In this document: piece by piece, positions 1-33,360 of the stretch | How the letters are laid out: every line of letters begins with the position of its first letter | How positions within the stretch are numbered: the first letter of the stretch is position 1 | Source of the DNA: a virus | Length of the DNA stretch: 33,360 bases | Strand: one strand, 5' to 3' | Virus record (IMG/VR): IMGVR_UViG_3300046804_001259 | Location: 1 to 33,360 of that record | Position numbers and translations under genes: made by a program | Notes under the pieces: generated by a model | The model's database searches: none | What the model saw: the letters and a program-made list of their open reading frames with translations, nothing else | Told to the model about the DNA's origin: nothing

Positions 1-6
1 GGGTTG

Positions 7-82
7 GACTCGTTTGCCTGTTGGAATGTTTGTTTTTGGGCTATATGTCGATTTGTTGCAAGTACACCACTACTGGATCCTA
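7..82. repeat. Direct repeat copy 1 (~80 bp)
   Basis: This matches 521-604 in the same orientation. The last ~45 bases are nearly identical, from GGCTATATGTCGATTTGT to AAGTACACCACTACTGGATC, and the start (GACTCGTTTGCC) is also shared. The copies differ by a few substitutions and a short length change in the middle. Each copy lies just upstream, in the leftward sense, of a leftward reading region, so a shared regulatory leader is possible. No clear hairpin or promoter is common to both copies. Confidence 0.8.
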
Positions 83-115
83 AGTCCTAACAAAATGATG
101 CTTCCGTGAATGTAA

Positions 116-409
116 TTATTTGGTTTTTGCCTCTTGCTCAACTTCTTGTTCGAGCAACTTAACACGGACTTGTAAATCAAAAATCTTATCTAGCAAATCT
201 TCTTTCATTGCTTGTCTAGCCGCAGCATCCTGCGGGCTACTAATTACAACGCCTTCGGCAGTCAAGAGCATAGGCATCTTAGACTCTACGCCGATCAGAC
301 GGTTATTAAATGAAGCAATCTGGGTTAACAACCAACCCACTCCAGCTACAAGCAATGGAAACAGCATCTCCATAGCTTTGCCCATTAGTCCACCGGATTC
401 TTTTTTCAT
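116..409 (-). CDS. Small membrane-anchored coiled-coil protein (XhlA/holin-accessory-like)
   Basis: This 97-residue protein has one hydrophobic segment (about residues 13-33, containing LFPLLVAGVGWLLTQI) followed by a charged C-terminal half. Residues ~66-95 are rich in K, E, L and V with heptad spacing, as in a coiled coil. The architecture recalls small phage membrane proteins such as XhlA-like lysis accessories, but no family motif is decisive. The start follows a GGGGGA ribosome binding site, and a sigma70-like promoter lies ~50 bases upstream (457-485). It stands alone between the two copies of an ~80-bp direct repeat. The gene at 32853-33092 has the same TM-plus-coil layout. Function is inferred only. 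Confidence 0.75.
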   Translation of the reverse strand: MKKESGGLMGKAMEMLFPLLVAGVGWLLTQIASFNNRLIGVESKMPMLLTAEGVVISSPQDAAARQAMKEDLLDKIFDLQVRVKLLEQEVEQEAKTK

Positions 410-456
410 TCATTTGTCCCCCAAAAAATATATACCCCCCCTAGAGAGAGGGATCC

Positions 457-485
457 ATTATAAACATGACGGGGGGCGTTTCCAA
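457..485 (-). promoter_or_regulatory. sigma70-like promoter for the 116-409 gene
   Basis: Leftward TTGGAA (480-485), a 17-base spacer and a perfect TATAAT (457-462). It lies ~50 bases before the start at 409. The spacing is optimal and the -10 is consensus. A G/C-run flanks it on both sides. Confidence 0.65.
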
Positions 486-520
486 GTTAGGGAGGTGTGT
501 GTGGGTCTGTTGCGGAGAGG

Positions 521-604
521 GACTCGTTTGCCCGTTGGCAGGGCTAAATGTTTATTTTTAGGCTATATGTCGATTTGTCGAAAGTACACCACTACTGGAT
601 CCTA
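521..604. repeat. Direct repeat copy 2 (~80 bp)
   Basis: Second copy of the repeat at 7-82. It lies between the DnaA-box array (645-880) and the promoter of the 116-409 gene. This copy contains a short inverted repeat, GCCC...GGGC (530-544), that is not preserved in copy 1. The flanking sequence 486-520 is GT- and G-rich. Confidence 0.8.
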
Positions 605-619
605 GTTTCTATTAGCAGC

Positions 620-636
620 GGGGGGTGGGAGGGGGG
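620..636. other. G-rich tract with quadruplex potential
   Basis: GGGGGGTGGGAGGGGGG on the plus strand offers at least four GGG runs with one-base loops, which could form a G-quadruplex. It lies 8 bases left of the first DnaA box. The 410-927 gap has no credible gene. It holds a promoter, the second direct repeat, this tract and the DnaA-box array. Confidence 0.55.
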
Positions 637-644
637 TCAAAAGG

Positions 645-880
645 TTATGCACAAGTTATCCACAGGATATTCACAGCTTGTTCCCGCAATCCACAGGTTA
701 TCCACTACTCCGGCGAAGTTATCCACAGGTTATTCACATGTGGATAAGTTTGGTCTCTTCTGTGGAGAAGCAGTGGATAACTAGACCGAGGGCAGTGGAC
801 AAGCTGTGGATAAGCTGTGAGCAAGTAGCGGCGGGGCAGTGGATAAGCGTGTGAGTAAGCTGTGGATAAGCTGTGGATAA
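645..880. repeat. DnaA-box array, two head-to-head halves, 11-bp phased (candidate origin or DnaA-titration site)
   Basis: Eight exact TTATNCACA boxes lie in 236 bp. Four are forward (starting 645, 656, 719, 730) and four are reverse TGTGGATAA (739, 805, 861, 872). Further near-matches start at 667, 687, 698 (forward) and 761, 772, 794, 816, 838, 850 (reverse). Nearly all start-to-start distances within each half are 11 bp or about a multiple of it, so boxes face the same side of the helix. All left-half boxes point right and all right-half boxes point left. They meet at TTATTCACATGTGGATAA (730-747). TTATNCACA is the high-affinity DnaA binding consensus. Whether this is an origin, a DnaA sink or a regulatory site is inference. 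Confidence 0.85.
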
Positions 881-911
881 GTTGAGCGATAAGTTGACAG
901 CTTACCGCTCA

Positions 912-933
912 CCGTAAACCTATGGCTTTACGG
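912..933 (-). terminator. Hairpin overlapping the 3' end of the HTH gene
   Basis: CCGTAAA (912-918) pairs with TTTACGG (927-933) around an 8-base loop, spanning the stop codon of the 928-1161 gene. There is no U-tract on either strand, so it is at best a weak terminator, or an RNA end-stabilising hairpin, for the leftward replication transcript. Confidence 0.35.
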
Positions 934-1161
934 CACAGGCTCTGCGATCTGCTTGATCAGCCACTCATCCTTCAGCAGCTTCTGGTCGTAGGCGTTAAGC
1001 AGCAGGCAGACGTACTGCGGGATGTCAGTCTCACCGCAGCACCACGCACGCGCTTGGCGGTCGCTCACGCCTGCCATCCACGCCAGATCGCACTGTCGCA
1101 GTTGGTTCTTGGCGAGCAGCGCACGCAGCTTCTCAACGGTCAGTGGCCTGCGAGCGCTCAT
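928..1161 (-). CDS. Small helix-turn-helix DNA-binding protein
   Basis: A ~77-residue protein whose N-terminal half reads as an HTH. Residues ~8-40 include LRALLAKNQLRQCDLAWMAG and the recognition-helix-like VSDRQARAWCCGE. This resembles Cro/CI-type or transposase-like HTH proteins of phages. The start at 1161 (MSARRPL) forms an ATGA overlap with the stop of the upstream gene and is preferred over the in-frame ATG at 1179. It is the last gene of the leftward replication cluster and directly abuts the DnaA-box array, so a role in controlling that region is conceivable. This is inference from position only. Confidence 0.75.
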   Translation of the reverse strand: MSARRPLTVEKLRALLAKNQLRQCDLAWMAGVSDRQARAWCCGETDIPQYVCLLLNAYDQKLLKDEWLIKQIAEPVP

Positions 1162-1358
1162 GCCTGCAACCTCATCCATAGGGCGAATGCGCCCGTGAGC
1201 ATACCGATGCAGAAGGACACTGCGTATTTGTCTATGAGCTTCTCTAGGCCATTGAACATAATGCAGTCATCATGCCTGCGTGCTATGCGCTCAAGCTTGT
1301 CGGCCTCGCGGCGCAGTCTATCGATCTCATACCAAACCAAATCTTGTCTATCACTCAT
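1158..1358 (-). CDS. Small protein: charged helix plus C-terminal membrane segment
   Basis: This 66-residue protein has a charged, probably coiled-coil N-terminus (residues 8-30, with RLRREADKLERIARR) and a hydrophobic C-terminus (about residues 46-63, FCIGMLTGAFALWM). That suggests a tail-anchored membrane protein. CTGGAGAG just before the start is a good ribosome binding site. The stop overlaps the start of the downstream HTH gene. I do not recognise a family. Confidence 0.75.
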   Translation of the reverse strand: MSDRQDLVWYEIDRLRREADKLERIARRHDDCIMFNGLEKLIDKYAVSFCIGMLTGAFALWMRLQA

Positions 1359-1370
1359 AGGTCTCTCCAG

Positions 1371-2003
1371 TTAAAGGCTCATTGCTTTGCGTACGTCTTC
1401 AGGCGAGTCGTCAAACGGCCTGTCGATGTGTTTCACGGGGTCTTCGCGCTTGACCTCTACCTCGGTCAGTGCGCCTTTGAAGAAGCGCTTCATCTGCATC
1501 AGCGGGTTCAGCTTCGCGCCGAACTGGTCGATCAGCATCGCGATCTCTTCGAGCGTCCAGACGCTGGCCTCACGGCCTGCAGCGATGTCTTCAGCACGCC
1601 CATGGGCAAGCGCCTCTTCGTTATCGCCGCGAACGATGATTGCGAGCGTCCCGTCCTTCAGTTTCACTTCCCACTGCTCAGGCAGCGATTTCGCACCAGA
1701 GTCAGTGGCAGCTTTGTCGGCTGCGCGGTAGGCGCGTTGCATCCGTTCGCATTCCTGCTGCAGGCCAGCGAGCGTGCCGCTGTTGAGCGCCGTGTTGAAC
1801 TTGTAGCGCTGCGAGTCGAACTTCGCACGCAGCTCTGTGGGTATTAAAAGCCTCAAGCGCCCAATTCCCCATTTACGCTCCATTTCCACCGCAATTAAAT
1901 CCACGGACGAAATTAATGCATTTCCCTGCATATATTCTTTTTCTGTCCACTGCCAGACAGGCGCTTTCCTTTCAATTAATTCATTTTTAAATTTACCAGC
2001 CAT
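1371..2003 (-). CDS. Conserved phage protein of unknown function, replication cluster
   Basis: A 210-residue soluble protein with no motif I can name. The central part (residues ~75-135) is a helical, charged segment followed by KDGTLAIIVRGDNEEA. The C-terminus is acidic with EDPVKH and DDSPEDVRK. It lies between the primase module and the small HTH gene. The first ~50 codons are strikingly AT-rich (repeated TTA-ATT codon pairs) whereas the rest is GC-rich, a sharp internal composition change. The start is preceded by AAGAGGT about 10 bases upstream. Confidence 0.8.
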   Translation of the reverse strand: MAGKFKNELIERKAPVWQWTEKEYMQGNALISSVDLIAVEMERKWGIGRLRLLIPTELRAKFDSQRYKFNTALNSGTLAGLQQECERMQRAYRAADKAATDSGAKSLPEQWEVKLKDGTLAIIVRGDNEEALAHGRAEDIAAGREASVWTLEEIAMLIDQFGAKLNPLMQMKRFFKGALTEVEVKREDPVKHIDRPFDDSPEDVRKAMSL

Positions 2004-2051
2004 TAATTAAATACCTCTTATAAAATTAAATACAAAAACGGAAATTAAATC

Positions 2052-2360
2052 CTATTTATCCACCGAATAATTAATTGTCGAATTAATTACCCAATTTTCT
2101 ATTTCAGGAAATCGCTCCAAAAGAATTACCTTATCTTTATTTCTGGCGAGTCGCTTTTCCTTTATCGACACGCCAAGGTAATACACCTTCTTCCTTGCTC
2201 GCGTGGTCGAATACAACTTCAAATTAATCCAACCCTCTCTCTGCCAATCCTTCACCTCAACCAACCGCCAACCTTCCGTCTCGCCAATCTCAATCTCGTC
2301 AGGACGGGTCAAAATTGCCCTCCTGCCGGATGCTCTGAACCTAACCTTCTTTTCGCTCAT
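2052..2360 (-). CDS. Small uncharacterised basic protein, possibly nuclease-like
   Basis: 102 residues, basic. The order of motifs, GETEGWRLVEVKDWQREGWI followed by LYSTTRARKKVYYLG, has an E-x-K (VEVKDW) in the middle of a short strand. This is faintly reminiscent of small PD-(D/E)XK or VRR-type nucleases, but it is too weak to assign. GGAG lies ~10 bases before the start. It follows the primase 3' end, separated by the iteron repeats. Base composition is AT-rich toward its end, like the neighbour at 1371-2003. Confidence 0.75.
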   Translation of the reverse strand: MSEKKVRFRASGRRAILTRPDEIEIGETEGWRLVEVKDWQREGWINLKLYSTTRARKKVYYLGVSIKEKRLARNKDKVILLERFPEIENWVINSTINYSVDK

Positions 2361-2450
2361 GCTGGCAAAACTCCACTCCGAATTCCGAGAGAGAGAGACG
2401 CGACCTGCAGGAGCGTCTCTCTACATTTCCCCTTACGGGAAATGGGTAGA

Positions 2451-2637
2451 ACTTCCGTAACCAACTTCCGTATATAAGTTATTGATTCAATTGGATTATT
2501 TTTTGAACTTCCGTAACTTCCGGAAGACTTCCGTAAAACAACTTCCGTAAACATAACAGATTGATTTAATTGAACTATTTTCATTTTACTCATTCTCCAG
2601 TACCGGACATCCGTGAACTTCCGGAAGAACTTCCGTA
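2451..2637. repeat. Iteron-like ACTTCCGTAA repeats with CTTCCGGAAG palindromes
   Basis: ACTTCCGTA(A) occurs at 2451-2460, 2464-2472, 2507-2516, 2527-2536, 2541-2550 and 2629-2637. The perfect 10-bp palindrome CTTCCGGAAG occurs at 2517-2526 and 2618-2627, with a degenerate copy, ACATCCGTGA, at 2607-2616. All intact copies read in one orientation. The array starts in the gap after the primase gene and runs into its last ~15 codons, where it encodes a Gly/Ser-rich tail. Such iterons are typical of initiator-binding origins. The link to origin function is inference. Confidence 0.8.
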
Positions 2638-4710
2638 TTGGTTTTTGACCCTCAGACCTTTCATTTTGGCATCGCTGTCGCACATCTCGTAGACAACGAT
2701 CTGGGCATCTAGCCAGCTATTTAAGACCTTCTCAGCGATTTCTTCATTGATCCCGTACCTGACCATATGCGGTATGGCATATCGTCCCTCACGCCTTGTC
2801 TGGGGCTTAGACGACCACGGTTTGCCATCATCCCAAGCCTGCTGCAGGCCACCGAGCATTGCATTAATTACCGACCTATCAGGCCATTGGTCTGGAGCGA
2901 CAATTTGCATAATTGCAGGCTCTGCAAATAATGATTCTTTATTTTCGTGAATTTCCCCAACGGATATTTTCCTTAAATTAAATCCCATTACCCAACCGTC
3001 TTCTGCAGCTTTAATTTTTTTAGCCGTGATCGTCCCCGACTGAGCGCCCTGTTCTTTTTCGACACCGTAAATGAAGTCCGCAGCGCCCTCAAATACAGTT
3101 GACCCACGCATATTTCCCATACGGCTTGTGTGATGTACGCACAGGACTGTGGTCTTCCATATTTCCCTGATGCCATCGCACGCCTGAACCATCATGCTGG
3201 CTGCAGCCTGATCATTTTCGTCCGTACCAGCCATTGCACGAGAGAGCGTGTCTACGATGACCATAATCGGATTAGCGCCAATTTTGTTAACTATAGTTGA
3301 CACTGTTCGGTGCAATTTGTCGCGGTCGCCAGCATCCATAAAGTTGATGGTCTGGCGGATCAGGTGGAATTGAGACGGTGCATCAACGTGCAGCGCTCTA
3401 CGCCACGCAGCCAGACGGTTCTTCATGTCCGCTGTACCTTCGCTGGAAATCATAATCACAGCGCCTGAGCCGTTGACATCCTTGCCCCACCACTTTGTCT
3501 GGCCTGTAGCTAGGGTCATGCCCATACCTAATGCTATGAAGCTCTTACCTGACGCTGGAGCGCCGTAGATGAATCCGAGACTGTTCTCGATAACCATCTT
3601 ATCGATCAGAAAGACGGGATCAGGTAAGGCCATAATCTGGCCTTCGTTCAATATCTCGTAGATATCATTCTGCGCTGTCCACTCGTCTACGAACTCCCCC
3701 GCAGGGGTCTGAGCGCCATCCCCCCTAGTTCGAGGCATTGCCGCCTCTCTGGCGACCTTGTCATCCCATTGCTTGATTGCATACGACCACTTCTGAGCGA
3801 ACAGGCTGTGACCTCGGCCTTCGCGCTCCAGCAGGATGTGGTTGGGCGTACCAGCCTCTTGGATGCGACTTTTGACATTCCGCTCATACGACCCGAATGC
3901 CTCACGCATCGCGTCCTGTAGACGCTCTGCGCTCGGCAGGATGGGCGAGTCACGGTATAGGCTCAGTACCTTAGCGAACACAACCTTGGTCATGTATTCC
4001 TCACGCCCGTCAATAATCTGCCCGAAGTCAGTCTTGGCGTACTGTGGTGTCTCTGTCTTGACCTGCTGAACTGAACCAGAAGCTGCGCTACCAGCGCCAT
4101 ACTTCTGTGCCAACAGATCGATCTCAGCGGTGAGCCAGCCCTCGGCCTCTGGTATCTCGATGTTCCAAGGTTCACTGCCCTTGAGCCATTTGTACTCGCT
4201 GCCTGAGTCGTGAACCGATGGCGGCATGACTGCGAAACCACCTTGGCCTCGGATGTCGATACCGATGGGTGTTTTGATTGTCGGTGGAGTCCAGCCTTCA
4301 GGCGCTCTGAGCAGATACTGGAATCCACCCCCGCCAGTTTGTTGCGTAGGACACGATAATCTGTTCCCATCGTTGTAGCTGTCGAGCAGATTCATCAGCC
4401 ACTCTTGGGCTTCAGGGTGCTTATGGGAATCAACGTCCAGAATGAATGCACCGCCTGAACACGCGCCAGTGATCAGGCCAATATTGGTCTTGGTCTTGTG
4501 ACTGCCTTCCCAGCCAAACCACTTGTCGAATTGACTGTCTGGTACGGGCGTAGACTCGAATTCTTTCCAAGTGGACAGCAACGGTCGCTTCCAGTTCTTG
4601 GGTGAGTCTAGGGGTGAATGACTGGGTACGGCCTGAAGGCCAAGCTGCCTGTATAACTTCGCATAGTCCGATGCACAGGCGAAATCAGGATCGAATTGAA
4701 TAGGTTTCAT
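2590..4710 (-). CDS. Primase-polymerase / helicase (bifunctional Prim-Pol plus RepA-like ATPase)
   Basis: About 706 residues. The N-terminal part (~15-200) is an archaeo-eukaryotic primase/polymerase domain. It has NIGLITGACSGG, the metal-binding FILDVDSHKH (Asp94/Asp96 counted from the upstream ATG at 4716) and a GGGGFQYLL segment with Gln where the family often has His. The C-terminal part (~365-560) is an AAA_25/RepA-like P-loop ATPase with Walker A GAPASGKS (385-392), Walker B MVIVDTLS (Asp489) and a CVHHTSR sensor-like strand. It would prime and unwind phage DNA. The start at 4710 has better spacing from GGTAGAGA than the ATG at 4716. Iterons overlap its 3' end. Confidence 0.9.
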   Translation of the reverse strand: MKPIQFDPDFACASDYAKLYRQLGLQAVPSHSPLDSPKNWKRPLLSTWKEFESTPVPDSQFDKWFGWEGSHKTKTNIGLITGACSGGAFILDVDSHKHPEAQEWLMNLLDSYNDGNRLSCPTQQTGGGGFQYLLRAPEGWTPPTIKTPIGIDIRGQGGFAVMPPSVHDSGSEYKWLKGSEPWNIEIPEAEGWLTAEIDLLAQKYGAGSAASGSVQQVKTETPQYAKTDFGQIIDGREEYMTKVVFAKVLSLYRDSPILPSAERLQDAMREAFGSYERNVKSRIQEAGTPNHILLEREGRGHSLFAQKWSYAIKQWDDKVAREAAMPRTRGDGAQTPAGEFVDEWTAQNDIYEILNEGQIMALPDPVFLIDKMVIENSLGFIYGAPASGKSFIALGMGMTLATGQTKWWGKDVNGSGAVIMISSEGTADMKNRLAAWRRALHVDAPSQFHLIRQTINFMDAGDRDKLHRTVSTIVNKIGANPIMVIVDTLSRAMAGTDENDQAAASMMVQACDGIREIWKTTVLCVHHTSRMGNMRGSTVFEGAADFIYGVEKEQGAQSGTITAKKIKAAEDGWVMGFNLRKISVGEIHENKESLFAEPAIMQIVAPDQWPDRSVINAMLGGLQQAWDDGKPWSSKPQTRREGRYAIPHMVRYGINEEIAEKVLNSWLDAQIVVYEMCDSDAKMKGLRVKNQYGSSSGSSRMSGTGE

Positions 4711-4731
4711 TAGCATTCTCTACCACCATTG

Positions 4732-4755
4732 AATAAAAGAGCCGCTAACGGCGGC
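4732..4755 (-). terminator. Rho-independent-type terminator in the primase leader
   Basis: On the leftward strand GCCGC-CGTTA-GCGGC is followed by TCTTTTATT, a compact stem with a T-rich tail. It lies only ~22 bases before the primase start codon and after the 4835-5083 gene, so it would separate the small-gene operon from the replication genes or act as an attenuator. No obvious promoter fits between it and the primase start. Confidence 0.65.
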
Positions 4756-4761
4756 AAGTCG

Positions 4762-4793
4762 GTCTGGGCTAAGTGGTGGAGACTCCCCCAGAC
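4762..4793. other. 7-bp inverted repeat upstream of primase
   Basis: GTCTGGG (4762-4768) and CCCAGAC (4787-4793) are complementary with an 18-base loop, next to the terminator at 4732-4755. Together they fill most of the 118-base gap before the primase gene, which shows no coding sequence. It could be an alternative RNA fold competing with the terminator. Confidence 0.4.
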
Positions 4794-4834
4794 TCGCAGG
4801 CGGGTTGGTTGGAATGCCTGCGCGAATCTCGATG

Positions 4835-5083
4835 TTACCCTATAGTGCTTAATCTGAGTAGTGCTTGCTGCTTTTCAAAGAAAATGGCGCTGTGCCATAC
4901 GTCCAGCGCATCCAGCACGGCAGAGTACATCTCACTACCGAACTTCTTGACAATATCAAAGCTGTCGTCATGCTCATAATCCATAAGCAACTGCTCAACT
5001 TTGTCCTGATTAAAGTCGCATCCGCCAGTGCGCATGAATACTCGCACGAAGGCTTTTTGTTCAGCGGTCAATTCAATAGTCAT
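4835..5083 (-). CDS. Small uncharacterised phage protein
   Basis: 82 residues, acidic and predominantly helical, with ELTAEQKAFVRVFMRTGGCD at the N-terminus and a hydrophobic-helix pattern later (SEMYSAVLDALDVWHSA). I do not recognise a family. The start is preceded by the TATC/TACC-repeat leader and CTGGAGA that recurs before many genes here. It is the last gene of the long leftward small-gene operon, before the terminator at 4732-4755. Confidence 0.8.
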   Translation of the reverse strand: MTIELTAEQKAFVRVFMRTGGCDFNQDKVEQLLMDYEHDDSFDIVKKFGSEMYSAVLDALDVWHSAIFFEKQQALLRLSTIG

Positions 5084-5123
5084 TTCTTTCTCCAGATAGA
5101 TAGGTAGATAAGGGAAAGAGGCG

Positions 5124-5267
5124 CTATGCGAGCGCCTCTGTCAACAGGTCAGCCAAGCGGCCTTCCTGTTGTGCATCCAGCAGCGTCTGGGCTGCCTCCG
5201 CCGCTTCCTCCGGCGAGCATTTCGCCGATTCGAGGAAGAATTGAATCAGAGCTTCTTTTTTGCTCAT
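5124..5267 (-). CDS. Small acidic helical protein
   Basis: 47 residues starting MSKKEALIQFF, all helical and Ala/Glu/Leu-rich (PEEAAEAAQTLLDA). The start at 5267 is chosen because AGGAGA lies 6-7 bases upstream. The longer in-frame extension to 5351 would overlap the upstream gene and lacks such a site. Unknown function. It sits in the leftward small-gene operon. Confidence 0.7.
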   Translation of the reverse strand: MSKKEALIQFFLESAKCSPEEAAEAAQTLLDAQQEGRLADLLTEALA

Positions 5268-5283
5268 CGCATTCTCCTGTTGA

Positions 5284-5547
5284 TTAAAAAAGACCACGTT
5301 CTTCAACTTCTTGCCACAATCGTGAGACATCCATATTTTCATAACCCTCAAAGCCCTCGCGAAGGATTATGGCTAGATAATAGTGACCGTGACGCAAATC
5401 GTCTTTGATCAATCTTTCGACCAGCATTTCATGCTCATCGCGCAGGCAGCTAATAACGGTCGCGTCATCCAAAGGCTCTTCGTCCGGATGCTCTTCCATC
5501 CAGCCAGCGCGGTAAGAGTTGATGCATTGTTGAGTGTAGAAAGACAT
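5284..5547 (-). CDS. Small uncharacterised acidic protein
   Basis: 87 residues, strongly acidic, with two Trp and several Tyr (HPDEEPLDDATVISCLRDEH; YYLAIILREGF). No recognised domain. The leader carries TATCCATCTGGAGA, a member of the shared TATC/TACC-GGAG leader series. Position and size suggest an early, host-interacting or regulatory phage protein, but the sequence does not show a function. Confidence 0.75.
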   Translation of the reverse strand: MSFYTQQCINSYRAGWMEEHPDEEPLDDATVISCLRDEHEMLVERLIKDDLRHGHYYLAIILREGFEGYENMDVSRLWQEVEERGLF

Positions 5548-5570
5548 GGCGGTTCTCCAGATGGATAGAA

Positions 5571-5828
5571 TTAATAAACGTAGAGTTGAGTAATAGTTCC
5601 AGAAAGAGAGTCAAAAACTTCTTTGGAAATTTCTTTGAAGCCAGCAGGCTGAGTGGACATGTTGTTGTCGAATTCCCAATAGCCATCGTTATCGACGCCT
5701 TCGCCCCAGAAGATAGAAGCCAAAGTGTCCAGATATTCAGCAGGGTCGCTGTCAGTGGCAAAACGGATAGTGGAAGTGATTTCTATTTCGCCGTAAAAGT
5801 TATTGATTTCGCCAATGTAGTACTTCAT
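5571..5828 (-). CDS. Small uncharacterised acidic protein
   Basis: 85 residues, beta-rich and acidic, with MKYYIGEINNFYGEIEITST at the start and aromatic residues throughout (IFWGEG, DGYWEFD). No family recognised. It is preceded by a leader with three TATC units followed by TGGAGA. It shows weak resemblance in style (acidic, aromatic, ~85 residues) to the product at 12334-12591, which also carries a Tyr/Trp/Asp-rich pattern. Confidence 0.75.
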   Translation of the reverse strand: MKYYIGEINNFYGEIEITSTIRFATDSDPAEYLDTLASIFWGEGVDNDGYWEFDNNMSTQPAGFKEISKEVFDSLSGTITQLYVY

Positions 5829-5854
5829 GTCAGTCTCCAGATAGATAGATAAAA

Positions 5855-6043
5855 TTAAAAAGTAAAACCAACTTCAACCAGAGTCGCGCCCTTGAGGAAA
5901 CGCTCTCTGTTGATGTCATCAAAACTGGTGGCGCTGTACTTTTTCAGTGAGCGCTCGAAGTCACCCCTAACCCACACGGTATTTTTGCCAGCCACGCGAA
6001 AGAATTCGCCTTTCTTGATGTCTTTAAGCTGCACTGCGTTCAT
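5855..6043 (-). CDS. Small protein, likely beta-barrel (DUF-type early phage protein)
   Basis: 62 residues. VQLKDIKKGEFFRVAGKNTV followed by WVRGDFERSLKKYSATSFDD is a pattern seen in small phage proteins that form a short SH3/KOW-like beta unit (K-x-G-E-x-F). Function unknown. The leader has three consecutive TACC/TACT units and TGGAGATATG before the start, one of the clearest members of the shared leader series. Confidence 0.75.
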   Translation of the reverse strand: MNAVQLKDIKKGEFFRVAGKNTVWVRGDFERSLKKYSATSFDDINRERFLKGATLVEVGFTF

Positions 6044-6073
6044 GTCATATCTCCAGTAGGTAGGTAGTTAAAA

Positions 6074-6322
6074 TTAATAAACTATAAAACCAAGCAATTT
6101 GTTTAAATCTAAGCCAGCTTCTTCGGCTCGGCTGCCTGCTGCGCTACTAGCAGCACCGTAAAGAGCATCGTCCTGTTCTTTGCTTAAAATTCCATCCCAC
6201 GACAAGCCGCGAAAAGCTTCGATGTCCATCACGTTTTCGCGATCGACACATTCATCGACCAAATAAACGCCAGTCGCGAGTTCAATTTCTTTTAGCTTGG
6301 CAATCAATTCTGCGTATTTCAT
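6074..6322 (-). CDS. Small uncharacterised protein
   Basis: 82 residues, helical, Ala/Glu-rich (YGAASSAAGSRAEEAGLD) with an acidic N-terminal half. No family recognised. Its leader retains the TACTTACCTACT repeat but the Shine-Dalgarno is degenerate (TGAATAC instead of TGGAGA), so translation may be weak. It is the first gene behind the promoter at 6362-6387. Confidence 0.75.
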   Translation of the reverse strand: MKYAELIAKLKEIELATGVYLVDECVDRENVMDIEAFRGLSWDGILSKEQDDALYGAASSAAGSRAEEAGLDLNKLLGFIVY

Positions 6323-6361
6323 GTCGGTATTCAGTAGGTAAGTAAAAATCGAGATTCAAAT

Positions 6362-6387
6362 ACTATAGGAAATTTCTACCTATGCAA
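6362..6387 (-). promoter_or_regulatory. Promoter-like site before the 6074-6322 gene
   Basis: Leftward TATAGT (6362-6367), preceded by AATTTCC exactly as in the promoter at 16088-16116. The best -35-like element, TTGCAT (6382-6387), gives only a 14-base spacer. Other frames give poorer -35 matches. Just upstream is an 18-base element identical to that at 16052-16069, supporting a real regulated promoter despite the spacing. Confidence 0.5.
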
Positions 6388-6395
6388 CTGGTATT

Positions 6396-6413
6396 TGTAA
6401 AGTTTTGTTAAGA
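6396..6413 (-). promoter_or_regulatory. Shared 18-bp upstream element, copy A
   Basis: TCTTAACAAAACTTTACA on the leftward strand, identical over 18 bases to 16052-16069 on the rightward strand. In both places it sits at the end of the preceding gene and just upstream of a CCTATA(A/G)T promoter. It is a candidate operator or activator site. Confidence 0.6.
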
Positions 6414-6635
6414 CTCCTTTTCATGCAATGCTTGCAGGTGATCTTCCAGCGACTTGAATAGCGACTCGAACTTGATTTGGTATAGATGTTCTATACCCAT
6501 TAGCACGTTCGACATCTCGTCTACAGACAGCGCTCGGATGTCCTGATGCGCTGTATATACCGCTCTGATGTCATCAATCACATTCCAGCAATTCAGTATC
6601 TTTTCTTCCAATTTAAATCGGTGATCGTAGTTCAT
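6408..6635 (-). CDS. Small uncharacterised helical protein
   Basis: 75 residues from MNYDHRFKLEEKI, mostly helical (LEEKILNCWNVIDDIRAVYT; SLFKSLEDHLQALHEKES). The start at 6635 follows CAGGTAAAAATGAA. The in-frame extension to 6680 overlaps the upstream gene and lacks a ribosome binding site. The stop lies inside the shared 18-bp element at 6396-6413. Function unknown. Confidence 0.75.
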   Translation of the reverse strand: MNYDHRFKLEEKILNCWNVIDDIRAVYTAHQDIRALSVDEMSNVLMGIEHLYQIKFESLFKSLEDHLQALHEKES

Positions 6636-6642
6636 TTCATTT

Positions 6643-6933
6643 TTACCTGTATATTGGGTCGAAGGATTGATTGAAAGCACGACTCCACGATTCTTTTTCC
6701 TCTGGATCTGGAATCAATGATTCGCCGATTTCCAGCTCTGAATATTCATTTTCACTGGCATCATGCTTAAAGCATATTCCGCCTTTATCTAATTTTTTAA
6801 TTTCGCAAAGGTACGGATCTCCGAATTCATCAATAGCCCAAAATAAATCTAATTTATCTTTAGCTACGACAACTCCGTAGTACCCACTAAGCTCGCCATC
6901 TTCATGCGTAAATCTAAATGCCCAAGCGCTCAT
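6643..6933 (-). CDS. Small acidic beta-rich protein
   Basis: 96 residues. ELSGYYGVVVAKDKLDLFWA and DEFGDPYLCEIKKLDKGGIC suggest a small beta-rich domain. The C-terminus is acidic (SELEIGESLIPDPEEKE). It has a strong AGGAGAAAG ribosome binding site and an ATGA overlap with the 42-residue gene upstream (6930-7058). No family recognised. Confidence 0.78.
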   Translation of the reverse strand: MSAWAFRFTHEDGELSGYYGVVVAKDKLDLFWAIDEFGDPYLCEIKKLDKGGICFKHDASENEYSELEIGESLIPDPEEKESWSRAFNQSFDPIYR

Positions 6934-7058
6934 TTCTTTCTCCTCTTTCGATTAAATGCCCAGATAAAAAACTCATAATCTCGCAGCGACCAGCCTTTGC
7001 GCAGAGTCTCTCTCCAGCGCCTTATGCGCAGGCGTAATCGCATTTGGTTTGGTGTCAT
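6930..7058 (-). CDS. 42-residue very basic protein
   Basis: This short ORF fills the gap between 7055 and 6933 exactly, with ATGA overlaps at both ends (start 7058, stop 6930-6932) and a GGAGAGG site before it. The product MTPNQMRLRLRIRRWRETLR... contains about 15 Arg/Lys in 42 residues, with two Trp and a C-terminal KRRKK. It is probably nucleic-acid or membrane associated. Coupled translation at both junctions makes it likely to be real. Function unknown. Confidence 0.65.
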   Translation of the reverse strand: MTPNQMRLRLRIRRWRETLRKGWSLRDYEFFIWAFNRKRRKK

Positions 7059-7285
7059 ACAACCTCTCCAAAGTTTCTTCTAAACAACCGCAATATCATT
7101 TCATGTTGCAAACTTTGAGCGCCTTTCAATTTGTATGCGTTGTATAGGTGCTGGTTTGTCATTTCAGAAATCTTGATCGTTCTGCCATCTTTTGTTCGCC
7201 AAAGATGCTCGACTTGATACTCAACATTTTGATCAAAGTCATCTGCGTCACCAATATCTATACCGTTTTCTTCTGCCCAACTCAT
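7055..7285 (-). CDS. Conserved small phage protein
   Basis: 76 residues. WRTKDGRTIKISEMTNQHLY followed by NAYKLKGAQSLQHEMILRLF is a pattern I recognise from many small uncharacterised phage proteins (a short beta hairpin with a 'W-x-T-K-D-G' start, then a helix). No biochemical role is known to me. AGGTGAAGTGAA precedes the start. The stop overlaps the start of the basic 42-residue protein. Confidence 0.8.
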   Translation of the reverse strand: MSWAEENGIDIGDADDFDQNVEYQVEHLWRTKDGRTIKISEMTNQHLYNAYKLKGAQSLQHEMILRLFRRNFGEVV

Positions 7286-7311
7286 TTCACTTCACCTACT
7301 TTAATTAAAAA

Positions 7312-7620
7312 TTACAACCCAAGTTGAATCTTGAGAATTTTATTAATTCTCGCATTCTCTCTAAGCTTCTCTTTCACCTCCGGCCTTGCAAGATAAAGCC
7401 TGCGCTTTTCTTTCACCTCTGGCAGTGCGTTATATCGCCTTCTATTGATGTTATATACATCTCTCTTCAGATCTCTATTCTCACATGTATACGCCTTGTG
7501 GCATGCCCTGCAGATATACATATAGCCATCCACAGTAGTTGGATGTTTATAGAAGTTGCGGATGGTCTTTTCTTGTTTGCATACCCTGCAGGTCTTGCAG
7601 CGCATTTTGCCCAGCATCAT
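7312..7620 (-). CDS. Zinc-ribbon protein, related to endonuclease VII/HNH-associated N-termini
   Basis: 102 residues with CKTCRVCKQEK (Cys8, 11, 14 region) and YICRACHKAY (~36-45), giving a four-cysteine zinc ribbon of the 'C-x-x-C ... Y-x-C-x-x-C' type. It is followed by a highly basic helix with two similar units, NALPEVKEKRRLYLARPEVKEK. This arrangement is common in the N-terminus of phage recombination-endonuclease-VII-like proteins, but the catalytic HNH is absent, so it may only bind nucleic acid. The start at 7620 overlaps the upstream stop (ATGATG). Confidence 0.78.
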   Translation of the reverse strand: MMLGKMRCKTCRVCKQEKTIRNFYKHPTTVDGYMYICRACHKAYTCENRDLKRDVYNINRRRYNALPEVKEKRRLYLARPEVKEKLRENARINKILKIQLGL

Positions 7621-7850
7621 CTCGCTTCACCTCTTGCTCTGATTCGGGATGCGCATATATCGCCATGTTGCCAAGCCAATCTATCACACAACTTTGCACA
7701 CGCTTCACGTTCTTCTGCTCGAATAAAATCAATAAGCCTCATCAACTCTTCAGGAAACAAAGTAATCATATCGCCTTGAGAATTAACAGGGTCAACCTTG
7801 TCTTTATCTGCAATTTCACGGGCGATTTTTTTTACATCTTCATTGTTCAT
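7617..7850 (-). CDS. Conserved small phage protein with ACAxLCD motif
   Basis: 77 residues. IRAEEREACAKLCDRLAWQH is a helical motif that recurs at the C-terminus of many short phage proteins of unknown function ('REACAxxCE/D'). The N-terminus is charged (NNEDVKKIAREIADKDKVDP). It is coupled to the zinc-ribbon gene downstream by overlap, and its leader TATGGTGGACATGAA is almost the same as that of the gene starting at 8354. Confidence 0.75.
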   Translation of the reverse strand: MNNEDVKKIAREIADKDKVDPVNSQGDMITLFPEELMRLIDFIRAEEREACAKLCDRLAWQHGDICASRIRARGEAR

Positions 7851-7851
7851 T

Positions 7852-7911
7852 TCATGTCCACCATATAAGAAAAAGAATTACTGATATCCACAACACTGTT
7901 TCCCAACTCAT
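7852..7911 (-). CDS. 19-residue hydrophobic micropeptide
   Basis: ATG at 7911 overlaps the TGA of the 7908-8354 gene (ATGA). The ORF encodes MSWETVLWISVILFLIWWT and stops at 7852-7854, four bases before the next start. Residues 6-18 would form a single membrane-spanning helix. The coupling, the full use of the gap and the presence of an analogous ORF at 8362-8415 support it. Existence is not certain because the ORF is so short. Confidence 0.4.
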   Translation of the reverse strand: MSWETVLWISVILFLIWWT

Positions 7912-8354
7912 ACCATCCACTCCGGCATCTCTCGGTTCTTCCAAGAAGCAATGCTCTTCTTGTGAGTACGGTAGTAGGTGCGATAGGCCAGCACAGCATC
8001 ATCCTGCTTGCACTCATCAGGCATAGCCAGCGCAAACGGCGTGCGCTCTCCGTCAGGAATGAAGTCAGGTGCGTGCTTTAACTGCTCGATCACATCCTTG
8101 CACTTGTGCCTGCGGCTGTAGCGCAGCGAGTACTCTTTGCATAGCGCAAAGCCAAGCTCGACCAGCCAGTGGTAATTACCCTTCGTCTGACGCGCCCAGA
8201 CCGTGCAGGGATGGTTACGGTGTGTTGGCCTATACGGATAACCATTGATCGTGCTAAGGATCTGAGCGGTCTCCAGAGGCATCTTCACAACGTGCTTGTC
8301 TAAATGCATTTGCGCGGCCTTAATTGGATTGGTATCTAAAATAAATATATTCAT
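7908..8354 (-). CDS. Pyrimidine-dimer DNA glycosylase-like protein
   Basis: 148 residues. MNIFILDTNPIKAAQMHLDK followed by HVVKMPLETAQILSTI closely matches the N-terminus of the pyrimidine dimer DNA glycosylase/endonuclease-V-like family (PF03013). RPTHRNHPCTVWARQTKGNY and WLVELGFALCKEY also fit phage members of that group. The family excises UV photoproducts; a DNA repair or modified-base role is plausible. Many phage members are untested. It is flanked on both sides by ATGA-coupled hydrophobic micropeptides. Confidence 0.75.
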   Translation of the reverse strand: MNIFILDTNPIKAAQMHLDKHVVKMPLETAQILSTINGYPYRPTHRNHPCTVWARQTKGNYHWLVELGFALCKEYSLRYSRRHKCKDVIEQLKHAPDFIPDGERTPFALAMPDECKQDDAVLAYRTYYRTHKKSIASWKNREMPEWMV

Positions 8355-8361
8355 TTCATAT

Positions 8362-8415
8362 TCACCATACGAGTAAAAGCATTAATAATAAAAATATAAT
8401 TAATCCACAATTCAT
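8362..8415 (-). CDS. 17-residue hydrophobic micropeptide
   Basis: ATG at 8415 overlaps the stop of the upstream 8412-8624 gene and is preceded by a very strong GGAGGAATTGAA ribosome binding site. It encodes MNCGLIIFLLLMLLLVW and stops at 8362-8364, just before the 8354 start. It is almost entirely hydrophobic, a single membrane helix. Apart from this ORF nothing explains why such a strong Shine-Dalgarno is placed here. Confidence 0.45.
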   Translation of the reverse strand: MNCGLIIFLLLMLLLVW

Positions 8416-8624
8416 TTCAATTCCTCCACGGGCAGGATGCAGTAATGAGCTTCCTCATTCTCTGCAAACTCATCGTGCTTTTCAGCATCGACCAAAGGCC
8501 GACACCACTTGGTGAGGCTTTTTATGGCCTCATACCGCTCCTCCAGCGCTTCCTTGCGTGCGGAGACCGCGCATAGATGCTCGAACTGGTGGTAGTCGTA
8601 GGAAAATCTGAATAAACCGTACAT
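8412..8624 (-). CDS. Small uncharacterised protein
   Basis: 70 residues from MYGLFRFSYDYHQFEHLCAV, followed by a helical EALEERYEAIKSLTKW. The start at 8624 is chosen because TGGAGATATCT precedes it, the same sequence that precedes the gene at 12964. The extension to 8654 overlaps the upstream gene. The pattern of an N-terminal YDYH-FE strand and a helical middle recurs in small phage proteins I cannot name. Confidence 0.75.
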   Translation of the reverse strand: MYGLFRFSYDYHQFEHLCAVSARKEALEERYEAIKSLTKWCRPLVDAEKHDEFAENEEAHYCILPVEELK

Positions 8625-8641
8625 AGATATCTCCAAAAAAA

Positions 8642-9454
8642 TTATATGCTGCAATACTCTTCCAAAATTTTTACACGCTGAACTACAGTCTGCATCTGGC
8701 CTTTGTATTCACTATGGCCTTTGATCGTTGCTTTAATTTTCCTTAAAGCACCAGCGCAAGCATTAAATTTGCCCTTGCTTACCAACATGCAGCCATCTTC
8801 GGTAACCATATTTACGATATGCATTACACCGAAAGCACCTTCAAAACTAAAGTGCGCAGTAACTGTAACTTTGACCTCAATTCGCTGACCAACCTCGCCA
8901 AACGTCTTTTCACGATCTGGCTTAGGTAAAAAAGCGCTAGGAACAAACTCTTTAACTTTGGCGCGTAACGCATCAAAAATTGGACTTTCAATTTCGTTAT
9001 TAGCCAACCAAATCAAATACGAAAATCCATCCGCACCTTCGTCACGCAAATCCTTAATAGAATGGTTTTTATATCGACCGAAAGGGATATAGCCATTCTT
9101 AGCATCAGCCAGTTTCTTTTCCTCGTAAGCTTTGCGGCGCTCTTCTGCCTCCAAAGCCTGAGCAGCTTCGCGAGCAGCGCGGTCAGCCAATTCACGTTCG
9201 CTGGCACGCTTGATCTCAAGCATTTCCTGTTCCATCGTCTCTTTAGATGCCTGCAAAGCAAGACCTACTTTGCCAGCGTATTCGCGAGCTTTTTCTAAAG
9301 CGGCATCAGCGTCCTGAGATAGATTGAACAAATGCGCAACGCGCACTTCAACCATTGGAATACCGTCACTGACGTAGTGATGCTGGTAGGACTCACGGAG
9401 CGTGAAAAAGTGGTTGAAAGCGCCGATTCCGATATACAGTCTTGGAACAAACAT
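8642..9454 (-). CDS. Multidomain protein: coiled coil, DUF3820-like motif and C-terminal OB-like domain
   Basis: 270 residues. Residues ~48-118 are a charged coiled coil (EQEMLEIKRASERELADRAA). Residues 122-152, IPFGRYKNHSIKDL...YLIWLANNE, match the 'PFGKYKG...L..YL.WL' motif of DUF3820-like proteins, which occur beside exonuclease domains. Residues ~188-262 alternate beta strands (IEVKVTVTAHFSFEGAFG; KATIKGHSEYKGQMQTVVQR) like an OB fold seen in phage and plasmid nucleic-acid proteins. It is probably a DNA-binding protein. It has its own promoter with a palindromic operator (9489-9520) and a leader with three TACC units before TGGAGA. Confidence 0.78.
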   Translation of the reverse strand: MFVPRLYIGIGAFNHFFTLRESYQHHYVSDGIPMVEVRVAHLFNLSQDADAALEKAREYAGKVGLALQASKETMEQEMLEIKRASERELADRAAREAAQALEAEERRKAYEEKKLADAKNGYIPFGRYKNHSIKDLRDEGADGFSYLIWLANNEIESPIFDALRAKVKEFVPSAFLPKPDREKTFGEVGQRIEVKVTVTAHFSFEGAFGVMHIVNMVTEDGCMLVSKGKFNACAGALRKIKATIKGHSEYKGQMQTVVQRVKILEEYCSI

Positions 9455-9488
9455 GACGATCTCCAGTAGGTAGGTAGGTAACTGGAGT

Positions 9489-9520
9489 ACAGGATAGGCG
9501 ATTTCCGCCTACCCTGTCAA
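9489..9520 (-). promoter_or_regulatory. Promoter with overlapping palindromic operator
   Basis: Leftward TTGACA (9515-9520), an 18-base spacer and TATCCT (9491-9496). A 12-bp inverted repeat, ACAGGATAGGCG (9489-9500) and CGCCTACCCTGT (9506-9517), covers the -10, the spacer and part of the -35. One position would be a G-U pair if transcribed. It serves the 8642-9454 gene and lies directly after the stop of the preceding gene. It looks like a repressor-controlled promoter. Confidence 0.7.
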
Positions 9521-9531
9521 CACTATCGAAA

Positions 9532-9732
9532 TTATTCTTCTACAGGGGTCTCCAGAGCCTTGATCAGGGCATCTGCGTAATCGATTGCCAGATACGCATG
9601 ACGGACTGGATCAAATCCGCTGGCCTTCTGGATTATTCCGCACAATGCAGCCATAGCAATCTCAATTCGATAGAGATTAACAGGCTCTTCTGCCGCCATT
9701 TTATCTAAATCAACAGGATTTTCGTTACTCAT
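9532..9732 (-). CDS. Small uncharacterised helical protein
   Basis: 66 residues starting MSNENPVDLDKMAAEEPVNL, then a predominantly helical IEIAMAALCGIIQKASGFDP and AIDYADALIKALE. No family recognised. The ATG at 9732 overlaps the preceding stop as TGATG and is 8 bases after GGGAG. Located at the end of an operon segment, immediately before the palindromic promoter at 9489-9520. Confidence 0.78.
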   Translation of the reverse strand: MSNENPVDLDKMAAEEPVNLYRIEIAMAALCGIIQKASGFDPVRHAYLAIDYADALIKALETPVEE

Positions 9733-10028
9733 CACAATGCTCCCAATTCAAATTTACCAGACAAAACACGATTAACACCTTCACGACTTCTCGACATCAG
9801 TCTCAACTTACGACTGTCAAGATCCAACATCGAGCAGATCCATTCAAACGAACCGACCTGCATTGTGTACTTAGGGTCTTCTTCGTTAACCCATACATAC
9901 GCACGAGACATCACCAAGGCCGGATCTTCTTTTGTGCCATCTCCATGAGCGCTTCTATATTTTAAGTCACGAAACGCTTGAATGATCACTGCGCACCAGA
10001 GTGCGCGATATGCGCTTGCATCAGTCAT
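9732..10028 (-). CDS. Conserved small phage protein (DUF-type)
   Basis: 98 residues. ALWCAVIIQAFRDLKYRSAH, SRAYVWVNEEDP and GSFEWICSMLDLDSRKLR form a set seen in many uncharacterised phage proteins encoded near DNA metabolism genes (a helix, 'WV..ED...GSFEWICE.L.LD...LR'). The pattern suggests a DNA-binding winged-helix-like or HTH fold, but this is inference. GGAGCGCAATTCAA precedes the start. It overlaps the upstream gene. Confidence 0.8.
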   Translation of the reverse strand: MTDASAYRALWCAVIIQAFRDLKYRSAHGDGTKEDPALVMSRAYVWVNEEDPKYTMQVGSFEWICSMLDLDSRKLRLMSRSREGVNRVLSGKFELGAL

Positions 10029-10272
10029 TTGAATTGCGCTCCTTCATCATTTCATCAGCAAGTTTAAATGCGAAAAACGCAATTAAATTATGATTAGATA
10101 AATTGTCATCTCTGCTGGCAAGATTAGAAATAATTTGACCAGCAAAGTAATCTCTTAACGTCATATCTTTAGCCAATACTGGTTTTGTCGGTTGATAACC
10201 AGTACCAAAATCCTTTAGATCTTTTCCGATCTCTTGAATTTCTTCAACGCTTTTAGGTTCGTACATATTCAC
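10021..10272 (-). CDS. Conserved small phage protein with MTLRDYFAGQ motif
   Basis: About 83 residues. MTLRDYFAGQIISNLAS followed by a helix ending AFKLADEMMKERN is a pattern found in very many phage proteins of unknown function ('RDYFA...A..YADAML.AR'). The start is either GTG at 10272 (GTGA overlap with the resolvase stop, GAGG 6 bases before) or ATG at 10266. GTG is favoured by spacing. Role unknown. Confidence 0.78.
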   Translation of the reverse strand: MNMYEPKSVEEIQEIGKDLKDFGTGYQPTKPVLAKDMTLRDYFAGQIISNLASRDDNLSNHNLIAFFAFKLADEMMKERNSND

Positions 10273-10751
10273 TTCATACCTCGTATTTGTAGATAACCGT
10301 AATAACTAATCAACGCCGCATCAGCACGCCCATCGTGCTTTTTCAATTTAAAACTATCTGCTTGTTTCGGAAATAATTGCATCGCACGCTCTCTGCTGCC
10401 GTCCTTGCCTCCACGCTGCTGCACGCCCTTCTGCCAGACTTGCGGAGACACCAGAGTGGTAGGGACAGCCATACAGGCCATAGCGCCTTCTAGAATGCCC
10501 AGACTGCGCCCAAAACTGAATACGCTAGTCACACCCTGATTTGGCATCGCACCAACGCGCTCGATGAATGCATGCTTTGGTTTGATCTCTAGAATGCAAT
10601 CAGCCACGCCCTGCGCAGATACTTCGCGCTTGTCTTTACCGTTGCGTACTACCGACATAGTCGGCATATCTACAAGGGTGAGCCACTCGCATTCAGTGTC
10701 GTAAAAACACAGCGCCCCATTGAGACCAACATCTATACCTAAAATAATCAT
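10269..10751 (-). CDS. RuvC-like Holliday junction resolvase
   Basis: 160 residues with an RNase H-type fold signature. GIDVGLNGA holds Asp7, FIERVGAMPNQG holds Glu64, and KKHDGRADAALI holds Asp140 and Asp144, which together are the four acidic residues of RuvC-family resolvases. The intervening 'S-x-F-S-F-G' and 'G-I-L-E-G' (residues 76-90) also fit. It would resolve branched DNA before packaging or after recombination. It is coupled to the downstream gene by overlap. Confidence 0.88.
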   Translation of the reverse strand: MIILGIDVGLNGALCFYDTECEWLTLVDMPTMSVVRNGKDKREVSAQGVADCILEIKPKHAFIERVGAMPNQGVTSVFSFGRSLGILEGAMACMAVPTTLVSPQVWQKGVQQRGGKDGSRERAMQLFPKQADSFKLKKHDGRADAALISYYGYLQIRGMK

Positions 10752-10758
10752 ATATGTC

Positions 10759-11088
10759 CTATTGCTTTGTAGCTAATTTAGATTCTTCCACAGCCATTGC
10801 TTCATCTAATGTTTTAACTAAATAATCAGATTCTTCATCTGTTTCTGGAAGAAGGGTTAAGATAGAAAATACAGAGCGCAGTGATATTATTCTGCCATAG
10901 TTATAAGCATCTTCTGTGTCCATATCCTTTACATTCTTCAATGGCGGTGCAAATTTATGGCCGTAATCTGCCATCTCGTTAGAGATTATTTGCTCCAATA
11001 TGAACAGGACTGATTCTTTATTGAATCTATCGTTTTTCAATGAATCTCTAATCTTGTCCATTTCGCTATGATGTATTTCAAATTTCAT
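10759..11088 (-). CDS. Uncharacterised helical protein
   Basis: 109 residues, charged and helical (MDKIRDSLKNDRFNKESVLF; DYLVKTLDEAMAVEESKL). No family recognised. The ATG at 11088 overlaps the upstream stop (ATGA). It lies directly before the resolvase gene, so co-expression with DNA-processing proteins is expected. Confidence 0.75.
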   Translation of the reverse strand: MKFEIHHSEMDKIRDSLKNDRFNKESVLFILEQIISNEMADYGHKFAPPLKNVKDMDTEDAYNYGRIISLRSVFSILTLLPETDEESDYLVKTLDEAMAVEESKLATKQ

Positions 11089-11252
11089 CGTTGATTACCC
11101 CATGTTGCTTCTTCGTACATTTCTCTCAATAACTTAATTTCAACTTTCAAAAGCTCAATTTCATCTTCAAGCGCACTGGCCTTTTCAGCAAAATCAAGTT
11201 CTACAGAATCGCCTGCACTAAATGCGTAATACAGTTCTTTGCTAAGTTTCAT
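11085..11252 (-). CDS. Small coiled-coil protein
   Basis: 55 residues from MKLSKELYYAFSAGDSVELD, the rest an acidic/Leu coiled coil (SALEDEIELLKVEIKLLREM). The start at 11252 immediately follows the stop of the DUF3310 gene; the longer frame to 11315 overlaps that gene heavily. AGG lies ~10 bases upstream. Function unknown, oligomerisation likely. Confidence 0.7.
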   Translation of the reverse strand: MKLSKELYYAFSAGDSVELDFAEKASALEDEIELLKVEIKLLREMYEEATWGNQR

Positions 11253-11253
11253 T

Positions 11254-11502
11254 TTAATTTGCCTGCTTCTTAAGAAAGAAAGGCAGATCCTTGTCAAGCG
11301 ATTCTCTTTTTTCAATTTCGCAATTGATATACCAAACCGCTTTCTTCAGATCCTCAATAGCGTCATGCTTAAGATCAGCACGCCAAATATATTTGATGGC
11401 GTTACCCAAGCAGAAACCCATATGCTTTGTGATTTCGATGCACTCAACGCCAGATGGATGGCTGGTGTAATGCTTCGGACTGTTAACCATATCGTCAGTC
11501 AT
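11254..11502 (-). CDS. DUF3310-family protein (SaV-like)
   Basis: 82 residues. VNSPKHYTSHPSGVECIEIT, LGNAIKYIWRADLKHD and DLKKAVWYINCEIE are the defining motifs of the DUF3310 family. The family is widespread in phages, often annotated as nucleotide kinase-like, but its real function is not established. GGAG is 8 bases before the start, and the ATG overlaps the stop of the 42-residue membrane protein upstream. Confidence 0.9.
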   Translation of the reverse strand: MTDDMVNSPKHYTSHPSGVECIEITKHMGFCLGNAIKYIWRADLKHDAIEDLKKAVWYINCEIEKRESLDKDLPFFLKKQAN

Positions 11503-11627
11503 TTAAAACTCCACTCAAAAATTATAGAAATAACTTCTAATATCCCTATGCAAAACCCAATTAAAATACCGATCACAATTAGATCTACGCTTAGATCCAT
11601 TATCTTGTCTTTTGTCGCAGTTTTCAT
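11499..11627 (-). CDS. 42-residue single-pass membrane protein
   Basis: ATG at 11627 is preceded by GAGGC seven bases upstream, and the TGA overlaps the DUF3310 start as ATGA. It encodes MKTATKDKIMDLSVDLIVIG and then a hydrophobic stretch (IGILIGFCIGILEVISIIF), one membrane helix with a charged N-terminus. The coupling and the ribosome binding site make it a credible small gene. Function unknown. Confidence 0.6.
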   Translation of the reverse strand: MKTATKDKIMDLSVDLIVIGILIGFCIGILEVISIIFEWSFK

Positions 11628-11651
11628 AAAAGTGCCTCACTTGTTACTAGC

Positions 11652-11738
11652 CTATTCTAGTATTACCTCGTCAGGACTAACAGTATCGATGTTTCTTCGG
11701 CTGATCATGCGCCGGATCATGTCATTGAACGCACTCAA
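11652..11738 (-). CDS. Possible 28-residue protein or in-frame extension of the preceding gene
   Basis: From a TTG at 11738 the frame reads MSAFNDMIRRMISRRNIDTV and ends SPDEVILE. This looks like a real phage peptide ending ('...DEVILE'). There is no good ribosome binding site. The same frame is open all the way back to the TGA of the 11787-11963 gene, so it could also be reached by stop-codon readthrough or be a remnant of a longer gene. Low confidence. Confidence 0.3.
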   Translation of the reverse strand: MSAFNDMIRRMISRRNIDTVSPDEVILE

Positions 11739-11786
11739 GCTGCCGCTGTTATTTACCCACCTGCGGCTGGGGCTTCCCCAACAAAA

Positions 11787-11963
11787 TCAAACTTTTTCGT
11801 AAAATTCACATCTTTTGGTTTGTAATGCAATAGTCAATTCTTTGACATCTTCAGCAATGGATTTAGGTATGGAATCCAGCTTAGAAAGAAAGGAAAGATA
11901 GGCAGTGGTTTTGCCCATTTCTGTTGAATCTAAAAACCAACCAACTTGTGCTTCATTTTTCAT
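11787..11963 (-). CDS. Small uncharacterised protein
   Basis: 58 residues from MKNEAQVGWFLDSTEMGKTT, then helical (AEDVKELTIALQTKRCEFYE). The start at 11963 has TGGAGATTCAA ahead of it, so the ATG at 11975 is not needed. Its TGA is followed in the same frame by more than 40 sense codons. A short GC hairpin (TGGGG-AAG-CCCCA on the leftward strand) lies just after the stop. Confidence 0.72.
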   Translation of the reverse strand: MKNEAQVGWFLDSTEMGKTTAYLSFLSKLDSIPKSIAEDVKELTIALQTKRCEFYEKV

Positions 11964-11974
11964 TTGAATCTCCA

Positions 11975-12331
11975 TTAATAAAATCGAATTGAAATAGAAT
12001 TGTCAGAGCCATTAGCAGCGAGATACAGAATGCTTAAATCTGTTTTGTCCCACTGCTTAGGATCAAGCTTACTGCCTTCGGAAAGCGATTTGCAAATTTT
12101 TTTCACCAAGCGAACTGCCTGAGCTTCAGAGAATGCTTTGGCCTCCATAGGCAGAGTTTGTCCATAGCCGTCCAGCATCGTCTTGTAATGTGTAAACCGA
12201 TGGTTGTGTAAGTACATTTCCTCGCCAACCAAGGCCATAATCTGATATGCGCCATCCAGACCTTTATCGGCCTTGAGTCCTGCAATAAAAAAGTTAGCAG
12301 GAATACCATCTATCAATTTAAGCGTTTTCAT
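11975..12331 (-). CDS. Uncharacterised early phage protein
   Basis: 118 residues, mixed alpha/beta, with LKLIDGIPANFFIAGLKADK and LHNHRFTHYKTMLDGYGQTL. I do not recognise a family. AGGT is about 8 bases ahead of the start. Second to third gene behind the leftward promoter at 12827-12855, so an early expression time is likely. Confidence 0.78.
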   Translation of the reverse strand: MKTLKLIDGIPANFFIAGLKADKGLDGAYQIMALVGEEMYLHNHRFTHYKTMLDGYGQTLPMEAKAFSEAQAVRLVKKICKSLSEGSKLDPKQWDKTDLSILYLAANGSDNSISIRFY

Positions 12332-12333
12332 AA

Positions 12334-12591
12334 TTAGTACCTATCGTAAAATTCTTCAATTTGATCCAAAACTTCTTGTTCGTCAGCAGCAGTCATTTTG
12401 CGCTGTATCCAGTCGGCTACATAACCTTTGGTGTCTAGCACGGTAAAGCTGCATTCAGTGCCGCCATAGAAATCAAGACTGCTTGGCGCATCATAGCGAT
12501 AGCTGCCTTTGGTTTTTTCATATGAGTCCACAAAGATCTGGCAAGGTATGCCTTGAATGCGTGTCTCAAAATCGCCGATAAACTTAGCCAT
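12334..12591 (-). CDS. Small uncharacterised early protein
   Basis: 85 residues, beta-rich. FETRIQGIPCQIFVDSYEKT is followed by aromatic/acidic segments (SLDFYGGTECSF; EEFYDRY). The 'IQGIPC...V..Y' opening is common among small phage proteins of unknown function. GGGTGAT precedes the start. The next gene starts 3 bases beyond its stop. Confidence 0.78.
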   Translation of the reverse strand: MAKFIGDFETRIQGIPCQIFVDSYEKTKGSYRYDAPSSLDFYGGTECSFTVLDTKGYVADWIQRKMTAADEQEVLDQIEEFYDRY

Positions 12592-12601
12592 ATATCACCC
12601 A

Positions 12602-12787
12602 TTAAAGATCTAGATTAAGAGCAGATTTAAGGCCACCAAGAAGCTCTGGATCACTTTTAATGATTTCCACCAAGTAAGCTTTTAGGTAGCCAACCTTGAA
12701 GCTTTCACGCAAATCAGGATTGGTAATCTTGGCGCTGCGCTTGTCAGCAAGCTGGGTCAGCAGGTCGTAAACTTCGTTGTAGGTCAT
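12602..12787 (-). CDS. Small helical protein, first gene of the leftward early operon
   Basis: 61 residues, fully helical (YNEVYDLLTQLADKRSAKIT; VGYLKAYLVEIIKSDPELL). First gene after the leftward promoter at 12827-12855. Its leader has TATCTACCTACGGAG, a member of the repeated TATC/TACC leader series. Function unknown. Confidence 0.78.
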   Translation of the reverse strand: MTYNEVYDLLTQLADKRSAKITNPDLRESFKVGYLKAYLVEIIKSDPELLGGLKSALNLDL

Positions 12788-12826
12788 ATAGACTCCGTAG
12801 GTAGATAGAATCGATCAGGTGAGCGA

Positions 12827-12855
12827 ACTATAGGCATTTATTTCCTGTGATGCAA
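12827..12855 (-). promoter_or_regulatory. Leftward early promoter
   Basis: Leftward TTGCAT (12850-12855), 17-base spacer, TATAGT (12827-12832), with CC directly before the -10 as in the promoters at 6362, 9491 and 16111. It would drive the long small-gene operon starting at 12787. Confidence 0.7.
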
Positions 12856-12887
12856 TATTTTTTGAAAAATATTTTTAAATAAATAAT

Positions 12888-12917
12888 TTGACAGCTTTAA
12901 GAAAAGAGAGTAATACT
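12888..12917 (+). promoter_or_regulatory. Rightward early promoter
   Basis: Consensus TTGACA (12888-12893), 17 bases, then TAATAC, overlapping AATACT (12911-12917) as the -10. The upstream 40 bases are nearly pure A/T with AAAAATATTTTT, which could act as an UP-like element. It faces away from the leftward promoter 33 bases to its left and drives the operon starting at 12964. Confidence 0.7.
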
Positions 12918-12921
12918 CGCT

Positions 12922-12946
12922 GGCGACTGCATAAGCGGTTGTTTTT
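12922..12946 (+). terminator. Possible leader attenuator hairpin
   Basis: GCGACTGC-ATAA-GCGGTTGT can fold with several G-U pairs and is followed by a run of five T, directly before the Shine-Dalgarno of the first rightward gene. The stem is weak. Terminator or structured-leader function is uncertain. Confidence 0.3.
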
Positions 12947-12963
12947 ACCTACTGGAGATATCT

Positions 12964-13143
12964 ATGCATACCTATGCTTTGAGAGCCGATGCGATGCTTA
13001 AAATTAAGAGAATGCCTTTGACGGGAGACCGAGAGGCAATGGCTAAATTACGCCTAAAACGCTGGAAAGCCCGCGCTTGGATGCGGGAAAACAACATCAC
13101 CGATCTCGGTAAAACAGCTTATTTACCTCACAATATTTCGTGA
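12964..13143 (+). CDS. 59-residue basic protein, first gene of rightward operon
   Basis: A short ORF opening MHTYALRADAMLKIKRMPLT and then a basic helix, MAKLRLKRWKARAWMREN. TACCTACTGGAGATATCT is a strong, series-type leader before the ATG. The TGA overlaps the GTG of the next gene. The protein is Arg/Lys-rich with two Trp, a composition close to that of the 42-residue protein at 6930-7058. Possibly nucleic-acid binding. Unknown function. Confidence 0.7.
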   Translation: MHTYALRADAMLKIKRMPLTGDREAMAKLRLKRWKARAWMRENNITDLGKTAYLPHNIS

Positions 13144-13331
13144 AGACATCCGAACATATTCGTATGGAAGCCTTTTATGACGAACATTTCCCACAAGAAT
13201 TTGCCTTTGTGCTGAACTGGGATATGGACGAGGAAGGCCAGTATTTAATCGGGTTTGCCAGACTTGCGTGGGCAGCTTGGCAAACCGCTCAATTAAGAGA
13301 TTTTATTTATGATTATGACGAGACTATGTAA
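13140..13331 (+). CDS. Small uncharacterised protein
   Basis: 63 residues from a GTG start in a GTGA overlap with the preceding stop. An ATG at 13164 is the alternative. EHFPQEFAFVLNWDMDEEGQ and FARLAWAAWQTAQLRDFI suggest a small acidic protein whose C-terminal 'AW.AWQ.A' motif is often seen in short phage proteins. Function unknown. Confidence 0.65.
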   Translation: MKTSEHIRMEAFYDEHFPQEFAFVLNWDMDEEGQYLIGFARLAWAAWQTAQLRDFIYDYDETM

Positions 13332-13422
13332 GAACTGCTGGAAATATAAACAGATTCGTGGCGGAAAGACCTACCCTAAATTCGTTTGTTCGGACTGTAG
13401 AGCGAGACCAAAAGATGAGTGA
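13309..13422 (+). CDS. 37-residue zinc-ribbon protein
   Basis: Reading MIMTRLCKNCWKYKQIRGGK through FVCSDCRARPKDE, the product has CxxC at residues 7-10 and CxxC at 27-30, a complete four-cysteine zinc ribbon in a mini-protein. It overlaps the preceding gene's end and the start of the next gene (13415). The start may be 13309 or 13315. Such mini zinc ribbons in phages often bind nucleic acid or host RNA polymerase; that is inference. Confidence 0.55.
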   Translation: MIMTRLCKNCWKYKQIRGGKTYPKFVCSDCRARPKDE

Positions 13423-13648
13423 TGAAACCTTATATATGAAAGGCTTTGAACGCGCCCTATTGGGAATTGGAGTGCAGTTCAACAAAGAATTTGCAATTTA
13501 CGATTATTCCAAGTGTATTCAAGTACTTATGGAAGATGATGGGTTTACCGAGGAAGAGGCAGATGAATGGATGAGTTACAATGTGCTTGGCTCATATGTG
13601 GGGGAATACACTCCCGTCTTCTTAATGCCGAAAGAGTATAATTTATGA
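13415..13648 (+). CDS. Small acidic protein
   Basis: 77 residues from MSDETLYMKGFERALLGIGV. FTEEEADEWMSYNVLGSYVG is a motif I know from small phage proteins ('T.EEA.E.......GAY.GE.TP'). This start is preferred because the longer frame from 13358 would run through the zinc-ribbon gene. The stop forms an ATGA overlap with the next small membrane protein. Confidence 0.72.
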   Translation: MSDETLYMKGFERALLGIGVQFNKEFAIYDYSKCIQVLMEDDGFTEEEADEWMSYNVLGSYVGEYTPVFLMPKEYNL

Positions 13649-13794
13649 CCGCAGTAGGATTTTTTCTGTACATGATTGGTCGGGTGATTTGGGAATTCAC
13701 AGAAGATGACTCAAAAGCTTATCCATTCACAATTACTGGATTTTTCCTGCTTCTCTTTGGTATCACTCAATTTTTATGGGAAAAAGCGCCATGA
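13645..13794 (+). CDS. 49-residue membrane protein with two hydrophobic segments
   Basis: ATGA overlaps at both ends join it to its neighbours. The product has hydrophobic segments at residues ~2-16 (TAVGFFLYMIGRVIW) and ~28-45 (PFTITGFFLLLFGITQFLW) around an acidic loop (EFTEDDSK). It is likely a two-helix inner-membrane protein. Holin-like or superinfection functions are possible but not shown. Confidence 0.6.
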   Translation: MTAVGFFLYMIGRVIWEFTEDDSKAYPFTITGFFLLLFGITQFLWEKAP

Positions 13795-14057
13795 CCAAGA
13801 CAAAGAAAGAATACTCTGTGACTAAGAAAGCAAAGACAGTTAAAGAAGTTGAAGAGCCTGTTGTTGATAGCAAGCCACTTAATATTCATCTTTACACAAG
13901 CCTGTTGGCAGAGAATAAAACGCTTCGACTGCAGGTAGAGGAATTAAAAAGAAAGCTTGAAGATGAAAAGGCTGCTTTAAAGAGAATCAAATCAAGCAGG
14001 GCTGATGTGTTAGAAAAAGTTGGCCTTAAAGATCGTATTAAAAACTTATTTTTTTAG
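13791..14057 (+). CDS. Lys-rich coiled-coil protein
   Basis: 88 residues. A basic, Lys/Thr-rich N-terminus (MTKTKKEYSVTKKAKTVKEV) is followed by a Leu-heptad coiled coil (LLAENKTLRLQVEELKRKLE) and a short basic C-terminus ending LKDRIKNLFF. The start at 13791 overlaps the upstream stop and has GGGAAAA nearby. The frame from 13776 is less likely. It may be an oligomeric DNA-binding protein. Unassigned. Confidence 0.75.
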   Translation: MTKTKKEYSVTKKAKTVKEVEEPVVDSKPLNIHLYTSLLAENKTLRLQVEELKRKLEDEKAALKRIKSSRADVLEKVGLKDRIKNLFF

Positions 14058-14059
14058 TT

Positions 14060-14623
14060 ATGCAGATCCATAATACGGAAGATAGAGCTTGGTGGTACGA
14101 ATTTGGAATGGAAAAAGAAATCCAATTCGTATCACTATGCAAAAACAAATTAAACATAGATGCGAAGATAAATCCTGAAAAAGAGACTAACAAATACGCA
14201 CCAGATTTAATTGTAGATGGTGTTGTTTCTGACTTAAAAACACAAACAACGCCTTTTTTTTCTTCCGGCAAGTATGGAATAGACCCGCAATTTTCAGTGA
14301 CATTTAATCATAAGGATTATATTAGATATTCTGAAATGTATGAAAATATAAATATTTATTTTTGGTTAATGTTTAATAAAACAACAACTCAATGGGGAAG
14401 CGTTGAGTCTTTTTCTGGAATATTTATGCTTCCATTTTTAGAGATAGTAAAATTTGTTAATTCTGGAGCGCCAAGACATTTTTATCAAAAAAGGAAAGAT
14501 CCAAATGATAGAAATGCGAAATCTTCTTATATATTTGATATCTGCAAATTTAAACCTATTTTTTTAAAGACTGATGGTTTTTCCTGTTTATTTAAGTATC
14601 CAAGAAAAATTACTTCTGTTTAA
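14060..14623 (+). CDS. Putative PD-(D/E)XK-type nuclease, AT-rich island
   Basis: 187 residues. Glu20 (FGMEKEIQF), then KYAPDLIVDG (Asp49) and VVSDLKTQTTPFF (Asp58, Lys60) reproduce the E...PD...(D/E)xK active-site pattern of restriction-endonuclease-like nucleases. The remainder has ASN/TYR-rich strands and a Cys/Lys C-terminus. Codons are much more AT-rich than in the neighbours, and the gene looks inserted between coupled small genes, which suggests recent acquisition. The substrate is unknown. A homing or restriction-like role is one possibility. Confidence 0.6.
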   Translation: MQIHNTEDRAWWYEFGMEKEIQFVSLCKNKLNIDAKINPEKETNKYAPDLIVDGVVSDLKTQTTPFFSSGKYGIDPQFSVTFNHKDYIRYSEMYENINIYFWLMFNKTTTQWGSVESFSGIFMLPFLEIVKFVNSGAPRHFYQKRKDPNDRNAKSSYIFDICKFKPIFLKTDGFSCLFKYPRKITSV

Positions 14624-14639
14624 ATTTACTGAGGTCTTT

Positions 14640-14849
14640 ATGCCTAAGAAAGAACCTGTGCAACAGCTTTATGATAATGTCTGGTACAAGATAGATGATG
14701 AGTATACGCACGAATGCTGTGATTGCGGCCTAGTGCATAGTGTCAAATACAAGCTCGAAAAGGGCAATGTAATGATGCAATGGAATATCAACACCCGCGA
14801 GACTAAGAAGGCTCGCAAATTAAGAGATGAGACCAATGGGAAGCAATAA
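14640..14849 (+). CDS. Small Cys-rich protein with CCDC motif
   Basis: 69 residues from MPKKEPVQQLYDNVWYKIDD. YTHECCDCGLVHSVKYKLEK is a His/Cys cluster typical of a small metal-binding hairpin in phage proteins ('H-x-C-C-D-C-G-L-x-H'), followed by MMQWNINTRETKKARKLRDE. GAGG lies ~6 bases before the ATG at 14640, which is preferred over the frame opening at 14574. It overlaps the phosphoesterase start. Confidence 0.75.
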   Translation: MPKKEPVQQLYDNVWYKIDDEYTHECCDCGLVHSVKYKLEKGNVMMQWNINTRETKKARKLRDETNGKQ

Positions 14850-16050
14850 ATTACCTACCGATTTTGAATTACAACAATGTATAGATGCAGATGCAGTTTT
14901 TCAAAGCGCTCAAACTGCAGCAAAACATTTAGGAATAAATCCTTCAACCTATCGACATCGAGTTTATTTAGCTAAAAATAAAGGGCTAGTGTCAAAAAAA
15001 GCACCGCCAGTCATAGATAAATCAACCGAATTGCGTAGATTAGAAAACGAACTCAAGCAAGCGCAAAGGGAATCTGCAGATTCTAAGAAGATCAAAGAAA
15101 TCATTGGCGACATTGCCACCAAGACGGCAAATATGAAGCCGCCAAAGTGGATGGAAGCAAAGCCAGCAATTCCGCATTCGTCAGGCATTCCTACACTGTT
15201 TTTGAGTGACTTGCATTGGGGCGAGAATGTGCGGCCTTCACAAATCAATTACGTCAACCAGTACAACCTGCAGATCGCCCGTGAGCGCCTGAAAAACTGC
15301 GTAGACTCGGCAATCGACCTGCTCAAGATCATCAGCCCGAAAATGGAATATGAAGGGATTGTTGTGGCTTTGGGTGGCGACATGATCTCAGGCGACATTC
15401 ACGAAGAGCTTGCCGAGTCAAATGACCTTCCGACTATCCCTACGGTTCTGGATCTGTTGAACTCTCTGGCCTCAGCACTGGGACACTTAGCAGACATTTT
15501 TGGGAATGTTTTTGTCCCTTGCGTCACTGGGAATCACGGAAGGAACACCAAGAAAATACGGAGTAAAGACCGCCATCACACCAGCTTCGATTGGCTGCTA
15601 TTCCAGCTTCTGGCTCGGCATTTTGAGAATGACAAGCGTTTAACCTTCTTTATCCCTGATGGAAGCGATGCATCTTACCGAATCCACAGCACAAAATACG
15701 TTCTAACGCACGGAGATCAGTTTAGAGGCGGGGACGGCATGATAGGCGCTCTCGGCCCGATAATTCGTGGAGACCACCGTAAACGCTCTAGAAACGGTCA
15801 GATCGACCTTTCCTACGATGTGATGATTTGCGGACACTGGCATCAGTATATGCACCTTACGCGCCTGATCGTTAATGGGTCTCTGAAGGGCTATGACGAG
15901 TATGCCTACACCAATAACTTTGGGTTCGAGCAGCCGCAGCAGGCGCTCTGGCTCACGCATCCAAAGCACGGTATTACCTTCCGTATGCCTGTCTATGTGG
16001 ATCGAGACCGAGCTGCTCCGAAGACCGCTTGGGTGTCGATACCTAAATAA
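14827..16050 (+). CDS. Calcineurin-like metallophosphoesterase with N-terminal HTH-like segment
   Basis: About 407 residues. N-terminal ~1-55 looks like an HTH (SAQTAAKHLGINPSTYRHRV), followed by a charged linker. From residue 123 the phosphoesterase motifs appear in order: FLSDLHWGE (Asp128, His130), ALGGDMISG (Asp185), TGNHGRN (Asn236, His237), THGDQ (His295) and CGHWHQ (His337/His339). The set is complete, so activity on DNA or nucleotides is plausible, as in SbcD/Mre11-like phage enzymes. The first ~60 codons are AT-rich and the rest GC-richer. An alternative ATG is at 14836. Confidence 0.85.
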   Translation: MRPMGSNKLPTDFELQQCIDADAVFQSAQTAAKHLGINPSTYRHRVYLAKNKGLVSKKAPPVIDKSTELRRLENELKQAQRESADSKKIKEIIGDIATKTANMKPPKWMEAKPAIPHSSGIPTLFLSDLHWGENVRPSQINYVNQYNLQIARERLKNCVDSAIDLLKIISPKMEYEGIVVALGGDMISGDIHEELAESNDLPTIPTVLDLLNSLASALGHLADIFGNVFVPCVTGNHGRNTKKIRSKDRHHTSFDWLLFQLLARHFENDKRLTFFIPDGSDASYRIHSTKYVLTHGDQFRGGDGMIGALGPIIRGDHRKRSRNGQIDLSYDVMICGHWHQYMHLTRLIVNGSLKGYDEYAYTNNFGFEQPQQALWLTHPKHGITFRMPVYVDRDRAAPKTAWVSIPK

Positions 16051-16051
16051 A

Positions 16052-16069
16052 TCTTAACAAAACTTTACA
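16052..16069 (+). promoter_or_regulatory. Shared 18-bp upstream element, copy B
   Basis: TCTTAACAAAACTTTACA, identical to 6396-6413 on the other strand. It directly follows the phosphoesterase stop and lies 18 bases before the -35 of the promoter at 16088-16116. Its distance to the promoter differs between the two copies. Confidence 0.6.
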
Positions 16070-16087
16070 GATCTTTATAATTAGGTA

Positions 16088-16116
16088 TTGTATATGAGGA
16101 AGTAATTTCCTATAAT
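16088..16116 (+). promoter_or_regulatory. Rightward promoter before the 16153 gene
   Basis: TTGTAT (16088-16093), 17-base spacer, perfect TATAAT (16111-16116), with AATTTCC directly before the -10 as at 6368-6374. It would start a second transcript for the distal rightward genes (16153 to 18420). Confidence 0.72.
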
Positions 16117-16152
16117 ACATATCGTCAATTAGCTATTTTATTGGATACATAT

Positions 16153-16542
16153 ATGAACTTTATTTTTAATGATGGCGGAAGAGCTGCAGCAGGGTATAAG
16201 GGAGTCGCTGGCGACTGCGGTGCAAGAGCAATGGCTATTGCACTTGATCTAGATTACAAGGATGTTTACAAAGAATTGGCTCAAGCCAATAAAGATTTTG
16301 GACGAGCCAAGTCTGCTCGTAACGGTCTTAATAAAGAAGTCCTGTCGAATGTATTAAAGCGTTATGGCTGGGTCTGGCATAAAGCCCCAGTGTTCGTAGG
16401 ACGCAAGGCTCGTTGTTCAGATATGCGCGGAACTGTGATTGCCAAGCAGGCTCATCACTTTGTTGCAGTGATTGATGGAGTGCCAAGTGACATCTGGGAT
16501 TGCTCAGAGAAAATGGTCTATGGGTACTGGGCTAAAGTGTAA
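16153..16542 (+). CDS. Putative cysteine-peptidase-like protein
   Basis: 129 residues starting at ATG 16153; the TTG at 16141 is unlikely. GVAGDCGARAMAIAL (Cys22) followed by AKQAHHFVAVIDGVPSDIWD (His101/His102, Asp113/Asp116) has the Cys-His-Asp order of small papain-like or C39-like peptidases, and similar 'G-D-C...H-x-x-A-V-x-D-G' proteins are common in phages. No processing partner is visible. It could be an enzyme or an inactive relative. It is first behind the promoter at 16088-16116. Confidence 0.65.
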   Translation: MNFIFNDGGRAAAGYKGVAGDCGARAMAIALDLDYKDVYKELAQANKDFGRAKSARNGLNKEVLSNVLKRYGWVWHKAPVFVGRKARCSDMRGTVIAKQAHHFVAVIDGVPSDIWDCSEKMVYGYWAKV

Positions 16543-16566
16543 AATATATTATCTATTGGAGAATTT

Positions 16567-16875
16567 ATGTCAGCAGAACTATCAGAAGTTTGCCGCCTGT
16601 GCAAAATCATACTAGCCAAAGGCTATAGCATCACCGTAAATGACGGGGAGGAAGATGTCGTTATACGCTCGAAGAGCATGAGCGACATCCGCGCTGCCTT
16701 ATTTTCCACAGACGAAGATTACCTATACGTCTATGGTGACGACTCTAAGAACCAAGTCGGCTGCATTTACCTTGTCTATGGTAATGCGCCTGATGGCTCA
16801 GAAGTCGTATGTGATCACAGCACGACTCTAGCAATCACTGCGATTATGGAAATATTTGACGAACACCGAAAGTAA
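16567..16875 (+). CDS. Uncharacterised acidic protein
   Basis: 102 residues, mixed alpha/beta. VCRLCKIILAKGYSITVNDG and DYLYVYGDDSKNQVGCIYLV suggest a compact fold with a core beta-sheet, similar in style to small phage proteins containing 'I.V.DGEE.V..RS.D'. TATCTATTGGAGA precedes the start (the shared leader series). Function unknown. Confidence 0.8.
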   Translation: MSAELSEVCRLCKIILAKGYSITVNDGEEDVVIRSKSMSDIRAALFSTDEDYLYVYGDDSKNQVGCIYLVYGNAPDGSEVVCDHSTTLAITAIMEIFDEHRK

Positions 16876-16918
16876 CTATATATTCTGTTTTTCGATTCTA
16901 CCTACAGGAACTACCTAT

Positions 16919-17671
16919 ATGAGCAATTTTAAGAAATTTGGCATCGAGCATCTCTCTCCCTCCAGCTTGAATGAATGGGCATCCGCTCCAGCGATGTTCA
17001 TCCTTCGCCGTGTCGTCAAGGCAGAAATTGGCGCTGTAGGTGCTGCAGCACATCGCGGAACTGCAGTTGAGCAGGCAGTAGTCGCTGGCCTGCAAGATCC
17101 GTCAGCCAGCCTGACCGCATTACAAGATTTAGCATTAAAGAACTTCGATAATTTATGTATTGGCCTTTCAGGGGATAAGGTTGAAAAAGAACGTGCAGCC
17201 ATCGCTGGCTTCGTGGAGCAGGGTCTGAAGGCGCTCAAGCCTTATGGTATCCCTGTAAGCGTGCAGGGGCAGGTCTATTACGATGTGGAAGGTTTGGACA
17301 TACCTCTGATGGGGTACTACGACATTCTCTTCCCTAATGGCGTTTTGGTTGATCTGAAGACCACTCACTCAATCCCTTCCAGTATCACCAAGAGCCACGC
17401 CCGTCAGGTCGCGTTATACAGCGGCGTATTAGGCGATGACATCAAACCGCACCTCTGCTATGTCTCCAGCAAGAAGTCAGCTATGCTGGTCTTAGAGAAC
17501 GCCGCAGAGCATTTAAAATCACTGTCACGCATCGCTCTTGCGTGCCAAAAGTTTCTGTCCATTAGTGAAGACCCTATGGAACTGGCAAGTATGCTTGCCC
17601 CAGATCCAGATAGCTTCTACTATTCGGACGATCTCGCCCGTCAGGCAGCCTATAAGGTCTATGGCGTGTGA
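16919..17671 (+). CDS. PD-(D/E)XK nuclease, RecB/Cas4-like
   Basis: 250 residues from ATG 16919, chosen over the upstream frame because TACCTACAGGAA lies just before it. HLSPSSLNEW opens the RecB/Cas4 fold, AAHRGTAVEQ holds His45, YYDILFPN holds Asp135, VDLKTTH holds Asp145/Lys147, and ARQVALYSG is the Gln-x-x-x-Tyr motif. These are the full active-site motifs of phage RecB-like exonucleases. It sits directly before the SSB-like gene, as in phage recombination/replication modules. Likely acts on DNA ends. Confidence 0.85.
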   Translation: MSNFKKFGIEHLSPSSLNEWASAPAMFILRRVVKAEIGAVGAAAHRGTAVEQAVVAGLQDPSASLTALQDLALKNFDNLCIGLSGDKVEKERAAIAGFVEQGLKALKPYGIPVSVQGQVYYDVEGLDIPLMGYYDILFPNGVLVDLKTTHSIPSSITKSHARQVALYSGVLGDDIKPHLCYVSSKKSAMLVLENAAEHLKSLSRIALACQKFLSISEDPMELASMLAPDPDSFYYSDDLARQAAYKVYGV

Positions 17672-17678
17672 GAACTGG

Positions 17679-17701
17679 TTTATGCACATGTCGTGCATAA
17701 A
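17679..17701 (+). promoter_or_regulatory. Hairpin 1 in the SSB-gene leader
   Basis: TTTATGCAC and GTGCATAAA form a perfect 9-bp stem with a 5-base loop, just after the nuclease stop. The left arm also contains TTATGCACA, a single DnaA-box match (17680-17688), which may be chance. Part of the 89-base gap before 17761. Confidence 0.6.
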
Positions 17702-17705
17702 GGTC

Positions 17706-17726
17706 GGGAGGACTAACCATCCTCCC
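17706..17726 (+). promoter_or_regulatory. Hairpin 2 in the SSB-gene leader
   Basis: GGGAGGA and TCCTCCC form a 7-bp stem with a 7-base loop, four bases after hairpin 1. There is no T-tract, so it is not a classical terminator. A GGAG inside the stem could sequester ribosomes. It is followed by TTGGAGAAC before the SSB-like start. Confidence 0.6.
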
Positions 17727-17760
17727 AAAATCGTTAAACCTCTCAATTGGAGAACTCAAA

Positions 17761-18420
17761 ATGGCTCTTGGTTTTAATTTCAGCAGTGGTGGCTCAGGCG
17801 GCAGCAATTCAGAAATCATTCCGATTCTGAAATATGATGCTCGTGCAGGCCGTATGTATCGCCGTGACTACGAAGGTGGCGAGTATGTCAATTCTGACAT
17901 TTCACGCACGTTTAAGGCCGTGGCGGATTTAGAAAATATCGAAGTTGGTTGGATCAATTTCAATACTGGTTCTGCCCCTGATATGGTTATGGCTCGCCAC
18001 GGCGAAGCTCACCCATCTCAACCTTCTGCCGAACACAAACAAGGTGTTCGCCTGTTGGTGCGCTTGGGTAAGGAATGCGGTGGCGATCTGCGAGAGATTG
18101 CAGGTAACTCAAAGTCGATGTTGCGCGGAATCGATGATCTGCATAACGAATATCTGAAGGGCATAGTGGATAACCCTAATAAGTTGCCAGTAATTACCCT
18201 GAAGGACACCGTCCCTGTAACCACAGGCGAAGGTGCGAAGAAAAGCACGAATTATGTGCCAATCTTTGAAATCGTTAGCTGGGTAGCTCGCCCAGCGGAT
18301 CTGGTGTATGTACCTAAAGTGCGTTTTAATGCACCCGCCTCTGGCGGAGCGCCTCTTACAGGCTCTAGACAGGTAAATGCTCCTGCTCCAGCGGTATCGT
18401 CAGAAGACGATTTCGGCTAA
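17761..18420 (+). CDS. Single-stranded DNA-binding-like protein
   Basis: 219 residues. The opening FNFSSGGSGGSNSEIIPILK and YDARAGRMYRRDY, the HKQGVRLLVRLGKECGGDLR core and the Pro-rich tail ending in the acidic tip SSEDDFG match a group of phage proteins that act as SSB analogues. The acidic, aromatic C-terminal tip is typical of SSBs that recruit partners. Located after the RecB-like nuclease and closing the operon before a strong terminator, as expected for an abundant protein. It is not a canonical OB SSB by eye, so the name is moderately certain. Confidence 0.72.
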   Translation: MALGFNFSSGGSGGSNSEIIPILKYDARAGRMYRRDYEGGEYVNSDISRTFKAVADLENIEVGWINFNTGSAPDMVMARHGEAHPSQPSAEHKQGVRLLVRLGKECGGDLREIAGNSKSMLRGIDDLHNEYLKGIVDNPNKLPVITLKDTVPVTTGEGAKKSTNYVPIFEIVSWVARPADLVYVPKVRFNAPASGGAPLTGSRQVNAPAPAVSSEDDFG

Positions 18421-18426
18421 AGTGCG

Positions 18427-18458
18427 AAGGGCGGGTGGATTTTCTACCCGCCTTTTTT
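18427..18458 (+). terminator. Intrinsic terminator after the SSB-like gene
   Basis: GGCGGGT (18430-18436) pairs with ACCCGCC (18446-18452), extended by the flanking A/T bases, and is followed by TTTTTT. A strong rightward terminator. It is not a terminator on the other strand because no T-run follows there. Confidence 0.88.
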
Positions 18459-18473
18459 AAGGTAATAAACTAA

Positions 18474-18716
18474 ATGAGATTTCAATTCACGTTATGTATG
18501 GCATCCCGCGCTGGTTCACCAGTGCATCAGGTATTGGGTGAACACCCTGCCAAATCGCTTCAGGAGCTTTTAGACCTGATTTGCGATAATCCATTCATTA
18601 TGGTTGAGGAAATCTATAAAGACTCAGATGCAGGCCGAAATGGAAGCTTCTACGGCGTTGGCGAATTGTTAATTAACACCAACGTCATAGGCAAAGTCAA
18701 AGTTCACAGGGATTGA
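18474..18716 (+). CDS. Small uncharacterised protein at the end of the rightward operon
   Basis: 80 residues. RFQFTLCMASRAGSPVHQVL begins a small alpha/beta protein with conserved-looking SLQELLDLICDNPFIMVEEI and SFYGVGELLINTNVIGKVKV. AAGGTAA is well placed before the start. It lies behind the terminator and its 3' end overlaps the converging tail-fibre-assembly gene by about 13 bases. Function unknown. Confidence 0.75.
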   Translation: MRFQFTLCMASRAGSPVHQVLGEHPAKSLQELLDLICDNPFIMVEEIYKDSDAGRNGSFYGVGELLINTNVIGKVKVHRD

Positions 18717-19054
18717 GCTAATTCAAATAGATCTTTTAATTGAGATTCAGAAACATTAAGTTGTTTCATTATTTCAATTAATTCAGGATCATTATCCAAA
18801 AAACTTTCCGAATATTCCCACCAATCTTTTAGATCCTGATTCCCATTTTCTATAAACGATTCAATATTGTTACGAAGTCCAATCCTTGATAATCCTTTTC
18901 TTATTTGTTTAGGGCTTATTATTTTAGGTGGATATTTTATAGGCCGCAAAGACTGAAATTCTTTTTCGGAAATTTGTATTGATCCAAATGGAAGCATATG
19001 AGCAAACTCTGGATCAATACAATGAATAGAATTATCAGGAGCTTTGTAATACAT
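18704..19054 (-). CDS. Tail fibre assembly-like protein
   Basis: About 116 residues from MYYKAPDNSIHCIDPEFAHM. ISPKQIRKGLSRIGLRNNIE followed by DLKDWWEYSESF and NVSESQLKDLFELAQSL matches a C-terminal domain recurrent in phage tail fibre assembly and fibre-associated proteins ('RQaR.aL...GL...VE...D.KDWWE...F'). It follows the tail fibre gene, the usual place for a fibre chaperone. Neither start (19054 or 19084) has a clear ribosome binding site; the latter would overlap the fibre gene end. Confidence 0.7.
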   Translation of the reverse strand: MYYKAPDNSIHCIDPEFAHMLPFGSIQISEKEFQSLRPIKYPPKIISPKQIRKGLSRIGLRNNIESFIENGNQDLKDWWEYSESFLDNDPELIEIMKQLNVSESQLKDLFELAQSL

Positions 19055-19065
19055 AATATATTTAA

Positions 19066-20526
19066 TTATGAAAGAATTGCACATTGGTCTGGATTATAAT
19101 CACCAGTAAATTTATATGCTCTGTTAGCAGGTATTATACCTAATGCTCCTTCAAGTGATTTATAACTTGAAGTAGAGCTGCTAAATCTACAAATTACTAT
19201 ATTTGGATTTCCTATAGAAGAATCTGAATCTACAGATAAATATACCTGTCCAGCCCCCGGAGACCATGAAGCCTCTACAAAAATTGGTTTGCCAGTAGTG
19301 TTGTAATATACGGTGTTATTAACAAATGTAGTTGGCTGCCATGTTTGCCCGCTACCAATACCTCCGAAAATGCTAAGAGCATTTCCACCAGCGGCTTGAA
19401 CTAATGATGGAGAAGCCCATCCAGTTCCAGAAGTCCATAATGCATCGAAATATCCTACCACTCTATAAGCTTTACCAATTACAGAAACAGAAGCATAGTA
19501 CTCATCAGAGGCTACTGCGGATGTTATACTTGCAGTATCAATTAAATTATGCTCATCTAATTTGTTGTTAGCATTTGTAGCGGCTAATATCATCGTGCCG
19601 CCATTATTTACTGCAACAATAGCAATTCTTATGACTTGACCAGAACTTGCACCAAAAGAAGCATCTGTAGGAATTGTAATAGATATCGCAGTTGAATTTG
19701 ATACTAGAGTTGTCTCTCCAGCAGTATATGAATTACTTCTAAAATATAAATCTGTAGGATCTAATGTAGCAGTAATTTGATTTGATGCTCCAGTTGCATC
19801 GAATGGTTGAAATTGACCTGCAATAGCGGATGTTGGGGAAGCCCAAGCTCCATCTCCTCTTAAAAAGTTTGAACTACTTGGAGTGCCTGAAGCATCTATG
19901 GCAGCAACATCAATAGCTCCAGTAGGGATTGTCGCGTTATTTAAAGTAGAATCATCTATTGTTGCATTATTGAGCGTTGAATCTTCTAAAGTAAGATTGT
20001 AAACAGTAGAAATAGTTGTTCCTAATGTCAGCCCAGTGCTACCTAAAGTGATAGTAGGATCTTGTGCATAAGAAACATTAATTCCGTCACTTACGACATA
20101 TGCTCTTTTACCTACTGGAATACTTACACCAGTTCCACCAACAACTGAAAAAGTAATTGTTTGTGATGAAGACGGAGTAGCGTTGTTGAAAACAGTCCAT
20201 TGGCCTTTAACTCCTGCAGGTACGGCAAACACTAAATTGATTGTGTAATTTCCTACCAAAATTATATTTGAAGGAATGCATGATGGAGTTATAGATGAAG
20301 TTGGACTTCCAACAGTTCCTACGTTCTCAGGCGGATATGGAGAAATAGTGCTGTAACTAACCCCCATTGTCGTAGTGCCAGATCTTCCAGTAACGTAAAT
20401 ATAGTTGGTTCCGCCTAGAGCATAATCAACACCAGTCCAGTTGGTGTTCATAGGCCAATCCCAATCGTTAATAAAGTCGTTGTTATTTGGACGATATAGG
20501 TTTTTGTTTGGGGTATTAGCTGCCAT
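19066..20526 (-). CDS. Tail fibre protein
   Basis: 486 residues, low in Cys and Lys and rich in Ser/Thr/Asn/Gly. Residues ~181-200 hold a tandem repeat, DSTLNNATI twice. Residues ~212-232 contain SGTPSSSNFLRGDGAWASP, a hallmark of phage fibres. The N-terminus (NKNLYRPNNNDFINDWDWPM) probably attaches to the virion. The C-terminal part is a beta-rich receptor-binding region. The downstream small gene resembles a fibre assembly factor. Host receptor unknown. Confidence 0.82.
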   Translation of the reverse strand: MAANTPNKNLYRPNNNDFINDWDWPMNTNWTGVDYALGGTNYIYVTGRSGTTTMGVSYSTISPYPPENVGTVGSPTSSITPSCIPSNIILVGNYTINLVFAVPAGVKGQWTVFNNATPSSSQTITFSVVGGTGVSIPVGKRAYVVSDGINVSYAQDPTITLGSTGLTLGTTISTVYNLTLEDSTLNNATIDDSTLNNATIPTGAIDVAAIDASGTPSSSNFLRGDGAWASPTSAIAGQFQPFDATGASNQITATLDPTDLYFRSNSYTAGETTLVSNSTAISITIPTDASFGASSGQVIRIAIVAVNNGGTMILAATNANNKLDEHNLIDTASITSAVASDEYYASVSVIGKAYRVVGYFDALWTSGTGWASPSLVQAAGGNALSIFGGIGSGQTWQPTTFVNNTVYYNTTGKPIFVEASWSPGAGQVYLSVDSDSSIGNPNIVICRFSSSTSSYKSLEGALGIIPANRAYKFTGDYNPDQCAILS

Positions 20527-20534
20527 AAGATTCT

Positions 20535-22946
20535 CTAAATAGCCTGTTGTGCAATATCAAGAGCCTTTACAATCGCCTCGTCAGGCGCGTTCAGAAGCGG
20601 CTCTGTGCGCTTATCTGAAACTTTCTTAGCATCCTTAGCCATCTTCATCAGCCTGCCGACTAAATGGTCTATGGACTTACCGACTTTACCGCCAGAAGCT
20701 CGTTCTATTCTACCACCATCGGCTTGGCCTTCAGTACCGTAGAAAGTGTGTCTACCGATCTGCTGGCCTTCACCTGCAGCCCATTCAGGGATCTGCATAC
20801 CGCGCTGGGTCTGAAGAGTCTTGTTAATGAAGTTTGTAGCGCCTCCAGTAACGTCCTGAAGCTCGCCACGGAGCAGCGGCAGCACGATATTATTCAGTAC
20901 TTCTTGGTACTGCTTGCTGTTTTTGTCGATCTTATCGGCTATACCGCGAGAGACAGCCTCGAACTGATGTGGCGCAGTGACAACGTCCTTAATGTTCTCC
21001 CCGCCAAATCCTCCTTTCTTTAGGCGGTTCATAATAACGTGGGCAACAGCGGCTTGGCCTTCTGGAGATTCGCCGCCAGCTTCGCCAATAACTGTTCTGA
21101 CCATTGCATCTACGTCTTCTGGAGAGACGTTATTTGGTAGTGGCTGTTGGCCTGCAGCGCTGTTCAGCTCTTCTAAGCGGCCTGCGTAATAGGCGGGTCT
21201 TGCAGAAGCCCTTGCCAAGTCTGCAGCCTTAGCGCCATAGTAATTAGCTCCAGCAACTACTTTTGGTGAAGCCCCTATAATTCCAGCTAATGCAGCAGGG
21301 TTGTGAGTTAGAGCGCTTAATCCGCCAAATATCACTAGATCAGAGACATTTCGTAACATTCCGCCAGTTACTGGATTTGAAGCAGCTCCGGCAAGCATGT
21401 ATTTAATTGATGGGTCTACTTCAGAAATATCTTCTATCAGGCTCTTTCCGCCGTAAGTTTTTGTGCTTTTCAGAGCTTTCATCAAGGCACTAGTTGCTGC
21501 GGCATTACGACCAACGCCTAATTGTTTTTGTGCGTTTTGAATATACTTCATGCCCATCTGGGCATCTCTCATTAGGTCTGCATATTCTTTTGACCCGCCT
21601 AAAGCAGGAGTACCAAGAGTATCACCTATGGAGTGATAAATTTTATCTAAGTAATTTGATGCTTTTGCATTTCCAGCAAAATTGGTTTTTAAATCCCAAA
21701 TTTGATTTTTTAATTCGTGAACATGCTCAAGCGTATGTCTTGCTGGATCGCTAACAGTAGATTGAATTAAATTATCAGCAGCGTCCAAAGCTTTTTTTGC
21801 TTCGGCATATCCTGCTGGAGATCCTTTGCTTAATTCATTTCTAAATCCTTGAACATCATTATATATCTTTGAAAAATCAATTCTTCTGTTATGCAAGCCT
21901 GATTTTGTTTGCTTGAAACTATCGATTCTTTCATTTTCAAGTTGTCTAATAGCGTCTTGAGTAGCTTGAAGAAATTCTTCTGGAGTGCCTTCTCCGCTTG
22001 CAAATTTTTGATATGTCTGACGCATTGCAGGATCGTCAGATGACGCAGCTTCTCTGATGATCTTCTGCATATCCATACTCAGGCCGCTAGTACCTGCGGC
22101 AGCGGCTCTCAAAGGAGCGGTAGCGCCCTTAGCCAAGGTTGTACCAACTTTTACAGTGCCGGTCACAGGATCTAAGTATTCAGCGGCCTTACCTACTGTA
22201 CTAGCAATCTTGCCGACTTTGCTTGCAGTACCAGCGCCTTTGGCAATTAATGAAGTGCCGCCAGTCAATAACGTACTCATGTCCATCATAATACTGGCTG
22301 GATCTGTAGCAATAGCTTCGTATAGCTTCTGCTTGTCTCCGTAAGTGTTCTTGTAATGCTCAACCAAGCCATTCACTAGGGCTTCATTTTTGGCTTGTTC
22401 TTCTGGTGTTTGACCTGCAGTCATGCCGGTAGTTTTTGATACAGCGCCCTGTGCTAGGCTTTTTAGATTACCAAGGGTTTCACCCCAGTTCCAAGGAGCA
22501 AGCGCATGACCAGTGGCCTTCAAGGCTTCACCGGCGCTTGGCAGGAAGCTTTCTGTAGCTTCTGACAAAGCAGAGCCTAGAGTTCTTTCTTGAGTTGGAG
22601 CTGTTGGTTTACCTGTCTGTACAAATCTAGTAGGAGTGGCTGTTCGAGCGGCAGGTGCTTTTGGAGGAGCGGATATAGGTAATTTTCCGGCTTCAGAAGG
22701 TTTCCCAAACATTCTATTTAATGTTTCTACTTCTTTATCTTCAGAAGGCTGTTGAACCGCAGTAGATGTAGCAGGAGATTTGCCAAATATTCTATTGAGA
22801 GTTTCAACCTCCCCCATAGTAGATTCAGGTTGAGAAATTGGGGGAGGAACAGGCTTTGAAGTTGCTGCAGTAGCGTTATCAGCAACTTCGCCTTCTTTTG
22901 TGTATCCTTCCCACAATTTAGAATAATCTGGAGATTCTACTAACAT
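20535..22946 (-). CDS. Virion protein with SleB-type cell wall hydrolase domain
   Basis: 803 residues. Residues ~610-738 contain VRTVIGEAGGESPEGQAAVA (catalytic Glu622) and HVIMNRLKKGG...FEAVSRG, the hydrolase_2/SleB signature of peptidoglycan lytic enzymes. The N-terminus carries two copies of a short motif, ETLNR(I/M)FGK (49-57 and 74-82), probably a binding motif. The long middle region (~185-600) is helical with hydrophobic Gly/Ala segments (e.g. 270-290, 537-566). The C-terminus has the 'ADGGRIERASGGKVGKSIDH' tail recurrent in phage virion proteins. It probably digests the cell wall during DNA entry. Confidence 0.8.
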   Translation of the reverse strand: MLVESPDYSKLWEGYTKEGEVADNATAATSKPVPPPISQPESTMGEVETLNRIFGKSPATSTAVQQPSEDKEVETLNRMFGKPSEAGKLPISAPPKAPAARTATPTRFVQTGKPTAPTQERTLGSALSEATESFLPSAGEALKATGHALAPWNWGETLGNLKSLAQGAVSKTTGMTAGQTPEEQAKNEALVNGLVEHYKNTYGDKQKLYEAIATDPASIMMDMSTLLTGGTSLIAKGAGTASKVGKIASTVGKAAEYLDPVTGTVKVGTTLAKGATAPLRAAAAGTSGLSMDMQKIIREAASSDDPAMRQTYQKFASGEGTPEEFLQATQDAIRQLENERIDSFKQTKSGLHNRRIDFSKIYNDVQGFRNELSKGSPAGYAEAKKALDAADNLIQSTVSDPARHTLEHVHELKNQIWDLKTNFAGNAKASNYLDKIYHSIGDTLGTPALGGSKEYADLMRDAQMGMKYIQNAQKQLGVGRNAAATSALMKALKSTKTYGGKSLIEDISEVDPSIKYMLAGAASNPVTGGMLRNVSDLVIFGGLSALTHNPAALAGIIGASPKVVAGANYYGAKAADLARASARPAYYAGRLEELNSAAGQQPLPNNVSPEDVDAMVRTVIGEAGGESPEGQAAVAHVIMNRLKKGGFGGENIKDVVTAPHQFEAVSRGIADKIDKNSKQYQEVLNNIVLPLLRGELQDVTGGATNFINKTLQTQRGMQIPEWAAGEGQQIGRHTFYGTEGQADGGRIERASGGKVGKSIDHLVGRLMKMAKDAKKVSDKRTEPLLNAPDEAIVKALDIAQQAI

Positions 22947-22951
22947 GCTTT

Positions 22952-25900
22952 TTACCTATTTTGAGTAATGAAGTATCTACTAATGTTAGGCACTCCAATC
23001 CATTTATCTACAGCTTGAGGACTTATTTCTCCATGAAGCAACATTCCTAGCAATGATTTTCCATCGGGTGTAACAGCATTCATTAATGTCGTCAGAGCTA
23101 TTTTATCTGAAGCATATTTTTGACCATACTCTTTTCTGAATTCTGTTCGTGCATTTGTAGCATCATACCCAGTAGTATTGCCGCCTAATCTGTTAAATGC
23201 ATTCAGCTCATATCTTTGCTCATCAATAGCCTTTTGCTTATCCACAAGAAGCGCTGCAGTTAATGTAACTGCGGCATCTCTTGTCATTTGACCATTCGGC
23301 AAAGCGTTAAGAGCTGTTTCTAGAGCTTGAACAGAAGACGATCCAGCGGCAAGAGCGCTACCTTTAACGAACTTATCTCTAATGGCAGTTGCTGTTAGAT
23401 CTTTTTCTAAATCCGCTGCAGCCTCTGGATGTCCAATGGCATTCATAAATGCATTGTAGTTTAATAAAGCGCCTTTAAAGAAATCGCTAAAAGTATTTCC
23501 AGAAAGAACGCTATCTTTACCCAATGAACTTACGGCATTAGCCATAGTTGCGATTTGAGGCTCTTGATTGAACGCAGCAGAAGCTCCAGCATCTAACTGT
23601 TTCTTTATCTCTGCAGTCCTTTCTGCAGCTCCTGTTCTTGAGATTTCATTTGAATTTGCTATCAAGCTGCTCTTGATATTATTAAATGCATCATCAGAAG
23701 GCGCGGCTCCAGTTTGTACAACAGCAGGAATTGATGTAGAAACATCTTTGCTTATTGGAACTGTAGAGACAGGAACTTCTCCAATATTTCTTGCGCCAAG
23801 AGCTATTTCAGTTCCAAATAGTGGTGGTCTGCTGCTTATAGGGAGAGCATTCCATTGATAAGCAGGCATAGGTGGGCCGTTTGAAGGAATTACATATTCT
23901 ATTCCTCCAACAGTAAATTTATTTTGACCAATAGATTTTGCTGCATCCATTGCATTTTTAATGTTATATCCTCGCGCGGTTGCCACATCAACCGCAGTTG
24001 ATGCCTGTTTAGCAGCTTTATCAATCTCAAACTGACGTTGAGCCTGATAACCCTTCAGACCTTGGCCTAAACCAGAAGAAAGAGCAACGCCCAAGCTTCT
24101 GGTTGGGGTAACGCCCATTGCTGCAATACCTTGAAGCAATGGAATAACGTACTTTTCGTTTGTATACCAATGAGCTGGCTTGCCATCGCTTGTAGTCACT
24201 GCTTTAGCTTCTGGTTTAGTAGCCCCAGCAAGACCCGTGGCAGGAGCCTCCTCGGCCTTAGCAGGAGCAGGTGCTGCAGCGACAGGAGCGACATTAGGAG
24301 CGTCTTTAGGACTCAATCCACCAGCGCCAGTAGCGCCTACGGCAGTTGTTGTTGGCATCTGAGAAACATCACCAGTTGCCTCTGCAATAGGAGCGCCTTC
24401 AGAAACAGAAGGAGCATCTGCGAAACGCAATTTGTCCATTAATGCTTGTTCGTTTGCAGCGGAAACCTTGTTCTCTGATCCGCCAGCAAGGCCGCTTGAT
24501 CCAGCGCCTCCAGAAACGTAATTACGCTGACCGCCTTCGCCAAGCGTGAATTTACGGCCTTTTTCGTCACCAAAAGTCAGACCTTTATTTATATCTTCTT
24601 GTTCAACAGTCAGCGGCGGATGATAAATTGGCTGTCCTTCAGATCCAATGGTGTATTCACCTTCTGGAGTTCCAAACTTTAACTGTCTGTTAATGTCTTC
24701 ATCCCGCTGCTTGATTGCCTGACGATTTTGTTCTTGATCTGCTGTGTATTGATCAGCAGTTTTATTGCCAAGCCAGAAATCTTTGTTGAATCTTGGTTGG
24801 CTTAAAAACTCATCGCTATCATCAGCTCCACCCCAAGCATATCCCTTTCGATCAGCTAAACCTCCTGCATGCTTTCCATTAAGCATAGCTCCAAGACCAA
24901 ATCCCGCCAATCCAGAAGAAAGCATATTCATCCACGGACTAGATCCAGATTTAGATGAAGCTGCAGCATCTGCGCTGGCATCTTTGCCGCCAGCGTCAGG
25001 AGTTTTTGGTTTATCGGAAAATCCAGACTTTATATCCATGCCAGTCTGAGCTAATGATGCAACATCAGCCAATTGACCTAATCCAGATTGTTGTTCAGGC
25101 ATCGGCGATGAAGCAGTCAATAATTGACGCTGCTGACCATCTCCAGTAGGAATACTTAAACCGCCACCATATGGCATGCCGCCAGTATCAAAATGCCCAC
25201 GATGCTCTGCAGCTTCTGTGGCCTTATCGTAGTTAACAGTTTTATATCCGCCAGCAAGCCCAACAGCATGAGGATGATGCTTTTCGACTTCCTGAGCGAT
25301 TAGCCCCATACGGAAATTAGGTTCACCTTTATATCGATATTTATAAACAGTTTGACCATCAAAAGTTTTACCAACGGGCTGAATGTCTGTTTTTAAGCGC
25401 TTATCAGAACCAGCCATAGCAGCAATGGAAGTGCCGATTTGTAGAAGCTGACCAAATTGATCCATACTAGGATCTTTAGCAGATCCAGTATCTGGTTTCA
25501 TCAACTCTCTAGGGGCTGTCTGTTCTTGAGGAATATCAAGCTTATTCTGATCTCCTTCATTAGGAGCCTTCGCAGCGCTCGCAAATGGCATACTGGATGT
25601 AGAAGAATTTTGTTGGTCATTGGGATTGCCGCCCATTGCATATCCAGCAAGCCCGCCGCTTGCAAAGCTTTCTTCTCCAAGTGGACTCCCTGATGCAGAA
25701 TCAAAGCTATCAATCCAATCATTAAATTTATTTGCAGCAGATGTAACGCCCTTTTCTCCTAATTTATATGCGCCAGCACCAATTGGAGCAAGAACGCCAA
25801 TAGCTTGCGCAGTGTTAGCGGCCTGTTCTAATCCAGACTCTGGAGTTGGAACATCCATATCTGGAGTAACCAAACCCGCTACAGGCAGGCTTGCTTCTGG

Positions 25901-27169
25901 AACATAACCTTTACCACCTAACGGAGAGCCAGAAACATTCATTCCAGATTCAGAGAATGGAGCATACATTTTTGCTTGAGCTTCTAAAATAGCTGCAAAA
26001 TCCGCAGGAGATAAACCTTGTAGCGCGGGAGAGCCCCCATCGGCGTATCCTTCTCCAATATGTTCAGGAGCAACGTGCCCACCCATGCTTTCTGCAGCAA
26101 GGCCGCCTGAAGCGAAATGACCTTTATGTTCTGCCGTCTTAGTAGCCTTGTCGTAATCAACTGTCTTATAACCTGCGGCAAGACCTACAGCATGAGGATG
26201 ATGCTTTTCTACATCTTGTGCTAAAAGGCCAATCTGATGCTTTGGATCGCCTTTGTAACGATACTTATAGATAGGCTGACCATCGAAAGTTTTACCTACA
26301 ACGTGAATATCTTCTTTTAAGCGCTCATCGGAGAAAAAGCCCCCCGGAACATTAGATGTTGTAGTAGACCCAGAAAGCGCACCAGTACCTTCGGCAATAT
26401 TTGCCAAAAACTGAGCAACTTGAAAAGGATATGACTGCTGTTGTTGAAATTGATTGTATAAGGCTGTCTTCCCAGCTTGTTCTGTCTGTTGCTGTACTTG
26501 ACCAGCGCCAAGCTGCGCTTGAGCGCCTTGCAATGCCGCTTGTTGACCAGAAAGACCAAGATTTGCTAATTGTTGGGCTATAGCTGCTTGGTTCTGCCTA
26601 TTAGCAACATCTGACTGATATCTTAAACCCTGCTGCTGTTGAGCAGTTTGTAATGCTTGGTTATATCCCTGACTAGCTATATCGGAAAAAATCTTTCCGC
26701 TTGCCATCTGTTGTTGTTGAGCCAAATTAGCTGCAGCGATACCTCCTCTGTCTCCGCCAAAAGCTCCAGAGCGAATGGCATTTCCAGTCTGACCAGCCAT
26801 TGCCTGTTGGTTTTGTTGGTTTAATAGAGCTGCAGTACTGCCCAATACATTCTGCATGTATGGATTCATGTACTGATTAATTTCGCTTGCGCCAAGCTGG
26901 CTTGGATCTACATTACGGTTAGCACCCTGTGTAATTCCGTATGCATCGGAAATCGCGCCCTGAGCTTGACCAGAAGCGTCCATAGTCTGCTGAATTCCAG
27001 CTTTTTGAGCGTCTGTTAATCCAGCTACGAATGCATTAGGATCACTAGAATATTCTTGGAATCCTCTGTTACTGGCTTTTTCAGCTCTTGCATTTACAGC
27101 GTTATACCTAGCCAGTACCTCTGGTGGTATTTGAATTGTTTGACTGGATTGACTTGTCTTACCGCCCAT
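22952..27169 (-). CDS. Large virion protein with two internal peptidase S74-like domains
   Basis: 1405 residues. The N-terminal ~270 residues are Gln/Ala-rich and helical. Two copies of the S74 intramolecular-chaperone domain follow, at ~280-350 (SDERLKEDI, Ser280/Lys285) and ~588-660 (SDKRLKTDI, Ser588/Lys593). Both contain GKTFDGQ, YKYRYKG, LIAQ/LLAQ and HHPHAVGLA. Between and after them are Gly-rich 'F-A-S-G-G-L-A...M-G-G' linkers (352-364, 502-514). S74 domains normally sit at the C-terminus of fibres and self-cleave. Having two, internally, is unusual. The rest (~700-1405) is Gln/Ala/Ser-rich with an amphipathic C-terminal half. Confidence 0.78.
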   Translation of the reverse strand: MGGKTSQSSQTIQIPPEVLARYNAVNARAEKASNRGFQEYSSDPNAFVAGLTDAQKAGIQQTMDASGQAQGAISDAYGITQGANRNVDPSQLGASEINQYMNPYMQNVLGSTAALLNQQNQQAMAGQTGNAIRSGAFGGDRGGIAAANLAQQQQMASGKIFSDIASQGYNQALQTAQQQQGLRYQSDVANRQNQAAIAQQLANLGLSGQQAALQGAQAQLGAGQVQQQTEQAGKTALYNQFQQQQSYPFQVAQFLANIAEGTGALSGSTTTSNVPGGFFSDERLKEDIHVVGKTFDGQPIYKYRYKGDPKHQIGLLAQDVEKHHPHAVGLAAGYKTVDYDKATKTAEHKGHFASGGLAAESMGGHVAPEHIGEGYADGGSPALQGLSPADFAAILEAQAKMYAPFSESGMNVSGSPLGGKGYVPEASLPVAGLVTPDMDVPTPESGLEQAANTAQAIGVLAPIGAGAYKLGEKGVTSAANKFNDWIDSFDSASGSPLGEESFASGGLAGYAMGGNPNDQQNSSTSSMPFASAAKAPNEGDQNKLDIPQEQTAPRELMKPDTGSAKDPSMDQFGQLLQIGTSIAAMAGSDKRLKTDIQPVGKTFDGQTVYKYRYKGEPNFRMGLIAQEVEKHHPHAVGLAGGYKTVNYDKATEAAEHRGHFDTGGMPYGGGLSIPTGDGQQRQLLTASSPMPEQQSGLGQLADVASLAQTGMDIKSGFSDKPKTPDAGGKDASADAAASSKSGSSPWMNMLSSGLAGFGLGAMLNGKHAGGLADRKGYAWGGADDSDEFLSQPRFNKDFWLGNKTADQYTADQEQNRQAIKQRDEDINRQLKFGTPEGEYTIGSEGQPIYHPPLTVEQEDINKGLTFGDEKGRKFTLGEGGQRNYVSGGAGSSGLAGGSENKVSAANEQALMDKLRFADAPSVSEGAPIAEATGDVSQMPTTTAVGATGAGGLSPKDAPNVAPVAAAPAPAKAEEAPATGLAGATKPEAKAVTTSDGKPAHWYTNEKYVIPLLQGIAAMGVTPTRSLGVALSSGLGQGLKGYQAQRQFEIDKAAKQASTAVDVATARGYNIKNAMDAAKSIGQNKFTVGGIEYVIPSNGPPMPAYQWNALPISSRPPLFGTEIALGARNIGEVPVSTVPISKDVSTSIPAVVQTGAAPSDDAFNNIKSSLIANSNEISRTGAAERTAEIKKQLDAGASAAFNQEPQIATMANAVSSLGKDSVLSGNTFSDFFKGALLNYNAFMNAIGHPEAAADLEKDLTATAIRDKFVKGSALAAGSSSVQALETALNALPNGQMTRDAAVTLTAALLVDKQKAIDEQRYELNAFNRLGGNTTGYDATNARTEFRKEYGQKYASDKIALTTLMNAVTPDGKSLLGMLLHGEISPQAVDKWIGVPNISRYFITQNR

Positions 27170-27172
27170 CTT

Positions 27173-27688
27173 TTAATGCTCCGTACCCTGCCACTTGCCG
27201 GTTGTAGCGCCATACAGGAAAAATGCACCACTTGGTGGCCCGAATTGACGCTCGTACATGCGAACTTTTGCCTCTGTGCGGCTGTTAGATAATACCCCAA
27301 TAATCAATGGGATACCAAGTTTATCAGCCACCTGTTTACTAAACTCACACAATCTTTTAGCCCTTCCTCCCTTTGCGGAACGAAATTCTGGGTCAATAAA
27401 GATTGCCTTTTCTTCTACAATCAACGTATCCGAATACCACATCTGACCAATCCTTAGCACAACCAAGCCTTCAATCTTCCCTTGTGGCTTGCCAATTATT
27501 CCCACAATGCCACCATTTTGATGCAAAGCAGGCCAGATCTCAGCAGCCATCTTTGTCGGACTTGGTGATAAAAACCCATTTTCTTCTGTGGCGCTCATCG
27601 CCAATTCCATAATCTCGTCTAAATCCTCTGGCACTCCAATACGAATGCGTAATTCACTTGTATCGGACATATTCAAATCTTTTGACAT
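27173..27688 (-). CDS. GNAT-family N-acetyltransferase
   Basis: 171 residues. The GNAT core appears as RIRIGVPEDLDEIMELAMSA (strand 1 and helix 1), GKIEGLVVLRIGQMWYSD and IFIDPEFRSAKGGRAKRLCE. The last is the acetyl-CoA-binding 'R-x-x-G-x-G/A' site in variant form (RSAKGGRA). PLIIGVLSN and MYERQFGPPSGAFFLYG complete the C-terminal half. GNAT proteins occur in many phage virion clusters. The substrate is unknown. The first ATG (27688) or 27670 could be the start. Confidence 0.8.
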   Translation of the reverse strand: MSKDLNMSDTSELRIRIGVPEDLDEIMELAMSATEENGFLSPSPTKMAAEIWPALHQNGGIVGIIGKPQGKIEGLVVLRIGQMWYSDTLIVEEKAIFIDPEFRSAKGGRAKRLCEFSKQVADKLGIPLIIGVLSNSRTEAKVRMYERQFGPPSGAFFLYGATTGKWQGTEH

Positions 27689-27690
27689 AC

Positions 27691-28296
27691 TTAATTTCTC
27701 TTAGGGCCGGGTAGATTCTTTAAAGTCTTGATAGTTTCTTTTCGATATTGCTTAACAAATTCGTCCAAAGCCTTGTGGCCTGCGTCCATATCTCCATCGC
27801 CAGCGTATCTTACCTCTTCTGGAGAAAGAACGTATTCTCCGCCTGCAGCAACGATAGGAACGCCTTCGACATCTCCGCCATCAGCCTTGTGTGGCAAAGG
27901 TTCACCGTAAGGGGTCTGGGAACCTCCATAAGGCATAGAACCACCGCCGTATGGAATACCAGAGAACATACGGCGCATATGCTTAAATCCAGCCATCGTG
28001 TTCCCTTCGCCCATGGCTGAGATGATGTCCGCTGGAATCACATAAGAGCCACTAGGAACGTGCATGGGAAGATGATCTGTCCTACCTGCTACAGGACTAT
28101 GGATTGGGCCAGTATGGAGCTTAGAATGGATTTTACGCTTCTTTAAGTGCAGGGTGGGACGACCGCCACTGGCATTAGATTGACGAGCTGTATTCAATGC
28201 AGCAGCTATGGCCTGATCCTTTGGATGTCCAGCATGTATCATTTCAGAGATATTGCTGCTAATAGTTTCCTGCGATGTACCGTGCTTAAGTGGCAT
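27691..28296 (-). CDS. Virion-cluster protein with HPKDQAIAAALNTAR motif
   Basis: 201 residues. The start, SSNISEMIHAGHPKDQAIAA then ALNTARQ, is a conserved phage segment also found at the ends of portal- and head-associated proteins. Further on, HVPSGSYVIPADIISAMGEG and GVPIVAAGGEYVLSPEEVRY are a conserved pair, with a Gly/Pro-rich linker (SMPYGGSQTPYG). It is likely a minor virion protein. The exact role is unknown. Confidence 0.75.
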   Translation of the reverse strand: MPLKHGTSQETISSNISEMIHAGHPKDQAIAAALNTARQSNASGGRPTLHLKKRKIHSKLHTGPIHSPVAGRTDHLPMHVPSGSYVIPADIISAMGEGNTMAGFKHMRRMFSGIPYGGGSMPYGGSQTPYGEPLPHKADGGDVEGVPIVAAGGEYVLSPEEVRYAGDGDMDAGHKALDEFVKQYRKETIKTLKNLPGPKRN

Positions 28297-28303
28297 ATTG
28301 GCC

Positions 28304-28717
28304 TCAAGAATAACTTACTGTAATGACTTGACCATTTCCGGGGACTACTACAAGGCCAAGTCCGGCTGGCATATTTACAAACCACACGCCTACTTCAGTT
28401 GGAATTGTATATAGCTTAGAAGTTTCGTGGGTTATTGTTGTAGTTTTTGAATCGTATATGTACCCCACAGCAGAACCTTTCTCTATAACGCTTACACTAG
28501 CCAATCTTGCTGAAGAGCCTTTTACCAGAACTGGATCCGTTCCAGTGATATTAGCTTTATTTTGAGTCCCATTAACTTGTTGGTATGTGATAGCCAAATT
28601 ATTAACGGCATTAACTAGATTCTTCTGCGTAGTTAATAGGTCAGATTGGGACGCATCCCCCTTTTTTATATCTGAAAATATCTTATTCCAATCCTGCTGA
28701 GACATATTTTTGTCCAT
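28304..28717 (-). CDS. Small beta-rich virion protein
   Basis: 137 residues. A helical N-terminus (QQDWNKIFSDIKKGDASQSD) is followed by a predicted small beta-barrel (VLVKGSSARLASVSVIEKGS; GVWFVNMPAGLGLVVVPGNG). This resembles small virion decoration or hub-associated proteins. It overlaps the hub gene start by one base, so the two are probably co-translated. No family recognised. Confidence 0.72.
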   Translation of the reverse strand: MDKNMSQQDWNKIFSDIKKGDASQSDLLTTQKNLVNAVNNLAITYQQVNGTQNKANITGTDPVLVKGSSARLASVSVIEKGSAVGYIYDSKTTTITHETSKLYTIPTEVGVWFVNMPAGLGLVVVPGNGQVITVSYS

Positions 28718-31044
28718 TAGTATCTCCCATCAGGTTGTAATCTATAGCGGATGTTACCTAAGCGCCAAAAGCTATCAAGATCATTGCTGGATAATTGAAT
28801 TGATATCAGACGACCTCTGAATCTTGGGTTGAACCATTTTGTGTCTTGAGTCATTGGGTATGGCCCATAGACTTCTGGATCCTGTCCAGCAAAATCTGTT
28901 ACATAAAAAGTAATGTAAACAGTTGCGTTTTGATCTCCGTCATAAAGACCCCATTTCATATCGGGCCATACTTCATCGACAAAGCTCTTAACATCCGCTT
29001 CAGTCATGGCGAAATAGCCAGTTCTGAAGAATGAATTCATTGCCACTCCATCTGCATTTGGAGAAGTTTCATGCTGATATAGATATCCAGAAACAGGATC
29101 AGCGCCGATAGGTTTACCTAAAACAGATTGATCAGTCCAAGCTGTTCTGCTCATGGTTCCATAATCCCAGCAGTTTAGATACACGTTATATTTAACGTAT
29201 GAATTGTTTTCTCCGCCTGAGCTTAAATTTGGATAGAACCAAGAAATTTCTCCAAATAGAGAATTAACGGCGACTCGTATTTTATCTAAATGATTAGTAT
29301 CTAGATCTTGGAAAATAACATCCCATACAGGACATGGAACTGGCTGAACGCCATTTCCAGAAAGAGAGAAGAACTGAGATTGTCCCATCCAGTAAACTGT
29401 GCCAGAAATCGCTGCAACAGCCTTTCTTGCTATCAATCCGCAACCAGTAGCGATTTCGTTAAATCCATATACATATGGAGGGCCAATGTATTGCATTGAC
29501 CATAATCCAAGATCCGTAAATATAAGACCTTGTTGCTGGGCCTGAATACAGCCAACTATTTTTGATCCTTTTGGTATTCTATAAGATCCTGCCTGATTAA
29601 TTACAGTTCCTACCCAACTATTAAAATCATTTACATCAGACCATCTAATAAGCAACGGATCTGGAATTCCATCAAATGTACATCCCCAAGAAACTAATTG
29701 TCTCTGAGGCATAGCCACGAATACCCCATCGTTATATGGTGGAGCATTAGATATTGTTACTGATAAAGGTTGTCCGCCTAATGGATCAAACAAATAAATT
29801 GGCTGATAAGGTGCGTAATTTACTTTAAAATTACCCCGTGTTGTTGGGCTTCCACTTAATGATCCTCCGCTTGATGCTGTATTAAATGTGAAAGATCCAG
29901 ATGAAGACGAACTTACATATACAATTCGATTCCAAGTTGAAGGAGAGAATCCAGATAATGTTACTGAACATCCTACTGGAATTGTATAAGTTTCATCATA
30001 AGTAATTGTAGCAGTAGCTCCACTACCAGTAGCGGATTCTGCATTAGTTGCTACTGCAGTATCTAATGCAACGGATACTAGATAACTTCCCCAGTTATCA
30101 AAACTCCAATTCAACGCAGGAATATTATCACCATTAAATACTATTGGAGTATCGATACCATATCCATATCCGCCTCTTCCGTATCCGCCAACTCCGTATC
30201 CAGTTCCTAATTGAGAGGTTGGAATGCCGAAATTATAAGTAAGATTTACTTTCTCATTATTAATATATGCTGATCCTGTTCCACTAGGGACAAGAGTGGA
30301 ATTGAATGTAAATGTATTTACATCAACAACTTTCTGTATTATATAATCTCCATAGAAAGTTATTCCTTTAACAACTAATGGAATTAACACAGAAAAAGTA
30401 TCGCCAACATTGTATCCATGATTTGGCAAAGTTATTTCTATGATGCTTGAATTTTCAGTAACTGATATTAAAGGAACTGTTCCACCAGCCTCTGAAGATT
30501 CAGCATTAACTGGCTCGCCAAGAGCGTTTACGGCAATTATCCTATATATATCTCCGATATATGGATAACATTCATAAAGACCAAATAAAACAAGCCCGCC
30601 AATACTTACTTGCGTGGCAATATATACAGTACAAAAAGCATTGATACCACTAGAGTTGGGATCTGTAATTCTGACATAAGGACTGCCATCAATAGTTTCA
30701 AAATCTACAGTTGGATTAGTTACCTGATATTGAGGAGTAACATCGTTTAATACGTCATTGGTCAATATATTAATTGATGACTCGAATCCACCAGAACTAT
30801 TTTGAAGCCCTATAGCTAGATGATCAGAAGAATTGATATCCTGCCAAGGCCATATCGCTCTAATTACTTTTGAGAATGGATTGGAGTAATACTTAGTCCA
30901 CCCGCCAAGTTTCTGTACAAGCCCATTGCCATTTCTGTCGTAAATAAATCGTATTAAGTTGGTAGAAGATAAACCGGCCTCATTTAATGCTGGGGTCTCA
31001 TTCTGATCCACTCCGGGCTTAATTTTAAATGACGCATGAGGCAT
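28717..31044 (-). CDS. Tail hub / packaged-DNA stabilisation protein (P22 gp10-like)
   Basis: 775 residues. NGNGLVQKLGGWTKYYSNPF opens the protein. Residues ~280-297 carry the Gly/Tyr-rich LGTGYGVGGYGRGGYGYG run, and ~446-480 contain MPQRQLVSWGCTFDGIPDPL and IRWSDVNDFNSWVGT. These are signatures of the gp10-like tail hub family of short-tailed phages. Two beta-domain inserts, around NHGYNVGDTFSV (~208-219) and SVTLSGFSPSTWNRIVYV (~360-377), look duplicated. It would seal the DNA exit channel under the adaptor protein encoded next door. Confidence 0.8.
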   Translation of the reverse strand: MPHASFKIKPGVDQNETPALNEAGLSSTNLIRFIYDRNGNGLVQKLGGWTKYYSNPFSKVIRAIWPWQDINSSDHLAIGLQNSSGGFESSINILTNDVLNDVTPQYQVTNPTVDFETIDGSPYVRITDPNSSGINAFCTVYIATQVSIGGLVLFGLYECYPYIGDIYRIIAVNALGEPVNAESSEAGGTVPLISVTENSSIIEITLPNHGYNVGDTFSVLIPLVVKGITFYGDYIIQKVVDVNTFTFNSTLVPSGTGSAYINNEKVNLTYNFGIPTSQLGTGYGVGGYGRGGYGYGIDTPIVFNGDNIPALNWSFDNWGSYLVSVALDTAVATNAESATGSGATATITYDETYTIPVGCSVTLSGFSPSTWNRIVYVSSSSSGSFTFNTASSGGSLSGSPTTRGNFKVNYAPYQPIYLFDPLGGQPLSVTISNAPPYNDGVFVAMPQRQLVSWGCTFDGIPDPLLIRWSDVNDFNSWVGTVINQAGSYRIPKGSKIVGCIQAQQQGLIFTDLGLWSMQYIGPPYVYGFNEIATGCGLIARKAVAAISGTVYWMGQSQFFSLSGNGVQPVPCPVWDVIFQDLDTNHLDKIRVAVNSLFGEISWFYPNLSSGGENNSYVKYNVYLNCWDYGTMSRTAWTDQSVLGKPIGADPVSGYLYQHETSPNADGVAMNSFFRTGYFAMTEADVKSFVDEVWPDMKWGLYDGDQNATVYITFYVTDFAGQDPEVYGPYPMTQDTKWFNPRFRGRLISIQLSSNDLDSFWRLGNIRYRLQPDGRY

Positions 31045-31049
31045 TTAAA

Positions 31050-31835
31050 TTATCTCGTTGGAGTAGCTGATGTTGGAACAGAAGAAGAAGACCAAGCAGA
31101 AGCTTGAAAGCGCTTTTGCTCTTCAGCATTATTAGCTGCTGGCAGCAGAGTCTTATATTGAGCTTCGTAACTTTGAGCCATTGCTGGGTCATCGCTTTGA
31201 CGACCGAAATTACGCTGATAGGCGCTGATGTAAATCATACTTGCCAGTACCAGTAAGTCTGGTAGATAAGAGCTTATATATGTAGTTGCAGTGCCTGCAT
31301 CTCCGGCAGTGGCGTATTTATATAAACTATCCAGCCAAGAAGTGCCTATAGTTTGAATATAGCAACTAGCGCTTGGCTGTGGAACGATAAATAAATTTAT
31401 GTTGTCCTGACTTCCAAGATCTCCGAATAAATAAAAGTACTTCGGAGTTCCCCAATTAGCAGAAACGGCAGTAGATGGATAGACATTTTGTGCGAATTCT
31501 TTAGTTGTTGGAATTAGGGTAGAAAGAACCTCATATGAGGAAGTACTTGTAGTAACAATGTTTACAGTATCAATCGTCTTAAAATCAGCAGAAGAATAGG
31601 TGATATATTTAGTCCCAGCAGATAATGCTGTTGTTTGCAAAGCACCGCTCTGTAAAAAGTCTATATCACGCTGAATTCTAAGTTCAGCATAATTAAGCAT
31701 CTGCGGAATGATTGCATTAAAGGCAGCATCAGTACTTTGAACTACGCCGCTAACTGTCTGGGTATTAACCACAGCCATAGTTGCGACCTGAGTCACATAG
31801 CCATTGTAAGTAAGCGCATTTGTTGGTACTGGCAT
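31050..31835 (-). CDS. Head-tail adaptor / connector protein
   Basis: 261 residues. The N-terminal helical part (MLNYAELRIQRDIDFLQSGA) and the beta-rich middle with WGTPKYFYLFGD and INLFIVPQP resemble phage adaptor proteins (SU10-adaptor/P22 gp4-like) that join portal to tail hub. C-terminal LLPAANNAEEQKRFQASAW is typical of that group. Immediately upstream of the gp10-like gene, as expected. Family assignment is moderate. Confidence 0.75.
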   Translation of the reverse strand: MPVPTNALTYNGYVTQVATMAVVNTQTVSGVVQSTDAAFNAIIPQMLNYAELRIQRDIDFLQSGALQTTALSAGTKYITYSSADFKTIDTVNIVTTSTSSYEVLSTLIPTTKEFAQNVYPSTAVSANWGTPKYFYLFGDLGSQDNINLFIVPQPSASCYIQTIGTSWLDSLYKYATAGDAGTATTYISSYLPDLLVLASMIYISAYQRNFGRQSDDPAMAQSYEAQYKTLLPAANNAEEQKRFQASAWSSSSVPTSATPTR

Positions 31836-31853
31836 TTTTTCTACTCTAACCGA

Positions 31854-32333
31854 TTACGACAAAAAAAGTGCCTTTTCGTCAGATCTACGTTTCAATAGGC
31901 CCGGAAGCACTTTTCCGCCTGCCTTTGCCCATTTCAGAAACTCGTTTGCAGCCTCTTCATATTCGCCGCGATTATACTTCATTCTGAGGGACGACTTCTG
32001 CAGGCTACCTAAACCTACATTAAAACTAAATGAGACCAGAGCATCGAAGTGGTTTTGATTAGAAGTAGAGCTAGGACACAGTCTAGCCACACCTCGTTCA
32101 AACCTATCAAGATCAAATTCAAGTAACGCATTAACCTGCTCCATCGTCCAAACGCGATTATCTTCTGGATGAAGCCACAGATCCTTGCGGTCTTCTAACT
32201 TCATATTGGCCTGTTCTGGGTAAAGCACATGCCCCACCCCTACAGTCCATAATTTAGCTGGGCATAGGTATGGTTTAAGCCTCACGCCTTCGTGATGCTT
32301 AATCATTTCCTTTGCTTTTGAGCTGGTTTTCAT
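31854..32333 (-). CDS. Endolysin, GH24 (T4-type) lysozyme
   Basis: 159 residues. MIKHHEGVRLKPYLCPAKLW holds the catalytic Glu15 and Cys24, followed by TVGVGH (Thr30). The Glu-Cys-Thr variant of the Glu-Asp-Thr triad is common in phage GH24 enzymes ('CPAGxWTIGYGH'). NHFDALVSFSFNVGLGSLQK and the C-terminal GLLKRRSDEKALFL are the other family landmarks. There is no signal peptide, so it needs the holin encoded just upstream. It overlaps that gene by four bases. Confidence 0.92.
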   Translation of the reverse strand: MKTSSKAKEMIKHHEGVRLKPYLCPAKLWTVGVGHVLYPEQANMKLEDRKDLWLHPEDNRVWTMEQVNALLEFDLDRFERGVARLCPSSTSNQNHFDALVSFSFNVGLGSLQKSSLRMKYNRGEYEEAANEFLKWAKAGGKVLPGLLKRRSDEKALFLS

Positions 32334-32845
32334 TTCCCGAAGGCGCGTCCACCAAAATGGAAAGCAATGATACTGGCAAACAGAGCTTGAGTCTCGTCAT
32401 CCCAAAGCATGTTGGCGAGTGTAGGGAAATCAGTTCCCTTGTTCCAACCATACCAGAAAAGACCGGCATCCACGAATACAAGCAGGCCAAAAAATCCAAA
32501 TGTAATGATCGGACGGACTAAAGCCCTGAGATTCTTTACCCATTGGCTAGTGCCTTCATTTAGGCTCATATCGTGGGCGTAAATAGCCTGCATTTCAGCC
32601 TGCTGGGCCTGAATTGTAGACTGCTGTGTTTGTGCAGCGCTTTGCTGCATGATCTGGTCTAATTTGATCTCTTCCACTCGTGACTGAGCCTCAAAGCCCT
32701 GTTTGCGCATCTCTAGCTCATGCGCAGTCTGGATTTTGGCTAATTCCATTTCCTGTTTCTTATCAGATTTATCCTGAAAGAAATCGAGCAATTTAGGCAA
32801 CCCGCCAGCCAGAAAAGAGATTAAAGTTGAAAATAAAGTGATCAT
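32330..32845 (-). CDS. 3TM holin-like protein
   Basis: 171 residues. A hydrophobic N-terminus (~2-16), a long charged/Gln-rich helix (~25-95) and two more hydrophobic segments (~112-134, PIITFGFFGLLVFVDAGLF; ~154-166, LFASIIAFHFGG) give the layout of the GTA-type 3TM holin family. 'RALVRPIITFGF' and the terminal 'FHFGGRAFGK' are typical. It lies directly before the endolysin, supporting a lysis role. Confidence 0.8.
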   Translation of the reverse strand: MITLFSTLISFLAGGLPKLLDFFQDKSDKKQEMELAKIQTAHELEMRKQGFEAQSRVEEIKLDQIMQQSAAQTQQSTIQAQQAEMQAIYAHDMSLNEGTSQWVKNLRALVRPIITFGFFGLLVFVDAGLFWYGWNKGTDFPTLANMLWDDETQALFASIIAFHFGGRAFGK

Positions 32846-32852
32846 AAATTCC

Positions 32853-33092
32853 TCATTCTTTGTCTGCTTTATGGTCTAGTCTGTCAAATATAGACTTGAG
32901 CATATCTTTTATTTCGCGAATATCAGTTTTGTAGTCATCTTTAAGGACGAACTTGATTGGCATTTCTTCCTTTAATTTGGTCAAATCGTCTTTTAGCTCT
33001 CTGGTTGCTCCCCAAAGAGTCCTTATTAGCCACCCAAAAACGCTGGCGCATATCAAGACAAATGTGTTGACAATACTGATTTCGATTTCCAT
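32853..33092 (-). CDS. Small TM/coiled-coil lysis-accessory-like protein
   Basis: 79 residues with an N-terminal membrane segment (residues ~7-24, IVNTFVLICASVFGWLI) and a charged coiled-coil remainder (ELKDDLTKLKEEMPIKFVLK; DIREIKDMLKSIFDRL). It is similar in layout to XhlA-like accessory proteins and to the protein at 116-409. It is encoded next to the holin and lysozyme, which suggests a role in lysis. Confidence 0.72.
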   Translation of the reverse strand: MEIEISIVNTFVLICASVFGWLIRTLWGATRELKDDLTKLKEEMPIKFVLKDDYKTDIREIKDMLKSIFDRLDHKADKE

Positions 33093-33099
33093 GATGCTC

Positions 33100-33345
33100 T
33101 CAACAGTTCCAAGCTCGTAAACTCTTGTTTATTCTACTATTTGGATCGCGTGCTGTCTTGGCCCCAGTGAGCTTTTTTTTCATTCCTTCCATTCTGGCGC
33201 AAAAGGAATCTCGCCGAGCGCCACCTTCAGGCTGAGGCGCTTTTAGGTTCATCCCCTGAGCCTTAGCTGACGCTCGGCCCTTGGCGTTCAGGCCGCCGCT
33301 TGGATTTTTGCCTTCTTTACGTTGCCATGCTGGTGATTTAGCCAT
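33100..33345 (-). CDS. DUF6321-like conserved phage protein
   Basis: 81 residues. MAKSPAWQRKEGKNPSGGLN AKGRASAKAQG (read as one), FCARMEGMKKKLTG and the C-terminal RINKSLRAWNC match a very conserved small phage protein (DUF6321-type; 'KSPAWQRKEGKNPxGGLNxKGRxS') encoded near terminase and lysis genes. Very basic and Gly-rich; role unknown, perhaps packaging-related. AAGAGA lies ahead of the start near the window edge. Confidence 0.88.
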   Translation of the reverse strand: MAKSPAWQRKEGKNPSGGLNAKGRASAKAQGMNLKAPQPEGGARRDSFCARMEGMKKKLTGAKTARDPNSRINKSLRAWNC

Positions 33346-33360
33346 TTTGTGTCTCTTGAA

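Follow-up and report, generated by a model that had tools for sequence, protein, structure and literature searches.

The window, a 33,360-base virus record, carries a dense array of DnaA boxes in two head-to-head halves, next to a G/C tract (Table 1). The array is real. Judged by comparison with other phages, it fits best a genome-terminus module bound by the host DnaA, which may act as a roadblock or an anchor during DNA entry or concatemer processing. We give about an even chance that the array is the DnaA version of such a packaging-site module, in the order early side - array - tract - cut - terminase genes; a DnaA-dependent origin or a DnaA sink appears less likely.

Table 1. Coordinates of the DnaA-box array and of the features around it in the window.
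Feature	Position	Strand	Remarks
Exact TTATNCACA boxes	645, 656, 719, 730; 739, 805, 861, 872	+ (first four); - (last four)	
One-mismatch DnaA boxes	667, 698; 761, 772, 838, 850	+ (first two); - (last four)	
Two-mismatch DnaA boxes	687; 794, 816	+ (first); - (last two)	
Array, left half	645-738	+	Boxes 645, 656, 667, 687, 698, 719, 730, pointing right
Array, right half	739-880	-	Boxes 739, 761, 772, 794, 805, 816, 838, 850, 861, 872, pointing left
G/C tract adjoining the array	620-636		GGGGGGTGGGAGGGGGG on the + strand, TTGACCCCCCTCCCACCCCCC on the gene strand
CAAATCGACATA	566-577	-	Same distance past the tract in L051 and L233
Segment past the tract	520-611		Second copy at 6-89, across the small ORF 116-409
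PrimPol and RecA-type AAA helicase	2590-4716	-	Replication gene, in the early block facing the array
210-aa early protein, function not assigned	1371-2003	-	Homologues adjoin arrays in L051, L233, L064, L254, L255, L256

An earlier note on this DNA had described eight exact and about nine near boxes, and the motif count over the 236 bp at 645-880 agrees, with eight exact TTATNCACA boxes, six with one mismatch and three with two. The two halves, each of a single orientation, do converge as proposed: every plus-strand box lies to the left of every minus-strand box, and the halves meet at 730-747 (TTATTCACATGTGGATAA). The comparison with simulated sequence that had been suggested as a check places the cluster far beyond chance, as the maximum per 236 bp was two exact boxes in 200 order-1 Markov runs and one in 100 order-3 runs. 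Over the whole window, boxes with at most one mismatch number 42 against 34 expected, only mildly high, so the signal is the cluster. The claimed steps of about 11 bp hold for the right half, which fits a grid of 11.0 bp (R 0.97; none of 20,000 random placements was equally tight), whereas the left half is better described by a 10.5-bp grid (R 0.97) than by 11 bp (R 0.74, p 0.10). The region thus combines several consensus boxes, helical spacing and a density beyond chance, as expected of a DnaA-box cluster.

With its tract, the array is a phased repeat array beside a G/C tract. To its right runs a leftward early block of small ORFs, the 210-aa protein and the PrimPol-helicase; the late genes (virion protein, endolysin) are likewise leftward and come from the opposite contig end. 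No terminase was found among the window proteins scanned, and the gene likely lies in the gap between the contig ends, beyond the tract as seen from the array, which is the side it occupies in L051 and L233, two loci with the same tract. The copy of CAAATCGACATA past the tract, at the same distance as in these loci, possibly marks the neighbourhood of the terminase cut. The segment past the tract is directly duplicated (65 nt at 89% and 19 nt at 95% identity), and the left contig end coincides with the duplicate copy. In relatives of the last gene (33100-33345), TerL lies about 8 kb off on the same strand; none of the many relatives reached through this gene has a DnaA array. Elsewhere in the window, a 1405-aa ORF has a 231-nt internal repeat (73%; 25178-25408 and 26102-26332) and an S74 endosialidase-chaperone domain, matched in two stretches.

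Similar arrays recur among viral contigs. Pairs of exact boxes 11 bp apart occur in at least 120 viral contigs, compared with a total of 26 for the reversed motif, and about a dozen contigs, among the matches listed, have 9-15 boxes per 240 bp; many of the relatives are metagenomic fragments, and the counts are drawn from among the matches listed. The statement that phages rarely carry so many boxes should therefore be softened: such arrays are uncommon but recurrent. In many box-cluster loci, members of a common TerL, TerS-like and portal gene family lie near the array. The association also appears where the motif played no part in the search, as 8 of 79 loci found through TerL had at least three exact boxes in 240 bp (0 of 79 for the reversed motif), and so did 6 of 56 loci found through the 210-aa protein, where 11 more had two exact boxes. 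A pattern for the tract only (TTGACCCCC, 0-2 bases, TCCCACCCCC) gave two matches in the whole collection, L051 and L233, which had already been found before the tract search, the former by the motif and the latter by the protein. Both have a DnaA array adjoining the tract, CAAATCGACATA past it and homologues of the 210-aa protein, and L051 goes on into a TerS-like gene (weakly matched), TerL and portal.

When same-strand steps were pooled over all DnaA arrays, they peaked at 11, 12, 22 and 21 bp, which extends the spacing noted in the window to other phages. The head-to-head halves did not hold up as a conserved feature, most related arrays being unidirectional or mixed. Because the same consensus and helical spacing recur in several unrelated phages, the reading of the boxes as selected DnaA boxes is supported. 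Contamination by a host oriC is ruled out, since the examined neighbours of dense arrays are phage replication and packaging genes. We found no close relatives of the window PrimPol in viral contigs. No array was present in isolates with distant PrimPol homologues (RHph_N65, CRP-406, XX1924, EBPR siphovirus 5), nor a DnaA array in bacterial genomes with homologues of the 210-aa protein (Bradyrhizobium and others).

Box clusters were also seen in several other settings. Two lie in GC-rich (65%) contigs with PrimPol-helicase homologues (L037:104-351, L088:3205-3440), the one in L037 adjoining a small terminase gene. In Lactococcus phage WRP3, clusters occupy gene-poor stretches (L297:2509-2591, L297:11075-11485) that are not known as ends. 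Microviruses, small ssDNA phages (e.g., MZ089785, PQ006258), gave matches to the DnaA-box array, one of them under the replication initiator gene. A further locus with a homologue of the 210-aa protein has CTGGAGCA repeats in steps of about 10 bp around a C10/G9 inverted tract (L204:6835-6961).

Wherever termini are known or visible, the array lies in the genome end or within about 100 bp of it. The terminal repeat of Shigella phage A7 was sequenced by its authors, at 1-177 and 39,882-40,058 (PMC8427288), and we find four exact and five near boxes, from 22 to 147, within these 177 bp. The 195-bp terminal repeat of phiEap-1 contains five exact boxes and the 292-bp repeat of ZK1 six. In P483 and nasanit the array lies between TerL and the early genes. 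Arthrobacter phage Tiff81 has it in its final 100 bp, with a G tract after it, and in Jollison it lies 58-104 bp outside the 12,545-bp terminal repeat. Two near-full-length marine podovirus contigs, G001 (36,338 bases) and G014 (35,752 bases), carry the boxes and the tract within exact end repeats, 221 and 146 bp long, with right edges falling at one shared conserved site about 24 bp past the tract. In these phages the early side is followed by the array, the G/C tract and the cut, and then by the terminase side. The window agrees for array and tract, and neither cut nor terminase is seen in it; from the comparison, its genome end would be expected at the array. Several observations weigh against a terminus module. 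The window contig has no end repeat, nor has any of the eight other long marine relatives read likewise, and some arrays, such as those of WRP3, are not known at ends.

The T7-like phages offer the closest known parallel. As in the window, phased short repeats adjoin a G/C tract in T7, the Berlinvirus phages A7 and P483 and the Eapunavirus phiEap-1, where terminase lies on one side and the early genes on the other. These repeats are DnaA boxes in A7, P483 and phiEap-1, and the terminal repeat of T7 itself has no DnaA box. Unlike A7, P483 and phiEap-1, the window, with its PrimPol-helicase, is not a T7-like phage, and it is known from a contig without an end repeat. A second parallel is the injection-stop signal of T5, a terminal-repeat element reported to be rich in repeats and DnaA boxes and to hold palindromes (PMC13250531). 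It is annotated at 9140-10149, on the inner side of a 10-kb repeat, and differs from the window array in having few boxes, one exact and four near, a count that also speaks against the terminus module. Besides this T5 description, we found no paper, in our incomplete coverage of the open-access literature, that reports arrays of DnaA boxes or of sigma-54 sites within the terminal repeats of phages.

The marine podoviruses show the module in many copies. A GGGGGAGGGG-type tract is present in 58 loci of the marine TerL family and is followed in all 58 by a TerS-like gene, at a median of about 230 bp; the array precedes the tract, and the early genes lead off on the opposite side. Between near relatives, sequence identity often starts at the tract and is patchy before it. 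Three pairs of phages with nearly identical TerS (L136/L132, 97.7%; L151/L152, 98.6%; L067/L131, 98.4%) have differing arrays, with several DnaA boxes in one phage of each pair and none or one in the other. The commonest alternative motif is a perfect sigma-54 site, TGGCAYN5TTGCW, with 52 exact sites in 14 regions of at most 450 bp; across the other 475 kb of these loci the background is 0.0009 per 450 bp. Controls with a spacer of 4 or 6 gave no exact site, nor did the reversed motif. A GTTG-type motif, which overlaps part of the sigma-54 site, had served to label these 14 regions; the label is therefore partly circular, but not the spacer control or the background rate. Some repeats mix both motifs, as in L053 (six DnaA, five sigma-54). 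In the window, sigma-54 sites are at chance level (no exact site, three with one mismatch).

Within the 450 bp that precede the G tract, L144, L178 and L199 carry perfect sigma-54 (-24/-12) sites in arrays, with as many as nine in about 220 bp; L053, L151, L174 and L135 have such arrays too. In these marine podoviruses the arrays lie inside the putative terminal repeat or next to it. A third array type, made of GGTAACA/TGTTACC repeats, precedes the G tract in L166, L176 and L202. We also looked for one early gene that could read the array class; no family stood out, and the only DnaA-exclusive one was present in four loci, too few for a judgement.

These pairs bear on the reading in which the phage's own TerS recognizes the array as its packaging site. 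The marine-family array lies about 230 bp or more before TerS, and phased units would suit a TerS ring. In the marine podoviruses, however, the lineage to which this result applies rather than the window, the array motif does not follow the TerS sequence: TerS proteins 97-99% identical go with DnaA boxes or with sigma-54 sites, from which it follows that the terminase does not read the motif. The 97.7-98.6% identity of the TerS pairs rules out a TerS-read array for that lineage. The same TTATNCACA also occurs in phages with different terminase families, and for the array in general we hold recognition by TerS to be very improbable.

The earlier note had offered an origin, a datA-like sink or a DnaA switch as possible functions; the comparison points elsewhere, through the arrays at genome ends, the sigma-54 swap and the lack of an adjacent AT-rich element. 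At an origin, two converging DnaA oligomers would open the DNA and load helicase, perhaps copying the terminal repeat. We consider this unlikely, although it retains some weight. As in a bacterial oriC, consensus boxes are dense, about 11 bp apart (2 bp between boxes) and arranged in opposed halves, the array faces the early block with the PrimPol-helicase, and its marine counterparts have early genes on one side and late genes on the other, reading divergently. The window differs from oriC in its phage packaging context and in having no AT-rich unwinding element next to the array (the lowest GC of any 60-bp stretch there is 0.35, at 551, and the 5% quantile is 0.28). GC skew, which had been proposed as a check, tracks gene direction and gives no origin signal. 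In addition, the phage encodes its own helicase, opposed halves are not a constant of such arrays, sigma-54 sites can take the place of the motif, and arrays are also found in T7-like phages, which start replication without DnaA.

A sink would lower free DnaA and stop host initiation, as datA does. A genome with many consensus boxes of high affinity, copied further as the phage replicates, would suit this role, yet one entering genome brings few boxes relative to cellular DnaA, and neither the position at genome ends nor the exchange with sigma-54 sites is needed for it. Like the window array, datA and DARS are clusters of DnaA boxes, and they lie outside origins; boxes I and II of DARS are in opposing orientation (PMC8682772), resembling the window at 730-747. 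The window array differs in its phage context, in being far denser and in having no exact IHF site; the one-mismatch IHF hits overlap the boxes themselves. An IHF-assisted datA was rejected on the missing IHF site, and a sink of any kind seems to us rather improbable. There is a slightly slimmer chance that the array is a DnaA-controlled promoter or early/late switch. It lies between the early and late sides, and in the marine lineage a TTGAC-like sequence often comes after the tract, but the promoter scan of the window was near chance (3 sites against 1.4 expected), and in the terminal repeats of T7-like phages the arrays are away from the gene starts where regulation usually takes place.

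We return to the terminus module bound by the host DnaA. Arrays in or beside ends, together with the sigma-54 swap, suggest a job at genome ends rather than a simple replication origin. DnaA is the probable reader in view of its consensus recurring in unrelated phages, and we infer that it binds the array. The end position and the exchange with sigma-54 sites indicate a local job that several duplex-binding host proteins could do. DnaA and sigma-54 holoenzyme both sit on duplex DNA in inactive complexes, and this common trait is why we favour a roadblock over initiation. DnaA oligomerises on boxes 2 bp apart in oriC. When bound to a box it can act as a block to RNA polymerase, and the RNA polymerase of T7 pauses at the junction of the concatemer. 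On the array, host DnaA would form an oligomer and thereby a stable nucleoprotein block, which might serve locally as a roadblock or anchor in either of two ways. It could halt transcription or replication at the concatemer junction, allowing terminase to act and the terminal repeat to be copied; or, as has been suggested for the injection-stop signal of T5, it could grip or pause the genome end while the DNA enters. A broader proposal, which we put forward tentatively and at somewhat less than even confidence, is that phage ends carry exchangeable arrays of host-protein sites (DnaA, sigma-54 -24/-12, perhaps others), the phage borrowing whichever bound protein suits it as a removable clamp, one that paces entry or shows terminase where the concatemer junction lies.

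It has long been asked how T7-like phages mark their terminal repeats and copy them, and what purpose the repeat arrays in them serve. With arrays that are exact sites for a named host protein in several lineages, both become testable, in E. coli with a Berlinvirus. The swap of DnaA and sigma-54 sites in near-identical phages would make the host protein a tool of the phage rather than a sign of replication control.
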